A stretch of 64,000 nt of DNA, from NCBI RefSeq assembly GCF_016907845.1, contig NZ_JAFBCS010000001.1:1054001-1118000 (forward strand), given 5' to 3'. The stretch is from Arcanobacterium pluranimalium. Its GTDB lineage: Bacteria > Actinomycetota > Actinomycetes > Actinomycetales > Actinomycetaceae. The position numbers and the translations under genes are program-made. Shown piece after piece: positions 1-64,000 of the stretch. A model generated the notes under the pieces. That model was not told the DNA's origin. It saw only the letters and a program-made list of their open reading frames with translations, and ran no database searches. Numbering within the stretch: position 1 is the first letter of the stretch; each line of letters opens with the position of its first letter.

Positions 1-1355
1 TCGACTCCCAGCATAGTAAAACCTCGGTCAAGTCCGAGCTTGACGGCAGCACGAGCAGCAGCATTCATGCCTGGTGCGAGGCCTCCCGCGTGCACGATGG
101 CGACGCGCGGTGAGGTGGGAAGCGAGTATTTCGGTGTCGGAACGGGCGAAGAGATCGTTTCGAAAATATCGATCATCTCGCGGTAGCCTTTTCCGCGCGA
201 CGAGATGGCCGCATCCCAGTTACCTGCAGCTAGATAGTCTTTGACGGCACGCGTGTTCTGGATCGTCTCCATCATTGGCAGGCGCACGAGTCGGTTGCGT
301 CGCGTTCCAATGATGACAGGTTCGTTTGAGTCGGTAGCATGGATGACGTCGTGTGCTGCAGTATAGCCGAGCAGGGTTGGCATCCAGCGGTCGTAGGCCG
401 ACGGCGTTCCGCCACGTTGCACATGGCCAAGGGAGGTGACGCGCGCGTCCTCGCCGAGTTTTTGTTCCAGAATTTCTTTAACCATGGTGGCGGTGATCGG
501 ATTCCCGGCGCGGTCTGTTGCACCCTCGGCCACAATCACCATCGAGTCGCGGCGGCCATGAGCACGCCCGATACGCAATTTCTCGCACATCGCATCCTCC
601 CAGCCGTCGGCTGGTGGAAGCTCAGGAACAAACACGTAATCGCAGCCACCGGCGATGGCGCTCATTAAGGCGAGGTAACCACAGCGGCGTCCCATCACTT
701 CAATCACAAAGGTGCGCTGATGCGAAGCGGCCGTCGAGGAAAGCGCATCGAGAGCTTCGACGATCCGGTGAAGTGCTGAATCAGCGCCCACGGTCATATC
801 GGTGCCTACGAGGTCGTTGTCGATTGACCCCACGACGCCAGCGATGTGTAGTTTTTGATGTTTCGCAGCCAGATCGGAAGAAATTGCTCCTTCAGCTGCG
901 AGTTCGTTAATGAGTTCTGGCCAAAGCTCGCGCAGTTCATCAGCGCCGGAGAGCGTGCCGTCACCGCCAATGATGACCAAACGGTCAATCCCATGCTCGA
1001 CCAGATTTTTCACGGCCTGCTTGATGCCGGCTCGTTCCCGGAATTCGGCGCAGCGGGCAGTGCCAATATGGGTGCCACCAGCAGCGAGGATTCCAGAAAC
1101 GTCATTCCACGTCATTTCTTGGATAAGATCTTCGCCGAATACCGCTCCTTTCCATCCCTCGCGAATGGCAAACGGAATTGCTCCTTCATGAAGAGCGGTG
1201 CGCACAACGGCGCGCACAACTGCATTCATTCCTTGAGCGTCGCCACCAGACGTGAGCACTCCGATTCGCACCGCCTCTGTTCGAGTTTGTGACTCAGTGG
1301 TGGTGGCATTAAATGGAAAATCAGAATGCTGCACAGAATGATCAACTTCGCTCAT
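1..1355 (-). CDS. pfkA: 6-phosphofructokinase, eukaryote-type tandem-domain form (3' end outside window)
   Basis: Phosphorylates fructose-6-phosphate to fructose-1,6-bisphosphate, the committed step of glycolysis. I translated it from ATG at 1355, behind AGAGGAG; about 451 codons are inside the window and the C-terminus lies beyond position 1. Residues 35-39 are TSGGD. Further on are GGDGTLSGADELR, GSIDNDLVGTDMTVG, ALHRI, SHQRTFVIEVMGRRCGYLAL and GHVQRGGTPSA, which track the catalytic half of animal and fungal PFK1 closely. GGDG (not GGDD) suggests ATP rather than pyrophosphate as donor. Near residue 420 a second PFK domain begins (VAIVHAGGLAPGMNAAARAA), so the enzyme is a fused duplicate of about 750 residues, not the usual 320-residue bacterial form. 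It is divergent from pgi, the preceding glycolytic step. Function is sure; the full length is inferred. Confidence 0.92.
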   Translation of the reverse strand, partial: MSEVDHSVQHSDFPFNATTTESQTRTEAVRIGVLTSGGDAQGMNAVVRAVVRTALHEGAIPFAIREGWKGAVFGEDLIQEMTWNDVSGILAAGGTHIGTARCAEFRERAGIKQAVKNLVEHGIDRLVIIGGDGTLSGADELRELWPELINELAAEGAISSDLAAKHQKLHIAGVVGSIDNDLVGTDMTVGADSALHRIVEALDALSSTAASHQRTFVIEVMGRRCGYLALMSAIAGGCDYVFVPELPPADGWEDAMCEKLRIGRAHGRRDSMVIVAEGATDRAGNPITATMVKEILEQKLGEDARVTSLGHVQRGGTPSAYDRWMPTLLGYTAAHDVIHATDSNEPVIIGTRRNRLVRLPMMETIQNTRAVKDYLAAGNWDAAISSRGKGYREMIDIFETISSPVPTPKYSLPTSPRVAIVHAGGLAPGMNAAARAAVKLGLDRGFTMLGV

Positions 1356-1678
1356 CTGCCTGCTCCTCTTCTTGTGCGTTCTTGTACGGTTTCTTGTGCG
1401 GTAGTACTTACGCGGTAATGAATACGCGACGGTGTGAAGCCGCCGGTTACAGCGCCGTTGGCACACACCCCACAATATGATACGTGATTTAGATCAAATT
1501 AATCTGATCTCCTCAGTGTAAATCCCTAAAAATTGGAAAGCGTGCAGTAGCTGTGAACGATGTGTTCGCCGGGACGTTGGAATGGTTAAGCGGCAATAGT
1601 GGCGGGTAACATATTTTGTGCGGCTACAACCCATTGAAATATCTCGTGCCGCATATTCCATTTTGAGGAGTTACGTCT
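1356..1678. promoter_or_regulatory. pfkA-pgi divergent intergenic region with CRP/FNR-like half-matching site
   Basis: 323 bases with no gene between the divergent phosphofructokinase and pgi. It must hold both promoters. At 1484-1497 the bases read GTGA-N6-TCAA, close to the CRP/GlxR core GTGA-N6-TCAC, and overlap the FNR-like stretch GATTTAGATCAAA. TATGAT at 1476-1481 could be a -10 box for pgi, but I see no convincing -35. The pgi ribosome-binding site GAGGAG is at 1664-1669. Assignment of the regulator is a guess. Confidence 0.3.
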
Positions 1679-3334
1679 ATGGCAATGCCAATTGATGCCA
1701 CACAAACACCTGCTTGGGCGAAGCTTGCCAAGCTTCGCGATGAGCTACGAGTAGATTTTCGTACGTGGTTCGAGACTGATCCTGAGCGGGCGCAGCGCCA
1801 TTCTCACCAGGCCGGTGAGCTTTTTGTTGACCTTTCGAAGTCGTATATCACCGATGAGATCAAAGAAGCCTTGCTTGAGCTGGCACGCGACGTGCAGCTG
1901 AGCGAGCGTCGCGATGCGATGTTTGCTGGTGAAAAAATCAACGTCACAGAGGGGCGCTCGGTTCTTCACACGGCTTTGCGTCAACCAGAGGGCAATTCGG
2001 TATTCGTAGACGGCGTAGATGTAGTTCCGGGCGTGCATGAGGTGCTTGCCCGCATCTTTGATTTTGCTGATCGGGTGCGTTCTGGGCAATGGCGTGGCAT
2101 TAGCGGAAAGCGCATCACAACAGTTGTGAATATTGGCATTGGCGGCTCCGATCTAGGCCCAGTGATGGCATATGAAGCGCTCAAGCCATATGTGCAAGAT
2201 GGCCTTGAATGCCGATTCATTTCCAATATTGATCCAACTGACTTGGGTGAAAAACTGCGCGGTGTTGATCCAGAAACGGTGCTCTTCATCGTGGCATCCA
2301 AGACGTTCACCACGCTCGAGACGCTCACCAACGCGCGTCAAGCCCGCGCATGGCTCCTCGAAGAGCTACAAGCTGCGGGAATAGACTCCGAGGGGGCGGT
2401 AGCGAAGCACTTTGTGGCGGTGTCTACCAATCTGGAGAAAGTCGCTGAGTTTGGCATTGATCCACTCAATGCCTTTGGATTCTGGGACTGGGTTGGCGGC
2501 CGCTACTCGGTGGATTCCGCCGTCGGCACCTCGCTTGCAATCGCGATTGGTTCGCAAGGTTTCGCGGATTTCTTGGGCGGTTTCAATACGATGGATGAGC
2601 ATTTTAAGAATGCGGCGCCTGAAGATAACGTGCCACTTCTTATGGGCCTGCTCAATATTTTCTACTGCAATTTCTTGGGTGCTGCTACGCATGCGGTGCT
2701 CCCATATGCGCAGTACTTGCACCGTTTCCCAGCATATTTGCAACAACTTACGATGGAATCGAATGGTAAGCGAGTGCGTTGGGACGGCACGGACGTGACG
2801 ACGACGACCGGCGAGGTGTTCTGGGGAGAGCCAGGCACCAACGGCCAGCACGCGTTCTACCAGTTGATTCATCAGGGCACCCAGCTGATTCCGGCAGATT
2901 TCATCGCATTCTCCAATCCAACATACGCGCTGAAAGACGGCGAGTTTGATCAGCATGAGCTGTTCCTTGGTAACTTCTTTGGACAGACGAAAGCGCTCGC
3001 TTTCGGTAAAACCGAAGAGGAAGTACGGGCGGAGGGTACGCGCGAAGAAATCGTTTCGGCGCGCGTTTTCCCTGGTAATAAGCCGACGACGTCGATCATG
3101 GCGCCAGCGCTCACTCCTGCAGTGTTGGGCCAGCTCATCGCGTTGTACGAGCATATTACTTTTGTGCAAGGCATCGTATGGGGCATTGATTCATTTGACC
3201 AGTGGGGCGTTGAGCTCGGTAAGCAGATGGCAAATCAGCTCACTGCCGCTGTTGCTGGTGACGAAGCAGAAATTGCAAAACAAGATCCATCAACGCGTGC
3301 GTTGATTAATTTCTACCGCGATACTCGTTTCTAG
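1679..3334 (+). CDS. pgi: glucose-6-phosphate isomerase
   Basis: Interconverts glucose-6-phosphate and fructose-6-phosphate in the cytoplasm. 551 residues, the normal length of the long bacterial form. Recognisable blocks are [19 protein letters not shown] (phosphate-binding sugar isomerase fold), [17 protein letters not shown], the PGI signature region [25 protein letters not shown], and [18 protein letters not shown], with the C-terminal block [13 protein letters not shown]. The start at 1679 follows GAGGAG at good spacing; a second in-frame ATG six bases later is possible. It is divergent from the phosphofructokinase, so two consecutive glycolytic steps share one control region. Assignment is firm. 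Confidence 0.97.
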
Positions 3335-3451
3335 TCTGCTTGGAAACCTTTTTATCGGTGAGCTTAAAGCACTTAAGTCATAGGTGAAGGATTCCAATAA
3401 ATAGTAGGGTAGGAGTGTTTCGTGGATCACCACATTTCACCAAATACATAG

Positions 3452-4462
<1,011 letters not shown>

Positions 4463-4487
4463 ACGAATCTTTATAGTTGCTAACTTA

Positions 4488-4533
4488 AGGTGGTGGGTGG
4501 CAGATACCTTTCGGTATCTGCCACCCACCACCT
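4488..4533. terminator. long hairpin after mdh
   Basis: Perfect 21-bp inverted repeat, arms 4488-4508 and 4513-4533, with the four-base loop TTTC. The stem begins AGGTGGTGGGTGG. No run of T follows on either strand, so this is an I-shaped, U-tract-poor terminator of the kind accepted in actinobacteria. It lies between the convergent mdh and the 4604-5029 gene and could serve both. Confidence 0.8.
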
Positions 4534-4541
4534 GTCTACCC

Positions 4542-4581
4542 TTAGTAAATGCCAGTGCTATGCGCCAGTGGCATTTACTAA
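4542..4581. repeat. second inverted repeat after mdh
   Basis: 13-bp perfect arms at 4542-4554 (TTAGTAAATGCCA) and 4569-4581 around a 14-base loop, directly behind the mdh hairpin. It is probably a backup terminator for one of the two converging genes or a protein-binding palindrome. There is no T-tract. Confidence 0.55.
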
Positions 4582-4603
4582 CGCTCAATAGGGGAGGTTT
4601 TGC

Positions 4604-5029
4604 CTAGTTGAGCTTTTCGGTGTTTTGCTCGCCGGTGGAGTCAACGACATCCGTTGAGTCACGAACATCGGTGGAGCCGACTACATCGGTTGTGCCAAGA
4701 ACGTCGGTATGGGCAAAGCCATGATCGCCTGCGGAATCTTGCGCGACCGGCGTCGCTGTTGTAGCTGGCATTGCAGCTGTGGCTGGCACATCGTGAGCGG
4801 TTTGTTGAGCGGCTTGATCGTGCTCAAGCTCAGGATCTTGGGCTACTGATTCCACTTTGCTATCGCGATGGTGTTTAACAACGGCGCTGATAGCGATGAG
4901 CAGTGCAAATGCCAGTAGAATCACCACAAGGCTAATTCGCGTGTCAAACTTGTATCCCAAGCTGAACAGTATCGTGAGGACTCCTGTTGTTGTAACAAGT
5001 AGACCGAAAATGCTGGTGGAAAGTCTCAT
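4604..5029 (-). CDS. small membrane protein with Thr/Asp-rich repeat tail
   Basis: 141 residues, no family recognised. Two hydrophobic segments fill residues 5-25 and about 32-50, followed by a basic stretch (VVKHHRD) and a long low-complexity cytoplasmic or extracellular tail rich in Ala, Asp, Thr and Val. The tail ends in near-repeats of S/G-TDVV/R-D/G (TDVLGTTDVVGSTDVRDSTD). Its ATG overlaps the stop of the upstream PspC-domain gene by four bases (ATGA at 5026-5029), so the two are translationally coupled. The pairing suggests it belongs to the same membrane-stress module. No function can be read from the sequence. Confidence 0.75.
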   Translation of the reverse strand: MRLSTSIFGLLVTTTGVLTILFSLGYKFDTRISLVVILLAFALLIAISAVVKHHRDSKVESVAQDPELEHDQAAQQTAHDVPATAAMPATTATPVAQDSAGDHGFAHTDVLGTTDVVGSTDVRDSTDVVDSTGEQNTEKLN

Positions 5030-6630
5030 TTGTTGACTCCTTCATTAGTGCCTTGAGGTGCGTTAGGTGCTGTCGGTTGATTCGATCCCATTGGTTCGCC
5101 TGGTTTTATCGACTCGCCATCGTGCGTTCGCTCGCCATGCTGCATTGGTGCTGCTGGCGCGCCCTCAGGAAGAGCCGGCGTGGAGCCGGGAGCTGCGTCA
5201 GGCGCAGAACCGAGCGCTGGGTCGATATTGTCTAGGTCGCGGATCTCGACTTTTCCTACAGTGAAGTCAAGGTGGATATGGCGAGCCTTTTCTGGTTCTT
5301 TAACAGCTGCAGCATTGGCGACGGTCACTGGCCCAGAGAGTTCAAATCGTATGCGGTCTTGCTGGGTGGCTTGTTTAGCAGAATCTTTGCCTGCCTTTTT
5401 AGCGTCTTTCAGCGCCCGAATATCGTTCATTCGAATGACGGCATTATCGTCGTCAAGCACTTGCCAACCCTGAGAATTTTGAATGATTAGCTCGCCTAGT
5501 CCATCAACATGGAAGACGATCGGCTCATTATTGGAAATAATGAACTTCATATTGGAGATCACGGTAGATATTTCGGCCGTGCGTTCTTTAGTGTCTTTAG
5601 AGATAGTGATCGTACTGTTGTTCATTACCGACGTCGTGTTGCTATCTGCCAGCGAAGATACAACGGTGAAGTTTCGGTAGTGAGGATCTTTAAGCACACT
5701 GCTTGGAGTTGCAATTCCTACCAGCAGTGCCGTCAGTACTATTGGCGATACCAGCCATGCGAGCACGGTGAGCCAGGTTGCGCGAAGTCCACGAGCACCA
5801 GCAATGAGAATTCCGATTCCGAGAATGGTGAAGCCCGCGCCAACAGCGGCAATTGCTCCGCCCATAGTTCCACCACCGGCGAGCAACACAACTGCTGTTG
5901 TTGCTAAGGCCACTGCCAAACTGCAGGCGATGAACATACCTGAAGCGGCCGGCGTCTTCGCTTTCACCGGAGCGGGTGGAGCCTGCTCGTATGCCTGCGC
6001 ATTCGGTGATCGTAAGCTGGCAAAATACGATTTTTTATTGTTTGCTTCTGCGCTTTCGTTCGAAGCAGGCCAGGGTGTGTCGGCGCTGGGTGCGCCAGTG
6101 CCCGGCATATCGGCGTTGTACGAAGCGTGTTCATGCGTCGTCTGCACATTGGGCGCGGCTGTATATGGCGTGGCTGAGTATGGTGCCTGGGCGAAACCTT
6201 GTGAATTGTTGTTGCGCTTTTTGCGCGACGACGCGATGATCGCCCACACGAGGAATCCAAGCACGATAAACGGAATAAAAAGCACAATCGCTGCTACTGT
6301 TACCGCTTTGATGAAGTGTCCGAGTGAGGATACGCCGACGAGTCCGATAAGGGTCATGAGTCCAGCTGCGAGCGTGCTCCCTTGCGGATTGCCGCGAATC
6401 GTCTGCTCAAGCGAAATCTGATTGTCGGGGTAGGTCGGCACAAGGAGCCATAGCAAGCCGTAGATGAAGAAAGAAATTCCTCCGAACACGAGTCCGAGTA
6501 CGAAGAGGATTCTGATCAGGAGGGGGCTAATGCCCCAGCGGTGGCCGATGCCAGCGCATACGCCACCGAGCATACCGTCATGTGTGCGGCGCAGTGGATA
6601 ACTGCGAACTGAATTAAAGAATTTGTCCAT
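5026..6630 (-). CDS. PspC-domain membrane protein with LiaF-like C-terminal region
   Basis: Envelope-stress type membrane protein. From ATG at 6630 it is 534 residues; an upstream GTG at 6657 is in frame, but neither start has a clear ribosome-binding site. Residues 10-70 form a PspC domain (LRRTHDGMLGGVCAGIGHRWGI, then a hydrophobic helix with IYGLLWLLVPT). More membrane helices follow, separated by a Pro/Ala/Thr-rich loop. After the last helix comes a soluble beta-rich segment resembling the toastrack domain of LiaF-type proteins (inference), then a Pro/Gly-rich tail. It is divergent from a histidine kinase that also carries PspC. By family knowledge, such pairs sense membrane damage. Confidence 0.8.
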   Translation of the reverse strand: MDKFFNSVRSYPLRRTHDGMLGGVCAGIGHRWGISPLLIRILFVLGLVFGGISFFIYGLLWLLVPTYPDNQISLEQTIRGNPQGSTLAAGLMTLIGLVGVSSLGHFIKAVTVAAIVLFIPFIVLGFLVWAIIASSRKKRNNNSQGFAQAPYSATPYTAAPNVQTTHEHASYNADMPGTGAPSADTPWPASNESAEANNKKSYFASLRSPNAQAYEQAPPAPVKAKTPAASGMFIACSLAVALATTAVVLLAGGGTMGGAIAAVGAGFTILGIGILIAGARGLRATWLTVLAWLVSPIVLTALLVGIATPSSVLKDPHYRNFTVVSSLADSNTTSVMNNSTITISKDTKERTAEISTVISNMKFIISNNEPIVFHVDGLGELIIQNSQGWQVLDDDNAVIRMNDIRALKDAKKAGKDSAKQATQQDRIRFELSGPVTVANAAAVKEPEKARHIHLDFTVGKVEIRDLDNIDPALGSAPDAAPGSTPALPEGAPAAPMQHGERTHDGESIKPGEPMGSNQPTAPNAPQGTNEGVNK

Positions 6631-6740
6631 GCTTGAATTCTGCCCGCATTGGCACACATATTTGTATCAGGAAACCCCCTGAAAGAACCCTGATTTATTT
6701 CGCAGTAAAACCCTGATTTATCGCGATCACCTTTCCATTC

Positions 6741-8045
6741 ATGCCGTTTCGTGGGAGTATCGTGAATGTGAACGATTTGCACAACTCCAATCGGTATTCG
6801 ATGCCCGACAAATACGATTTTTCCCAATTGCGGGACCCGCGTGCTCGCCAGCGCCCGGTACTAGCGCGGCGCAGACCTGCGGTCATCGCGGGCGTATGCC
6901 GAGGCCTTTCTGTGCATTTGGGCGGCACGGTGGCGAAGTGGAGAGTGCTGTTTTTCGTATCAATCCCATTCCTCATCGGCCCGATCCTCTACCTGGTGCT
7001 GGCAGTGCACCTACCTCGGTTCACGCCGTCGATGGAGATTCCCGCCGAGCAGAGGAGAATCGCACCCCAGCTTGAGCAGGTAAATGAAAGCAGGGAAGCG
7101 CAGTCGAGCACGCTCTCGTCTCACGTCGTATTGATTTTTTTACTTCTGGCAACTGCAGCGATGATTGCTTTAAGCGGTATTAGCGCTTTAAGTGATTGGT
7201 TCTTCCCAGTGCTGTTTATGCTGATCATCGTAGGTGGAGGAATGACCGCCTGGGCTGCGCCACTCACAGATGGCACGATTTCTTATTCAAAAGTGTTGAT
7301 TGGCACCACTATTGCCACGGTCGGCGCAATATTCCTAGTGACATATAGTGGCGGTCTTTCGGCAATCATGTCCGGTTTGCTCACGGGAATTGCGGCCTTA
7401 GCTGCGATCCTGCTGGTGATCTCACCGATCATGGCGCAACTGCGCACCAATCTGATCCACACTAACGAAGAGAAAATCCGGGAATCCGAACGCGCTGATA
7501 TTGCAGCTCATCTGCATGATTCTGTATTGCAAACGCTGTCGTTGATTCGGTCGCGCGCGCATGAGCCGGAGGTGGTGAGCATGTTGGCGCGTTCTCAAGA
7601 ACAAGATTTACGCAGGTATTTGTATGAAGATCGACCTGAAACGGGCACTTCACTCGCCGCCGAATTGCGCGATCTCGTGCAGGAATTAGAGCGGCGTTAT
7701 CAGCACGAGGTCGACGTCGTCGTCACCGGCGACATCTCACCCTCGCCCGCACTCCACGCGCTCATCGCGGCTACCGGAGAAGCCATTACCAATGCGTGCA
7801 AGCATGGCGGCAGCCATCCGGTTTCGGTATACGCCGAGTTGAACGAAGCGGAATCGGCAGTGTGGGTACGCGATCGCGGCGAAGGATTTGATTTGGATAA
7901 TATTGGCGAAGATCGCGCTGGTATTCGCGAATCGCTGATCGGCCGCATGGAACGCGTGGGCGGACACGTGAAAATTCGCACCCCGCTTCCCAACGGCGGT
8001 ACCGAAGTGCACATAAGTTTAATAACTAATGAAGGTGAGAAATAG
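6741..8045 (+). CDS. PspC-fused sensor histidine kinase
   Basis: Membrane sensor kinase of the NarL/LiaS class. From ATG at 6741, 434 residues; GTG at 6762 (behind GGGAG) and ATG at 6801 are alternative starts. Residues about 38-92 form a PspC domain (RRRPAVIAGVCRGLSVHLGG plus a hydrophobic helix). About four more membrane helices lie at 128-232. The HisKA_3 box is ERADIAAHLHDSVLQTLSLI with phospho-acceptor His259, and the HATPase domain shows ITNACKHGG (N box) and VRDRGEGFDLDN (G1 box). The response regulator follows directly. The layout matches corynebacterial EsrS-type kinases (by recollection), which respond to cell-envelope stress. Confidence 0.9.
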   Translation: MPFRGSIVNVNDLHNSNRYSMPDKYDFSQLRDPRARQRPVLARRRPAVIAGVCRGLSVHLGGTVAKWRVLFFVSIPFLIGPILYLVLAVHLPRFTPSMEIPAEQRRIAPQLEQVNESREAQSSTLSSHVVLIFLLLATAAMIALSGISALSDWFFPVLFMLIIVGGGMTAWAAPLTDGTISYSKVLIGTTIATVGAIFLVTYSGGLSAIMSGLLTGIAALAAILLVISPIMAQLRTNLIHTNEEKIRESERADIAAHLHDSVLQTLSLIRSRAHEPEVVSMLARSQEQDLRRYLYEDRPETGTSLAAELRDLVQELERRYQHEVDVVVTGDISPSPALHALIAATGEAITNACKHGGSHPVSVYAELNEAESAVWVRDRGEGFDLDNIGEDRAGIRESLIGRMERVGGHVKIRTPLPNGGTEVHISLITNEGEK

Positions 8046-8046
8046 A

Positions 8047-8706
8047 GTGGATATTATCATTGTCGATGATCACGACCTCGTGCGAACCGGGGTGTCTATG
8101 CAGCTCAAGAATGCTGAGCCTGATTTTACGATCGTAGGTGAAGCTGCCGACGTCGCCTCCGCTGTGGAAGTGATCCGCAGCGTTCCTTGCGATGTGGTGC
8201 TCTTGGACGTGCATTTGCCCGGTGGTAACGGCGGGGGAGGCGCCGAGGTTGTGCAGCGTATCATGGCGCTGGGTCTCGAACGCACCCCGCGTTTTCTTGC
8301 GCTTTCGGTTTCCGATGCTGCCGACGACGTCGTGTCGGTTATTCGCGCCGGCGCTCGCGGGTATGTTACAAAGTCAATTAATACCGATGAGCTGGTGGAA
8401 GCCGTCAAACGAGTAGCCGCTGGCGACGCCGCGTTCTCGCCTCGCTTGGCCGGCTTCGTTCTTGACGCATTCGGTGGCGCAGGTCCGACGCACGGTTCGT
8501 CCGATCCTGATCTCGATGCGCTATCGACGCGTGAAAAAGAAGTCATGCGCTTGATTGCGCGCGGCTACACTTATCGAGAAGTTGCCACGGAACTTTATAT
8601 TTCGATCAAGACAGTTGAAACGCACGTATCGGCAGTACTGCGCAAGTTACAGCTTTCGAATAGGCGTGAACTCTCTCGCTGGGCAGCCGCGCGCGGAATC
8701 AGCTAA
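8047..8706 (+). CDS. LuxR/NarL-family response regulator
   Basis: Partner of the PspC-fused kinase just upstream. The GTG at 8047 sits seven bases after GAAGGTGAGA and gives 219 residues starting MDIIIVDDHD; an ATG at 8029 is in frame but inside the kinase gene. In the receiver domain Asp7 and Asp8 form the acidic pocket, Asp54 (VVLLDVHLP) accepts the phosphate and KS in YVTKSINTDE is the conserved Lys. The loop after it is unusually Gly-rich (PGGNGGGGAEV). The C-terminal helix-turn-helix is LSTREKEVMRLIARGYTYRE then SIKTVETHVSAVLRKL. Its stop overlaps the end of purU on the other strand. Confidence 0.93.
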   Translation: MDIIIVDDHDLVRTGVSMQLKNAEPDFTIVGEAADVASAVEVIRSVPCDVVLLDVHLPGGNGGGGAEVVQRIMALGLERTPRFLALSVSDAADDVVSVIRAGARGYVTKSINTDELVEAVKRVAAGDAAFSPRLAGFVLDAFGGAGPTHGSSDPDLDALSTREKEVMRLIARGYTYREVATELYISIKTVETHVSAVLRKLQLSNRRELSRWAAARGIS

Positions 8707-9551
8707 CTGAATATTACGGTGCGGCTACCATTCATAAGAATGCGGTGCTCAGCATGCCAGCGCACGGCACGGGAAAGAACCTGCCGTTCGACTTCGGCTC
8801 CTTTAGCAACAAGATCGGTGAGGGCGTCGTTATGTGCCACACGAACTACGTCTTGTTCGATGATTGGGCCTTCGTCAAGATCCATAGTGACGTAATGCGC
8901 GGTAGCGCCAATGAGCTTCACGCCGCGCTGATGAGCTTGGGCATAAGGGCGTGCCCCTTTGAACGAGGGCAGGAACGAATGGTGAATATTGATCACATTA
9001 CCCGCGAGGATTTCGCACAATTCGGGCGAAAGAATCTGCATATAACGAGCTAAAACGACGAGTTCAACCTCTCGTTCGCGCACGATATTAAGGAGTTGTT
9101 GCTCAGCTTCTCGCTTAGATTCGGCAGTGATAGGAATATAGATGAATTCCTGCTCGTAAAACTCGGCGATAGAGCGCAAATCTTCGTGATTTCCCACCAC
9201 CGCCACGACGTCGATTGGCAGCCGGCCATCGTGGTGCTTTGCAAGCAGATCAGACAGGCAGTGGCTCTCTTTTGTGACCATGATGAGAGTGCGGAGCGGT
9301 TTATCGATTTCAGCTATGTCAAAATCCATTGAGTAATTCTGGGCAAGCTGCGTCATTGCCGCTTCAATGGTGCTTTTGCCGCCTGGAACAAAAGCCTCGA
9401 TCCGAATGAAAAATCGCCCTTCGGCGTCGTCATTATACTGTTGTGATTCGAGAATATTGCCGCCAACTGAAGCGAGCAAACCAGTGACGGCGTACACGAT
9501 CCCAGGTTTGTCTGGACACGACATCGTTAAAACAAGTTTCTCTGAATTCAT
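8703..9551 (-). CDS. purU: formyltetrahydrofolate deformylase
   Basis: Hydrolyses 10-formyl-THF to formate and THF, supplying formate and balancing one-carbon pools. 282 residues. Residues 1-80 are an ACT regulatory domain (LTMSCPDKPGIVYAVTGLLAS). The formyltransferase domain carries NIHHSFLPSFKGARPYAQAH with the catalytic Asn-His pair and ATAHYVTMDLDEGPIIEQ with the catalytic Asp. ATG at 9551 follows GGAAGA on the minus strand. It is divergent from glyA-folD, which make and use the same cofactor. It overlaps the response regulator end by four bases, so transcription converges without an intervening hairpin. Confidence 0.95.
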   Translation of the reverse strand: MNSEKLVLTMSCPDKPGIVYAVTGLLASVGGNILESQQYNDDAEGRFFIRIEAFVPGGKSTIEAAMTQLAQNYSMDFDIAEIDKPLRTLIMVTKESHCLSDLLAKHHDGRLPIDVVAVVGNHEDLRSIAEFYEQEFIYIPITAESKREAEQQLLNIVREREVELVVLARYMQILSPELCEILAGNVINIHHSFLPSFKGARPYAQAHQRGVKLIGATAHYVTMDLDEGPIIEQDVVRVAHNDALTDLVAKGAEVERQVLSRAVRWHAEHRILMNGSRTVIFS

Positions 9552-9737
9552 TCTTCCAGCATAAAGGACTCAAAAATCGATTGCTGGTGTGCCCAGAGTG
9601 TGAAAACGTGCGACGAAGAGTGCGAAAATGTGCGCTCAATGAGGCATAAATTGAGGCGTAAGCACGTCTCAGAATATTGGTGATCAAACGTACTGGAGTT
9701 TCCGAATAATGGATTCTAGCGGTGGGGCAGGTTGATG

Positions 9738-9746
9738 TGGGATAAT
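9738..9746 (+). promoter_or_regulatory. extended -10 promoter of glyA-folD
   Basis: TGG-GATAAT at 9738-9746 fits an extended -10 element (TGn then TANAAT-like). Transcription from about 9752 would begin just before the ZTP riboswitch. I see no good -35. The remainder of 9552-9737 (between purU and this promoter) shows nothing else I can name; it should include the purU promoter. Confidence 0.45.
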
Positions 9747-9751
9747 ATAGA

Positions 9752-9835
9752 CCTATCCGCAACTGGCGCCTGAGGTGGTCACCACCGGGGAGCGGACAAA
9801 CAGAGGATCGCTAGTCGCTCGCCTGGGCAAGTGAT
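9752..9835 (+). ncRNA. ZTP (pfl) riboswitch upstream of glyA
   Basis: The RNA contains the conserved blocks of the pfl motif in order: CCGCAACTGGCG at 9757-9768, a GGTGG...CCACC stem around 9774-9785 followed by GGGGAGCGG, and the 3' block CGCCTGGGCA at 9820-9829, which would pair back in a pseudoknot. This class binds ZTP/ZMP, the alarmone of 10-formyl-THF shortage, and typically controls glyA, folD, purH and related genes. The genes downstream here fit exactly. The segment 9842-9861 can form a short GCAG...CTGC hairpin before the ribosome-binding site AGGAGG at 9879-9884, a possible expression platform. Confidence 0.88.
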
Positions 9836-9893
9836 CGAACAGTGCAGCGTGCACGCGCACTGCCACTAGAAACACTGCAGGAGGACAGCCAGA

Positions 9894-11192
9894 ATGGCAT
9901 CGAACGATTTGCTCAATCAATCGCTCGCAGAACTTGATCCAGATGTAGCTCGCGTACTTGATCTTGAATTAGAGCGCCAGCGCAATACCCTGGAAATGAT
10001 TGCTTCGGAGAATTTTGTGCCACGAGCAGTGCTGCAAGCACAGGGCTCAGTATTGACGAATAAATACGCCGAGGGCTACCCAGGGCGCCGCTACTACGGC
10101 GGCTGCGAGCACGTTGATATCGTGGAAAACCTTGCACGTGATCGTGCTAAAGAAGTTTTTGGTGCGGGATACGTCAATGTGCAGCCACATTCAGGGGCGC
10201 AGGCCAATGCGGCTATCTATCACGCCTTGGTTAGCCCTGGAGATACCGTGATGGGTCTCGAGCTGGCACATGGTGGGCACCTCACCCACGGCATGAAGCT
10301 CAACTTCTCGGGCAAGAACTTCAATATGGTGGCATACGGCGTCTCGGAAAAGGACTACCTCATCGATATGGACGAGGTGCGCACCAAAGCACTCGAAACA
10401 AAGCCAAAGCTTATTATTGCTGGATGGTCGGCCTATCCACGTCACCTTGATTTTGCTGCATTCCGGCAGATCGCTGATGAAGTCGGTGCATATCTGTGGG
10501 TGGATATGGCACACTTTGCCGGATTGGTTGCGGCAGGTTTGCACCCGAATCCCGTGGACTACGCCGACGTCGTGACCACGACTATCCACAAGACCATAGG
10601 CGGCCCGCGGTCGGGAATGATTCTGGCCAAAGAATTCGAGCCGCTCGGCAAGAAACTCAATTCGGCAGTATTCCCTGGTCAGCAGGGTGGGCCACTCATG
10701 CACGTGGTAGCGGCAAAAGCTATTGCTATGAAGATCGCGGCCACGCCCGAGTTTAAGGATCGCCAAGTTCGCACGCTCGAAGGCGCAAAGATCCTCGCAA
10801 ACCGACTGATGCAGGCCGACGTCGTAGACAAGAATATTTCTGTGGTATCGGGCGGCACGGATGTGCACCTTGTGCTTGTTGACCTGCGCAATGCCCAGAT
10901 GAATGGGCAAGAAGCTGAAGATCTGCTCGATGCGGTGGGCATTACGGTGAATCGAAACTCGGTGCCATTTGATCCGCGTCCACCAGCTGTTACGTCCGGT
11001 TTGCGTATCGGCACTCCAGCGCTCGCGACCCGCGGTTTTGGCGCTGCTGAGTTCACTGAAGTTGCCGATATTATCGCCACTGCTTTGCGTGACGGAGCAT
11101 CAGCTGATATTCCTGCTCTGCGCGCACGCACAGCGAAGCTCACAGAGAAGTTCCCACTGTATCCTGGCCTAGATCAGACGCATATCGCATGA
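9894..11192 (+). CDS. glyA: serine hydroxymethyltransferase
   Basis: PLP enzyme making glycine and 5,10-methylene-THF from serine and THF. 432 residues, normal length. Seen are [46 protein letters not shown], the Asp/His pair of [14 protein letters not shown], and the PLP lysine segment [17 protein letters not shown] at 9894 is nine bases after AGGAGG. The last four bases overlap the start of folD. A ZTP riboswitch precedes it, so expression should rise when formyl-THF runs low. Confidence 0.97.
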
Positions 11193-12064
11193 ACGCAATC
11201 AGACTTGATGGAAAAGCTGTAGCTTCGCAAATCAAGGATGAGCTCCGAATTCGGGTAGATGCCTTAAAAAACAAGGGTGTGTATCCTGGTCTGGGCACGA
11301 TTCTGGTTGGCAGTGATCCTGCTTCAAAGATTTACGTGGGAGGAAAGCATCAGGATTGTGCCGATGTAGGGATAGCTTCTATCCGTATTGATTTGCCGCA
11401 ATCTGCTACTAAAGCTGATATTCTTGCTGCTGTTCGTGATCTGAATGAGGCCAGGGAATGCACAGGTTATATTGTGCAGCTTCCTTTGCCGCACGGTATT
11501 GATGCCGACGACGTTCTTGCGGCTATCGATCCAGCGAAAGATGCCGACGGCTTACATCCGTATAACCTCGGAAAACTCTTATTGAACAACGATAAACCGT
11601 TCACGAGTCCGATACCGTGTACACCGCGTGGAATCGTGGAGCTTGGGCGCCGCGGCGGTGTGAACTGGGATGGCGCGAATGTGTGCGCTGTTGGGTTGGG
11701 CAGTACCGTTGGGCGTCCGCTGTCGGTGTTGCTATCGCATAACTCGATTAATGCAACAGTTGATGGGTGCCATATTGGGACTCGTGAGCTTGCCGAACAC
11801 ACGAAACGAGCCGATATTGTGGTGGTTGCGACCGGCGTCGCTCATTTGCTTCAGCCAGATATGATCCGACCTGGAGCGGCAGTGTTCGATGTGGGAGTGA
11901 CGCGCGAACGCAACGAGTCAACCGGGAAGTCTAAGATCCTCGGGGACGTCGATCCGGAGGTGGCGAAAGTAGCTGGTTGGCTCTCGCCTAATCCTGGTGG
12001 AGTTGGTCCGATGACTCGTGCGATGCTACTGGTGAACGTGGTAGAAGCAGCTGAACTGCTGTGA
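11189..12064 (+). CDS. folD: bifunctional methylene-THF dehydrogenase/methenyl-THF cyclohydrolase
   Basis: Converts the 5,10-methylene-THF made by GlyA to 10-formyl-THF, using NADP. 291 residues. The catalytic Lys region is [17 protein letters not shown], the first signature is [13 protein letters not shown], and the nucleotide-binding loop is [14 protein letters not shown]. The C-terminal signature is [14 protein letters not shown]. The ATG overlaps the glyA stop (ATGA), so translation is coupled and both lie under the ZTP riboswitch. A strong hairpin follows at 12133. Confidence 0.96.
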
Positions 12065-12132
12065 ATATTTGAGAGCACACACAGCGGATTAATGCGCCAA
12101 TGTTGATCCGATGTGTGTACTTTTGGCAAATT

Positions 12133-12176
12133 GTGCTGGGTGGTTTTCCCCGCTGAGGGCGAAAACCACCCAGCAC
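12133..12176 (+). terminator. hairpin after glyA-folD
   Basis: Perfect 16-bp arms 12133-12148 (GTGCTGGGTGGTTTTC) and 12161-12176 around a 12-base loop, followed only by TTTAATG. Probable terminator of the glyA-folD transcript. Confidence 0.8.
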
Positions 12177-12233
12177 TTTAATGTGCTTTCGATAGAATTG
12201 GCATGATCTCTTTCTCACACGTCTGGAGTCTTT

Positions 12234-13058
12234 ATGCTAATTGCAACGTGCAATGTGAACGGTTTACGAGCCGCAGTCCGCAAAGGTATGCAACAGTGGA
12301 TTTCTGATGTCCAACCTGATGTTTTGCTACTGCAAGAGGTGCGTGCTCCAGAAGATCTGGTACCCGAACTCATTGGTGAGCCGTATGAGATATATCAGCA
12401 AGCTTCCTTGCTCGCTGGACGCGCCGGCGTCGCCATTGCTGTGAAACGCGGTGTGGAGGTTTCAGCGGTACGTTTGGGGATTGCTGAGGGTCTAGACGAC
12501 GGCGCAACGGAACTTCCCGTAGACACCGGGCGTTGGATTGAGGTCGATATTCCGCAGTTCGATACCACTTTTATCAGTGCATATCTTCATTCTGGGGTGG
12601 CTGACAAGCCTGAGAAGATGGAAGCGAAGTACGCCCATTTGGATCGCGTTACTCTTCGACTGGAGCAGCTTCAACAATCGCGCCCGCAAGCGCATGTGCT
12701 GGTAGCTGGCGATTTCAATATTGTGCACACTGAACGTGATATTAAGAATTGGAAACCGAACCACAACAAAACAGCGGGTGTTTTAGACCCTGAAATTGCT
12801 TATCTTGACCGCTGGTTTGGAGATTTGGGCTTCGTGGATACGCAGCGCGCGTTGGTTGGCGAGGAACAAGGCCCTTACACGTGGTGGTCGCAGCGGGGTC
12901 GAGCTTTTGATAATAACGTGGGCTGGCGCATTGACTATCAAATGACCAATCCACAACTTGCTAGCCGCGCGCAGTGGCAGCGAGTTGATCGAGCACAGGG
13001 GCATGATTCGCGCTGGTCTGATCATGCGCCGCTGGTTATTGAGTACGGCGAAAACTAA
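12234..13058 (+). CDS. xth: exodeoxyribonuclease III (AP endonuclease)
   Basis: Mg-dependent nuclease of base-excision repair that cuts at abasic sites and degrades 3' ends. 274 residues, normal length. Motifs in order: TCNVNGLRAA, the metal Glu in LLLQEVR, a Tyr/His step in SAYLHSG, GDFNIVHTERD (catalytic Asp/Asn), and the C-terminal pair RIDYQM and WSDHAPL with the catalytic His. The start follows GTCTGGAGTC at 12222-12231. It reads into the YihY gene with only nine bases between, suggesting a shared transcript. Confidence 0.95.
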   Translation: MLIATCNVNGLRAAVRKGMQQWISDVQPDVLLLQEVRAPEDLVPELIGEPYEIYQQASLLAGRAGVAIAVKRGVEVSAVRLGIAEGLDDGATELPVDTGRWIEVDIPQFDTTFISAYLHSGVADKPEKMEAKYAHLDRVTLRLEQLQQSRPQAHVLVAGDFNIVHTERDIKNWKPNHNKTAGVLDPEIAYLDRWFGDLGFVDTQRALVGEEQGPYTWWSQRGRAFDNNVGWRIDYQMTNPQLASRAQWQRVDRAQGHDSRWSDHAPLVIEYGEN

Positions 13059-13067
13059 GGGGCGATC

Positions 13068-14333
13068 GTGGGCACTTTAGCAGGAAAAGAGAAGCACCAT
13101 TCAGCGCAGGAGGGTGCTGATGTGCACGATTTCGAGGCAGTGAATCGCGATCTTGAAGGAGCGCTCGATGCCACCGCGACGTGGGAGAATGAGCAGGCAA
13201 AACATCTGGAAGATGACTCATTCGCGTCGAAAATAAATAAGATGATGGCTTATCTTAATGGCCTGCGGATTATGCGGGCACTGCAGCGCTACGGGGCAGT
13301 GCGTGGCGCATTGCTCGCTGGCGGATTGGCCTATTCAGCGCTTTTTGCCATCGCTGGAGCTCTCACCATTGCTTTTACCGCTTTTTCAGTAATTGTGGGC
13401 GGGAATAAGGAACTCTTTAATAAAATTGTGGAGGCCGTCAACACCTCGTTGCCAGGGATTTTGAAGTCTGAATCGGCGCCGAAAGGACTGATTGATCCCC
13501 AGTCGCTCATCGTTGAAAATCCACTGAATATCGTCACGTTGGTGTCAATATTTGTGCTGCTGTGGTCGGCACTGTCGTTGATGGCAGGATTGCGCACGGC
13601 CATTCAGGCCATGTTCGGTTTAGCGCGGATTCCAACGAATTTTGTAGTGGCAAAGTTACTCGACTTGTCTGGATTCTTGGTAATTGGGCTGGGTGTGCTC
13701 ACGTCAGTTGGTTTGAGCGCGGTAGTTACGTTCTTCTCCGAGCAGATTTTTGAATTTATCGGCCTGCCAGATAGCTGGGGAGATGTGATTCTCAATGGTG
13801 GCACGTTCCTCATCGGCTTCATTATCGACACTCTCGTGTTCATGTTCATTTTCCGCTATATGGCCGGTGCGCGCGCCCCACGCCGCGATCTGCTGTTGGG
13901 GTCGGCGCTAGCTGGCGTTGCGTCGTCGGTGTTGCGTGTTGTGGGTACGACGGCGGTGTCGTCGGTTTCGAATAACGCGTTGCTTGCGCCGTTCGCGGCG
14001 ATTGCAACGATCCTCTTGTGGGTCAATTTGATTGCGCGTATTACGCTACAGGCTGCGGCTTTCATAGCGAATCCACCTGAGCAGTTGGCGATTACGAAAG
14101 CCTACTATCCACATATTGATGAAACTCCGAATTATGTAACGAAGTCCGATTTGTACACGCTTGATTGGGAGCATGACCCGATCTCAGGAATCGTTTTGCC
14201 TGATTTGCGGCGTGGATTGATCGATAAACTCAATGTGAAAGCTGCTGGAAAAGCAAAAGAAATTGCGAAAGCTGCTGAAAAAGAGGCTAAAGAGTCGGAA
14301 CGTGAATCTACACAGGCGAAAGAGGAAAAGTAG
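13068..14333 (+). CDS. YihY/BrkB-family inner-membrane protein
   Basis: Polytopic membrane protein of the YihY (BrkB, UPF0761) family, function unsettled despite the old name ribonuclease BN. 421 residues from GTG at 13068, behind AAGGGGCGA. A hydrophilic N-terminus of about 65 residues precedes RALQRYGAVRGALLAGGLAYSA, the family's typical entry into the first helix. About six membrane helices extend to residue 330, with VWSALSLMAGLRTAIQAMFG and RAPRRDLLLGSALAGV between them. A charged Lys/Glu-rich coiled-coil-like tail ends the protein. Its last base is shared with the GTG start of the next gene. Confidence 0.88.
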   Translation: MGTLAGKEKHHSAQEGADVHDFEAVNRDLEGALDATATWENEQAKHLEDDSFASKINKMMAYLNGLRIMRALQRYGAVRGALLAGGLAYSALFAIAGALTIAFTAFSVIVGGNKELFNKIVEAVNTSLPGILKSESAPKGLIDPQSLIVENPLNIVTLVSIFVLLWSALSLMAGLRTAIQAMFGLARIPTNFVVAKLLDLSGFLVIGLGVLTSVGLSAVVTFFSEQIFEFIGLPDSWGDVILNGGTFLIGFIIDTLVFMFIFRYMAGARAPRRDLLLGSALAGVASSVLRVVGTTAVSSVSNNALLAPFAAIATILLWVNLIARITLQAAAFIANPPEQLAITKAYYPHIDETPNYVTKSDLYTLDWEHDPISGIVLPDLRRGLIDKLNVKAAGKAKEIAKAAEKEAKESERESTQAKEEK

Positions 14334-15634
14334 TGGCGAGCCAAGATACCCATGCCGAAGAACTTTTAATGCCCGAAGCTATTGGCGGCGCGCATGCGCT
14401 TTATTCCAATCTCAGCGAGACCCACTCTTGCGACCAAGCACCTTCCTGCGAGCTGAACGAGCCGATTCAAGATTTTTACGCCATCATTCCAGCAGGTGGG
14501 GCGGGCACTCGCCTTTGGCCGCTTTCACGGGCACGATCGCCAAAATTCTTGGCTGATCTCACGTCCTGCGGGCAAAGTATGTTGCAATCAACCGTGCAAA
14601 GGCTCAAGCCGCTTGCTGAGGATCGCGTATTAGTGGTGACTGGTGAAGCCCATCTGGACGCTGTACAATCCCAGCTCACGCACTTACCATCAACACAGTT
14701 CATCGCTGAGCCATGCGGACGTGACTCCATGGCAGCGATCGGTTTGGCAGCCGCCGTCTTACAGGAGCGGCATGGCTCTGTAGTTGCAGGTTCCTTCGCA
14801 GCCGACCACGTGATAAAGCACGAGGATGTGTTTACAGCAGCTGTACGTTCGGCAATTATTGCAGCTCGCGAAAGTAAAATTGCCACTATCGGCATCGAAC
14901 CTGAATATGCTGCAACAGGTTTTGGCTACATCCACCTGGCTCAAGAGTGTGATTATCGATCACCGCTCGCGGTATACGACGTTTCGGAATTTATGGAAAA
15001 ACCGAACCAAGATCGGGCGCGGGAGTTTGTGGCAAGTGGGCAGTTTATGTGGAACGCCGGAATGTTCGTATTCCGCACTGATGTGTTGCTCGAAGCCTTG
15101 CAAGCCTTCGAACCGCAATTGTATGAGGCAATCCTGAATATTGCCCGTTCTTGGGATACTCCGCAGCGAGACTCAGTGATGGGCGATCTGTGGGCAAACC
15201 TCAAGAAGATCGCCATTGATCACGCTATCGCTGAACCCTTAGCACAGCGTGGGGGAGTTGCGGTAGTACCAGCCCGAATGGGGTGGTCTGATGTGGGCGA
15301 TTACCGTTCGCTTGGCGAGGTTCTCGCCGAAACGAATAGAACATGCGATTCGAACGCTCATTGCGACGCTGAGGCGATTGCGAACGAACCTTCTGGTCTT
15401 TACGATAAGGATGGCGACGCCGTCGGACAGATTGCTCCGGGAGGCGCGGCTCAACCGATTATTACGCACGAGGCGAGTGGAGCGATAGTCTATACGCACT
15501 CAAAACCAGTGGTCATCGTGGGTGTTCCGGATGCGATCGTAGTTGAAACAGCGGACGTCATATTCGTTACGACGAAAGAACAATCCCAGCGAGTAAAAGA
15601 CGTAGTCGGGAAACTACCAGAAGAACTTCGTTAG
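14333..15634 (+). CDS. manC: mannose-1-phosphate guanylyltransferase
   Basis: Makes GDP-mannose from mannose-1-phosphate and GTP for cell-envelope mannosylation. 433 residues from a GTG that shares one base with the preceding stop. A non-homologous N-terminal extension of about 45 residues precedes the nucleotidyltransferase signature AIIPAGGAGTRLWPLSRA, then SPKFLADL with the catalytic Lys. FAADHVI, EPEYAATGFGYIHL and FMWNAGMFVFR are typical of the family. The C-terminal left-handed beta-helix is present, but the phosphomannose-isomerase domain of bifunctional ManC/AlgA proteins is absent. Gene symbol by family similarity. Confidence 0.88.
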   Translation: MASQDTHAEELLMPEAIGGAHALYSNLSETHSCDQAPSCELNEPIQDFYAIIPAGGAGTRLWPLSRARSPKFLADLTSCGQSMLQSTVQRLKPLAEDRVLVVTGEAHLDAVQSQLTHLPSTQFIAEPCGRDSMAAIGLAAAVLQERHGSVVAGSFAADHVIKHEDVFTAAVRSAIIAARESKIATIGIEPEYAATGFGYIHLAQECDYRSPLAVYDVSEFMEKPNQDRAREFVASGQFMWNAGMFVFRTDVLLEALQAFEPQLYEAILNIARSWDTPQRDSVMGDLWANLKKIAIDHAIAEPLAQRGGVAVVPARMGWSDVGDYRSLGEVLAETNRTCDSNAHCDAEAIANEPSGLYDKDGDAVGQIAPGGAAQPIITHEASGAIVYTHSKPVVIVGVPDAIVVETADVIFVTTKEQSQRVKDVVGKLPEELR

Positions 15635-15730
15635 AATATGTGACAGACACCTACATCAAGTTGTAAAATGCGAGAACGGGGTCTATTACGAAACTAACGA
15701 GATTGTATTTTTGGTGGCGATTAAGGGGAT

Positions 15731-15814
15731 TGTGATCGTCACATGCAATTTCGACTGGAATTTTATTTGAAATAGACTAAGTTTAATCGTGGTCCTATTT
15801 TCGAAGTCGAAAAT
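15731..15814 (+). promoter_or_regulatory. candidate operators upstream of the nucleoside-uptake operon
   Basis: The 215 bases between manC and the BMP gene are AT-rich and hold two inverted repeats: TGTGATCGTCACA at 15731-15743, and an 18-bp palindrome with 8-bp arms ATTTTCGA / TCGAAAAT at 15797-15804 and 15807-15814 around AG. The second has the size and symmetry of a LacI/GntR-type operator. It ends 35 bases before the BMP start codon, in the likely promoter or early transcript. Regulator unknown. Confidence 0.4.
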
Positions 15815-15849
15815 GATCCGGACACACAATTTACACTCAGGAGATTCAC

Positions 15850-16932
15850 GTGAAGAAATTTACTTCATTGGCTGCAATTGTTGCGGCATCTGCACTTGCA
15901 TTGAGCGCATGCTCAGGCGGAGATAGCAAGAGTGCTGGTAGCGACTCGAACTACAAGGCCTGCTTGGTTTCTGACCAAGGTGGCTGGGACGATAAGTCCT
16001 TCAACGAGTCTGCTTTCAATGGCCTCAAGGCTGCAGAGAAAGATCTAAAGGTTAAGACCGGTACTGGTGAGTCGAAGGACGTCGCTGATTTTGGACCAAA
16101 CGTTGACGCTCAAGTTGCAGACGGCTGTAACCTGATCATCGGCGTTGGATTCATGCTTGCTCCAGCTACGCTTGCAGCAGCACAGAACAACCCAGATATT
16201 AACTTTGCGCTCATCGATTCGGCGTTCACTGATAAAGACAACAAGATTGTTAACGTCAAGAACGGCCGTCCGCTCGTGTTCAACACCGCTGAGGCAGCAT
16301 ACCTCGCTGGTTACGTAGCAGCAGGAATGACCAAGACCGGCACCGTTGCAACATTCGGTGGTATGCCAATCCCATCGGTAACCGTGTTCATGGACGGTTT
16401 TGCTGACGGTGTTATGGCTTACAACGAAGCAAAAGGCAAGAGTGTTAAGCTGCTCGGTTGGGACAAGGCTGCACAGACTGGTTCTTTCACCAACTCCTTC
16501 GAAGATCAGAACCTAGGTAAGACCCAGACCCAGCAGTTCATTGACCAGGGTGCGGACATCGTTATGCCTGTTGCTGGTCCAGTTGGTCTCGGTGCAGCAG
16601 CTGCTGCAAAGGCTGATGGCAAGACCCTCATCATCGGTGTTGATTCCGATTGGTATGAGTCAACCCCAGATTACAAGGCAATCGTTCTGACCTCAGTTAT
16701 GAAGCAGATCGACAAGTCTGTGATCGACACCGTGAAGATCGGTTCAGAGGGCAAGTTCACCGCAGAACCATACATCGGTACCTTGGAGAACGGTGGCGTA
16801 TCGCTCGCACCATTCCACGATTTCGATTCGAAGGTTCCTGCTGATCTGAAGGACGACGTCAAGAAGCTGTCTGACAAGATCAAGTCGGGTGACCTCAAGG
16901 TTGAGAGCAAGAGCTCTCCAAAGACCAAGTGA
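15850..16932 (+). CDS. BMP-family nucleoside-binding lipoprotein of ABC transporter
   Basis: Extracytoplasmic substrate receptor (Bmp/PnrA/Med family), probably for nucleosides. GTG start behind AGGAGA. 360 residues: a short lipoprotein signal peptide with lipobox LSAC (Cys21), a Ser/Gly-rich linker, then CLVSDQGGWDDKSFNESAFNGL, the family hallmark with the ligand-binding Asp. IIGVGFMLAPA, FGGMPIPSVTVFMDGFADG and the late GVDSDWYES are also typical. Coding is strongly biased to preferred codons, as in highly expressed genes. The ATPase and permease genes follow, and cdd/deoA/deoC behind them support nucleosides as substrate. Confidence 0.92.
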   Translation: MKKFTSLAAIVAASALALSACSGGDSKSAGSDSNYKACLVSDQGGWDDKSFNESAFNGLKAAEKDLKVKTGTGESKDVADFGPNVDAQVADGCNLIIGVGFMLAPATLAAAQNNPDINFALIDSAFTDKDNKIVNVKNGRPLVFNTAEAAYLAGYVAAGMTKTGTVATFGGMPIPSVTVFMDGFADGVMAYNEAKGKSVKLLGWDKAAQTGSFTNSFEDQNLGKTQTQQFIDQGADIVMPVAGPVGLGAAAAAKADGKTLIIGVDSDWYESTPDYKAIVLTSVMKQIDKSVIDTVKIGSEGKFTAEPYIGTLENGGVSLAPFHDFDSKVPADLKDDVKKLSDKIKSGDLKVESKSSPKTK

Positions 16933-16947
16933 TTGGTAAATTATAGT

Positions 16948-16983
16948 GTTGAGGTCCGGTTTCATTCGAGGCCGGACCTCAAC
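16948..16983 (+). terminator. intercistronic hairpin after the BMP gene
   Basis: 12-bp arms 16948-16959 (GTTGAGGTCCGG) and 16972-16983 with a 12-base loop, followed by TATTCTT. Lying between the receptor gene and its ATPase, it is more likely a partial terminator or 3' stabiliser giving excess receptor over the membrane parts than a full stop. Confidence 0.7.
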
Positions 16984-17029
16984 TATTCTTAATGCTGACG
17001 CATAAAATAAATCGCGAAAGGGGTCTGGC

Positions 17030-18586
17030 GTGAAGCTGGAGCTTAAGGGGATCACAAAACGATTCGGCCCCCTCGTGGCAAATGACCACATTGACCTCGT
17101 CGTTGAAGAGGGACATATTCATGCTCTTCTTGGAGAAAACGGCGCAGGTAAATCTACACTTATGAACGTCCTTTACGGGCTTTACGATCCTGACGAAGGA
17201 GAGATCCTTCTCGATGGTAAACCTGTAAAATTTAATGGACCAGGAGACGCCGTTGCCGCCGGCATTGGCATGGTTCACCAGCACTTTATGCTGGTTCCGG
17301 TATTTACCGTGGCAGAGTCTATTGCTTTGGGATATGAACCAACCAAAAAAGCAGGACTGCTCGATATTAAGAAAGCGCGCGAAATCGTGCGCGAAGTTTC
17401 ACAAAAATTCGGTTTCGATCTTGATCCAGACGCGCTTATCGAGGATCTTCCTGTTGGTGCGCAGCAGCGAGTTGAAATCGTCAAGGCATTATCACGTGAT
17501 GCAAAGGTGCTCATTCTTGACGAACCGACTGCAGTGCTCACACCGCAAGAAACTGATGAACTTATGGCAATCATGAAGCAGCTCGCTGCTTCGGGCACTT
17601 CAATTGTGTTTATTACCCACAAATTGCGGGAAGTGCGTGCAGTATCTGATGACATCACGGTGATTCGCCGTGGCGCCGTCGTCGGTGAAGCAAGCCCAAC
17701 GGCAACAGAAGCCGAGCTTGCGACCCTCATGGTTGGACGACCAGTCATGATGCGTGTGGACAAACAACCGGCGCAACCAGGCGAAATCGGTTTGGAATTG
17801 CGCGACGTCTCAGTGTTGAACGACGCCGAAAACCCAGTGTTATCGCATGTAGATTTGCAAGTTTACCGCGGTGAAGTACTCGCTATCGCCGGCGTGCAAG
17901 GCAATGGACAGACCGAACTCGCCGAAGCGATTCTCGGACTTGAGCCGATTGCTGAGGGATCGATTCTGCTCGATGGCACAGATATTAGCGGACGGAAAGT
18001 TCGTGCCAATATTGAGTCTGGTATTGGATTCGTTCCAGAAGATCGCTCTAAGGACGGCATCATTGCGTCGTTCTCCATTGCGGATAATCTGATTTTGGAT
18101 CAGTACCGCAATGCACCTTTCGCATCAGGGCCGCTCATGAAGGGCAACGCCGTCGTACAAAACGCGAAAGAAAAAGTTGAGGAATACGACGTTCGCTTGA
18201 CGTCCATTCATGATGCAATTTCAACTCTGTCTGGTGGAAATCAGCAGAAAGTTGTGGTGGCACGCGAACTTTCTCGCGACTTGCGTTTGCTTGTCGTCAA
18301 TCAACCTACGCGTGGCGTTGACGTGGGTTCAATCGAATTCATTCACAAGCGCATCATTGAAGAACGTGATTCGGGTACTCCAATTTTATTGGTCTCCTCC
18401 GAACTGGACGAAGTCGTGGCATTAGCTGATCGTATTGCGGTGATGTATCGTGGGCGCATTATTGGTGTGGTGCCAGCTGATACTTCCCGTGATGTGCTCG
18501 GTCTAATGATGGCTGGTGTTCCTGAAGACGAGGCGTTTGCACAGGCGGCGCATTCGCAGCCAGAAATGTTAGGGGATATTCACTGA
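17030..18586 (+). CDS. nucleoside ABC transporter ATP-binding protein (tandem ATPase)
   Basis: Energises uptake by the BMP system. 518 residues with two ABC domains, as in YufO/NupA and sugar-type importers. First domain: Walker A GENGAGKSTL, signature replaced by the degenerate LPVGAQQRVEIVKAL, Walker B VLILDEPTAVLTP. Second domain: GVQGNGQTELAEAI as a degenerate P-loop, LSGGNQQKVVVARELS signature, and LLVVNQPTRGVDVGS in place of canonical Walker B (Asp-Glu replaced by Asn-Gln, as is common in this family). GTG at 17030 follows AAAGGGG. Overlaps the first permease gene. Confidence 0.94.
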   Translation: MKLELKGITKRFGPLVANDHIDLVVEEGHIHALLGENGAGKSTLMNVLYGLYDPDEGEILLDGKPVKFNGPGDAVAAGIGMVHQHFMLVPVFTVAESIALGYEPTKKAGLLDIKKAREIVREVSQKFGFDLDPDALIEDLPVGAQQRVEIVKALSRDAKVLILDEPTAVLTPQETDELMAIMKQLAASGTSIVFITHKLREVRAVSDDITVIRRGAVVGEASPTATEAELATLMVGRPVMMRVDKQPAQPGEIGLELRDVSVLNDAENPVLSHVDLQVYRGEVLAIAGVQGNGQTELAEAILGLEPIAEGSILLDGTDISGRKVRANIESGIGFVPEDRSKDGIIASFSIADNLILDQYRNAPFASGPLMKGNAVVQNAKEKVEEYDVRLTSIHDAISTLSGGNQQKVVVARELSRDLRLLVVNQPTRGVDVGSIEFIHKRIIEERDSGTPILLVSSELDEVVALADRIAVMYRGRIIGVVPADTSRDVLGLMMAGVPEDEAFAQAAHSQPEMLGDIH

Positions 18587-19782
18587 TGTCTGACGTGACT
18601 ACTAAAAATGAAGTTCAGCCATCCTTTTCTGTGAAATTGCGAGCGGTGCTTCATGCTGCTTTGCGTTCTGGTTGGGTAGTGGCAATTCTTGCTGTGATTT
18701 TGGCATTCGTCGTGGGAGCGATCCTCATTGCGATCAGTGGTGCCAACGTTGGACACGCATATTATGCGATGTTCCGCGGAGCGATTTTTGATCCTCAGGC
18801 ATCAACATTCCAACGGCAGATCATGCCGATTACGAAGTCGGCATTCAATGCGATTCCGTTGATTTTGGCTGGTCTTGGACTTGGTCTTGGTTTCCGTGCC
18901 GGGCTTTTCAACATCGGTGGTACCGGACAAATCGTCTTTGGTGCAATTGCAGCCATTTGGGTTGGAATTAACCTGCATCTACCTGCCGGTATTCATATGC
19001 TTGTGGCTATCGCTGCAGCTATGATTGCTGGCGGTTTATACGCTGGTATTGCCGGTGTGCTCAAAGCAAAGACTGGTGCAAACGAAGTTATCGTGACCAT
19101 CATGCTCAACTCGATGTCCGCGCTCGTCTTGGGTTATCTGCTTTCGCTGCCGTCATGGAAAGCGCCTGGATCGAATAACCCACAAACGCCACACGCTGCG
19201 CAGACGGCGTTGTACATGCCTTTGCTCCCACCGCCATTTAAGCTACATATTGGCCTTGTAATTGCGCTTTTGGCAACTTTCGTTTACTGGTGGTTGCTCA
19301 AGCGATCGACTTTCGGATTTGAGCTTCGTGCAGTCGGCGCTAACCCGCACGCTGCACAGACTGCCGGTATGTCCACTGCAAAAGTGACGATTTTGACGCT
19401 AGTTATCTCAGGTGCTTTCTGTGGTTTGGCCGGTGCGAATGAAGCGCTTGGCACGATGGGATACGTCACCGAAGGCATTGCAGGATCGATTGGTTTTGAT
19501 GCGATCACAGTTGCCTTGCTTGGACGCAATACTCCACTTGGTATTTTCTTCGCAGGTCTCCTGTTCGGCGGATTCAAAGCTGGTGGATACGTGATGCAGA
19601 CCCAGGGTGTGCCAATCGACATGATCCTGATCTTGCAGTCCATGATCGTTTTGTTCATTGCGGCTCCTGCACTGATTCGCTGGATGTTCCGCTTGCCAAA
19701 GCCGGACGGAAAGTCAGTTCGAGAATATATGGCAACGCTATCGCAAAAGGCACAGGCATCAAGTAAGGGGGCACAGGCATGA
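18586..19782 (+). CDS. nucleoside ABC transporter permease 1
   Basis: Branched-chain/ribose-type permease (BPD_transp_2), 398 residues with about nine or ten hydrophobic segments from residue 28 to 375. The conserved EAA-like block is LKRSTFGFELRAVGANPHAAQTAGMS, followed by ISGAFCGLAGANEALG, the usual NupP/YufP pattern. A hydrophilic N-terminus and C-terminus face the cytoplasm. The start overlaps the ATPase stop by one base and its end overlaps the second permease by four, so the three membrane-complex genes are translationally coupled. Confidence 0.92.
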   Translation: MSDVTTKNEVQPSFSVKLRAVLHAALRSGWVVAILAVILAFVVGAILIAISGANVGHAYYAMFRGAIFDPQASTFQRQIMPITKSAFNAIPLILAGLGLGLGFRAGLFNIGGTGQIVFGAIAAIWVGINLHLPAGIHMLVAIAAAMIAGGLYAGIAGVLKAKTGANEVIVTIMLNSMSALVLGYLLSLPSWKAPGSNNPQTPHAAQTALYMPLLPPPFKLHIGLVIALLATFVYWWLLKRSTFGFELRAVGANPHAAQTAGMSTAKVTILTLVISGAFCGLAGANEALGTMGYVTEGIAGSIGFDAITVALLGRNTPLGIFFAGLLFGGFKAGGYVMQTQGVPIDMILILQSMIVLFIAAPALIRWMFRLPKPDGKSVREYMATLSQKAQASSKGAQA

Positions 19783-21077
19783 GTGCTGTAGCAGTAGAAA
19801 CAACGTCCCCAGACGCAAATGTGCTGGGAAAACTCAACTGGAAGATTCCAATCACATTCGGTTTTGCCTCACTTCTCTTGCTGTTCTTTGCGATGGAAGC
19901 ACAGGGTCAAACCAGAATTCGTTTGAACGACAAGAGCCAAGCATTCAATATTGGCGATTTCTCGTTTAATGCATCCGCAGTGCTGTGGGCATTTTTCGCG
20001 ATCGCCTTACTTGGCACAGTATGGTCGGTACTTTCAGTGCTTTCGCGTGGTAAATACGCCAAAGCAGGAAGAATCCTCGATGTTACGGCAATGGTTGCTA
20101 TTGCTCTGATGACGATCCTTGGATTCATGATTTTCGCTGGCGCAGGTTCCGAATCCGCCGTCACCGTAACCTCGACTCTCGTTTCGACTATCGCTATTTC
20201 GACGCCGCTGATCTTCGGCGCGTTGTCTGGCGTGGTTTGTGAACGAGTGGGCGTGGTTAATATTGCGATTGAAGGTCAGCTGCTCTTCGGTGCATTTGCG
20301 GGAGTAGTTGCAGCGTCATTCTTTAAGAATGCGTATGTCGGTTTGTTGGCAGCTCCGCTCGCTGGTGCATTCGTAGGATGTCTATTGGCGCTGTTCTCGG
20401 TGAAGTACGGCGTTGATCAGATTATTGTGGGCGTCGTGCTCAATGTGCTGGTGCTCGGGTTGACCACTTTCTTTGCTGGCACGTTGCTTTCGCACAATGC
20501 GAAGATGCTCAACACAAACCAGTATTCACTCACGCCAGTTCGGATACCGCTGCTTGCAGATATCCCAGTGATTGGCCCTGCTCTGTTCAACCAGTCGGTG
20601 CTCGTGTACTGCATGTACATTGCGGTAACTTTGCTGACGATCTTCCTGTTCCGTTCGCGGTGGGGATTGCGTCTGCGGGCTTGTGGAGAGCATCCACGTG
20701 CTGCCGATACCGTGGGTATTAATGTGAACCGCACGCGCTTCCGCAATACCGTATTTGGCTCTTCGCTGGCTGGTCTTGGTGGAGCATTCTTTACCATCGG
20801 TTCTGGGCTGGCATTTACGGATAATATGTCCGCTGGTAACGGATATATCGCTTTGGCGGCAATGATCCTGGGCAAGTGGCATCCGCTTGGCGCGGTAGCG
20901 GCTTCGGTCATGTTTGGTTTTGCGAAGGCTTTCGCACTGCTCGTGCCAAACCTGACTAACGCTATCCCGTCGCAGATGGTGAATATGATTCCGTACGTTG
21001 TAACGATCATTGCGGTTGCTGGATTCGTTGGTAAATCTCGAGCTCCTGCAGCTGAAAATGTTCCATACGTGAAGTGA
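19779..21077 (+). CDS. nucleoside ABC transporter permease 2
   Basis: Second permease of the importer, 432 residues. Compared with permease 1 it has an extra N-terminal membrane region before the core. The core begins TPLIFGALSGVVCERVGVVNIAIEGQ, the hallmark of the YufQ/NupQ partner, and holds LFRSRWGLRLRACGEHPRAADTVGIN and the GNGYIALAAMILGKWHP block. It ends four bases before a 32-bp palindrome that separates it from cdd. Confidence 0.92.
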   Translation: MSAVAVETTSPDANVLGKLNWKIPITFGFASLLLLFFAMEAQGQTRIRLNDKSQAFNIGDFSFNASAVLWAFFAIALLGTVWSVLSVLSRGKYAKAGRILDVTAMVAIALMTILGFMIFAGAGSESAVTVTSTLVSTIAISTPLIFGALSGVVCERVGVVNIAIEGQLLFGAFAGVVAASFFKNAYVGLLAAPLAGAFVGCLLALFSVKYGVDQIIVGVVLNVLVLGLTTFFAGTLLSHNAKMLNTNQYSLTPVRIPLLADIPVIGPALFNQSVLVYCMYIAVTLLTIFLFRSRWGLRLRACGEHPRAADTVGINVNRTRFRNTVFGSSLAGLGGAFFTIGSGLAFTDNMSAGNGYIALAAMILGKWHPLGAVAASVMFGFAKAFALLVPNLTNAIPSQMVNMIPYVVTIIAVAGFVGKSRAPAAENVPYVK

Positions 21078-21080
21078 CCT

Positions 21081-21112
21081 AGTGTCGTGGCGGCATATGC
21101 CGCCACGACACT
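21081..21112. terminator. 32-bp perfect palindrome between permease and cdd
   Basis: Perfect inverted repeat with 16-base arms, left arm AGTGTCGTGGCGGCAT, no spacer. The RNA would form a stable hairpin with a small loop, followed by AACTTCTTTCT. Probably a partial terminator or RNA-stability element inside the salvage operon. The GTG at 21087 that opens the cdd frame lies inside it and is not the start. Confidence 0.65.
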
Positions 21113-21140
21113 AACTTCTTTCTATCGAGAAAGTTTTGAT

Positions 21141-21587
21141 ATGGAAAGTATTGATTGGGAAAATCTCAAAGATGTAGCTTGTGAGGCTATGCAATATGCA
21201 TACGCGCCCTATTCAGGGTATCCCGTAGGTGCAGCAGCCATCGTAGACGACGGGCGGATCGTAAGCGGATGCAACGTCGAGAACGCGGCATACGGCGTCG
21301 GCCTGTGTGCAGAGTGTGGAATGGTATCTGAACTGACGAAAGGCGGGGGAGGACGCCTCCTCGCATTCGTGGCAGTGAATGGAAACCGTGAGGTGATCGT
21401 GCCGTGTGGCCGTTGCCGCCAGTTGCTCTTTGAGCACGGCGGGAAAACGCTCAAAGTTCTGATGCCACACGGCGTCATGACCATGGACGAAGTACTGCCC
21501 TATGGATTTGGACCAGCCGAACTTAATGAGGTGGAGACTGCGGTGTCAGTAGATATGCCGTATGCGCTCCAAGAACACAAAGAGTAG
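21141..21587 (+). CDS. cdd: cytidine deaminase
   Basis: Zinc enzyme deaminating cytidine and deoxycytidine to uridine forms. Start ATG at 21141, behind GAGAAAG, gives 148 residues, typical of the small tetrameric type. Active-site pieces: GCNVENAAYGVGLCAE (Cys and catalytic Glu) and VPCGRCRQLL (PCxxC zinc ligands). It follows the nucleoside importer and precedes deoA in the same direction, so imported cytidine is deaminated and then phosphorolysed. Confidence 0.95.
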   Translation: MESIDWENLKDVACEAMQYAYAPYSGYPVGAAAIVDDGRIVSGCNVENAAYGVGLCAECGMVSELTKGGGGRLLAFVAVNGNREVIVPCGRCRQLLFEHGGKTLKVLMPHGVMTMDEVLPYGFGPAELNEVETAVSVDMPYALQEHKE

Positions 21588-21612
21588 AACAAGAAGTAGT
21601 AAAGGGGATGTA

Positions 21613-22908
21613 ATGGCTGAAAAATTTGATGTTGTTGACGTCATTCGGCACAAGCGCGATGGGCAGAAGCTGAGCTCAGATGAGATCGCTTGGACGATCG
21701 ACGCATATACGCGCGCAGTAGTGGGCGATGAGCAAATGGCTGCACTGGCCATGGCGATTTTCTTGAACGGCATGGACCGCCAAGAAATCGTTGAGTGGAC
21801 GAACGCTATGATTGAATCTGGCGAACGTATGGATTTCTCAGGCCTTGGCCGCGTGACTGCAGATAAACACTCAACGGGCGGTGTGGGAGACAAAATTACA
21901 CTCCCACTTGCTCCGCTTGTGGCAGCATTTGGAGTGGCTGTGCCACAGCTTTCAGGGCGTGGACTCGGGCACACTGGTGGAACCCTCGATAAACTCGAGG
22001 CCATTCCAGGCTGGCGCGCGAATCTGTCTAATGATGAGATTATGCATCAGCTTGGGCTTGAGGGGTGCGGCGCGGTGATTTGCGCAGCTGGTTCTGGCCT
22101 GGCTCCAGCCGATAAAAAGCTTTACGCACTGCGCGATGTGACGTCCACCGTGGACTGTATTCCGCTCATTTCCTCATCGATTATGTCGAAGAAGATTGCC
22201 GAAGGTACTGGATCGTTGGTACTCGACGTCAAAGTTGGCTCGGGTGCTTTCATGAAAGAACTCGACCACGCTCGCGAGCTTGCACAGACCATGGTGGACT
22301 TGGGTACTGACGCTGGCGTACATACCGTTGCGCTTTTGACCGATATGAGTACCCCGCTTGGCCTCAAAGTTGGAAATGCGCTTGAAGTGGAAGAGTCTGT
22401 GGAGGTTCTCGCAGGTGGGGGACCGGCCGACGTCGTCGAACTCACCTTGGCACTCGCTCGCGAAATGCTCAGCGCAGCAGGTCAGCCAGATGCCGATGTG
22501 GAGGCTGCACTCAAGGACGGCCGCGCAATGGACGTGTGGCGACAGATGATCACAGCGCAAGGCGGCGACGTCGACGCTCCACTTCCAGTCGCAAAGCATT
22601 CACACGATGTGATTGCCGAAGACGACGGTGTGCTTGAGACTCTCGACGCGCTCAGCGTCGGTATAGCATCGTGGCGTCTCGGTGCTGGCCGTGCATTCCA
22701 AGGCGAGCCAGTACAGGCAGGTGCGGGCATTGAGCTTTTTGCTAAGCCTGGCGATGAGGTGAAGAAGGGGCAAAAGCTCATGACTCTATTCACCGATGAA
22801 GAAGCGCGTTTTGAACGAGCTCTTGAATCGCTTGAGGGCGGCGTAGTGATTGGTAAAGTGGCGCCGGTGCGAGGCTCCGTAGTGCTGGATCGCATCACTC
22901 GTTCGTGA
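21613..22908 (+). CDS. deoA: thymidine/pyrimidine-nucleoside phosphorylase
   Basis: Splits thymidine or uridine with phosphate into the base and (deoxy)ribose-1-phosphate. ATG at 21613 follows AAAGGGG, giving 431 residues; an upstream in-frame ATG at 21562 lies inside cdd. Signatures: DKHSTGGVGDKITLPLAPL (phosphate loop), SGRGLGHTGGTLDKLEAIPG (family signature) and LVLDVKVGSGAFMK. The C-terminal domain shows GIELFAKPGDEVKKGQKLM. Its product feeds deoC through a phosphopentomutase step. Confidence 0.95.
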   Translation: MAEKFDVVDVIRHKRDGQKLSSDEIAWTIDAYTRAVVGDEQMAALAMAIFLNGMDRQEIVEWTNAMIESGERMDFSGLGRVTADKHSTGGVGDKITLPLAPLVAAFGVAVPQLSGRGLGHTGGTLDKLEAIPGWRANLSNDEIMHQLGLEGCGAVICAAGSGLAPADKKLYALRDVTSTVDCIPLISSSIMSKKIAEGTGSLVLDVKVGSGAFMKELDHARELAQTMVDLGTDAGVHTVALLTDMSTPLGLKVGNALEVEESVEVLAGGGPADVVELTLALAREMLSAAGQPDADVEAALKDGRAMDVWRQMITAQGGDVDAPLPVAKHSHDVIAEDDGVLETLDALSVGIASWRLGAGRAFQGEPVQAGAGIELFAKPGDEVKKGQKLMTLFTDEEARFERALESLEGGVVIGKVAPVRGSVVLDRITRS

Positions 22909-22976
22909 TTCAGTGAAGCTGGTGAAATGAACTTGAGGAGTTTGCAGATCCAGCTGATCAAGGCAAGAGATACTAG

Positions 22977-23057
22977 TAGAATAAGGTGCGTGGGTGCTTC
23001 TGGCATTCACGCATGAGCAGGAATTATGTGCCAATGATTGACTCATTGGCACCCACG
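22977..23057 (+). promoter_or_regulatory. deoC promoter and leader with competing hairpins
   Basis: TAGAAT at 22977-22982 is a good -10 box. The transcript would start near 22989 with CGTGGGTGC (22989-22997), which is perfectly complementary to GCACCCACG at 23049-23057. A second stem, GTGCCAATGA at 23028-23037 with TCATTGGCAC at 23043-23052, uses the same GCAC bases, so the two stems compete. The ribosome-binding site AAGGAG follows at 23068-23073. The arrangement resembles an attenuator or 5' stability switch. Confidence 0.45.
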
Positions 23058-23077
23058 AAACAAACAAGGAGAATACT

Positions 23078-23737
23078 GTGGCAACACGTGAAGAAGTCGC
23101 CCAGATGATTGATCACACCCTGCTGAAGCCAGAGGCGACGTTCGACGACGTTCGGGCACTGGTTGAGGACGCGAAGCGAATTGGTACCTATTCGGTGTGC
23201 ATTTCGCCGTCGATGCTCCCGCTTCCTGATGATATCGATCTTGGCGATGTACATCTCGCAGTGGTCGCTGGTTTCCCATCGGGAGCTGTTGCACCGTCAA
23301 TCAAGGCTGCGGAAGCTGCATTGGCCGTGGCAGCAGGTGCAGATGAGGTCGATATGGTAGTGAACATTGGCCTTGTGAAAGAACACGATTGGGATGGCGT
23401 GGCACTCGATATTGCATCGGTTCGCGATGCTATTCCTTTTGCAGTTCTCAAGGTCATTATTGAGTCTGCTGCTCTCACTGATGAGGAAATCATCAAGGTG
23501 TGCGAGATTGCGCGTGAACTCGATGCAGATTTCGTTAAGACCTCAACAGGTTTCCATCCTGCAGGTGGAGCTTCGGTTCACGCCGTTGAGCTTATGAAGC
23601 AGACTGTGGGCGATGATCTTGAGGTGAAAGCTTCGGGCGGTATTCGTGACGGCAAGTTCGCTGCAGAACTTATTGCGGCAGGTGCAACCCGCCTTGGCCT
23701 CTCAGCTTCGCAGGCAGTGCTTGATACGCTCGAATGA
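23078..23737 (+). CDS. deoC: deoxyribose-phosphate aldolase
   Basis: Cleaves deoxyribose-5-phosphate to glyceraldehyde-3-phosphate and acetaldehyde, ending deoxynucleoside catabolism. 219 residues from GTG at 23078, behind [18 protein letters not shown] is the usual N-terminus; [19 protein letters not shown] (Schiff-base Lys) and [11 protein letters not shown] (second active-site Lys) complete the site. It has its own promoter but lies in line behind cdd and deoA. Confidence 0.96.
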
Positions 23738-23865
23738 GTGAATCGTTTCGCTAGACTGAACGAAAGCTAAGCTAGCTAGCAATGAGCAGTTGATGAACTG
23801 GCTATCGGCTTTGATTTGAGTTAGTTCAAAAATGAGCGCTGGTTTGAATTGCTGCTGGTTATAGC

Positions 23866-23907
23866 GGGTGGGGGCTTCCAGATCGGTTGATCTGGAAGCC
23901 CCCACCC
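23866..23907. terminator. bidirectional hairpin between deoC and the mutase
   Basis: 19-bp perfect arms 23866-23884 (GGGTGGGGGCTTCCAGATC) and 23889-23907 with loop GGTT. Convergent genes meet here. No T-tract on the plus side. Confidence 0.85.
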
Positions 23908-23929
23908 TTATAGTTAGCTTGAGCCAAAA

Positions 23930-25618
23930 CTAGTCGAGTTTGAGCACCTGAGCCATGTCTAGCTTGAATTGAGCAAGGCGTGCGGCAGCGCGTTCCTTTG
24001 CGGCAGGTAGCGCAGCCTCATCAGCGACCGGCTCAATCACCTCAAGGTAACACTTGACCTTTGGTTCAGTGCCGGACGGTCGAATAATCACTCGATCATT
24101 AGCCTGCGTGTGAATCATAACCGCATCTGTTGGTGGCAAGGAATCAGTTCCCTGCGAAAGATCCACAATAGAGGTTACTGGTGATCCAACCAGCTCAGTT
24201 GGTGGGAACTGGCGCACTTTAGCCATCGTCGCAGGAATAATCGAGAGATCCTCAACGCGGATAGTCACTGGTCCAGATAGGTAGAGTCCTTCGCGAATGG
24301 CGATCCGGTCAAGATCACCTTGCAGATCAGTGCCATTTTCGCGCAGATGAGCAGCTAGCCAGGCCAAAAGCACAGCGGCCGAGATGCCGTCTTTATCTTT
24401 AACCGCTTCAGGCTTAACGCAAAAACCAATTGCTTCTTCATAGCCGAAGATGATTTCTGGAGCGCGAGAAATCCACTTGAAGCCCGTCAACGTGGCCTCA
24501 TAGCCAAGGCCGTGCGAATGAGCGATTTTCTCAAGTAACCGCGAGGAAACGATCGACGATGCGAGATTTCCCTGCACGCCGTCGCGTTCTGCTCCGATTG
24601 CGACGCATTCACCCAGTAGCGAGCCGATTTCATCGCCCGATAGCTGTCGCCACTCGCCGTCGCCCATAGGAATCGCGGCCGAACAGCGATCAGCGTCAGG
24701 ATCGGAGGCGATCACGATATCGGCATTTTCCTTTTTCGCCAGTGCAATGGCGAGGTCGAGAGCACCGGGCTCTTCCGGATTTGGGAACGCCACCGTAGGG
24801 AAGGATGGATCTGGTTCGATCTGCTCTGGCACTCCTACGACTTGCGTAAATCCTGCTTTAGCAAAGACTTTCATCATGGTTTCCGTGCCAACGCCATGCA
24901 TCGCAGTGTAAACGATCTTAATATCTCGCGAGCCTGGTTTAGCGATCTGTGCAACCGTATCAACGTATGCGTCAATCAGGCTTTCCGGCACAATTTCCCA
25001 CCCAGATTCCGCGAGTGGAATTTCGTCCGCGTGCGGGGCGGCGTCGATCTGTGCAGCAATTTCGGCATCAACTGGTGGCACAATTTGCGCTCCATTGCCA
25101 GTGGTATCGATGGCTCGCCCACCAAGATAAACCTTGTAGCCGTTATCCTGTGGTGGGTTGTGCGAGGCGGTAACCATCACACCGGCGTCTGCTCCTAGGT
25201 AGCGCACGGCAAAGGCGAGCACTGGAGTGGGAAGATTGCGCGGCATTAAAATTGCTCGCGCACCTGCGGCGGTCACGATAGCTGCGGTATCGCGTGCAAA
25301 ATCAGCCGAGTGATAGCGTGCGTCGTAGCCGATAACGACGACGGCGTCGTCGCCCACTCGCGCCCGCAACCATGCGGTCAAACCGGCGGCAGCTCGGCGT
25401 ACTACTGCGCGATTCATGCGGAACGGGCCGCCACCCATCGCTCCGCGCAGCCCGGCAGTGCCAAACTGGAGTGTGCCTTGGAAACGATCCGCTAAATCAG
25501 CTGCAGCGCTTTGATCACCAGCTTCAGCAGCGGCAAGAATCGCCTCAAGCTCGTGACGTGTTTCTTCTTCTGGATCATGTTTGATCCACTCGTGAACTTT
25601 TTCAGATGAATAGTTCAT
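23930..25618 (-). CDS. phospho-sugar mutase (phosphoglucomutase/phosphomannomutase family)
   Basis: Alpha-D-phosphohexomutase family. ATG at 25618 behind AAAGGGG gives 562 residues; an upstream ATG at 25675 has no ribosome-binding site. Motifs: phosphoserine loop VMVTASHNPPQDNGYKVYLG, metal loop IVIASDPDADRCS, sugar loop FGYEEAIGFC and phosphate loop IIRPSGTEPKVKCY. Length and motifs fit the PgcA/YhxB branch. It is 75 bases downstream of PNP in one operon and faces deoC, which suggests that it isomerises (deoxy)ribose-1-phosphate to the 5-phosphate, as no separate deoB is present. That role is inference; glucose-1-phosphate is the alternative. Confidence 0.9.
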   Translation of the reverse strand: MNYSSEKVHEWIKHDPEEETRHELEAILAAAEAGDQSAAADLADRFQGTLQFGTAGLRGAMGGGPFRMNRAVVRRAAAGLTAWLRARVGDDAVVVIGYDARYHSADFARDTAAIVTAAGARAILMPRNLPTPVLAFAVRYLGADAGVMVTASHNPPQDNGYKVYLGGRAIDTTGNGAQIVPPVDAEIAAQIDAAPHADEIPLAESGWEIVPESLIDAYVDTVAQIAKPGSRDIKIVYTAMHGVGTETMMKVFAKAGFTQVVGVPEQIEPDPSFPTVAFPNPEEPGALDLAIALAKKENADIVIASDPDADRCSAAIPMGDGEWRQLSGDEIGSLLGECVAIGAERDGVQGNLASSIVSSRLLEKIAHSHGLGYEATLTGFKWISRAPEIIFGYEEAIGFCVKPEAVKDKDGISAAVLLAWLAAHLRENGTDLQGDLDRIAIREGLYLSGPVTIRVEDLSIIPATMAKVRQFPPTELVGSPVTSIVDLSQGTDSLPPTDAVMIHTQANDRVIIRPSGTEPKVKCYLEVIEPVADEAALPAAKERAAARLAQFKLDMAQVLKLD

Positions 25619-25693
25619 TTTTCCCCTTTGAACTTTGAAAATGTGGGCGCGGCGATGAGCCGAACTCGCACTCATATAATTTCGAACGGTGCC

Positions 25694-26515
25694 TTATGAC
25701 AGTTCCGTTTCGGAAATCTTTCCAATAATATCTGCTAGCAAGCGTGAAATGCGCGAGCCAGCAGCGCGACCAGCCTCGAGAACTTCTTGATGGTTCAAAT
25801 TACCTGGGGCAAATCCAGCTGCGTGGTTGGTGACCAGCGAGATGCCCAGTACTTCCATACCTGCTTCGCGTGCGGCAATTGCTTCAAGCGCAGTAGACAT
25901 TCCAACCAGATCGCCACCGAGCGTTCGTGCCATACGCACTTCAGCAGGGGTTTCGTAGTGAGGCCCAGGGAACTGGGTGTATACGCCTTCTGGCAAATCA
26001 GGATCGACTGTGCGTGCGATTTGGCGGAGTTTGCTCGAGTATAGATCGGTGAGATCAACGAAATTGGCGCCCTCGATAGGGGAGGTGGCGGTTAAATTGA
26101 TGTGATCCGAGAGCAGCACCGTTGTGCCAGGACCCCATTCTGGAACTGTTGAACCGCAGCCGTTGGTGAGGATACAGATGCGCGCTCCTGTTGCGGCGGC
26201 AGTTCGTACACCATGAGCTACCGCACGTACGCCCTTGCCCTCGTAGAAGTGGGTGCGCGCCCCTAAAATGAGTGCGTAGTGGCCGGAACGGAGTTTGATT
26301 GAGGTGATTTTTCCTCCGTGACCGACGACGGCGGGTGCGGAGAATCCCGGGACGTCGGCTGCATCGATTTCGGCAACAACCTCACCAATGAGGCTTGCAG
26401 CGCCACCCCATCCTGATCCAAGGGTGAGCGCAATATCGTGGTGGTCTACACCGGATTTTTCGGCGATAGTTTTTGCGGCAACGGCCGCTAATTCTTTGTA
26501 GTTATCTATAGACAT
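25694..26515 (-). CDS. punA: purine-nucleoside phosphorylase
   Basis: Phosphorolyses purine nucleosides to base and (deoxy)ribose-1-phosphate. 273 residues, the trimeric low-molecular-mass type. LTLGSGWGGAASLI is the phosphate loop, VGHGGKI contains the phosphate-binding His, and YEGKGVRAVAHGVRTAAATG and ILTNGCGS follow. The purine pocket includes QFPGPHYETPAEVRMARTLGGDLVGMS with the catalytic Glu, and VTNHAAG. It heads the operon with the phospho-sugar mutase and complements the pyrimidine branch on the opposite strand. Confidence 0.94.
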   Translation of the reverse strand: MSIDNYKELAAVAAKTIAEKSGVDHHDIALTLGSGWGGAASLIGEVVAEIDAADVPGFSAPAVVGHGGKITSIKLRSGHYALILGARTHFYEGKGVRAVAHGVRTAAATGARICILTNGCGSTVPEWGPGTTVLLSDHINLTATSPIEGANFVDLTDLYSSKLRQIARTVDPDLPEGVYTQFPGPHYETPAEVRMARTLGGDLVGMSTALEAIAAREAGMEVLGISLVTNHAAGFAPGNLNHQEVLEAGRAAGSRISRLLADIIGKISETELS

Positions 26516-26617
26516 AGCTTAATGCTACTCAACTTCGCAGCTGTAGTATAGCTCCTGTTCACTGACAGTTATATTGCGTGGAATATTGCTGAAATTTCTA
26601 TCAAGAAACGATACGGT

Positions 26618-27391
26618 GTGAGTGTGAAGCACAACGACATGCAATACCGCAAGGGACCTATCGTGCTGCGTGGAGATCAGATTCCTGATCAGACGACGGA
26701 TGCTCGATTACTCGCTCCCATTCAAGACACAAGTTTTATACACTCAGATCCGTGGCGAATCATGAGGATACAGGCAGAATTCGTGGAAGGCTTTGGCGCC
26801 TTGGCAGATATTGGGCCAGCGGTGTCTATTTTTGGTTCGGCGCGCACGAAACCGGGAACGCCGCACTATCAACTGGCGGAAGAAATCGCTGCGAAGCTCG
26901 TTGATCTGGATTATGCGGTTATCACCGGCGGTGGGCCTGGAATCATGGAGGCAGCCAATAAGGGCGCTGTTGAAAATGGCGGCGTATCTGTTGGATTGGG
27001 AATTGAGCTCCCGTTTGAGCAGGGCATGAACGAGTACGTGAATCGTGGGATCAACTTCCGTTATTTCTTTGTGCGAAAGTTGATGTTCGTCAAGTACGCC
27101 CTCGGGTTCATTGTGTTGCCAGGTGGCTTTGGCACGATGGATGAGCTGTTTGAGGCGTTGACGCTGGTGCAAACACGCAAGATTTCGGGCTTCCCGGTTG
27201 TACTGGTAGGCCGTGACTATTGGAACGGTCTAAAAACGTGGATCGATCAGACGATGGTCCATGAGGGCATGGTGAATGCAGTAGATCCGCAACTTTTCAC
27301 TGTTGTTGATACGGCTGATGAAGCCGTCGAGGCTTTACAGCAGGGGATTCATAAGTTAGCTTCGCAAATTCGCGAGAATGGGCAGCACTGA
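26618..27391 (+). CDS. LOG-family protein (cytokinin riboside 5'-monophosphate phosphoribohydrolase-like)
   Basis: Member of the family long called lysine decarboxylase, now known to hydrolyse nucleoside 5'-monophosphates. 257 residues. The catalytic signature PGGFGTMDELFE is intact, preceded by ITGGGPGIMEAANKGA (nucleotide-binding GGGxGxMxA). The N-terminal 60 residues are an extension seen in the TIGR00730-like actinobacterial type. The GTG at 26618 lacks a ribosome-binding site, as does the GTG six bases later, so a leaderless transcript is possible. A DUF3117 gene follows, as in mycobacteria. Confidence 0.88.
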   Translation: MSVKHNDMQYRKGPIVLRGDQIPDQTTDARLLAPIQDTSFIHSDPWRIMRIQAEFVEGFGALADIGPAVSIFGSARTKPGTPHYQLAEEIAAKLVDLDYAVITGGGPGIMEAANKGAVENGGVSVGLGIELPFEQGMNEYVNRGINFRYFFVRKLMFVKYALGFIVLPGGFGTMDELFEALTLVQTRKISGFPVVLVGRDYWNGLKTWIDQTMVHEGMVNAVDPQLFTVVDTADEAVEALQQGIHKLASQIRENGQH

Positions 27392-27544
27392 GTTTGCGAT
27401 ATTGCGAGAACCAGGTTTGCTAATGCACTCTATGCTCAGCAAAACGAAATAATGTTCTACTCGCGCATTGATTCTGAAAATCCCTTAGAATGGTAGTCAA
27501 GGTGTGCGCTAGGGTGTGCGTTCACACTAGGAGAGGAGATGGAT

Positions 27545-27712
27545 ATGGCTGCAATGAAGCCACGGACCGGCGATGGTCCTCTCGAAGCTGAGCGGGACAA
27601 CCACGGCGTCACGTTAAAGATTCCGCTTGAGGGTGGCGGCCGTTTGGTGCTCTCTCTCACCGATGACGACGTTTCTGAGATGGTGAGCGTTCTCGAAGCA
27701 ATCAAAAAGTAG
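27545..27712 (+). CDS. DUF3117 small protein
   Basis: 55-residue protein of the actinobacteria-specific DUF3117 family, function unknown. I translated it by hand. MAAMKPRTGDGPLEAERDN and the core VPLEGGGRLV-like KIPLEGGGRLVLSLTDDD are the family hallmarks; it ends VLEAIKK. ATG at 27545 is six bases after GAGAGGAG, better than the in-frame ATG at 27539. A small GTGTG-CGTT-CACAC hairpin sits at 27514-27527, just before the ribosome-binding site. Confidence 0.9.
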   Translation: MAAMKPRTGDGPLEAERDNHGVTLKIPLEGGGRLVLSLTDDDVSEMVSVLEAIKK

Positions 27713-27735
27713 TTAAGCAGTTAGTTACTGGTTGC

Positions 27736-27780
27736 GGGTGTGGGGAGCAAGTTCAATCACACGAACTGCTCCCCACACCC
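27736..27780. terminator. hairpin between DUF3117 and the methyltransferase
   Basis: GGGTGTGGGGAGC at the left and GCTCCCCACACCC at the right, extended inward by AGTTC/GAACT past a bulged A, around an eight-base loop. It separates convergent genes and has no T-tract. Confidence 0.8.
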
Positions 27781-27797
27781 ACAATTACAGTTATGCT

Positions 27798-28427
27798 CTA
27801 CTTCTTCACTCCGAAGAGCAAGCCATCGCCGAGTGGCAGCAAGGAACAAGAAATCTCTTCGGATTCCATCGCAATATGTCCCAGATTGCGTAATGCTACT
27901 GTAGCTTCGTCGCGTCGAGCCGGATCAGCAACTCGGTCATGGTTGAGTGCATGAGCAATAACTACCATGCCGCCTGTGCGTAGCATGCGTACAGCTTCGT
28001 AGAAATCGCCTTCTGCTTCGAGCGGATCTCCATCAAGCAGTACCAAATCATAAGATTCCTTAGCCAAACGCGGTAGTAGATCGGCACTTCGACCATTAAT
28101 AATCCGATAGCGCGACGTACGAACTCCTGCTTTCGTAAAGAAGTCGCGTGCGTGATTCTGCGCTTCCAAATCAACGTCAATAGTGGTTAATATCGCCTGC
28201 TTGGACGCACTGAGCATATACAGTCCGCACAGTCCGGTGCCCGTACCGATCTCCGCAATTGCGCTCACTTGTGGCATACAAGCTAGAGTGGCAAGAAATT
28301 GCCCAGTAGCTGGCGATAGGGAAGTGATCCCTAATTCAGCAGCTTCTAACCGTGCCTGAGCCATCAGCTCTGGTTCAACGGCGATGTCTTCGCTGTATGC
28401 CCAAGAAGCGGCTTTATCGTGCGTCAT
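27798..28427 (-). CDS. SAM-dependent O-methyltransferase
   Basis: Class I methyltransferase of the caffeoyl-CoA/catechol O-methyltransferase type, 209 residues. The SAM loop is AIAEIGTGTGLCGLYML, the acidic end of strand 2 is LTTIDVDLEAQ, and the metal/active-site strand is YDLVLLDGDPLEAEGDFYEA. A VVIAHAL strand replaces the usual metal-binding DN motif (DNVL), so the divalent-metal site may be altered. The order LOG protein / DUF3117 / O-methyltransferase / Mrp resembles the mycobacterial region around sigE, but no sigma factor gene is here. Substrate unknown. Confidence 0.87.
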   Translation of the reverse strand: MTHDKAASWAYSEDIAVEPELMAQARLEAAELGITSLSPATGQFLATLACMPQVSAIAEIGTGTGLCGLYMLSASKQAILTTIDVDLEAQNHARDFFTKAGVRTSRYRIINGRSADLLPRLAKESYDLVLLDGDPLEAEGDFYEAVRMLRTGGMVVIAHALNHDRVADPARRDEATVALRNLGHIAMESEEISCSLLPLGDGLLFGVKK

Positions 28428-28481
28428 AGTGCTCTCTCCAAGATTGTCTGTACCCTCAGCAAATCATACCGCTCGCCGCGA

Positions 28482-29609
28482 TTACGCGGGAGAAACTCCA
28501 AGGGAGCGTCCAGAAAGTCCGCGGGCGCGCTTTGCCAGTGAAGCAGCAGCTTCCCGAATCGCAGTCTGGGCAGTGGACTCGCCCTCTTGAATTGCAAGCG
28601 GCACACCGGCGTCGCCACCTTCGCGCAAAGGCTGCTCCAACGGAACCGTAGCGATAACGGGCACATCGTAACCCAGCGTATTTGTGAGCTGCTGGGCGAC
28701 GGCGTCGCCACCACCTGCGCCGAAAATCTCCATGCGAGTTCCGTCGGGCATTGCAAGGTAGGACATATTCTCGATCACGCCCACCACGCGCTGCTCGGTT
28801 TGGCTTGCCATCACACCTGCACGCTCAGCTACTTCTGCCGCAGCGGACTGTGGAGTAGTCACAACAACGATTTCTGCACCTGGAATGAGCTGGGCAACCG
28901 AGATAGCAATATCGCCTGTACCTGGTGGAAGATCGATCAAAAGTGCGTCGAGATCGCCCCAGAATACATCGCCGAAGAACTGCTCAAGTGCACGGTGTAG
29001 CATCGGGCCACGCCAAACCACTGGCGAATTATCCTGCAAGAACATCCCAATCGAGATCACTTTCACGCCGTGTGCAACCGGTGGAATGATCATTTTGTCG
29101 ATCACCTGCGGAGGGGTGTCCACGCCCATCATCTGCGGAATCGAGAAACCGTAAATATCTGCGTCCACGATTCCAACTTTGAGTCCCGAGGCGGCCATAG
29201 CCGTGGCGAGGTTAACGGTCATCGACGATTTACCAACGCCGCCCTTACCGGAGGAAATCGCGTAGACGCGAGTTAGATTACCAGGCTGAGCGAAAGGAAT
29301 TACTCGCTCAGGAGCCCCGCCGCGCAGAGTCTCGCGCAGTTTTGCTTTCTGTTCTTCGTCCATGACGCCCATGACGACGTTCGTGCCGATCACGCCATCG
29401 AGCTCACCGAGAACTTTCTTCACGTCTGCAGTGATGGTGTCACGCAAAGGGCAGCCGGCAGTGGTGAGGTCAATATGAACAGTCACTTTGCCAGTTTCGT
29501 GCACCTCAACAGAGCGCACCATACCGAGTTCGGTAATCGGGCGGCGAATTTCAGGATCAATAACTTTAGCTAGCTCAGCAGTAATATTCTCAACGCTTGG
29601 TAATGTCAT
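28482..29609 (-). CDS. mrp: Mrp/NBP35-family iron-sulfur cluster carrier ATPase
   Basis: P-loop ATPase thought to bind and deliver Fe-S clusters. From ATG at 29609 (GGAG seven bases upstream, inside the first in-frame ATG at 29618) it is 375 residues. The N-terminal 100 residues are an MIP18/DUF59 domain (VIDPEIRRPITELGM, VHIDLTTAGCPL). The ATPase has the deviant Walker A AISSGKGGVGKSSMTVNLA, VDADIYGF, IDLPPGTGDI, and ENMSYLAM. The paired Cys of the CxxC cluster site seen in many Mrp proteins is not evident after ENMSY, a point worth noting. It runs into the O-methyltransferase 54 bases on. Confidence 0.92.
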   Translation of the reverse strand: MTLPSVENITAELAKVIDPEIRRPITELGMVRSVEVHETGKVTVHIDLTTAGCPLRDTITADVKKVLGELDGVIGTNVVMGVMDEEQKAKLRETLRGGAPERVIPFAQPGNLTRVYAISSGKGGVGKSSMTVNLATAMAASGLKVGIVDADIYGFSIPQMMGVDTPPQVIDKMIIPPVAHGVKVISIGMFLQDNSPVVWRGPMLHRALEQFFGDVFWGDLDALLIDLPPGTGDIAISVAQLIPGAEIVVVTTPQSAAAEVAERAGVMASQTEQRVVGVIENMSYLAMPDGTRMEIFGAGGGDAVAQQLTNTLGYDVPVIATVPLEQPLREGGDAGVPLAIQEGESTAQTAIREAAASLAKRARGLSGRSLGVSPA

Positions 29610-29721
29610 GTTCTCCATTTTAGCGTTGAAGTGTGGGAAAGAATATTTGGCACAGCATTGCGTGAGAATAGTTGCGCTTAGTTATAGTAAAGCATAGGAT
29701 TAATCTCGACTTTACCCCAGC

Positions 29722-29750
29722 GGGTGTTACTGGCAAGCAGGCATTACCGG
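29722..29750 (+). promoter_or_regulatory. ribonucleic antiterminator (RAT)-like element
   Basis: 29 bases starting GGGTGTTACTGGC and ending GCAGGCATTACCGG match the BglG/LicT RAT pattern (GGATTGTTACTGnn...GCAGGCAAAACC). By analogy, the PRD protein encoded next would bind it when sugar is present. A downstream stem GGGCGCG (29752-29758) with CGTGCCC (29773-29779, one G-U pair) could be the terminator it opposes, though it lacks a T-tract. Confidence 0.72.
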
Positions 29751-29798
29751 AGGGCGCGTAAGGCTTAGCTTTCGTGCCCGCTCAACGAGGAGCTTTCC

Positions 29799-30656
29799 GT
29801 GGATGACCAAGCCCATTACATAGTGCGAGTGTTCAACAATAACGCTGTGCTCGTGCGTAATAATGACTCTGAACACATCATTGTGGGCAGGGGCATCGGT
29901 TTTGGTCGCCGTCCGGGGGATTCTATTGAGCATGGTGAAGCGCACCGCCACTATGTAGAAGTGAGTCCGCAGCGCATTCAGTTTCTCAAACAAGCGCAAA
30001 ATCTTCCTCAACAGACCCTTGAAGCAATTGCCGGTGGTATCGAGTTAGCAGCAGATATTCTGGGTGAATTACATCCCTCGGTGTATCTCTTGCTCTCGGA
30101 TCACCTGATTTTTGCTATGCAGCGGTTACGTGATGGGCAGGTTATTCGCAATAATTTGCGGACTGAAATTCGTGCCGTTTTCCCAGAGGAATTTGCAGCG
30201 GCCGAAGCTGTGCTCACCTACATCAATGCGCATGCCGATATGGCCTTTCCAGACGACGAAGCAGCATTTATCGCTCTTCATCTCAATGCTGCACGCACTG
30301 GCGTAACGGTGAAGCAGCCGCTAGAACAGGCGAATCGGCTTGCAACGATTATCAACGACGCCGGTCAGTCACTTGGCGTTGAACATGCAGTTCCTGAGGA
30401 GGTGAGTGCATCTATTCTCGCAACGATGCGGCGGATCGAGAGCGGTATGTTCCGCAAGAATGATGCACTGCGCGCTATTTCTCGGGAGTTACCGCGAGAA
30501 TTCGACGTAGCTGAGCGAATTATTGCTCAGCTTCTTCAGGTGGACGCCGTTCCACTGCTTGCGCTTGGAGAGGTCGCGTTCTTATCGGTTACCTTGCATG
30601 CTTGGCGGCAAAGTGGCGGCGTTATCCATCCACATAAACAGAAGGAAAATCAGTGA
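29799..30656 (+). CDS. PRD-domain transcriptional antiterminator (BglG/LicT family)
   Basis: RNA-binding antiterminator controlling the PTS genes that follow. 285 residues from GTG at 29799, behind GAGGAG. The N-terminal CAT RNA-binding domain (residues 1-55) shows VFNNNAVLVRNND and GRGIGFGRRPGD. PRD1 (about 70-170) contains LLSDHLIFAMQR, with the phosphorylatable His, and FPDDEAAFIALHLNAA. PRD2 (about 175-280) has an abbreviated C-terminus ending at LSVTLHAWR. Phosphorylation of PRD His residues by HPr or the EIIB would couple activity to sugar flux. It overlaps the EIICB start. Confidence 0.9.
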   Translation: MDDQAHYIVRVFNNNAVLVRNNDSEHIIVGRGIGFGRRPGDSIEHGEAHRHYVEVSPQRIQFLKQAQNLPQQTLEAIAGGIELAADILGELHPSVYLLLSDHLIFAMQRLRDGQVIRNNLRTEIRAVFPEEFAAAEAVLTYINAHADMAFPDDEAAFIALHLNAARTGVTVKQPLEQANRLATIINDAGQSLGVEHAVPEEVSASILATMRRIESGMFRKNDALRAISRELPREFDVAERIIAQLLQVDAVPLLALGEVAFLSVTLHAWRQSGGVIHPHKQKENQ

Positions 30657-32248
30657 AAGACACTATCGTAGGAGCCTTGCAAAGGTTCGGACGGGCAATC
30701 ATGGGTGCTGTGGCAGTGATGCCAGTAGCAGCTATTCTTATGGGAATTGGTTACTGGATTGATCCAGCAGGTTGGGGTGCTAACAGCGTCACGGCGGCTA
30801 TTCTCATTAAATCGGGACTCGCAGTCCTTGATAACCTCGGCTATGTATTCGCAATTGCACTCGCTTTTGGTCTTGCACGAGACAATAACGGTGCTGCAGC
30901 TCTCTCTGGCTTCTTAGGCTTTACAGCGGTGAAGTTGCTGCTTGCTCCAGAGGCTATTGCAAGCTACCGCGGTATTGCCGATTATAAAGCCCTCAAGGGT
31001 GATGCAGCACTTGAATGGGCTTCCCAAGGCTGGAACGCTGTCAACGAGAAGAACGTGCTCATCGGTATCCTGGTTGGTATTTTGGCTGCATGGTGCTACA
31101 ACCGTTTCCACCAGACCAAGCTTCCAGACTTCTTGGCATTCTTTGCTGGACGCCGTCTTGTTCCGATCGTGACGATGGGTCTGTCGATCGTTCTAGCAGG
31201 CGTGCTCTACCTCGTGTGGCCGTTCGTCTACAACGTCCTCTTCCAGTTCGGCCAGTCGATCCAGGGTCTCGGCGCTGTTGGTGCCGGTATTTACGGTTTG
31301 GTAAACCGCCTGCTTCTCCCAACTGGTCTGCATCACGCTTTGAACTCGATTTTCTGGTTCGACGTTGTGGGCATCAACGATATTGGTAACTTCCTTAAAG
31401 GTGGCGAAACCATCAAGTCAGCTGCTGCCGCTACGTCTGCCGCAACCTGCCCTGGCGTAGGCGTGTGGGCTGGTAACACCTGTACCGTTGTTGGCGAAAT
31501 TGGCAAGTACCAAGCTGGCTTCTTCCCAGTGATGATGTTCGGTATGCCAGGAGCTGCGCTCGCGATTTACTTGCGTGCAGATAAGGCCAAGCGCAAGGTC
31601 GTTGGTTCGCTTATGCTCGCAGCTGCTCTTGCTGCATTCTTTACGGGTGTTACTGAACCAGTAGAATTCTCCTTCCTCTTTGTTGCTCCAGCACTCTACT
31701 TGATCCATGCCATTTTGACAGGTATTTCCTTGGCAGTGGCTGCTTTCTTCCATTGGACGGCGGGCTTCGGTTTCTCGGCCGGATTCGTGGATATGTTCCT
31801 CTCCTCGCAAAACCCCTTGGCCAACAAGTGGTGGATGCTGCTCTTGCTCGGTGTGGTTTACTTCCTCGTCTACCTCGGCGTTTTCTACTTCGCCATTGGC
31901 AAGTTCGATCTTAAGACGCCGGGTCGTGGCGATGATTCCGACGCCGGTGTGAGCCTTGCTGAGGATCGCACCTACTCAAGCGTTGCTTCCCAAGTTATTG
32001 CTGGTCTAGGTGGCAGCGAAAATATTGATCTCGTTGATTACTGTGCAACTCGTCTGCGCGTTTCAGTCAAAGATCACCTTCTTGTTAAGGAGAACGATAT
32101 TAAAGCTGCTGGTGTAGCAGGTGTGATTCGTCCATCGCAGAAATCTGTGCAGGTTATTATTGGCCCGCAGGTACAGTTTGTGTACGACGAAGTTGCCCGC
32201 CAGCTTCAAGGTGAATCAGTTGCTTTACAAGGAGAGCAGGAAATTTAA
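30653..32248 (+). CDS. PTS transporter subunit EIICB, glucose/N-acetylglucosamine family
   Basis: Sugar channel fused to EIIB. 531 residues. The EIIC part (residues 1-420) has about ten membrane segments; QRFGRAIMGAVAVMPVAAIL at the N-terminus, PTGLHHALNSIFWFDVVG and GVTEPVEFSFLFVAP are family hallmarks. The HALNS-FWF pattern is closer to GlcNAc-type (NagE-like) than to PtsG, so GlcNAc is my preferred substrate, with glucose the alternative. EIIB (about 440-525) has the phospho-Cys in LVDYCATRLRVSVKD. The start overlaps the antiterminator stop (ATGA-like) and its end overlaps EIIA by one base. Confidence 0.9.
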   Translation: MKDTIVGALQRFGRAIMGAVAVMPVAAILMGIGYWIDPAGWGANSVTAAILIKSGLAVLDNLGYVFAIALAFGLARDNNGAAALSGFLGFTAVKLLLAPEAIASYRGIADYKALKGDAALEWASQGWNAVNEKNVLIGILVGILAAWCYNRFHQTKLPDFLAFFAGRRLVPIVTMGLSIVLAGVLYLVWPFVYNVLFQFGQSIQGLGAVGAGIYGLVNRLLLPTGLHHALNSIFWFDVVGINDIGNFLKGGETIKSAAAATSAATCPGVGVWAGNTCTVVGEIGKYQAGFFPVMMFGMPGAALAIYLRADKAKRKVVGSLMLAAALAAFFTGVTEPVEFSFLFVAPALYLIHAILTGISLAVAAFFHWTAGFGFSAGFVDMFLSSQNPLANKWWMLLLLGVVYFLVYLGVFYFAIGKFDLKTPGRGDDSDAGVSLAEDRTYSSVASQVIAGLGGSENIDLVDYCATRLRVSVKDHLLVKENDIKAAGVAGVIRPSQKSVQVIIGPQVQFVYDEVARQLQGESVALQGEQEI

Positions 32249-32727
32249 TGTTTGGTTTGAGCAAGAAAGCTGAGCTTCACGCTCCATTCGCTGGTTCGGT
32301 GGTGGACGTATCGCAGGTGCCTGATCCGGTATTTTCACAGAAAATGCTGGGTGAAGGTTTCGCGGTTCAGCCCGACGACGGTGCGGAACTTATTGTTCTG
32401 GCACCTGTTGCGGGTGAGATCGTGAAAGTTTTCAAAACCGGGCACGCTTTCGCTATGCGCACCGATCAAGGCGTTGAAGTGTTAGTTCACATTGGGCTTG
32501 AAACGGTTGAACTGAAAGGTGAGGGCTTTAATGTGCTCGCCGAGTCCGGTCAATCGGTGCAGGCAGGGGAGCCAATTGTTAAAGTCGATGCAGTTCGTGT
32601 AAAAGCTGCCGGCTATAACCTCATCACGCCAATTGTGCTCACAAAACGTGGACAAACCAAAGATGTGAAGATATCAGTTGGTCATGCTCAAGCTCAAGAT
32701 GCGGTATGTACATACAAACTCAGCTAA
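32248..32727 (+). CDS. crr: PTS EIIA component, glucose type
   Basis: Phosphocarrier passing phosphate from HPr to the EIICB just upstream. 159 residues. LHAPFAGSVVDVSQVPDPVF is the typical entry, GFAVQPDDG and VFKTGHAFAMRTDQGVEVL follow with the first active-site His, and VHIGLETVELKGEGF carries the phosphorylated His. Freestanding rather than fused. Symbol by family; in this operon it may serve only the local EIICB. A 19-bp hairpin ends the operon. Confidence 0.9.
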   Translation: MFGLSKKAELHAPFAGSVVDVSQVPDPVFSQKMLGEGFAVQPDDGAELIVLAPVAGEIVKVFKTGHAFAMRTDQGVEVLVHIGLETVELKGEGFNVLAESGQSVQAGEPIVKVDAVRVKAAGYNLITPIVLTKRGQTKDVKISVGHAQAQDAVCTYKLS

Positions 32728-32803
32728 GGGCTGCGTAGCAGCGAGCGGATCTTCTCATGTAGCGAAGGCCAGCTCGCACTGATATGTGCATTTAGCAGTC
32801 TCA

Positions 32804-32844
32804 ACTTGTGGGGGCGGGGATCTTCGATCCCCGCCCCCACAAGT
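32804..32844. terminator. strong hairpin after the PTS operon
   Basis: 19-bp perfect stem, arms 32804-32822 (ACTTGTGGGGGCGGGGATC) and 32826-32844, loop of three bases. It lies between convergent crr and the DUF1003 gene; only short T stretches follow. Confidence 0.87.
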
Positions 32845-32899
32845 AGTTTGCAATGTAAAAGTGGATGATTATTCTGAGCGGTGCATGTATAGTGTGAGC

Positions 32900-33469
32900 T
32901 CAGTTAGTCTCATGTTCAGCTTCTAATTTTGCGATTCGTTCTTCCAGCTCTGCAATGCGTGCATCGCGTCGTGCAATTTCAGTTTCGATATTGCTAAACT
33001 CGCGATCTTCCATCACGTCACGCAACTCTGAGCGGATAAAATCGCGAGTTGCCACCTCTCCAATTGCAAGTCGCAAAGACGCAATCTCGCGCGTGAGATA
33101 CTCCGTATCCGCTAGATTCTGCGCTGCAACTTGCCGATCTCGCTGCGCTGTAACGCGGTCACGATCATCTTGCCGATTCTGTGCCAACAAAATGAGTGGA
33201 GCAGCATATGAGGCCTGTAAAGACAGCATCAGCGTCAGAGCCGTAAAACCTATCTCGGCCGAATCAAATTGCCAATCTTTAGGAGCATAAGTGTTCCAAC
33301 CAATCCATACCACCACAAAAATCGTGAGATAGATGAGGAACGTTGGTGTGCCTGTAAATCTGGCAATACGTTCAGAAATCCGGCCAGTAGTTTCGCCATC
33401 CCAGCGCGATTTCTTAATACGACGTGCACCTTTATCCAAAGGCTGATCAAATGAGTGTGGCATGATCAT
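32900..33469 (-). CDS. DUF1003 membrane protein
   Basis: 189 residues. Residues 20-115 hold the DUF1003 domain: GRISERIARFTGTPTFLIYL, VVWIGWNTYAP, FTALTLMLSLQASYAAPLIL and LAQNRQDDRDR, with two membrane helices. The C-terminal 60 residues are a heptad-patterned coiled coil (IARRDARIAELEERIAKLEA). Its ATG overlaps the stop of the upstream MgtE-N/CBS gene by four bases. The pair is conserved in actinobacteria; the role is unknown, with a link to magnesium handling suggested only by the neighbour. Confidence 0.9.
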   Translation of the reverse strand: MIMPHSFDQPLDKGARRIKKSRWDGETTGRISERIARFTGTPTFLIYLTIFVVVWIGWNTYAPKDWQFDSAEIGFTALTLMLSLQASYAAPLILLAQNRQDDRDRVTAQRDRQVAAQNLADTEYLTREIASLRLAIGEVATRDFIRSELRDVMEDREFSNIETEIARRDARIAELEERIAKLEAEHETN

Positions 33470-34869
33470 CCCACCTCTCCGCGCATCTCATCCGTGCTTG
33501 CCGGCAACGGTTCACTCGGCAACGGTTCGCCCTCGCGTGGCAACTGAGCTTCGCGAATCTCGGCCTCAGCAGCACGCTCTTCAAGTTCCTCGGTATCGGA
33601 GTCGTAACTTTCGTTAACCGTTTGATCAAGCAAGGTTTCGTCGTATTCACGCCAATGCTCAGGAAGCAAATGGTCGAGAACGTCGTCCACAGAAACGGCA
33701 CCAATCAGTTGCCCCTCATCAAGCACGGGAATTGCTGTGAGGTTGTATGTTGCCAAAAGCCTGGTCACTGTGCCAATACCGTCCGCTGGCTCGAGCGGCT
33801 CGACGTCGTTATCCACGATACTACCGAGCATTGTTGAAGGCGGTTCTCGCAGTGCACGCTGTAAATGCACAACCCCTAAGAAACGACCCGTTGGCGTTTC
33901 TAGAGGTGGTCGGCATACGAAGACCATCGTAGCAAGAGCTGGAGGAATATCGGCTCGTCGTGCATGCGCTAAGGCGGTAGCAACCGTTGCATCTGGCGGC
34001 AAAACGATTGGCTCGGTCGTCATCAGACCACCAGCGGTACGTTCGCCATACGACATCAGGCGGCGCACGTCGTCGGCCTCGTCCGGTTCCATGCGGCTCA
34101 ACAGCATCTCCGCCTGCATAGTGGGCAAATCTGCAACGAGATCGGCGGCGTCGTCGGGCTGCATGATTTCCAAAACCTCAGCGGCGCGATCGACGTCCAA
34201 ACCAGAAACGATAGCCACACGATCTTCGTCACCAAGTTCTTCGAGCACGTCAGCGAGGCGGTCGTCCGAAAGCTGATTGGCGACGGCGAGCACACGGTCT
34301 TCTGGAAGCTCGCGTAGCACATCGGCTACGTCGGGTGCTTTAAGATCATCAAGCTGCGCAATAAGAGCATTAGCAGCTTGATTGGCAATCTTTGAAGCAA
34401 GACCCGTCACTTCATTAATCGGCACAATGAGAGTGTTACCAGCGTCTTTCGATCCACGCTTCATGCGCACATACAGCTGCGTGAGCCGCCATTCGCGCGA
34501 GCGCGTCATCTCGATAGCAACGTCCTCCACGACTGCGATCCCTGAGCCGTCCTTGAACACAACTTCGCGATCGAGAATTTCGCCAACTACCATCGTCTCC
34601 ACAGGGCGTTGCGAAAAACGACGAATATTGACTAGACCAGTGGTGATGACTTGACCATTTTCAATGGCCATGACGCGCGTCAAAGGCACAAAAACGCGTC
34701 GTTTTGCCGCAACTTCAACAACTAAACCCACCGCAAGCGGCTCGTGTTTAAGTCGAAAAACCACGACCACGTCTTTTACTTTGCCCACTCGATCACCAAT
34801 CGGATCGAAAACGTCGGTTCCTGCTAACCTGCCAACGAAAATTCGGGAATTCGCTGCCTGCTTGCTCAT
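33466..34869 (-). CDS. MgtE N-domain / CBS-domain protein without transporter domain
   Basis: 467 residues, soluble. The N-terminal part (about 1-140) has two PRC-barrel-like segments (VGRLAGTDVFDPIGDRVGKV). Then come the MgtE N-terminal superhelical repeats (IAQLDDLKAPDVADVLRELP, LEELGDEDRVAIVSGL, VLEIMQPDDAADLVADLP) and two CBS domains (MTTEPIVLPPDATVATALAH and TRLLATYNLTAIPVLDEGQL). The membrane channel part of MgtE is missing, as in mycobacterial Rv1232c-like proteins, so it is more likely a magnesium-responsive regulator than a transporter (inference). Transcribed ahead of the DUF1003 gene. Confidence 0.9.
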   Translation of the reverse strand: MSKQAANSRIFVGRLAGTDVFDPIGDRVGKVKDVVVVFRLKHEPLAVGLVVEVAAKRRVFVPLTRVMAIENGQVITTGLVNIRRFSQRPVETMVVGEILDREVVFKDGSGIAVVEDVAIEMTRSREWRLTQLYVRMKRGSKDAGNTLIVPINEVTGLASKIANQAANALIAQLDDLKAPDVADVLRELPEDRVLAVANQLSDDRLADVLEELGDEDRVAIVSGLDVDRAAEVLEIMQPDDAADLVADLPTMQAEMLLSRMEPDEADDVRRLMSYGERTAGGLMTTEPIVLPPDATVATALAHARRADIPPALATMVFVCRPPLETPTGRFLGVVHLQRALREPPSTMLGSIVDNDVEPLEPADGIGTVTRLLATYNLTAIPVLDEGQLIGAVSVDDVLDHLLPEHWREYDETLLDQTVNESYDSDTEELEERAAEAEIREAQLPREGEPLPSEPLPASTDEMRGEVG

Positions 34870-34996
34870 GGTTCACCTCCATAAATCACAGAGTTTTTCG
34901 ACTTGAGCTGCACACTGCGCGCACAACTCACCTAGTAACAGCGCTCGGCAAATCGAGCTTCTTTACAGCCTCATATTGTTGTTTGCGTGGTTAAAT

Positions 34997-36562
34997 CTAA
35001 TTTTCCTGCACTCGGGCAATCCACGCTTCTACATCCTCAACTGTACGCGGAATATCTTCAGAAATGCGCACCGCACCGGACTTTGTGACCACGACGTCGT
35101 CTTCAATACGCACGCCAATACCACGGAAGCGCTCGGGAACCTTGAGATCGTCGGCTCGGAAGTACAAGCCAGGTTCAATTGTGAAGATCATGCCTGGTTC
35201 GAGCACAGCATCTTGGTAGAGCTCACGTTTGGCTTGTGCGCAGTCGTGGACGTCAAGGCCGAGGTGATGCGAGGTGCCGTGCGGCATCCAACGGCGATGA
35301 TATTGCCCCTCAGGTTTGAGAGAATCTTCGGCGCTCACAGGCAACATTCCCCAGCTATCAAGGTGCTTCGCGATAACTTCCATAGCTGCTGCGTGCACGT
35401 CGCGGAACCGCACACCCGGCTTGGAAGCGGTTTCAAGAGCGTATTCACAGGCCTCAAGCACGGCTTCATACACTTCGCGCTGAGCATCAGAGAATTTTCC
35501 ATTCACAGGCAAGGTGCGAGTGATATCGGCAGTGTAAAGCGAATCGACTTCGGCTCCGGCGTCGACCAACACAAGATCACCCTCGCGTACTGGGCCATCA
35601 TTAGAAATCCAGTGCAAAGTGTTGGCATGGTTACCTGAGGCGGCAATCGTATCGTAGCCCAGCCCATTACCTTCTTCACGGGCTTTAGCGCCAAAAGCGC
35701 CTTCGATCACGCGTTCACCACGCCAATGCCCCACAGCGCGCGGAAGATTGCGTAAAATTTCTTCAAAGCCTTGCGCGGTTACGGCAACGGCTTTTTTCAT
35801 CTCCTCGATTTCCCATTCGTCTTTGATAAGCCGCAGCTCTGATGCAGCTTCAGCGAGAGCGAAGTCGGTAGAGGTTGAGCTTTCGGTGATCCCGTTCTGA
35901 ACACGCAGTTCTTCGACGAGACTTTCAACTTGAGCGTCCGAATGAGGAATCACGCGGATTTGGATAGAGCCAAGGTCTTTGGCAAGATCATCGCGGAGAG
36001 AATCGATATGTTTGACGGCAATGTCGGTCATCGTCTGCATCTCCTGCGCGCTGAGCCGCGCGCCTACCCAAAATTCGCCATGGCGTGAGTCGGCATAGAA
36101 CTCCTCCGAAGAGCGCGAAGCCCGTGGATGGAAGTACAGAGTGGCTTCGTGAGTTGCCTGTGCTGAAGCGCTACTATCGGCAGGGTCGATTGGATTCATG
36201 ACCAGCACCGCTGCTGGTTCATCCTCGCCACCTAATCCAGTGAGATGGGCAAAAGCGGAATGAGCGCGGAAACGGTAGTCGGTGTCATTCGAACGAACTT
36301 TGAGGTCTCCAGCAGGGAAAACGAGACGTTCTCCGGGGAAAAGCCGTCCTATAGCAGCGCGGCGAGCTGGAGTGTAATCGGCCACCTCAGCGCGTTGCGG
36401 ACCGGCAGGGCGTTCGCCCCAATCCTCGCCGATAAACTCGCGAAAAGCGCTGCCGCTTGGCCGCTGAGTTCGGTTATGAGCGCGCTCTTCAATCTCTTTA
36501 TCGAGCTTTTCGCGCATATCGGAAGTTTCGTTTGCAGTCTCATGTACATTTTCGCTCATCAT
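34997..36562 (-). CDS. pepP: Xaa-Pro aminopeptidase (aminopeptidase P)
   Basis: Removes N-terminal residues preceding proline; di-metal M24B peptidase. From ATG at 36562 about 521 residues (the next codon is also ATG; the in-frame start at 36598 seems too early). Residues about 55-230 form the aminopeptidase P N-terminal domain (YRFRAHSAFAHLTGL). The catalytic domain holds the metal ligands: Asp in LVLVDAGAEVDSLYTADITRT, His in MPHGTSHHLGLDVHD, Glu in IFTIEPGLYF and the final Glu in RGIGVRIEDDVVV. Stands alone, divergent from the PHP gene. Confidence 0.93.
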   Translation of the reverse strand: MMSENVHETANETSDMREKLDKEIEERAHNRTQRPSGSAFREFIGEDWGERPAGPQRAEVADYTPARRAAIGRLFPGERLVFPAGDLKVRSNDTDYRFRAHSAFAHLTGLGGEDEPAAVLVMNPIDPADSSASAQATHEATLYFHPRASRSSEEFYADSRHGEFWVGARLSAQEMQTMTDIAVKHIDSLRDDLAKDLGSIQIRVIPHSDAQVESLVEELRVQNGITESSTSTDFALAEAASELRLIKDEWEIEEMKKAVAVTAQGFEEILRNLPRAVGHWRGERVIEGAFGAKAREEGNGLGYDTIAASGNHANTLHWISNDGPVREGDLVLVDAGAEVDSLYTADITRTLPVNGKFSDAQREVYEAVLEACEYALETASKPGVRFRDVHAAAMEVIAKHLDSWGMLPVSAEDSLKPEGQYHRRWMPHGTSHHLGLDVHDCAQAKRELYQDAVLEPGMIFTIEPGLYFRADDLKVPERFRGIGVRIEDDVVVTKSGAVRISEDIPRTVEDVEAWIARVQEN

Positions 36563-36654
36563 ATTTTTATTATTCCACTCAATGAGCAGCAAATGCACAC
36601 TTGCTCTCGGACGGTGAAATGCGTGTTAGGCACAGGCAATGCCGTCACGACAAA

Positions 36655-36737
36655 GCGATGCAGTTATTACACAGCATGACGCTGTTATTACAAGCATGAT
36701 GCCGTTATTAAAAAGCCTGACGCCATTATTACAAAAA
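36655..36737 (+). repeat. four tandem 20-21 bp repeats upstream of the PHP gene
   Basis: Imperfect direct repeats of GCATGACGCTGTTATTACAA type. The TTATTA cores start at 36664, 36685, 36705 and 36726, that is at spacings of 21, 20 and 21 bases, close to two helical turns, so all copies face the same side of the DNA. The last repeat ends 25 bases before the ATG at 36763. Candidate operator array. Confidence 0.6.
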
Positions 36738-36762
36738 GAGTATGCGGGGTTAAGCTATATTT

Positions 36763-37605
36763 ATGCGAATAGATCTGCATACTCATACAAAATTCTCCGA
36801 TGGTACTGACGCCCCAAGCGAACTAATGCTCAAGGCGGCTCACGCCAAGCTCGATGTGGTAGGTGTTGCGGATCACGACACTATTGATGGGTGGAACGAA
36901 GCAGCTAATTTCGTAAAAACATCTGGTGTTTCGCTGGTTCGTGGAATGGAGATTTCCTCCTTGTACGATGGGCACGATGTGCACGTGCTCGGCATACTTT
37001 TCAATCCAGACGACGCCACGGTCCAGTTGCATATAAATACAATGAAGAATGCGCGCCAGCTCCGCGCTCAGAAAATCGTTGAGCTGCTGAGCGCTGATTT
37101 TTTGATTAGCTGGGACGATGTGCTCCAGGCGGCAGCTACAAGTAAGTCGATCGGCCGGCCACACATCGCTGATGCGCTAGTAAGTAAAGGGATAGTAAAA
37201 AACAGAGATGAGGCATTTGCGCGACTCTTGCACACGTCGTCGCCCTACTACGTGCCCCAGATTGCTCCCTCAACTATACAAGCCATCGATATGATCAAAA
37301 GCGCAGGTGGACGAGCTATTCTTGCCCACCCCAAAGCAGTAAAACGAGGGTATTCACTGAGCGACGATGCGATCCGAGAGTTCGCGCAAGCAGGCCTATT
37401 CGGTATCGAAATCGATCATCGCGACAACCCGCCATCGCAGCGACCAGTCTTAAAAAAGCTCGCAAAAGAATTAGGTCTAGCACGTTTTGGCGCCAGCGAC
37501 TATCACGGGACGGGAAAACCTAATACGCTAGGTGAGGGACTCACCGCCCAGGAAGTATTCGAAACAGCTATTGAGGGAACGTATTTGGAGGTATTGCATC
37601 CGTGA
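36763..37605 (+). CDS. PHP-domain phosphoesterase (TrpH/YciV-like, 3',5'-nucleoside bisphosphate phosphatase family)
   Basis: 280 residues. The PHP metal-binding motifs are complete: MRIDLHTHTKFSDGTD, VGVADHDTIDGWNEA, GMEISSLYDGHDVHVLG, RPHIADALVSKG, AILAHPKAV and FGASDYHGTG. This set is typical of RNase AM/YciV, which removes 3' phosphates from nucleoside bisphosphates and trims RNA 5' ends. The end overlaps the start of marC by four bases. An array of four 21-bp repeats sits just upstream. Confidence 0.88.
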   Translation: MRIDLHTHTKFSDGTDAPSELMLKAAHAKLDVVGVADHDTIDGWNEAANFVKTSGVSLVRGMEISSLYDGHDVHVLGILFNPDDATVQLHINTMKNARQLRAQKIVELLSADFLISWDDVLQAAATSKSIGRPHIADALVSKGIVKNRDEAFARLLHTSSPYYVPQIAPSTIQAIDMIKSAGGRAILAHPKAVKRGYSLSDDAIREFAQAGLFGIEIDHRDNPPSQRPVLKKLAKELGLARFGASDYHGTGKPNTLGEGLTAQEVFETAIEGTYLEVLHP

Positions 37606-38216
37606 GCTTTGATTTTGCCTTGTATGGATCAGCTTTTGCCACACTATTTGTGATCATTGATCCATTCGGAAATTTGCCGGTGTTTATGTCTCTGACCTCG
37701 CGCATTTCGGAGAAAGACCGCCGGAAAGCAGCTTTTGTATCGAATTCGATTGCGCTCAGCATCCTTTTGATATTCGGTTTTTTCGGCTTTCAGGTGTTCG
37801 GAGCTTTAGGTATTACTACTGAGGCTCTGCAGATTTCGGGTGGGCTGCTCCTGCTCCTGGTAGCATTACAGCTGCTCACAGGTGAAGAAGAAGATCCGGG
37901 ACGCGAGTCGGGCACGATCAACGCGGCCGTTGTACCACTGGGAACGCCACTTTTAGCTGGTCCTGGAAGTATCGTCGCGTTCATGATTTTGGTCGACGAC
38001 GCCGGGAAGTCGTTCTCTTCCATTCTTGCGGTGAGCTTGGGGCTTATTTCCGTCCTGATGATTTCTTTCGTGACGATGCGCTTTGCCACTCCGATTATGC
38101 GCGTTATGGGCAAATCTGGCGTAATGCTCTTGACGCGCCTTTCCGGTATGTTACTCGCTGCGATCGCGACGCAGCTAATTATCGCAGGTGTGACGAGTAT
38201 CGTTCGGACTCTCTAG
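37602..38216 (+). CDS. MarC-family integral membrane protein
   Basis: 204 residues with six predicted membrane helices and the family signatures LFVIIDPFGNLPVFMSLT and VPLGTPLLAGPGSIVAFMIL. The family's function is unresolved; the name comes from the E. coli mar region and does not imply drug resistance. The GTG start overlaps the PHP stop, so the two are coupled. Confidence 0.9.
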   Translation: MSFDFALYGSAFATLFVIIDPFGNLPVFMSLTSRISEKDRRKAAFVSNSIALSILLIFGFFGFQVFGALGITTEALQISGGLLLLLVALQLLTGEEEDPGRESGTINAAVVPLGTPLLAGPGSIVAFMILVDDAGKSFSSILAVSLGLISVLMISFVTMRFATPIMRVMGKSGVMLLTRLSGMLLAAIATQLIIAGVTSIVRTL

Positions 38217-38274
38217 CCTGTGCGAGTGTATGTAGCGGTCTAAGGCCTACATACCTTATTACCTTTATACGCAA

Positions 38275-38331
38275 ATGCGCGCACATATGAAGATGTGCGC
38301 GCATGCGTTATATACGGGCTTTATGCCCGTT
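38275..38331 (+). terminator. double hairpin after marC
   Basis: A perfect 12-bp stem, arms 38275-38286 (ATGCGCGCACAT) and 38293-38304 with loop ATGAAG, is followed by a smaller ACGGGC-TTTAT-GCCCGT hairpin around 38314-38330. Convergent marC and the helicase end on either side. Confidence 0.7.
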
Positions 38332-38378
38332 ATATGAGGTTTTATGCCTTTAAATGCTCTACCTTAGGCATCATAAGA

Positions 38379-40010
38379 TCAGGCATTGGGCGTATTCGAA
38401 TCCTTTTTGATACGACGTCGCTGGCGCGGAGCGCGTTTGGCTGATGGAGACTGCTCGGCCTTACGATCGCTACGTTCTGTAGCGCCGTCGTCTTGGCCTC
38501 GAACTTGGCCGCGACGTTCGCTACTTTGCGTCCGGCGTCCTCCATTGGTGCGATCCTGACGACGCTGGCTCCCGCTACGCGAGCGACCCGCGCGCTCACT
38601 GGTACGCCCCTGCGAACGCGAATGACGTTTGCCAGTCTCTCCAAGATCTTCGAGTTCTTCGGCATCGAGTCCCGCACGAGTGCGCTCTGATTTTGGAAGA
38701 CGACCAGTGACACCTTCTGGAATATCGAGATCGGTGAAGAGTTGTGCTGAGGTGTGATAAGTTTCCACCGGCTCAGGGAAATTGAGATTCAAGGCATGAT
38801 TGATCACTGACCAACGCGGAGTGTCTTCCCAATCCACAAAAGTGACGGCAGTTCCAGACTGACCGGCGCGTCCTGTGCGTCCAATGCGGTGCAAATAAGT
38901 TTTCTCATCTTCAGGGCACTGGTAGTTAATGACGTGGGTAACGTTGTCGACGTCGATGCCACGAGCTGCAACATCGGTGGCAACCAGGACGTCGATCTTT
39001 CCATTGCGGAACGCGCGCATGGCTTGCTCGCGCGCTCCCTGGCCGAGGTCTCCATGGATAGCGCCAGTTGCAAAACCGCGATCTTTAAGTTCGTCCGCAA
39101 GCTGCGCTGCTGTGCGCTTGGTGCGCGTGAAAATAATGGTCAGGCCGCGCCCACGAGCTTGGAGAATACGGGCAACTACTTCCGATTTATTCATTGCGTG
39201 GCAGCGGTAAATTACCTGGGTGACGCTTTGTACAGTGCTCGAATCATCGTCGGGCTCTTGAGCACGAATATGAGTTGGCTTTGACATGTACCTGCGTGCC
39301 ATCGCAACTACGGGGCCGGGCATTGTGGCCGAGAACAACATGGTGTGCCTGTTCGCTGGCGTGGCGCTGAGCAGGGTTTCGACGTCTTCCAAGAAGCCAA
39401 GATCAAGCATCTCATCGGCTTCGTCAAGGACGACTGTGCGCACTGCAGAGAGATCGAGAGTGCGGTTCTTCTTCAGATCGATTAGGCGGCCCGGTGTACC
39501 GACCACGATTTCAGCACCCTTTTTCAGAGCTTCCACCTGTGGCTCGTAGGCGCGGCCACCGTAGACTTCCACGATCCGGACGCTGCGATAAGCAGCTGCG
39601 TTGCTTAAATCGTTGGCGACCTGTTTTGCTAGCTCGCGAGTTGGTACGATGATCAGGCCTTGCGGGGCACCTTGATGTTCGATGTCGTCCCAGCCTGATT
39701 CACCTGGACCGATGGAATTTTCGAGTACCGGTAATCCGAAACCGAGGGTTTTGCCAGTGCCGGTTTTTGCCTGCCCAATAATATCGGCGCGTTTCAAAGC
39801 TACCGGTAGCGTGAGTGCTTGGATTGGGAACGGGTGGGTGATTCCGCGTTCGGTTAGGGCTTTGACGATTGGCTCAGAAACGCCAAAATCGGCGAAAGTG
39901 CGCTGCTCGAGATTGAGTTCTTCAGCAGAGCCTTCAATATCAGCCTTTACCTGCGAAATCTTTGGAGCAGAGGCATTTGAGGCATCTACGATGCCGGAAG
40001 TATTAGTCAT
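38379..40010 (-). CDS. DEAD-box ATP-dependent RNA helicase
   Basis: 543 residues. Q motif FADFGVSEPIVKALTERGI; motif I AKTGTGKT; Ia VPTRELAKQ; Ib TPGRL; II VLDEADEMLD; III SATMP; IV IIFTRTKR; V ARGIDVDNVTHVINY; VI HRIGRTGRAG. The C-terminal 130 residues are Arg/Ser/Gly-rich and disordered, ending with basic RQRRRIKKD, an RNA-binding tail typical of RhlE/DeaD-type helicases in ribosome assembly and cold adaptation. The order helicase / DUF3107 / AdnAB resembles mycobacterial rhlE. Confidence 0.93.
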   Translation of the reverse strand: MTNTSGIVDASNASAPKISQVKADIEGSAEELNLEQRTFADFGVSEPIVKALTERGITHPFPIQALTLPVALKRADIIGQAKTGTGKTLGFGLPVLENSIGPGESGWDDIEHQGAPQGLIIVPTRELAKQVANDLSNAAAYRSVRIVEVYGGRAYEPQVEALKKGAEIVVGTPGRLIDLKKNRTLDLSAVRTVVLDEADEMLDLGFLEDVETLLSATPANRHTMLFSATMPGPVVAMARRYMSKPTHIRAQEPDDDSSTVQSVTQVIYRCHAMNKSEVVARILQARGRGLTIIFTRTKRTAAQLADELKDRGFATGAIHGDLGQGAREQAMRAFRNGKIDVLVATDVAARGIDVDNVTHVINYQCPEDEKTYLHRIGRTGRAGQSGTAVTFVDWEDTPRWSVINHALNLNFPEPVETYHTSAQLFTDLDIPEGVTGRLPKSERTRAGLDAEELEDLGETGKRHSRSQGRTSERAGRSRSGSQRRQDRTNGGRRTQSSERRGQVRGQDDGATERSDRKAEQSPSAKRAPRQRRRIKKDSNTPNA

Positions 40011-40381
40011 TCACTTGTGCTTTCGTTTGGTGGCGCGCAGTAAAATAGCGCCAACTAAGGCAGCCGATCGTGAATTTCTTTTAGCTTTACCAAGACGACC
40101 GGGCAACCGCTAACAGTGCCATTCTACAGTAATGTGGTGCAAAAGCTGGGTCATTTGGTTCCAGAGTATATCCGAAGTCACGTTATTGTGCGGTTTGCGG
40201 GCGAGGGCTGCGGGCGGGCGCGGCCTGTGGACGGGCGATGCCTGCGAATTTTGGTGCGTATTCGACAACATCTCGATATATATCGACTAGTTGCCAAAAC
40301 ATCACCAAGAATGAGCAGTCTGATTGGATACCGCCCTTTTTGACGCTTGTGACACTTGACCCTTTAGGTGGTTTGCCCTCA
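40011..40381. other. 371-base intergenic region with no gene recognised
   Basis: Lies between the helicase start and the terminator of the mini-gene, both on the minus strand. It should hold the helicase promoter. 40195-40245 is a G-rich stretch with several GCGGGC/GACGGGC words. I see no coding signal, tRNA or known RNA motif. Confidence 0.5.
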
Positions 40382-40412
40382 TAAAAACAAAAAAGCGGAC
40401 GTCTTTGTCCGC
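40382..40412 (-). terminator. canonical intrinsic terminator of the mini-gene
   Basis: On the minus strand GCGGAC (40412-40407), a six-base AAAGAC loop, GTCCGC (40400-40395), then TTTTTTG-TTTTT. This is the clearest U-tract terminator in the window. Confidence 0.88.
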
Positions 40413-40441
40413 GTCTTCAGTGAGGGTCATCCTCAGATTAA

Positions 40442-40552
40442 TCAGATGTTAAGGAACTCCGACATCAGTTCGAGCTCACGAGCTTTCGCTTCGTAAACAT
40501 AACCGCTGGTGGCAGAATCGTTACGCTTGAAGAAATTCTTCAAAATTGCCAT
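40442..40552 (-). CDS. 36-residue hypothetical protein
   Basis: Hand-translated: starts MAILKNFFKRNDSATSG and ends ARELELMSEFLNI. The ATG at 40552 follows the rich ribosome-binding region GAGGAGGTGAATGAGG, and a textbook terminator lies 30 bases after the stop, so it looks like a complete one-gene transcript. The N-terminal ten residues are a basic amphipathic stretch; the C-terminal half is a Glu/Leu-rich helix (YEAKARELELMSEF). No family recognised. Candidates are a membrane-surface peptide or a small regulatory protein. It lies between the helicase and the MobA-like gene, all on the same strand. Confidence 0.7.
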   Translation of the reverse strand: MAILKNFFKRNDSATSGYVYEAKARELELMSEFLNI

Positions 40553-40675
40553 TCCTCATTCACCTCCTCTATTCAATTGTTTACAGGTACAATTCTACGC
40601 GCGCTGTAGTGGAGATAGCGAGCAAAAGGTGCGAAATGCTGGGAAAATAGTCCTAAGTCACAGTGAGCTACGCCG

Positions 40676-41338
40676 CTATTTTTCGTTGATTGAAAGGCGG
40701 TCTAGTAATTGCGTGGCACTTTCAGGGGTGTCGACGTCGAAACAATAGTTATGTTTGTCGATCAGCGTTTGAAGTTCCAACGTTCCAAATGCAGATTTTA
40801 TTGAAGCGTCTCTTCGTGCCGGGAGCTGGCGTAACGCATTGAGCCTGTACAAGCCATGCGTGTACTGTGGCCACGGATCGGTATCGTTCGTCGTCGGTAT
40901 GACACCTGCAGAACTGGGGCTTTGCTGGAGAACGCAAGCCAAATCGGGCAATAGCCGTGGCACAAGGGGAGCGTCGCAGGTCGCGAGCAGGACGCCGTCG
41001 TCGTCTGAAAAATCGTCGAACACGGCCACACCCGCTGCGATACCGGCGAGCGGTCCTCCAAAAGGAGGATCTTCCAAGGTGAGCCTTGCGCCGGTGGGCA
41101 CCGTGAGATCAGGTGGTCCGACGACGCACGCTTGGCCGTCAAAACCCGCCCGTTCGAGTTCGTCAAAGAGAAGGTCAAGAAGGCGTTTACCTGCAATCTC
41201 GTAATCTGGTTTGGAAACACCGCCGAGACGACGTGCCGTCCCACCAGCCAAAATGATCACGGCCTTGACCGACTCAACCGGGCGACGCGAAAGACCAACG
41301 CTTGCGTCTGTGTTGGTCAACGGAAAATCAGTTGTCAT
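40676..41338 (-). CDS. MobA-like molybdenum cofactor guanylyltransferase / NTP-transferase
   Basis: 220 residues, nucleotidyltransferase fold. VIILAGGTARRLGGVSKPDYEI is the MobA-type NTP loop with the catalytic Lys of SKPDYEI; LEDPPFGGPLAGIAAG and LLATCDAPLVPRLLPDL (metal Asp) are also family features. It may attach GMP to molybdopterin, but no other molybdenum cofactor gene is in the window and the 20-residue N-terminal extension is atypical, so a related nucleotidyltransferase activity is possible. Confidence 0.8.
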   Translation of the reverse strand: MTTDFPLTNTDASVGLSRRPVESVKAVIILAGGTARRLGGVSKPDYEIAGKRLLDLLFDELERAGFDGQACVVGPPDLTVPTGARLTLEDPPFGGPLAGIAAGVAVFDDFSDDDGVLLATCDAPLVPRLLPDLACVLQQSPSSAGVIPTTNDTDPWPQYTHGLYRLNALRQLPARRDASIKSAFGTLELQTLIDKHNYCFDVDTPESATQLLDRLSINEK

Positions 41339-41429
41339 AAAAGGACGACCTAACAGCTGTCTGTGCTACGAAAATCTGAGAGTCGTGCGGCAAGAGCAAA
41401 AGAGTCGTGTGGCGATTAGACGCGATGAA

Positions 41430-41654
41430 CTAGACGAAACCGAATCCGACCCGGCGCTGCTCTTCCTTAGCAATACGAACGTAACCAAACGACGCTGCAG
41501 GTACGAATAGGATCGTGCCGTCGGTGCCAGTGAGCTTGACGGGGGAGTTGGCGTCAAGCGCGGAGCTGATAAGGTTCATGAGCTCGTCGGCCGACATGTC
41601 AACATCGAGGTTAACTGGTGAAACTGAATCTCGAATGCCGATGCTGATTTCCAT
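41430..41654 (-). CDS. DUF3107 small protein
   Basis: 74 residues, family DUF3107 (related to mycobacterial TB9.4), restricted to actinobacteria and of unknown function. MEISIGIRDSVSPVNLDVDM, then LISSALD and LTGTDGTILFVPAASFGYVRI, match the family throughout. A ribosome-binding site AAGGA precedes the ATG. Found near adnAB in other actinobacteria too. Confidence 0.9.
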   Translation of the reverse strand: MEISIGIRDSVSPVNLDVDMSADELMNLISSALDANSPVKLTGTDGTILFVPAASFGYVRIAKEEQRRVGFGFV

Positions 41655-41900
41655 GGATTTTCCTTAAATATTGGGCTGCCGCCAGATGGCGATGCCGTAA
41701 CTGTATTTCTCATACTATTTTAGCCTGTTTACGTGCGTGATTTATAACGCGATAACGTAAATTTCGTTGCTGGAGGAACTCGACACTGGCATGCGGCAGG
41801 CAAGAAAAATCTGCCGGCGATGAAAAATTATTCGGCGGCAACGAAAAATGGCAGGAGGCTTCCGATACTCTATTAACAGTAATAGTTCTGGAGGTTTGCA

Positions 41901-44900
41901 ATGACGACTCACACATTAGATTCATCGCAGCAAGCGGTGCTCAACCAATGCGTGGCACCTTGCACGCTGTCTGTAATCGGTGCGCCTGGTTCTGGAAAGA
42001 CGGAGGTTCTCAAGCAAGCCGTGCTAAAGACCGTTTCGGACAGTCCACGTGCGAAGATTGCTGTGCTGAGTCCAGATAGGCGGGCAGCTACCCAGCTGAG
42101 GAACGAACTTTCGGTGTCGCTTGGCGGACTTACGGACTCTATTGCAGTTCAGTCGATTAACGCTTTTGCTTTCAAAGTGATCTCGGAGTTTGCACAGCTA
42201 CAAGGAAGATTAGAGCCTCAATTGATATCTGGCCCTGATCAAGACGTGATTTTGAAAGAAATTTTTGAGCTTGTAGATGAGGGCGCGCTTCATGTTACGG
42301 ATTTAGATTTTATTGACGACGACGCTGCGCAGCTTCCTGCGTACCGTGCGGAGTTTCGTGATCTGATTACACGCGCAGCTGAGCTGGGTCTTGGTGTTGA
42401 CGATCTGTGCGAACTTGGGAAAATACACGATCGAAAAGTGTGGATTCAAGGCGCACAGATCATGGGCGCATACGAGGGAGCATTGGCAGCACAGGCGAGC
42501 GCACATTCTACTAATCCAGACCGCATCGATCACGCCCGATTGATGAGTAATGCCGCAGGTGTGCTTCGAGCTTGGGAAACTTCTGGCGGAGATTTTGGCG
42601 GTAAAGCCGTGGTGAAGCCGCGGTGGGATTGGGTTTTTGTTGACGACGTTCAGAATGCAACGTTGAGTCTGATCACGTTATTGCGCCAGCTTCAAGATGA
42701 CGGTGCTTCTATTGTTGTATTTGGCAATCCGGATTTGGCTGTACAAGGATTTCGAGGTGGTATAGCGCAATTGCCGACGATGCTTTCCCGCGCTCGCACT
42801 GATATGGGAATTGGCGCGCAGCAATTGATTCTCGAGCAGGTTTACCGGGGAAACTCTGGCCTGCGCAAACTTGCAAGGAGAATAGAGTCTGGTATTCATG
42901 TGGCAGGCGTTGTTAAACATCGACGTGCCGAGGTGGGCAGTGATCAATATGTGATGGAATGCGGTGGTGCTGACTCTGGGGTTGAGCGTTGTGATGTGCC
43001 CAGCATTGGGGTTTATTCTGGTGCTGGTACTGGGGCTAGCGCTCAGGCGGAGTCACCGATTACGGTGCTCTCGGCTGTAACATTTAATGCGCAAGTGGAG
43101 GCAATTGGCGCGCAGTTGCGGCGTCTTCACCTTCATGAAGGTGTTCCTTATCGTGAAATGGCGATCATAACCCGTTCGCATAATATTCACAGTGCAATCA
43201 GGCGGGCGCTTGTGAGAATGGGAATTCCAGTTGAGGCCACAAACTCGGCACTTCCATTACGAGAACAACCAGCGGTGCACGCTCTGCTCGATCTCTTGCA
43301 TCTTGCCATAGATGACCCGTATGAGCTGTCCATTGCTGATATTGAACATGTATTAACAGGGCGGCTGTCGCAGATTGACTCGATTCAACTGCGCAAGATT
43401 CGTCGAGAATTGCATGGTTGGGAACTGTATTACGATGGTCATCGGTCAGAACAGGAAGTCTTGTTGCAGCTGGTGAGAAACCCGCATGATCCTGTGCTGA
43501 GCAATATTCCGAGTATTAGAAAAATTGCACAAGTCATCATCAGTATTCGACAAGCTCATTCTCGCGGGCAAAGTGCTGACGAAGTGTTGTGGGAAGCATG
43601 GAACGCGCTTGACATAGCGGAAAAGTGGCGTTCGCAAGCCCTCGGGCATGGAATTTTGGCAGATATAGCCAACGCAGATCTTGACGCAGTTATTCAACTC
43701 TTCCGGGTTGCACAGCGCCTTAACGATAGAAAAACACAGCTTGCTGGAATTGAACGTTTTCTCGACGATCTTGAGCTGCAGGATTTGCCTGAAGATTCTA
43801 TTGCACGCACGGGCGTGGGCGGAGACGAAGTAACGCTGGGCACGCCGTCGTCGGTAATCGGACGAAGCTGGGATCACGTGGTGATTGTGGAGGTGAATCA
43901 AGGAGTATGGCCCAATACTCGATTACGCAATCCGTTGACTCGAGTGCCTGAGCTTGTATCGGTGGTGGTTGGCGCGGTGCTGTCAGGTGGCACCGTGGTC
44001 GCGCAGCAGTTGATGAGCGAGGTCTTGGACGACGAGTTACGAATGCTGTTACAAGCAGTATCTCGCGCTCGGCAATCAGTGACTTTCACCTTTGAACGCA
44101 ATGCGGATTCCTTGCCGTCTAGCTTCATTGAATGGCTATGTAGAGCTGAAAAATTAGAGTTGAAAGAAGTTTCACAAGCAACTGCAGTGGCTTCACACGT
44201 TGATGCTGTTGTAGGGCGCTTGCGGCAGATTTCGCAGCTTGAAGATCCGGCTATAGTTAGGCGGACGCAAATTCTCCTCGACCGATTGAAGAATTCTGGA
44301 TTCGCGGAGGCTGATTCGAATACTTGGGTTGATTGCATGCCGTTGAGCTCTAATGAACCAGTTTTTGAGGGTAAAGCAAAGATTTCGCCGTCGAAGGTAG
44401 AAACAACACTCGAGTGTCCAATGCGAGAATTTCTCAAAAGTATTGGTGCACAACCCACCGACGATACCCTCGTTGCTGACTTAGGCTCCCTGATCCATAA
44501 AATAGCGGAAGAACACCCAACTGGTTCCGAAGAAGAATTAAGTGCTGCCTTAGAAGAAAAATGGCACCTTTTAGGTCTAGATGAGAATTTGCTCAGTAGT
44601 CAGCGTTTACGAGCTAGAGCTGAGTTGATGGTGCGCAACCTAGCCAAACATATATCAGAAGCGCCTGACGGTGTGCGAGTAGAAGTTCCGGCTTATTACG
44701 AAGCGGATGACTATATTGTGCGCGCGCGGATCGACAGAATCGAATTCGATTCTAGCGCCCCTCGGTTAGTGAATATTGTTGATCTCAAGACGGGGAAGAA
44801 CGCTCCAACAAAAGATAAGGTTGCATCGCATCCACAGTTGCTGACCTATCAATGGCTCATCAGCAAAGGTGGCGTGGCTGGTCAAGAGGGGATTCCGGCA

Positions 44901-45134
44901 CCACGATGCGTTGAGAAAGCACAATTAGTTCACCTGGGTGCATCTAACATCAAAAAATCGGATCAAGAGCGTGCCGGGATTGCAGAATTAGAAGTAGCAG
45001 AGCGAAATATTGAAACTGTTGCGCTCTTACAGCGTGGTCCGGATTTTCCGGCGCGCCCGGACGAGGCATACTGCAGTTATTGCGCTTACGTGGGAATTTG
45101 CCCTGCACGTGAGGGAGAGAGAGTATTTTCATGA
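41901..45134 (+). CDS. adnA: AdnA-type helicase-nuclease subunit
   Basis: Subunit of the AdnAB double-strand-break resection motor-nuclease, the actinobacterial counterpart of RecBCD/AddAB. 1077 residues; ATG follows GGAGG. The helicase half has Walker A GAPGSGKT (residues 27-34) but motif II reads VFVDDVQN (246-252) instead of DEYQD, as expected for the weaker motor. The C-terminal RecB-type nuclease shows IVDLKTGKNAPTKDK, and four Cys (ECPMREF, then CSYCAYVGIC at the end) fit the Fe-S staple seen in AddB-type nucleases. It overlaps adnB by four bases (ATGA). Confidence 0.9.
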   Translation: MTTHTLDSSQQAVLNQCVAPCTLSVIGAPGSGKTEVLKQAVLKTVSDSPRAKIAVLSPDRRAATQLRNELSVSLGGLTDSIAVQSINAFAFKVISEFAQLQGRLEPQLISGPDQDVILKEIFELVDEGALHVTDLDFIDDDAAQLPAYRAEFRDLITRAAELGLGVDDLCELGKIHDRKVWIQGAQIMGAYEGALAAQASAHSTNPDRIDHARLMSNAAGVLRAWETSGGDFGGKAVVKPRWDWVFVDDVQNATLSLITLLRQLQDDGASIVVFGNPDLAVQGFRGGIAQLPTMLSRARTDMGIGAQQLILEQVYRGNSGLRKLARRIESGIHVAGVVKHRRAEVGSDQYVMECGGADSGVERCDVPSIGVYSGAGTGASAQAESPITVLSAVTFNAQVEAIGAQLRRLHLHEGVPYREMAIITRSHNIHSAIRRALVRMGIPVEATNSALPLREQPAVHALLDLLHLAIDDPYELSIADIEHVLTGRLSQIDSIQLRKIRRELHGWELYYDGHRSEQEVLLQLVRNPHDPVLSNIPSIRKIAQVIISIRQAHSRGQSADEVLWEAWNALDIAEKWRSQALGHGILADIANADLDAVIQLFRVAQRLNDRKTQLAGIERFLDDLELQDLPEDSIARTGVGGDEVTLGTPSSVIGRSWDHVVIVEVNQGVWPNTRLRNPLTRVPELVSVVVGAVLSGGTVVAQQLMSEVLDDELRMLLQAVSRARQSVTFTFERNADSLPSSFIEWLCRAEKLELKEVSQATAVASHVDAVVGRLRQISQLEDPAIVRRTQILLDRLKNSGFAEADSNTWVDCMPLSSNEPVFEGKAKISPSKVETTLECPMREFLKSIGAQPTDDTLVADLGSLIHKIAEEHPTGSEEELSAALEEKWHLLGLDENLLSSQRLRARAELMVRNLAKHISEAPDGVRVEVPAYYEADDYIVRARIDRIEFDSSAPRLVNIVDLKTGKNAPTKDKVASHPQLLTYQWLISKGGVAGQEGIPAPRCVEKAQLVHLGASNIKKSDQERAGIAELEVAERNIETVALLQRGPDFPARPDEAYCSYCAYVGICPAREGERVFS

Positions 45135-48100
45135 ACAGCACAATTGACTACCAAGAATTTATTAAGATTTTTGATTTTCCACCAACACACGAGCAAGAGC
45201 AGGTGATTCGGTCTACTGCGCCAGCAATTCTTGTGCTCGCTGGTGCTGGAGCTGGGAAAACTGCCACGATGAGTCAGCGAATTGCGTGGCATATTGCTTC
45301 AGGAATGGTCACGCCACAGCAAGTTCTTGGCTTGACGTTTACTAAAAAAGCAGCTGGTGAATTGAGTGAGCGAGTGGATGCTTATGTCCGTAAAGCTCAG
45401 CGCAAGCTTTCTGATCTGAAAACGACGGGCACGTCAGAACAGAATCAAATTCACGCTAATCAGGAAACTAGTGACGCGGTTGCGAGAAACGCGGAATTTT
45501 CTCAACAAGTTGCCAATCACATACATCAAGAATTTGAACGTCCAACGATTTCCACATATAACTCTTTTGCGTCTGAAATAGCGATGTCCTATGCCATGCT
45601 CATTGGTGAAGATCCGCGTGCACGTCTCATCACTGAAGGTGAACGGTGGCAGATCATGCAAACGATCGTGGCGAATTGGGGAATTGACCAAAATAATCTC
45701 GGTGACTTTGAATGGGCCGAATCGAGTGTAGTTGACACTGCGCTCTCAATGGCAGCTGCAATTATTGATAACAAATGCACTCTTGACGAGGTGCGGAGCT
45801 TCTTCCTCAGCGAAGCTCAGGCTATCGAGGACATCGATGGCGGTATGCGTTTAACAAGCAAGCCTTTCAAAGGAACTGAAGCTTCGAAGGGCTTTACAGA
45901 TCTAAAAAAGGCTATTGTTCCGTTGAAACTGCGAGCTGCAATTGTAGATATAGTCAAGGAGTATTTTGAGTATAAAAAAGCGCACTCGTTAATTGAATAT
46001 GCTGATCAAGTAGCATGGGCGACGAGAATTCTCACTAAGGTTCCCCAAATCGGGCAAGAACTTCGCGCTAAATATAAGTTGATCTTGTTAGATGAATATC
46101 AAGATACCTCTATCAATCAAGCAGAATTTATTGCTGCGGCGTTCCAAGGAGCTGATTCGGTATGTGCGGTAGGCGATCCGAATCAAGCGATCTATGGTTG
46201 GCGTGGTGCTAGTGCAAACGCACTCGCAGACTTTAGTGAAAAATTTGCCGTCAAAGCAGAAAACACATTGAGCCTCTCTGTAGCATTTCGTAATTCGCAA
46301 AATATTCTCAAGGTGGCGAATATTGTTACAAGCGGATTTGAAAAGCTCGATTCGAAGGTAATCGACACTGATATTGACGATAGTGGTTTTGAACGGCCAT
46401 GGCGGACTAAACCCGCAGTTGCGCGCGCGTCGTCTGCATTGCAACTCCAACAACTGCAAGCTGCACCGACTGCTCCAGCAGGCGCGGTGATCCATATACA
46501 CAAGCACTTACGGCAAGATTCTTATCGTGCCATCGCGCGTCAGATAGCGGAAATATTTTCGAACCAGAGCAAAAATGAAAGCTCAAGGAAGACGGCATCT
46601 ACCGGCCTTTCTGCCGCAGTGCTAATACGCAAGCACAAGTATGCTCAAGATGTTATTGCTGCTCTGGAAGAATTCGGTTTGGAGTATGAAGTTGTAGGTG
46701 GCGAACAAATTATTTTGTTGCCAGAGATCCGACTGCTGCGTGCGATTCTCACGCTTGTTTCGACTCCATCTCGTAATGATGCTTTGATGGTCGTCTTGAA
46801 TTACTACGGTATTGGCACGCGTGATCTGCGTATTCTCTCCGATTTTTCACAAAAGCTGCGCAAAGCTCAAGACACGACGTCTCCAGTGCGAAACAGTGTT
46901 GAGTCGTATTCGCGCGCTCTTGAACTCAATCTTGTAGAGGCCATATCTTATATTGAACATGCTGAGCAGCTTTGTGAACTGGGCATGTCTGCTGCCGGTG
47001 CCGTGCGAATTATTGATATTGCGCGCGTAGTTCAAGAAGTTCGATCACATATCAATTTGAATATGCCGGAATTAGTGTTGAAAGTGATCGATGAACTCAA
47101 TCTTTATGCGTTGGCTGAAGCACGCAGCCGGGGGAGTAAACGTCTCAAATCGGCCTTGGCACAATTCGTTGATCTAGCTGCTGATTTCGCCAATAACAAT
47201 CCGCAGTTGGGAATTGGTGATTTTTGCAAGTGGATTGATGCTGTTGAAAGCAAAGAACGGGGAGGATCTGAAGAAAGCGATCAAGAAATATCAATTTTTG
47301 AACTTCGTGAAGAAACAGAACCGCAACCTGATATTGTGCAAATCTTGACCGTTCACGCGGCAAAAGGCCTGGAATGGGACGTAGTAGCTGTACCTGAATT
47401 GGTGGCAGGAGAATTTTCAAACGTGCTGCCAAGCAAAGCTAAGTCGTGGCATACCAGGACGACGTTATTTCCGTATCCTTTGAGATCAGATCGAAAACAT
47501 TTGCCGATTTTCTCTGCGCAAGAGATGCTCAACCACAATCCATATAATGCGATGATTGTGGACAGCAGCAATCCGGCATACTTCCGGAAAGGAATAACCG
47601 GGTGCGTATTCGATGATTACCGCAATCGACTGCTTCCAGAATATGAATCAGGAGAGACTCGCCGCCTGGCTTATGTGGCATTTACCCGCCCCAAATCGCA
47701 CCTGATATTGGGAAGCTATGATTTTAAAGATCTAACGAAAGTTCAGGCAGGTTACGAGAGCAATCTCGGTCGTTCACCTGAAGATCAATCGCTCGAAAAA
47801 TATGCGGTTGAGCAGAGCGTATATCTCAAGGAAATGTATGCCTTTCAGGATCAAACAAAGCAGGTTATTTTTTCGCAAAGTGCGCAAAATCCTGATGCAA
47901 TATCGGAACTTCCGTTCAAAAATATTGAAGATTTTCTCAAATGGGCTCAACCACTCGTGGCAGATGATGGGGAGTTCGCCCCCGGCACTACCGTTACCGA
48001 AAACCACGAAATCCTGTGGCCGCGGGATGTAGATCGAAGCCTAGAATCGCGCCCGCTAAATGTGCAGATAAACAAAATTGACCTCGATGCTATTTCACAG

Positions 48101-48832
48101 AGCCTTGATGAAACCGAAAATATCATTGAGCTGCTGATAGCAGAGCGAAACGCTGCCGGAGGCTCCCTTTCCTATGAAGCTGAGCATTTTACCGCATCGG
48201 GGATTGTTTCTTTGATGAATGATGCTCAAGACTTCTTGATGGATCAAATTCGCCCTATTCCACGTAAGCCGTTACGAGCAGCTCGAATCGGAACCGACGT
48301 TCACGCGCAGATTGCCGAATATTTTAGTGCGCCAAGCACTTTAGATATTGATTCCGTTGCATATCCAGGAGAAATGCCAATTGACGACGATCTCCTTGCC
48401 GATGAACCACGCAGAAACGAGCTCATGGCACGTTTTGAGAGTTCAAGATTTGCAAAATTGCCGCACGTTGCAATTGAACAACCAGTAGAAATATCGCTTC
48501 TATCGACCCCAATTCGTTGCGTCATTGACGCGGTTTTTGACACATCGCATGTCGATAGTCAAAAACCAATAACAATCGTCGATTGGAAAACGGGCAAGCG
48601 CCCCTCAGAGCAGCATATTCAGTCACGACAATTCCAGCTGGAGCTGTATCGTCTTGCCTGGTCTCACGCATACGATGTGCCACTTGAGAATATTGACGCA
48701 TGCTTTTATTACCTCGGCGAAGAGGATCCGCAACGCAGAGAATTGCATGCACAGAACCTCAATCGCGAGATGATTGAAGAAACTATTGCAGAGAAAATCA
48801 GGGAAGGAGAGCAGCTAATTCGGCAAAACTAG
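45131..48832 (+). CDS. adnB: AdnB-type UvrD-like helicase-nuclease subunit
   Basis: Partner of AdnA and probably the lead motor. 1233 residues. Full SF1 helicase set: Q motif FPPTHEQEQVIR, Walker A LAGAGAGKTATM, FTKKAAGEL, motif II LLDEYQDTS, GDPNQAIYGWRGA, QILTVHAAKGLEWDVV and RRLAYVAFTRPKSHLI. The C-terminal RecB nuclease domain has DVHAQIAEYF and TIVDWKTGKRPSEQH, with QFQLELYRLAW. No Fe-S cysteines, as in known AdnB. Overlap with adnA gives the 1:1 stoichiometry expected of the heterodimer. Confidence 0.93.
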   Translation: MNSTIDYQEFIKIFDFPPTHEQEQVIRSTAPAILVLAGAGAGKTATMSQRIAWHIASGMVTPQQVLGLTFTKKAAGELSERVDAYVRKAQRKLSDLKTTGTSEQNQIHANQETSDAVARNAEFSQQVANHIHQEFERPTISTYNSFASEIAMSYAMLIGEDPRARLITEGERWQIMQTIVANWGIDQNNLGDFEWAESSVVDTALSMAAAIIDNKCTLDEVRSFFLSEAQAIEDIDGGMRLTSKPFKGTEASKGFTDLKKAIVPLKLRAAIVDIVKEYFEYKKAHSLIEYADQVAWATRILTKVPQIGQELRAKYKLILLDEYQDTSINQAEFIAAAFQGADSVCAVGDPNQAIYGWRGASANALADFSEKFAVKAENTLSLSVAFRNSQNILKVANIVTSGFEKLDSKVIDTDIDDSGFERPWRTKPAVARASSALQLQQLQAAPTAPAGAVIHIHKHLRQDSYRAIARQIAEIFSNQSKNESSRKTASTGLSAAVLIRKHKYAQDVIAALEEFGLEYEVVGGEQIILLPEIRLLRAILTLVSTPSRNDALMVVLNYYGIGTRDLRILSDFSQKLRKAQDTTSPVRNSVESYSRALELNLVEAISYIEHAEQLCELGMSAAGAVRIIDIARVVQEVRSHINLNMPELVLKVIDELNLYALAEARSRGSKRLKSALAQFVDLAADFANNNPQLGIGDFCKWIDAVESKERGGSEESDQEISIFELREETEPQPDIVQILTVHAAKGLEWDVVAVPELVAGEFSNVLPSKAKSWHTRTTLFPYPLRSDRKHLPIFSAQEMLNHNPYNAMIVDSSNPAYFRKGITGCVFDDYRNRLLPEYESGETRRLAYVAFTRPKSHLILGSYDFKDLTKVQAGYESNLGRSPEDQSLEKYAVEQSVYLKEMYAFQDQTKQVIFSQSAQNPDAISELPFKNIEDFLKWAQPLVADDGEFAPGTTVTENHEILWPRDVDRSLESRPLNVQINKIDLDAISQSLDETENIIELLIAERNAAGGSLSYEAEHFTASGIVSLMNDAQDFLMDQIRPIPRKPLRAARIGTDVHAQIAEYFSAPSTLDIDSVAYPGEMPIDDDLLADEPRRNELMARFESSRFAKLPHVAIEQPVEISLLSTPIRCVIDAVFDTSHVDSQKPITIVDWKTGKRPSEQHIQSRQFQLELYRLAWSHAYDVPLENIDACFYYLGEEDPQRRELHAQNLNREMIEETIAEKIREGEQLIRQN

Positions 48833-48839
48833 CGCGCGA

Positions 48840-49859
48840 TTACTCGGCGGATGCTGGAGTTTCTGTAGTGAAAGAAGCTTCCTCAGCCAGATCCACTGAA
48901 GCGTCCGGCACGAATGCATCGACCTGCCATGAGGGGCCGAAGGATAGCTCAGGATCAGCTTCAATATCAGCAGCCAGATCGTTGAGCATCTGGGTGGCGT
49001 CATCAATAACGGACTGGTCTTGCATTCGGATTCCGAAGAGTAGCCAGCGTAGAAGCGCCATCTCACTCATGAGTATTGAACGGTTGAGGAAATTTTCGTC
49101 AACGTCGTGATTGAGAGCGTTCTGATAGGACTCGAACACAGCGTCGAACTCGTCGTCGGGAAGCGAAGAAACGAGCGAAGCGAAATCCAACGCTGGATCT
49201 CCAACTTGAGTTTCGCCAAAACCTAGTACGCAGGAAACAGTGCCCTCCGACCATAGGAAATTCTCTTCAGCAACATCGCCGTGGATGACAGTCGGAACGA
49301 AATTCCACAACAGTCCATTTTCCAAGGCCTGTTCCCAGCGTTTACGCAGCACTACAGGGATCGTGGTAATTTTCTCGGCTTCGCGTAACTCTGTGAGCAA
49401 GCGAGTGCGCCACGTCTGCGGATCGTAATGAGGCATTCCGGCGCGGTCAATAACTGCAGTGCTCAGAGAGTGGATCGAGGCCAAAGTTCTGCCAAGCTCG
49501 TGCGCAGCCGCTGGAGAAATGTCATCGAAAGAACGTATTTTTCCAAGTGGGGCAGGGTAGACGAGCGCACGGCCATGCGTCAATGGAGCAAAACCAGCTG
49601 GTCGAAGCACGTCAAAAGGAAGCTGCCCTGAACGCAGTTCTTGCAAGAGCGACTGCGCAACTGCAGCTTCTGCCTCGAGAATAGTTCCAGCATATGCATG
49701 AAGCGGGTATTTCACAACCCATCGTTTCCCCGATTCATCAAGCACGCCAGTGTAATAGAAATCAGACGTGCGCATGATAGGCTCACGTGTTCCTACGGGA
49801 CGGAGACCGTCGACTGCGACGACGGCAAGAGCTGCAAGATGAAGAGGCGTAACTTTCAC
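48840..49859 (-). CDS. kinase-fold (aminoglycoside phosphotransferase-like) protein lacking the metal Asp
   Basis: 339 residues. Residue Lys50 (WVVKYP) is the ATP lysine, and the Brenner motif VIHGDVAEENFLW gives His193, Asp195 and Asn200. The next motif, which should read IDF/IDW-x-x with a metal-binding Asp, reads CVLGFGETQVGDPALDFA, with Gly at position 213. It could be an altered kinase or a pseudokinase. An acidic tail of 40 residues follows. It is convergent with adnB, with only seven bases between, and divergent from prfB. No basis for calling it a resistance gene. Confidence 0.8.
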   Translation of the reverse strand: MKVTPLHLAALAVVAVDGLRPVGTREPIMRTSDFYYTGVLDESGKRWVVKYPLHAYAGTILEAEAAVAQSLLQELRSGQLPFDVLRPAGFAPLTHGRALVYPAPLGKIRSFDDISPAAAHELGRTLASIHSLSTAVIDRAGMPHYDPQTWRTRLLTELREAEKITTIPVVLRKRWEQALENGLLWNFVPTVIHGDVAEENFLWSEGTVSCVLGFGETQVGDPALDFASLVSSLPDDEFDAVFESYQNALNHDVDENFLNRSILMSEMALLRWLLFGIRMQDQSVIDDATQMLNDLAADIEADPELSFGPSWQVDAFVPDASVDLAEEASFTTETPASAE

Positions 49860-50024
49860 ATCTCAAAGCTACCGAGAAATGAACAAAAATAACATTTCAC
49901 ACTCCGCGTATTTCAAGACTGCCTATCAAAAGGCCAGTACGCTTCACGCCAATACACACAGCGTAAGCGCCCTCACGGCTTTCCTGGCAGATCAATTCCT
50001 CCTGATGCCGTAGAATAAGGAACC

Positions 50025-51155
50025 GTGGCCACTGATTATAACGTTGAAATTGAAAAGCTCCGCCGAACCTATACACAGATTGAGGCGGTAACTGACGTAC
50101 CTAAACTCACGAAGCTCATTGCGGAGTTGACTGAAGAATCATCTAATCCTGAGCTGTGGAATGATCCAGAAGCAGCGCAAGCACTGACGTCCAAGCTCTC
50201 TCATGCGAAATCAGTGTTGGAAAAGATTGAGCAGATGAGATCGCGTATCGAGGATATTGAAACTCTTGTGGAAATGGCGCAAGAGGAATCTGTTACCGAT
50301 GCCGACGCCGGTGCCGAGCTTTTCGCCGAGGCCGACGAAGAACTTGCCAAGGTTTCAACCGCTTTGGCTGATTTAGAAGTAAAGACGCTCCTTTCCGGGG
50401 AATACGACGAGCGAAACGCCGTCGTCACTATTCGTTCGGGAGCTGGCGGCGTGGATGCTGCGGACTGGGCACAAATGCTACAACGTATGTATCTGCGCTG
50501 GGCAGAGCGTCATGGTTACGCAACCAAAGTGATGGACACCTCCTACGCCGAAGAAGCGGGCATCAAGTCCACAACCTTTGAGGTTTCGGCGCCTTATGCT
50601 TACGGAACACTTTCTGTTGAGGCGGGCACGCATCGTCTCGTGCGCATTTCACCGTTCGATAACCAAGGACGGCGTCAAACCTCCTTTGCGGCGGTCGAAG
50701 TAATTCCGCTGATCGAAACTACCGACCACATTGAGATTCCGGAATCGGAACTCAAAATTGACGTGTTCCGCTCATCTGGTCCGGGTGGCCAGTCCGTGAA
50801 CACTACCGACTCGGCAGTGCGAATGACCCATATCCCTACCGGTATCGTGGTGTCGATGCAGGACGAAAAATCGCAGATTCAAAACCGTGCCTCGGCACTG
50901 CGAGTATTGCAATCGCGGCTTTTGCAGTTGCGCCATGAAGAAGAGCAGGCGAAGAAGAAAGAACTAGCTGGTGATGTGAAAGCTTCATGGGGTGATCAGA
51001 TGCGCTCTTACGTCTTGCATCCGTACCAGATGGTCAAAGACTTGCGCACCAACTATGAAGTCGGAAATACGGATTCGGTCTTCGACGGCGATCTCGACGG
51101 TTTCATCGACGCCGGAATCCGGTGGCGCCACGGTCAGCTTGAGGAAAACAAGTAG
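50025..51155 (+). CDS. prfB: peptide chain release factor 2
   Basis: Reads UGA and UAA and triggers peptide release. 376 residues from GTG at 50025, with AAGGA four bases upstream and TAGAAT at 50009-50014 as a likely -10, so the leader is very short. The anticodon-like SPF tripeptide is in [16 protein letters not shown] and the catalytic GGQ in [17 protein letters not shown]. The reading frame is continuous; there is no in-frame UGA or programmed frameshift. Precedes ftsEX, the common actinobacterial order. Confidence 0.96.
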
Positions 51156-51230
51156 ACGAGTAACGCGTAGCTCGCACGTCTATACGCAAATAACGGCAAG
51201 TGAGCCGACTGCGCGAAGTGTCAGTTCTTC

Positions 51231-51265
51231 GCGATCACTATCTTCTCTGCGCGATCACTATCTTC
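51231..51265 (+). repeat. 15-base direct repeat between prfB and ftsE
   Basis: GCGATCACTATCTTC occurs at 51231-51245 and again at 51251-51265, 20 bases apart. The rest of 51156-51399 shows no gene; it should contain the ftsE promoter. Confidence 0.55.
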
Positions 51266-51399
51266 ACATCGAACCACAAAATGTGATCTGATGCGATTTG
51301 CGCATTTTTTAGTGCCTCATCGGCGCGCCTTGTTCTGTCCAAAATAAATAACAATAAGGTAACTAATGACCAATACCCGTTGCTAGGGCGTGAAAAGTA

Positions 51400-52089
51400 A
51401 TGATCAATTTTGAAAATGTTACGAAACTTTATGCGAAAGGGGCAGCCCCTGCGCTTGATCAAGTGTCTCTCACTATCGAGCGGGGAGACTTCGTCTTTCT
51501 CGTTGGTGCATCAGGATCAGGCAAATCAACGATGCTCTCGTTGATATCCGCTGAGACTGCGCCAACCTCAGGCAAAGTATTCGTGCTTGGAAAAGATCTA
51601 GCAGGAGTATCGGCACGTCGAGTGCCTTTCTTGCGCCGGCAAATTGGTTACGTATTCCAAGACTTCCGATTGCTATCTGAAAAGAACGTATTCGACAATG
51701 TGGCTTTGGCAATGCAAGTGCTTGGAAAGTCGCGACACGCCATACGTAAAGAAGTGCCAAAGGTTCTCGAGTTGGTTGGACTGGATGGCAAAGAAAGCCG
51801 CCGCATGTATGAGCTATCGGGTGGCGAAAAGCAACGCGTTGCTATTGCCCGCGCTATGGTCAATCGCCCCGAGTTGTTGCTGGCAGACGAGCCAACTGGA
51901 AACCTCGATCACGAGACGGCACTCGGTATTATGCGTCTTTTGGATCGAATCAACCGTCAAGGAACCACGGTAGTTATGGCCACTCATGATCGTGCGATTG
52001 TTGATCAGCTGCGTAAACGCGTCGTGGAGCTGTCTGATGGTCGGATTGTGCGCGATCAGGAGCGTGGAGCATACGGAGGAGCTCGGTAA
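51400..52089 (+). CDS. ftsE: cell-division ABC ATPase FtsE
   Basis: ATPase of the FtsEX complex that switches on septal peptidoglycan hydrolases. 229 residues. Walker [14 protein letters not shown] loop [12 protein letters not shown], signature [18 protein letters not shown], Walker [16 protein letters not shown] loop VMATHDRAI. One base of overlap with ftsX. The M23 hydrolase gene follows in the same operon. Confidence 0.96.
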
Positions 52090-52997
52090 TGAAGTTACGT
52101 TTTATTCTTTCCCAAACCGTCAAAGGTTTGCGTGGCAACCTAGCAATGGCCTTCTCCGTAACGCTGGTTACCTTCGTATCCTTGCTCTTCATCGGCGCTG
52201 CGATCTTGTTGCAAACCCAGATCGGGAATCTCAAAAATGACTGGTACGACAAGGTTGAAGTGTCGGCATTTATGTGCCCGCAACATTCGCAACGTGCCCA
52301 GTGCGCAGCAGGTGAAGCGTCTCAAGAACAGATTGACGATATTGCCAAATTCCTTGAAACCAAGGAAATGAAGCCCTACATTGCTGAAGTCTATTTTGAA
52401 TCGAAAGACGACGCGTTGAAGGCTTTCAAGAAGCAGATGGCCGATTCGGCCTGGGCCGACGCGATGACTGCCGATCAAATGCAACCCTCCTACCGAGTGA
52501 AGCTTGTTAACCCGCAAGAATACAAGGTGGTCGCGGACGCTCTGGAGGGACGCGCGGGCGTGGAATCCGTCGTCGACCAGAGAAAACAACTTGAGCCACT
52601 GTTTAATACGCTCAACAATTTCACCTTGGTTTCTGGTGGTCTGGCTGTGGTCATGGTGATTACTGCGATGCTGCTCATTCCATCAACGATCCGGCTTTCG
52701 GCGATGTTCCGCAGGAATGAAACAGAAATTCTGCGCTACGTTGGCGCCTCTAATAAGATGATTCAGTTGCCGTTCATACTCGAAGGAATTATTGCTTCGC
52801 TGGTCGGAGCCGTGCTGGCAATATTGAGTTTGTGGACTGTGGTGGAATTCCTGATCAAGGATTGGTTTGGTTCTACGTGGGTGCAGATTGTGGGCACCAA
52901 GGACGTGCTAATTCTTAGCCCGATTTTGCTTGTTGCGGCAATTGTGATTGCCTCCTTTGCCTCATTCTTCGCACTCAGAAGGTACACGCGAGTCTAG
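52089..52997 (+). CDS. ftsX: cell-division protein FtsX
   Basis: Membrane partner of FtsE that relays ATPase cycles to the extracytoplasmic hydrolase. 302 residues with four helices: one at about 22-42, then an extracellular domain of about 130 residues with two Cys (FMCPQHSQRAQCA), then three at about 178-200, 225-250 and 275-297. RLSAMFRRNETEILRYVGASNKMIQLPFILEG is the conserved FtsX cytoplasmic loop. The Cys-containing insertion is where interaction with the hydrolase is expected. Confidence 0.95.
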   Translation: MKLRFILSQTVKGLRGNLAMAFSVTLVTFVSLLFIGAAILLQTQIGNLKNDWYDKVEVSAFMCPQHSQRAQCAAGEASQEQIDDIAKFLETKEMKPYIAEVYFESKDDALKAFKKQMADSAWADAMTADQMQPSYRVKLVNPQEYKVVADALEGRAGVESVVDQRKQLEPLFNTLNNFTLVSGGLAVVMVITAMLLIPSTIRLSAMFRRNETEILRYVGASNKMIQLPFILEGIIASLVGAVLAILSLWTVVEFLIKDWFGSTWVQIVGTKDVLILSPILLVAAIVIASFASFFALRRYTRV

Positions 52998-53021
52998 AAG
53001 CCGACCGAAAGTTTGCATTCT

Positions 53022-54338
53022 ATGAGGAAGAAGTTCTTAACAACAGTTGCGGCGTTCACGCTGGTATTCACCGGGTTAGCAGTCAATATTCCTGCTAATG
53101 CGGCGGATCGTGACGATCTCGTTAATCAGCAGAACGAAAAGCAGAAACGTATCGATGCTCTGACCTCGCAACTTGAGGGAATCGACGTCAATATTCAACA
53201 GACGTATCTGGACTTTGAAAAGACTCGATCCCAGCTTCCCGCTGCTGAACAGGCAGTACTTGATGCCCAAAATCAACTTTCTGCATCCCAGCGTGAGGCA
53301 GAGGCGAATGCTGCGATGCTGAGCGCTGCTCAAGCCGAACTGGGCAATATTTCTCGCGATATTGATAAAGCTAAAGACGCCGCTGAGCAGTCACGAAAGT
53401 CTTTGGGAGAATTTGCTCGGGCAACTTATCGTGGTGAGACTGGTCCGAGCACTGTGGATCTAGTTTTTGGATCCAGTTCAGCGCAGGATTTTATCGACTC
53501 CTACCGGATCAATTCGGCTATTGCGCGCACGCAGACGTTTGCGCTCACCGAACATGAGCAGGCGACAGCGAGTGCCAAGAATCGTCAAGCCCGTCAAAGC
53601 GCGGTGGAGAGCACTATTGAGGAGCTAAAGGCTAAGGCAGATGCCCTCGTTGCCCAGAACAAAGAGCGAAAAGCCACCGCCGATCAAAAGCGCGGTGAAT
53701 TGAACTCGCTCCTTGCTAAAATCGACAATCAACATCGCGCTCTTGAAAATCTCAAAGATGTAACGAATGCGTCGATTTTGCAAACAGTCTCCGAGCGGCA
53801 AGCAATTGCCACGGAGATCGCCAAAATTGATGAAGAGAACCGGCGAAAGGCGGCTGAAGCTGCAGCTGCTGGACGAAATGGTGGAACTGCCAACACTTCT
53901 GGCGGCGCTTATTGGCTGCACCCGCCAATTCCTGCGCCAGTGTATGTGACCTCGCCTATGGGTCGGCGCTATCATCCGGTCACAGGATCGTGGACTTATC
54001 ACGAGGGCGTGGACTTGCGCTCTCCGTGCGGTGAGGTACAGCGCGCAGGTGCGGGCGGCGTCGTCGTGAAAACTGTGCCGGCATCGGTAGGTGGTTTTGG
54101 CGGCAACCAAGTGTGGATCAACCATGGCGTGGTGAACGGTTCGTCGTGGATCACGGTGCATCTGCATCTCACAACGATCGGTGTGCAGGTGGGGCAGCAG
54201 GTGAGCCAAGGGCAAGTTATTGGCACGACTGGTCAGACGGGTCGCGTGACGGGTTGCCACGTGCACTACGAGGTGTGGAAAGACGGCGTCGCCATCGATC
54301 CGATGACGCTTCCGGGCTTCACGCAGCGCGATTACTAA
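53022..54338 (+). CDS. M23-family peptidoglycan endopeptidase, EnvC/RipC-like
   Basis: Secreted hydrolase or hydrolase activator controlled by FtsEX. ATG at 53022 gives about 438 residues; the in-frame TTG at 53013 is less likely. Signal peptide: RKK, hydrophobic core, cleavage near ANAAD (residue 28). Residues 30-280 are two coiled coils (QNEKQKRIDALTSQLEGID... and EIAKIDEENRRKAAEAAAAG), as in EnvC. The C-terminal LytM domain keeps its zinc ligands: HEGVDLRSPCG (His, Asp) and CHVHYEVWKDG (HxH), plus WITVHLHL. So it should be catalytically active, unlike EnvC itself. Gene order ftsE-ftsX-hydrolase-smpB is typical of actinobacteria. Confidence 0.92.
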   Translation: MRKKFLTTVAAFTLVFTGLAVNIPANAADRDDLVNQQNEKQKRIDALTSQLEGIDVNIQQTYLDFEKTRSQLPAAEQAVLDAQNQLSASQREAEANAAMLSAAQAELGNISRDIDKAKDAAEQSRKSLGEFARATYRGETGPSTVDLVFGSSSAQDFIDSYRINSAIARTQTFALTEHEQATASAKNRQARQSAVESTIEELKAKADALVAQNKERKATADQKRGELNSLLAKIDNQHRALENLKDVTNASILQTVSERQAIATEIAKIDEENRRKAAEAAAAGRNGGTANTSGGAYWLHPPIPAPVYVTSPMGRRYHPVTGSWTYHEGVDLRSPCGEVQRAGAGGVVVKTVPASVGGFGGNQVWINHGVVNGSSWITVHLHLTTIGVQVGQQVSQGQVIGTTGQTGRVTGCHVHYEVWKDGVAIDPMTLPGFTQRDY

Positions 54339-54554
54339 CGGCAGACGACGCGTGGTCGCGAGTCAAGCGGTGGTCGCACCTTGCGTGCGGTGCGCTACGG
54401 CGAGGACAGTGCGGGTGGCTGGGAAGTTTTTCGACAGTTCGACGCGCGGGTGCTTGTGTTGTTAAAGTATTGCCTGTGTAATTGCACTACAGAGTGCACG
54501 CACTGACGGCGTTTGCCGTGTGTTGATACGTGTATTGATAAGGAGGAGGTTTGC

Positions 54555-55088
54555 ATGGCTAAGAAGAGTCAATCTGCGCCAAAACTGACTCCTGCGCAGA
54601 AAGCCAAAGCTGAAGCTGATGCTAAACACGTGATTGCGCGTAACAAAAAGGCGCGCCACGATTATAATATAGACAAGGTTTACGAAGCTGGGCTGGTACT
54701 TTCTGGTACGGAAGTGAAAGCTTTGCGAATGGGGCGTGCCTCGCTCACTGAAGCCTGGATTGAGTTCGACCGGCATGGAGAGGCTTGGCTGATCGGTGCC
54801 AATATTCCGATCTATGCGATGGGGTCGTGGACGAATCATAAGCCGACTCAAAAGCGCAAGCTTTTGCTGCATCGTGATGAGATTCGTTCGCTCGCTTTGA
54901 AAGTGCGCGATAAGGGCACGACTGTGGTGCCGTTGGAACTGTATTTTATTCACGGTCGGGCGAAAGTTGAGATTGCGCTGGCACATGGAAAGCACGAATG
55001 GGACAAACGCGAGACCTTGCGACGCCGCCAAGACCAGCGCGAAGCCGAGCGGGCGATGTCTGAGGCACGTAAGAAGCAGCGTTATTAG
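54555..55088 (+). CDS. smpB: SsrA-binding protein SmpB
   Basis: Binds tmRNA and carries it to stalled ribosomes for trans-translation. ATG at 54555 follows AAGGAGGAG; 177 residues, including a 20-residue Ala/Lys-rich N-terminal extension. Core: ARHDYNIDKVYEAGLVLSGT, EVKALRMGRASLTEAW and HGRAKVEIALAHGKHEWDKR, with the basic tail RQDQREAERAMSEARKKQRY. The tmRNA gene lies 236 bases downstream. After the TAG stop the same frame stays open for 52 codons and encodes Val-Ala-Lys repeats (see findings). Confidence 0.97.
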   Translation: MAKKSQSAPKLTPAQKAKAEADAKHVIARNKKARHDYNIDKVYEAGLVLSGTEVKALRMGRASLTEAWIEFDRHGEAWLIGANIPIYAMGSWTNHKPTQKRKLLLHRDEIRSLALKVRDKGTTVVPLELYFIHGRAKVEIALAHGKHEWDKRETLRRRQDQREAERAMSEARKKQRY

Positions 55089-55163
55089 ATCGCTTTGCGC
55101 TCAGCGGGTTCTGATGTGAGGCGAGCTAGTGCATCGGTTGAGCTTGGTGTGAGATCTGTGCGA

Positions 55164-55235
55164 GTTGCGAGAGTCGCCAAAGTCGCCAAAGCTGTGAAAG
55201 CTGCGAGGGTTGCGAAAGTTTTGGAAGTTCTGGAA
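55164..55235 (+). repeat. eight degenerate 9-base repeats behind smpB
   Basis: Units such as GTCGCCAAA (twice, 55173-55190), GCTGTGAAA, GTTGCGAAA and GTTCTGGAA follow one another at exactly nine bases. Read in the smpB frame they give VAR-VAK-VAK-AVK-AAR-VAK-VLE-VLE. Confidence 0.75.
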
Positions 55236-55324
55236 GGGCGGCACTAGATTTTTTGCCGTGAACACGGTAATGTAAGGGCATAGTTTCGCATGACCTCGGG
55301 TGATGCGGTGTGAAAACTAAATAT

Positions 55325-55696
55325 GGGGATGATCGGTTTCGACGGTAGTGACTGCCGAAGGGAAGCGGGTAGAGGATGTAGAGTCATCTCTTTAACGATT
55401 CTCTGCAAAAAATTAGTTGCCAATAAGCAGCATTCTGACTTCGCCCTCGCCGCCTGAGCGAGCGCCTAAGTCCGTCACACTAGCGTTGCTTTCGCGCTAG
55501 ATTCGTGGCGTCGTTTTTGAAAGCCGCTGTTTTGCCCGCTCGTTAGTGGTTGGCAAAACATATTTAGCTAACTAGGTTCGTCAGCGACTTGTTTGCGTGA
55601 GTGCTGGAGCCGAAAACAACGTTTAGCAAACTGCACCCGGAGAAGACTTGGGTTTTGCGCTATCGGACCAGGGTTCAATTCCCTGCATCTCCACCA
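55325..55696 (+). ncRNA. ssrA: transfer-messenger RNA
   Basis: 372 bases. The 5' end GGGGATGATCGG and the 3' end GGTTCAATTCCCTGCATCTCCACCA form the tRNA-like domain: GGGGAT pairs with ATCTCC (one G-U), and the T-arm GGTTCAATTCC is intact. The tag reading frame resumes at GCC 55419 and encodes ANKQHSDFALAA with stop TGA at 55455-55457; it follows TTAGTT, the usual resume signal region. The four-pseudoknot body fills 55460-55640. Rescues stalled ribosomes together with SmpB just upstream. Its 3' end is a likely integration site for the island to the right. Confidence 0.97.
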
Positions 55697-55699
55697 CTA

Positions 55700-55734
55700 G
55701 GACGCTCATTTTGATACAAAGTGAGCGTCCTTTT
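55700..55734 (+). terminator. tmRNA terminator
   Basis: GGACGCTCATTTTG (55700-55713) pairs with CAAAGTGAGCGTCC (55717-55730), one G-U pair, loop ATA, followed by TTTT. Confidence 0.9.
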
Positions 55735-55890
55735 GTGTTGCCCGAACGGGCGGTGTTTTGGCTTGTCGGGGGGGGGCGGTTTCTTGAGAGTGGCTGCCTG
55801 CTGGGTGGGCGTAGTGGGCGATAGATGAGGCTAGTCCGGCTGGTGAATCTGGGCTTCAGGCGGTAGCTCGGGGCGTCTCGACCCCGAGGG

Positions 55891-55967
55891 CGTCAAAATG
55901 TATGGGGCTCCGTCAAAAAGTATCGGGCATCGTCAAATTGTTTAGGGTGTGGCGTCAAAAGATATGG
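55891..55967 (+). repeat. four tandem ~20-bp repeats at the island's left side
   Basis: CGTCAAA begins at 55891, 55911, 55931 and 55953; the unit is about CGTCAAAAAGTATCGGGCAT, with decay in the third and fourth copies. A short CTCGGGG...CCCCGAG hairpin lies just before (55867-55888). Multiple short direct repeats of this kind are typical of IS21-type transposon ends, so this may be a leftover transposon terminus; an operator array is the alternative. The rest of 55735-55998 shows no gene. Confidence 0.6.
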
Positions 55968-55998
55968 GTAAGGGGTAAGAAGGTTTCGTGCCAATCCC

Positions 55999-56538
55999 TC
56001 ACTTCTGGTTGAGCTTCTTGTTTCGTAGGTGTTGCTTGTACTCCTCCCTGGCACGGGCGAAATCCTCGTCCGTTTGGTTCTTGAGGAAGCTCAAGGCATG
56101 TCCTGACCAGACGCAGGAGAGATTGTGCTTGCCCCGCCAGGCGAACTGGCTATTCTCGCGCAGGTTATGTTTCCACGGCATACAGGTCAGGTCATAACTA
56201 GTTAGCTTTCTGCTGTTCTTTCTAGTCCGATTAGCTCGCTCGATAAGTTGAGTTGCGGAATATGGATGGGTCTCGTTGGGGTCGACTTTGCGTTGAACGA
56301 TAGTGGTCGCAGCCCTCTGATTGATAGCCACTTCCAGATCAGCTCGGCTGATCTTTTTCCCGGACTGTAGGTTGATTTCTTGCACCATGGCGATGCGTCC
56401 CATGTCTGCACCGAGGTCTTCGGCTTCACCAATTATTTGCCGTAGATCACGAAGAAAGTCTTCGACTACTTCCGCAGACCTTACGTCCCCATCGACTTTT
56501 AGCGAGCGGATCGTTTCGCTTGGGGTTCGCGCAGCCAA
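55999..56538 (-). pseudogene. hypothetical protein cut by the IS3 element
   Basis: 179 residues counted from a TTG; the frame stays open upstream (ending in FTDDITWTLLPL) to the inverted repeat of the IS3 element at 56568 and has no convincing start, so the N-terminal part appears to be lost. The C-terminal part (YSATQLIERANRTRKNSRKL, then YDLTCMPWKHNLRENSQFAW) looks like the winged-helix end of DUF3644-type proteins associated with defence islands; this is a weak, memory-based match. The missing 5' part is not on the other side of the IS, so the insertion came with a deletion or rearrangement. Confidence 0.55.
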
Positions 56539-56617
56539 GGGAAGTAGCGTCCACGTGATGTCATCTGTGAAGTGCCCCAGGTTTTGTTCCGTTTGAGTAG
56601 ATGGGAAAATCTGGATT

Positions 56618-56932
56618 ATGGCGAAGAAATTTGATCAGGAAGCGAAAGATCGTGTGGTTCGTCTTGTTGAGGATCGCATCCTTGCCGAGAATCTATCGAT
56701 GCAAGCAGCATGCCAAGCAGTTGCCCCGAAACTAGGTGTCTCGTGGCACACAGCCCGCCAGTGGGTTCAACAGGCCCGCCGGGATGGGGCTATCACTCGT
56801 GTTGAAGAAGACGTGATTGCCGAAAACGCCAGGCTACGCCGAGAGAACCAAGAACTACGCGATACGAACGAGTTGTTGAAAGCCGCGTCGGCTTTTTTCG
56901 CGTCCGAACTCGACCCCCAACGTCGGAAATGA
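56618..56932 (+). CDS. IS3-family transposase OrfA
   Basis: 104 residues. Helix-turn-helix (VGRL-type) DNA-binding region LSMQAACQAVAPKLGVSWHTARQWVQQARR, then a leucine-zipper segment VIAENARLRRENQELRDTNELLKAASAFFA used to pair with OrfAB. It ends at TGA overlapping the ATG of orfB (56929-56932). Confidence 0.92.
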   Translation: MAKKFDQEAKDRVVRLVEDRILAENLSMQAACQAVAPKLGVSWHTARQWVQQARRDGAITRVEEDVIAENARLRRENQELRDTNELLKAASAFFASELDPQRRK

Positions 56933-57850
56933 TTACGTTCATCGATAGGTATCGTGATCGTTTCACAGCCCGTGTTCATCTGTGAGACGTTGAAAAATAA
57001 TCGTGAAGGAGGTTTCATCACCTCCCGCGGGTACCGCCAAGCCAAAGCTCGCGGACTAAGTGCTCGCAGTCTTCGTGACGCTGCGTTGATAGAGCACATT
57101 CAACAGGTTCATGCTGACAATTACAGCGTCTACGGCGTGCGGAAAATGTGGCACGCACTTACTCGTGAGGGGATCAGTGTTGGCAGGGAGCAAACGGCTA
57201 GACTTATGCGCCTGGCAGGAGTATCCGGGAAGGGGAAGGGATGCTCCCCACTCACGACACGCAAAGCGAGGCGGGAAGATAGCAGAGCGGATTTGGTTCA
57301 TCGCAATTTTCGTGCCCCTGGGCCGAATCGGTTGTGGGTTGCGGATATTACTTATGTTCGCACCCGGAAAGGCTTCGTGTATGCAGCGTTTGTGACAGAC
57401 GTGTTCAGCCGTAAGATCGTGGGCTGGGCATTGTCCGATTCCATGCGCACTGAAGCATTACCGCTACAGGCGTTGAATCAAGCGATCACAAGCGCGAAGG
57501 AGACCAATGGACTGGTTCACCACAGTGATCACGGTAGCCAGTACGTCAGTGTTGTGTATAACGAGCGACTGCTCGATGTAGGGATTACTCCATCGACTGG
57601 GAGCGTTGGGGATTCTTACGATAATGCGTTGGCCGAGAACGTCAACGGCTCGTATAAGAACGAGTTGATCAATAACCATCGATGGAAAGACGTTCTTGAG
57701 GTTGAGATCGCTACCTTCGAGTGGGTGAACTGGTGGAACCAGATCCGTCTCCACCAAGCCCTTGGCTACCGCACGCCGGTCGAGGTCGAGAACGAGTACT
57801 GGCACATCACCGACGTATCAGAGAAAATAAAAACTAGGGCAAACGCCTAG
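56929..57850 (+). pseudogene. IS3-family transposase OrfB, frameshifted
   Basis: DDE integrase-type transposase. The ATG at 56929 opens a frame reading MITFIDRYRDRFTARVHL then stops, while the rest of the protein (FICETLKNN onward) continues one base further on to 57850. Removing one C from the CCC at 56969-56971 restores DRFTAVFICETL, the expected family sequence, so a +1 insertion is the likely lesion. The catalytic triad is intact in the main frame: WVADITYV, HHSDHGSQY and ALAENVNGSYKNEL. A shorter protein could begin at a later start codon. Confidence 0.82.
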
Positions 57851-57879
57851 AAACAAAACCCGGGGCAGTTCATAGCGTG

Positions 57880-58272
57880 ATGCGCGAGCCTAGCTCTTAT
57901 TTGGCGGCGGTGCAGCGTGATGGTAACCCTTTGGGTGCTGACGTAATCTACCGCGATACCTGGAACTGGCTCAAGGAGCGCGGCTGCGAAAAACTCGTAG
58001 CTCCACGGCTGATTGAAGCGTATGCGCAGAATTTTGCTCGGTTCATTCAATGCGAAGAAGCAATCTCCGATTTTGGCCTGTTGGGTAAGCATCCGACCAC
58101 GGGGGCGGCTATCGCGTCCCCATTCGTGGCCATGTCTCAGTCGTTTAGCAAGCAGGCGAATACGCTCTGGTACGAGATTTTCGATGTGGTCGAAGCCAAC
58201 AGTCTCGTGGACTACTCGGGGCCGACACCGGCGGATAACGTGATGGAACGGCTACTTCAGGCACGCTCATAG
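57880..58272 (+). CDS. P27-family phage terminase small subunit
   Basis: About 130 residues. TWNWLKERGCEKLVAPRLIEAYAQNFARFIQCEEAI and LGKHPTTGAAIASPFVAMSQSFSKQANTLWYEIFDVVEAN follow the pattern of the P27 (Sf6-like) small terminase subunits that recognise phage DNA for packaging. The IS3 end lies only eight bases before the ATG, so the native start or ribosome-binding site may be lost. No large subunit follows; the next gene is the oppositely oriented MFS transporter. Confidence 0.78.
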   Translation: MREPSSYLAAVQRDGNPLGADVIYRDTWNWLKERGCEKLVAPRLIEAYAQNFARFIQCEEAISDFGLLGKHPTTGAAIASPFVAMSQSFSKQANTLWYEIFDVVEANSLVDYSGPTPADNVMERLLQARS

Positions 58273-59505
58273 TTATTGGCGTAGTGCGGGTGCGGTGTGG
58301 GCGTAGATGACGACCACTGCAATCAAGGCGATACAGACGGCGAAGGGTGCCAGCGGGTTCCACCCGTAAAGGGCGGTCGAAGCCAGCGGGGCAATCGCGT
58401 ACGCCAACCCATTATTAGCGTTGATGATGCCAGCCACTGCGCCTTGCTCATCTGCACTCATCTTCAAGGTTGGGCCAGTGTTGTACCCGGGCATCGCCAG
58501 TCCCATACCTACCCCCAGCACGATACACCCGACAACCAGTAAAGCGTGCGAGGAGGTAGGCCAAATGAGCACAGTTGCAACTAGTGTAATGATCAGACCA
58601 GTACGTAAAAGCTTCGCTGCTCCCCACCCTGTCTTTGGAGCAATCACCGCTTGGGCAATGATCATGGTCACGCCCATGATGGTCAGGTAAATCGCGGAAA
58701 TACCTGCGGTCGCAGTTGCCGACAGGGCGAAGCGGTCTTGGACAGTGAATCCAAAAATCGTAGCAACAGAAGAAAACACAAGAAACATCACCAGGCCAGT
58801 TGCTAGCCAGGGAGCGACACGCGGATCAGTGAAGCGAATCCGTTGAGGCTTTGCAAAAAGTTGCCCTTGGCTTTGAGGTGCGAAACTCACCAAGAGAACA
58901 ACCAGACCAATCACCATCACAACGGGCATGACCACCAAGGGCAAGAGCAGGCCACCAGCAGCGGCTAACACACCTCCAGTAACACCTCCAACAATGGAGG
59001 CCATCCCTTGAGCCGCTCCAATCATGCCCAGTGCTTTTACCCGCCCGTTCTCGCTGGCAGCATGCGTGACCAGGTGGGCTTGCGCGGTCGGGGCGATCGC
59101 TGAAATCCCTCCGCCATAGAGCAAACCACGAGTGATCACAACACCAAAAACTAGTCCGACACCGCCAACTACCTGGTTCATCCCCAGGTAGGAGACAATA
59201 CCGAAGGCGCTCAAAGCGATGATCGCGATCACAAGCCCGGCAGCGAGTACACGTTTAGCGCCGACACGTTGGGAAGCTCGCCCCCAATAAGCACTCAAGC
59301 TCGCTAGTACAATCGCTGCCAAAGAGATAGTGGCGCCAATATGCCATTCCCGCAATCCCATCTGTCGTGACAGTGGCGCGATGATCGGATTGAGAATCAT
59401 TTGCCCCATAAAGGCGAGAAAAACGATTCCCACTACCAGGTTCGCTTGCGCTCCTGGATCAATAGAGCTCTGTGCCGGCTTATCACTACGAGGGTCAGGC
59501 ATCAC
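58273..59505 (-). CDS. MFS efflux transporter
   Basis: 410 residues with 12 hydrophobic helices. Motif A-like loops are YWGRASQRVGAKRVLAAGL after helix 2, and a Gly-rich GVITRGLLYGGGISAIAPTAQAH near helix 4 resembles motif C of drug/H+ antiporters. Residues KPQRIRFTDPRVAPW form the central cytoplasmic loop. The gene is divergent from a TetR regulator with a shared operator region, the standard arrangement of a drug-inducible exporter. Substrate not predictable. It starts exactly after the terminase gene's stop on the other strand. A second ATG follows the first. Confidence 0.88.
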   Translation of the reverse strand: MMPDPRSDKPAQSSIDPGAQANLVVGIVFLAFMGQMILNPIIAPLSRQMGLREWHIGATISLAAIVLASLSAYWGRASQRVGAKRVLAAGLVIAIIALSAFGIVSYLGMNQVVGGVGLVFGVVITRGLLYGGGISAIAPTAQAHLVTHAASENGRVKALGMIGAAQGMASIVGGVTGGVLAAAGGLLLPLVVMPVVMVIGLVVLLVSFAPQSQGQLFAKPQRIRFTDPRVAPWLATGLVMFLVFSSVATIFGFTVQDRFALSATATAGISAIYLTIMGVTMIIAQAVIAPKTGWGAAKLLRTGLIITLVATVLIWPTSSHALLVVGCIVLGVGMGLAMPGYNTGPTLKMSADEQGAVAGIINANNGLAYAIAPLASTALYGWNPLAPFAVCIALIAVVVIYAHTAPALRQ

Positions 59506-59518
59506 TACACTCCATTAC

Positions 59519-59561
59519 TAGAACACTGTTTCACTTAGGGATATTGTAGAATGGTGTTCTA
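59519..59561. promoter_or_regulatory. two candidate TetR operators
   Basis: TAGAA-CACTG-TTTCA at 59519-59533 and TAGAA-TGGTG-TTCTA at 59547-59561; the second is a perfect TAGAA-N5-TTCTA palindrome, the first matches at eight of ten positions. Centres are 28 bases apart. In addition the outer arms TTACTAGAACAC (59515-59526) and GTGTTCTAGTAA (59554-59565) are perfect inverted copies. Binding by the adjacent TetR protein would close both divergent promoters. Confidence 0.6.
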
Positions 59562-59593
59562 GTAAGGGTCAAGGAATAAGTTAGGGTCACCTT

Positions 59594-60271
59594 ATGAACA
59601 CTGTGCTAACGGGGCGAAGGGCTGGGCTATCACGCGAGCTGATTGTCAAACAAGCTGTACAGTTAAGCGCGATCAGTGGCGTTCAGGGATGGTCAGTACG
59701 GGACATTGCCCGTGAACTGGGCGTGGTTCCCTCAGTGATTTATCATTATTTTCCAAACAAGGAAGCCATTTGTGATGCTGTTGTAGACTGGGTATGTGTC
59801 GGGATTGAAGTTCCCGACCCGGACCTTGAATGGAAAGCCTGGTTTCGAGCTATGGCTCACAATCTACGCCCCGCATTGTTAGCATATCCAGGGATTACCG
59901 ACAGGTTCGCGCGGGGCAAGTTCACCGAACAGTTTTTGCCGATGATCGATGGAGCCTGGGCCAAACTACAAGAAGCTGGGTTTGGTGACAATTCGCCTGT
60001 GGCCTACACAATTATCGCGAACTCGATCATCCACACGATCGGAGCGAGAAACCTGCGCGCATCCAATCAAATCCAGCCTCGCCACAACCTGCACGAAATG
60101 CTTGTCAGGCTTGAGCCTATGATGGCTCAATCTGTTGGACTGACCAGTATTGTCAACTCTTACCTGGAGCCTCTCTCACACCCTGATGAAGAAGAAGCGA
60201 TGTCCGAGGAATACTACGACCTCGTCATCGATGTGATCCTAGACGGCATCGAACACACCCTGCTGCCTTAA
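59594..60271 (+). CDS. TetR-family transcriptional regulator
   Basis: 225 residues. The N-terminal HTH domain is LIVKQAVQLSAISGVQGWSVRDIARELGVVPSVIYHYFPNKEAICDAVV, a clear TetR signature. The ligand domain has the length and two-helix ending of TetR_C-type (tetracycline-repressor-like) regulators. Divergent from the MFS gene with two candidate operators between, so it most likely represses both. A terminator follows at 60301. Confidence 0.9.
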   Translation: MNTVLTGRRAGLSRELIVKQAVQLSAISGVQGWSVRDIARELGVVPSVIYHYFPNKEAICDAVVDWVCVGIEVPDPDLEWKAWFRAMAHNLRPALLAYPGITDRFARGKFTEQFLPMIDGAWAKLQEAGFGDNSPVAYTIIANSIIHTIGARNLRASNQIQPRHNLHEMLVRLEPMMAQSVGLTSIVNSYLEPLSHPDEEEAMSEEYYDLVIDVILDGIEHTLLP

Positions 60272-60300
60272 CTCTGACCCACTTCTCAATCATCGTCTTA

Positions 60301-60333
60301 GTGAGCGCCCGCACAGCTGGCGCTCACTTTTTT
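60301..60333 (+). terminator. intrinsic terminator after tetR
   Basis: GTGAGCGCC (60301-60309) and GGCGCTCAC (60319-60327) form a 9-bp stem followed by six T. It ends the tetR transcript, so metK needs its own promoter or is poorly expressed. Confidence 0.88.
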
Positions 60334-60371
60334 ATTCCCACCCCATATCAATTTATGAAAGCGAGTTGTAT

Positions 60372-61538
60372 ATGTCGTTGAAAACCACTGAAAGCGTGCG
60401 CGCCGGGCATCCGGACAAGCTGTGCGACTACATCGCCGACTGCATTTTGGATCGTGCCCTCTACGAAGACCCTGCCGCCAGGGTGGCTGTCGAAGTGATG
60501 GCAACCAAAGCACGCATCTATGTCGCTGGCCAGATCACCTGCAAGGCAAAGCTTGAGATTCCGATGCTGGTACGCGCAGCGCTTGAGCATGTGGGTTATG
60601 ATCCGCGCCGGTTCCGCATCCGCGCCAAAATTCACTGCCAATCGAGCGATATTGCTGGCGGGGTCGATAAATCTTTAGAAGCACGCCACGGTGATACGAG
60701 TTCTCACGTAATGGTTGGTGCTGGCGATCAAGGCACCGTCTACGGCTACGCCGCAGCCGAGAGCAAAGAACGACTCCCGTTGCCACTGGTTTATGCTCAC
60801 CGGATCTGCAAGCGTCTCGATCAAGCATTCACAGACGGCAAGATCCCAGAGCTCGGACCGGACGGGAAAGCCCAGGTCACTGTTGAGTATGACGGCGAAA
60901 CCCCTAAACGTATCGCCACGATTGTGGTCTCGGTCCAGCACAAGCCAGGCATTAACGTGGAGGATTTCAACCAGCGTCTGATTTCGCTGGTTATCACGGC
61001 GGAGTGCCGCGAGATCGAAATCGACGAACACACCGAAATCCTGATAAACCCTTCAGGGCGTTTCGTCGAGGGTGGCCCTGCCGCAGACACTGGGCTGACT
61101 GGCCGAAAGCTCATGGTCGATACCTACGGCGGGCTTGCACCCCATGGTGGCGGGGCGTTCTCGGGTAAAGACCACTCCAAGGTCGACCGCTCTGGTGCAT
61201 ACATGGCCCGGCTGATCGCCAGGTCTGTGGTGGATGCAGGCCTAGCTGAGCAATGCCACGTCACCATCTCCTACGCGATAGGTAAAGCAGACCCTGTCGC
61301 GTTCGACGTAGATACGCACGGCACTGGCGCTTATGCCGAAGCATTGATTGAGCAGGCGTGCCGCGACGTATTCCCCTTGCGTCCGGCAGGAATTATCGAA
61401 GCATTGAAGCTCGGCACACATACGCGCTTTTCGGATTATTCAGCGTATGGGCATTTCGGTGACCTTACCGCTCAGTGGGAGCGTACCTGGGACTGGGCAA
61501 CACAGTTGCGTCGGATCGTGAAAGGAGATGCGTGGTGA
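60372..61538 (+). CDS. metK: phage-type S-adenosylmethionine synthetase
   Basis: Makes SAM from methionine and ATP. ATG at 60372 gives 388 residues; the in-frame TTG at 60366 is less likely. ESVRAGHPDKLCDYIADCILD is the N-terminal ATP motif, VMVGAGDQGTVYGYA the central GDQG loop, and GGLAPHGGGAFSGKDHSKVDRSGAY the phosphate loop. Spacing differs from the housekeeping enzyme, for example SHVMVGAGDQGTV replaces the usual DIGAGDQGLMFGYA, and it resembles the divergent copies found in phages next to DNA methylases. It sits among phage genes and overlaps the next one. Confidence 0.9.
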   Translation: MSLKTTESVRAGHPDKLCDYIADCILDRALYEDPAARVAVEVMATKARIYVAGQITCKAKLEIPMLVRAALEHVGYDPRRFRIRAKIHCQSSDIAGGVDKSLEARHGDTSSHVMVGAGDQGTVYGYAAAESKERLPLPLVYAHRICKRLDQAFTDGKIPELGPDGKAQVTVEYDGETPKRIATIVVSVQHKPGINVEDFNQRLISLVITAECREIEIDEHTEILINPSGRFVEGGPAADTGLTGRKLMVDTYGGLAPHGGGAFSGKDHSKVDRSGAYMARLIARSVVDAGLAEQCHVTISYAIGKADPVAFDVDTHGTGAYAEALIEQACRDVFPLRPAGIIEALKLGTHTRFSDYSAYGHFGDLTAQWERTWDWATQLRRIVKGDAW

Positions 61539-61894
61539 GGGTCGACTTCGTTTGTGAAACCTGTGGAGTTTCAGGGCACCGCAGTTATCAACAGAGGCGA
61601 GTTCCTCAGCACTTCTTTCGCTCAGTTCCCTGCCAAAACGAGTGGCAAAAGACTCGACAGGATCTTCAAATGAAAAATCGAGACCCTAAATTTCGGGCGA
61701 AAGTCAGTGCTGGTCTTAAGAGAAGGAAAGAACGGCTATGCGATAACTACCATTCGCCTGAAACAAAAGCACGAATCGGTACAACGACACGTGAGCATTG
61801 GGCTAGTTACGACGAGTGCAAAAGATCCAAGCTAATCGCAACGCTTCGTTCGAATGCCCAGAAGAAGCGAACATTCAAGAGTAATGCCCCTTAA
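61535..61894 (+). CDS. small HNH/NUMOD-like phage protein, possibly truncated
   Basis: 119 residues from GTG at 61535 (AAAGGAG upstream, overlap with the metK stop). The N-terminus has one CxxC (FVCETCGVSGHRSYQQRR) and a further Cys (VPCQNEW), suggesting a half zinc site. Then comes a basic helical stretch, RDPKFRAKVSAGLKRRKERL and SPETKARIGTTTREHWASYDE, resembling NUMOD-type DNA-binding repeats of homing endonucleases. No complete HNH motif is visible. The stop lies one base before the IS256 inverted repeat, so the C-terminus may have been removed by that insertion. Confidence 0.6.
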   Translation: MRVDFVCETCGVSGHRSYQQRRVPQHFFRSVPCQNEWQKTRQDLQMKNRDPKFRAKVSAGLKRRKERLCDNYHSPETKARIGTTTREHWASYDECKRSKLIATLRSNAQKKRTFKSNAP

Positions 61895-61895
61895 G

Positions 61896-63301
61896 GTGGT
61901 GTAACTCGGTGGCCGAGATCGTCTGCAGATTCGTGTTGTGCACGGATGTAGAGCGGCCACCGTGTGATCCTTCGAATCAACCTCTTACCGAGTCCTCGAA
62001 TGGAGTCATCACGATGACCGCACCTCATATTGTCGACCCTGCCGGCCTTCTTGGCCAAGCCCTCGCCGACGCGTCGCCGGATCTGATGCGCGAGCTGTTG
62101 CAGACCATGATCAACGCCTTGCTGTCCGCCGATGCCGATGCCGTCTGCGGGGCGCAGTGGAACGCTCGTTCTGCCGAGCGCACGAATTACCGCAATGGCT
62201 ACCGCCACCGCCCGCTCGATACGCGGGTTGGCACCGTCGACGTGGCGGTGCCCAAGCTGGGGTCGGGGAGCTACTTTCCGGAGTGGCTGCTCGAGCGCCG
62301 CAAGCGTGCTGAGTCCGCGCTGATCACCGTCGTGGCGGATTGCTATCTGGCCGTAGTGTCCACCCGCCGCATGGACAAGCTGGTCAAGACCCTGGGCATC
62401 GACTCACTGTCGAAGTCGCAGGTCTCCCGCATGGCCGCCGACCTGGATGAGCAGGTCGCCGCGTTCCGGCACCGGCGTCTGGATGAGGCAGGGCCGTTTA
62501 CTTTCGTCACCGCCGATGCGTTGACGAGCAAGGTTCGGGAAAACAAGCAGGTCGTCAAGGCCTCGGTGCTGCTGGCCACCGGGGTCAACGGCGACGGGCA
62601 CCGCGAGGTGCTGGGCATGCAAGTGGCGACCAGTGAGACCAAGGCATCGCGGAACACATTCTTCGCCGACCTGGTCACCCGCGGCCTGGGCGGGGTACGG
62701 CTGGTGACCTCTGATGCACACGCCGGCCTCGTGGATGCGATCTCGGCGAATCTGCCCGGAGCCGCCTGGCAGCGCTGCCGCACCCACTACGCGGCGAACC
62801 TCATGGCGGTGTGCCCGAAGTCCATGTGGCCGGCCGTGAAGGCCATGCTGCACAGCGTCTATGACCAGCCCACCGCAGACGCCGTCAACGCCCAGTTCGA
62901 CCGACTATTGGAGTACACCGAAGGCCGGCTGCCCGAGGTCGCCGACCACCTCGGTGACGCTCGAGAGGACCTGCTCGCCTTCACCACGTTCCCCGACGAC
63001 GTGTGGCGGCAGATCTGCTCCAACAACCCCACCGAGCGGCTCAACCGCGAGATCCGCCGCCGCACCGACGTTGTAGGGATCTTCCCCAACCGCGACGCCA
63101 TCGTCCGCCTCATCGGCGCCGTCCTGGCCGAGCAGACCGACGAATGGGCCGAAGGACGTCGCTACCTCGGCCTCGAAGTCCTGAGCCGATGCCGACTCAC
63201 CCTGACCACCGACACCAGCTCGCAGACGGAGGTGAACACCGACCCACTGATGCAACTACCCGCCTGACCACCAACGAAGGATCAAAAACCAGTTACACCA
63301 C
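61896..63301 (+). mobile_element. IS256-family insertion sequence, about 1.4 kb
   Basis: Ends carry GTGGTGTAACT (61896-61906) and its inverted copy AGTTACACCAC (63291-63301), the usual IS256 terminal sequence. The single ORF is a mutator-type transposase. The flanks CCCTTAAG and TACCAGGG are not the expected 8-bp duplication, so the copy probably suffered a neighbouring deletion. It is visibly more GC-rich than the rest of the window, pointing to recent arrival from a high-GC actinobacterium. Confidence 0.9.
62014..63267 (+). CDS. IS256-family transposase (mutator type)
   Basis: 417 residues from ATG at 62014, behind GGAG. An earlier in-frame start at 61909 lies in the IS end. DDE residues are Asp in FVTADALTSKVRENK, Asp in LVTSDAHAGLVDAI and Glu in NNPTERLNREIRRRTDVVGIFPN. 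WQRCRTHYAANLM is the C/H region typical of the family. The frame is uninterrupted and the copy could be active. Confidence 0.94.
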   Translation: MTAPHIVDPAGLLGQALADASPDLMRELLQTMINALLSADADAVCGAQWNARSAERTNYRNGYRHRPLDTRVGTVDVAVPKLGSGSYFPEWLLERRKRAESALITVVADCYLAVVSTRRMDKLVKTLGIDSLSKSQVSRMAADLDEQVAAFRHRRLDEAGPFTFVTADALTSKVRENKQVVKASVLLATGVNGDGHREVLGMQVATSETKASRNTFFADLVTRGLGGVRLVTSDAHAGLVDAISANLPGAAWQRCRTHYAANLMAVCPKSMWPAVKAMLHSVYDQPTADAVNAQFDRLLEYTEGRLPEVADHLGDAREDLLAFTTFPDDVWRQICSNNPTERLNREIRRRTDVVGIFPNRDAIVRLIGAVLAEQTDEWAEGRRYLGLEVLSRCRLTLTTDTSSQTEVNTDPLMQLPA

Positions 63302-63381
63302 TACCAGGGGCTTGACCCGGATGCTGCGCGCCGAGGGCCGCGATTCGCCCAAGAAACAAGAAAACCACTGGTCAACAGGGG

Positions 63382-63747
63382 TTAGGATGCGACGGCAGGT
63401 CTTATCAAATCCGAGGTCTTTGGCTCAATGTAGATGAGCTTGACCTTACCTACGTACTTCTCGGCAAGCTCGGGCACGCGGGTGAGCGCTTCGAGCACGT
63501 CACCAGATTCGCCGAGGATGAGCAGGTTGTCATCCTGGGGCTCCAGGTCAGCGCGCTCGGAGTATTCAAATTCATCAGACTTCGGTGTCTGGCGGCCTTG
63601 CACATAGTCGTCCAGCACGAGGGTGTGGGTTTCGCAGTAGCGCGGATCAGAGGGGTCAACCCACGTGTAGCCGTACTTGCCGGTCTCAGTGGGGATGAGA
63701 GCCTTGTCCTTGTTGTGCCAGGTGAGCTGCAGGCGTTGAGCGGTCAT
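63382..63747 (-). pseudogene. type III restriction-modification methylase (Mod), 3'-truncated
   Basis: N-terminal 109 residues of a Mod-type DNA methyltransferase: LQLTWHNKDKALIPTETGKY, GYTWVDPSDPRYCETHTLVL, QDDNLLILGESGDVLEALTR and VKLIYIEP. The line breaks off at the catalytic motif, where D-P-P-[FY] should follow; after IYIEP the reading becomes an unrelated KTSDLIRPAVAS and ends. So the catalytic loop, the SAM domain and target recognition are gone. The junction is at about 63418, near the IS256 element. Preceded directly by an XRE regulator. Confidence 0.82.
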
Positions 63748-63972
63748 CTAGTCGGTTTCTCCCTTCATGTCGGTGGGGACGACCTCGCAGATGTCAGCGA
63801 CGTCGCAGTCGAGTGCTTGGCAGATGCGTAGCAGGGTGTTGGTTTGGATGTTGGCGCCCTTGGAGAGTTTAGCCATTGATCCGGAACTGATGTCTGCTGC
63901 GGCCTGGAGATCTTGTTTTCGCATGCCGCGTTCTTTGAGGAGTCGCCACAGCTTGTCGTAGCTCAGCAACAC
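63748..63972 (-). CDS. XRE-family helix-turn-helix regulator
   Basis: About 74 residues, Cro/CI type: YDKLWRLLKERGMRKQDLQA, ADISSGSMAKLSKGANIQT and LLRICQALDCDVADICEVV. This compact form commonly sits directly in front of restriction-modification or toxin genes as a controller. The GTG at 63972 has no clear ribosome-binding site, and the frame stays open to the window edge, so the true start may be further out. One base separates it from the mod fragment. Confidence 0.85.
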   Translation of the reverse strand: MLLSYDKLWRLLKERGMRKQDLQAAADISSGSMAKLSKGANIQTNTLLRICQALDCDVADICEVVPTDMKGETD

Positions 63973-64000
63973 CTGGAAGTCGAGAGTATCTAAAGTGGCC

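Follow-up and report, generated by a model that had tools for sequence, protein, structure and literature searches.

A very probable clade-restricted 36-codon gene with its own leader and terminator upstream of the DEAD-box helicase gene of Arcanobacterium

The 64-kb stretch of Arcanobacterium pluranimalium DNA that was analysed here (the window) carries a reading frame of only 36 codons, upstream of a DEAD-box RNA helicase gene, that is very probably a genuine protein gene (the mini-gene). Comparison of its DNA with that of the two other species that carry it, A. bovis and A. ihumii, shows a frame under purifying selection, which has its own conserved leader with a predicted strong ribosome-binding site (RBS) and its own predicted terminator. 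We suggest, at a probability of about 0.5, that the mini-gene is a well-translated, monocistronic and clade-restricted gene whose product, a small helical regulator, docks on a membrane or on a protein, a function that we infer. Literature searches listed no publication on the mini-gene. The elements of the locus, in window coordinates, are as follows.

40644..40663, minus strand: conserved upstream block CTGTGANNTAGNACNATTTT, a possible regulator site, with an exact match once per carrier genome (n = 3)
40592..40597, minus strand: candidate -10 element TAGAAT, identified by eye in the three-species alignment and without a good -35
40560..40578, minus strand: 5' leader with a near-perfect Shine-Dalgarno sequence, AATTGAATAGAGGAGGTGA, identical in A. 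pluranimalium (window), A. bovis and A. ihumii
40552-40442, minus strand: mini-gene open reading frame (ORF), 36 amino acids plus TGA, peptide MAILKNFFKRNDSATSGYVYEAKARELELMSEFLNI
40421..40435, minus strand: small conserved hairpin UGAGG-loop-CCUCA, between the mini-gene stop codon and the terminator
40389..40412, minus strand: intrinsic terminator GCGGAC-loop-GUCCGC-UUUUUU, conserved in all three carriers
38379..40010, minus strand: downstream neighbour, the DEAD-box RNA helicase, which has a leader of its own from about 40120

The case for selection on the peptide is made by the pattern of nucleotide differences. The frame has 36 codons in both other species (followed by TGA in A. ihumii, as in the window), and its identity to the window is 97% for A. 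bovis and 77% for A. ihumii. Relative to A. ihumii, there are 7, 3, and 18 differences at codon positions 1, 2, and 3 (18 of 28 at the third position), pN/pS is 0.21 (pS 0.70 and pN 0.15, with silent sites near saturation), and the changes include the mild exchanges I/L, V/I, L/M (twice), and D/E as well as S/T, A/N, T/V, and I/N. Relative to A. bovis, the corresponding differences are 0, 0, and 5 and pN/pS is 0.07. Fisher tests of silent against replacement change give P values of 2e-7 (A. ihumii) and 0.008 (A. bovis). The excess at third positions together with the low pN/pS argues that the peptide itself is under selection. An earlier note on this DNA had named loss of the frame, or conservation at the RNA level only, as the outcome that would speak against a gene; instead, the frame is kept at the same length and with most of its residues, and silent changes are in excess. 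The intergenic stretch, non-coding parts included, is so similar between the window and A. bovis (79–93% identical) that this pair alone says little about coding, which leaves A. ihumii as the main basis for the case that the frame is coding. Between the window and A. bovis, silent changes occupy 4 of 23.5 sites in the mini-gene, as against 272 of 401 in the helicase, and similarity is likewise elevated at the start of the helicase (40018-39899, 111 of 120 positions identical). This low divergence would reflect either the exchange of a tract between the lineages or a constraint on the DNA beyond that on the protein.

The RBS nonamer AGGAGGTGA ends 7 nt 5' of the ATG; it occurs twice in the 64 kb, both strands counted, and only the mini-gene copy is followed by a start codon at 1–13 nt. 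The proposal in the earlier note of a 36-residue ORF with an RBS is upheld, the combination of nonamer and start codon being unique in the window. The leader occurs as one exact copy in each of the three carriers; away from the locus, its motif has seven matches at three mismatches, of which five share one variant sequence and two are in genus genome G004, and one of the five looks, by eye, like the spacer adjoining an rRNA gene. The RBS is predicted to be comparatively open in the window species and A. bovis, where 89–94% of random synonymous controls are at least as paired, and no more open than controls in A. ihumii. An RBS-occluding switch or RNA thermometer, which had been raised by the three-species fold, was rejected on these grounds, since pairing at the RBS is below that of most synonymous controls in two of the three species and unexceptional in the third. 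The candidate -10 element reads TAGACT in A. bovis and TAACTT in A. ihumii and was not detected by a consensus promoter scan. The upstream block is absent, at up to one mismatch, from the other seven genus genomes; it is confined to the mini-gene locus, so that no regulon is seen, and it was rejected as a regulon marker because each carrier genome has it at a single locus.

At the 3' end, a strict terminator definition (perfect stem of at least 6 with at least 4 G/C, a loop of 3–8, and at least 6 T among the following 7) yielded the mini-gene terminator (40412-40395) as the sole match on either strand of the 64 kb. A looser scan found 16 sites in 16 kb, the mini-gene terminator among them, with 18 expected by chance, and so only the strict form is exceptional. 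With this definition, the assertion that the canonical U-tract terminator is unique holds true for the whole window. The five stem pairs of the UGAGG/CCUCA hairpin are invariant and its loop is variable in the three-species alignment; as the stem pairs never vary, they provide no evidence of covariation. A second frame 3' of the terminator (minus strand, ATG at 40379) was rejected, since it lacks an RBS and by eye shows mostly replacement changes relative to A. bovis.

The distribution of the mini-gene is narrow. A tblastn search of 59 relatives (E ≤ 1) matched four, namely A. pluranimalium, A. bovis, A. ihumii, and one chance match, and a search of 213 family genomes matched five, the three Arcanobacterium carriers plus two weak matches (E 0.19 and 0.62) that lie inside frames of 535 and 455 amino acids and were rejected as chance. 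In a profile search of 10 genus genomes (E ≤ 10), the mini-gene was single copy and absent from the other seven; the one additional match, at E 1.43, is inside a 330-residue frame. The same approach matched 35 of 396 order genomes (E ≤ 1), three of which were judged real. The best match beyond Arcanobacterium (E 0.0046, residues 13–33) belongs to a 51-residue open frame without comparable start, RBS, or terminator and was put down to chance, as were the remaining matches, most of which sit inside long frames. Among GTDB r220 contigs, 63 stretches fit a peptide pattern and two of them code for a relative, one on Arcanobacterium bovis NZ_SJDT01000003.1 and one on A. ihumii NZ_UWOS01000001.1; none of 119 pattern matches in IMG/VR was confirmed as a relative, and the plasmid and phage collections held no relative. 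By helicase identity to the window genome, the other two carriers (88% and 84%, versus 72–77% for six other genus genomes) are the closest relatives. This fits a gain of the mini-gene within one Arcanobacterium clade, loss elsewhere being the alternative.

The helicase adjoins the mini-gene downstream on the same strand in all three carriers. The earlier note had proposed tBLASTn in the Actinomycetaceae, with synteny beside the helicase, as a check; the synteny is confirmed in all three carriers, and the mini-gene was found in three Arcanobacterium genomes only, not throughout the family. The window genome and A. bovis share the gene order DUF3107, MobA-like, mini-gene, helicase. A search of the 15-kb stretch of A. 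ihumii found no MobA and no DUF3107; the mini-gene and helicase persist there, which makes them a stand-alone unit. In the six other genus genomes inspected (G001–G006, out of seven), DUF3107 and helicase are adjacent, MobA has no match, and nothing comparable to the mini-gene ORF lies 5' of the helicase; in the sister species inspected, the free space 5' of the helicase is only about 25–370 bp. The window and A. bovis have the MobA-like nucleotidyltransferase gene (40676-41338) between DUF3107 and the mini-gene; it is unmatched at the locus in G001–G006 and A. ihumii. The MobA-like proteins of the window and A. bovis are 55% identical, compared with 89% identity of DUF3107 and 88% of the helicase. 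G003 has a second, partial DUF3107-like frame (residues 35–74; L018:5841-5942) between DUF3107 and the helicase.

The peptide is outside the known families in the libraries searched, in agreement with the earlier failure to recognise one. There was no match in NCBIfam, PHROGs, or PDB and nothing above cut-off in Pfam, where the only hit was PF16022 (DUF4783) at E 0.053–0.096 in two of the three members scanned (13.2 bits for the window peptide, compared with a cut-off of 24.1). AlphaFold2, given an alignment of three sequences, predicts one helix spanning residues 2–34 with moderate confidence (mean pLDDT 76, pTM 0.35), a result to be read with the caveat that short charged peptides are frequently modelled as helices. 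The net charge is +3 over residues 2–11 and -2 over residues 18–34. The hydrophobic moment of residues 2–11 (0.54) is reached by 19% of shuffles (about 15–19% overall), so the term amphipathic is not established; of the "basic amphipathic start" ascribed to AILKNFFKR, the basic character stands, whereas the amphipathic character reflects composition and not arrangement.

Other readings of the locus were weighed. The roughly 190-nt transcript could be a dual-function or purely regulatory RNA, in which the transcript itself, with its conserved 3' hairpin and terminator, would be the active product and the ORF would be secondary. Its leader and 3' end are conserved about as well as the ORF, the window transcript out-folds its shuffles (z -2.39, with 4 of 200 doing as well), and the scarcity of silent changes relative to A. 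bovis would also suit an RNA. However, the ORF changes relative to A. ihumii are mostly silent, covariation was seen at 0 of 16 pairs in the 3' part and 2 of 50 overall, and Rfam has no match on the mini-gene strand (one chance match, E 0.91, is on the opposite strand); we regard this reading as unlikely. We consider a toxin of a type I toxin–antitoxin pair with an antisense RNA to be improbable. The mini-gene does resemble such toxin genes in being tiny and stand-alone with a strong terminator, and its patchy distribution is in keeping with this, but, on inspection of its sequence, the peptide is not hydrophobic: it lacks a membrane-spanning stretch, has charged residues throughout, and has a mean hydrophobicity of 0.26–0.43 over the segments computed. 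Type I toxins are common in plasmids and phages, and the mini-gene has no plasmid or phage match, is single copy, and has no identified antisense gene.

In three of three carriers the mini-gene precedes the helicase in the same orientation, with a terminator sitting between the two, which raises the idea of a leader peptide or attenuator of the helicase. Against this, the helicase comes with a conserved promoter-like and leader sequence of its own, the peptide contains no regulatory codon run, and none of the six other genus helicases inspected has a comparable upstream ORF. In the predicted transcript fold, the mini-gene terminator forms; the promoter-like region and leader of the helicase are separate. 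We rate a leader-peptide role for the mini-gene as quite improbable. Finally, the MALL..FF..R start recalls a stripped-down MinE acting on a MinD-type ATPase. By eye, MALLKNFFKRN of A. ihumii is similar to E. coli MinE MALLDFFLSRKKN (local alignment score 29, a value attained by 2.6% of shuffled peptides), and, as in the MinE N-terminal region, a short stretch that is hydrophobic or aromatic and then basic opens the peptide, ahead of a helix in the model. Yet the peptide has only 36 residues, the best alignment of the window peptide is with another part of MinE, PF03776 matches neither the peptide (three of three members scanned) nor the genome, which has no MinE, and the genome has no MinD over the curated cut-off (five matches, none over that of TIGR01968). 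We regard this reading as extremely improbable.

For the small helical regulator that we favour, transcription would start from a promoter just 5' of the mini-gene and the translation rate would be high. The product, whose short start AILKNFFKR is basic and aromatic and whose second half SGYVYEAKARELELMSEF is acidic and aromatic, would fold as a single helix and serve as a small regulator by docking on a partner, either the inner membrane face or a protein. Many small proteins are specific to one lineage, and it is probably one of them. SpoVM, MciZ, and Sda are lineage-specific bacterial small proteins of fewer than 50 amino acids; the mini-gene is also very small, with a narrow distribution and a short and probably helical peptide, but no sequence relation was found. 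More speculatively, and with little likelihood, it might represent a new family of small helical regulators, born or acquired in one clade, whose basic aromatic start docks on the membrane or a conserved partner and which controls a helicase-linked process (for example, RNA degradation or cold adaptation). If the helicase or some process at the membrane were under its control, the mini-gene would count as a new small regulator. As a selected, clade-restricted microprotein, it may, given the short space upstream of the helicase in sister species, help in dating when a small gene was born or gained. The case also indicates that reading RBS and terminator together can reveal real genes missing from family libraries.

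Several other elements were observed in the window. The helicase mRNA leader (40011-40120) is strongly conserved in the three Arcanobacterium species (GCGGTTGCCCGGTCGTC...ACGATCGGCTGCC), and two of its conserved blocks could pair; it has no Rfam match, and the window sequence alone folds no better than shuffles. Its segment CACGATCGGCTGCC is also found upstream of the helicase in G037, from a different family of the same order. Between the mini-gene terminator and the helicase promoter, an imperfect palindrome of roughly 60 bp (40249-40308, within 40175-40400; core TCGATATATATCGA) belongs to a dispersed repeat family; the window genome has 42 rows of it and A. bovis 20, which merge into 32 and 14 distinct places, the locus copy included. 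The other eight genus genomes have no comparable match (one 17-bp match in G005), and the palindrome looks like a REP or MITE-type element. The window also contains a ZMP/ZTP riboswitch (9749-9835) and a tmRNA (55325-55696, tag ANKQHSDFALAA), both of which are ordinary.
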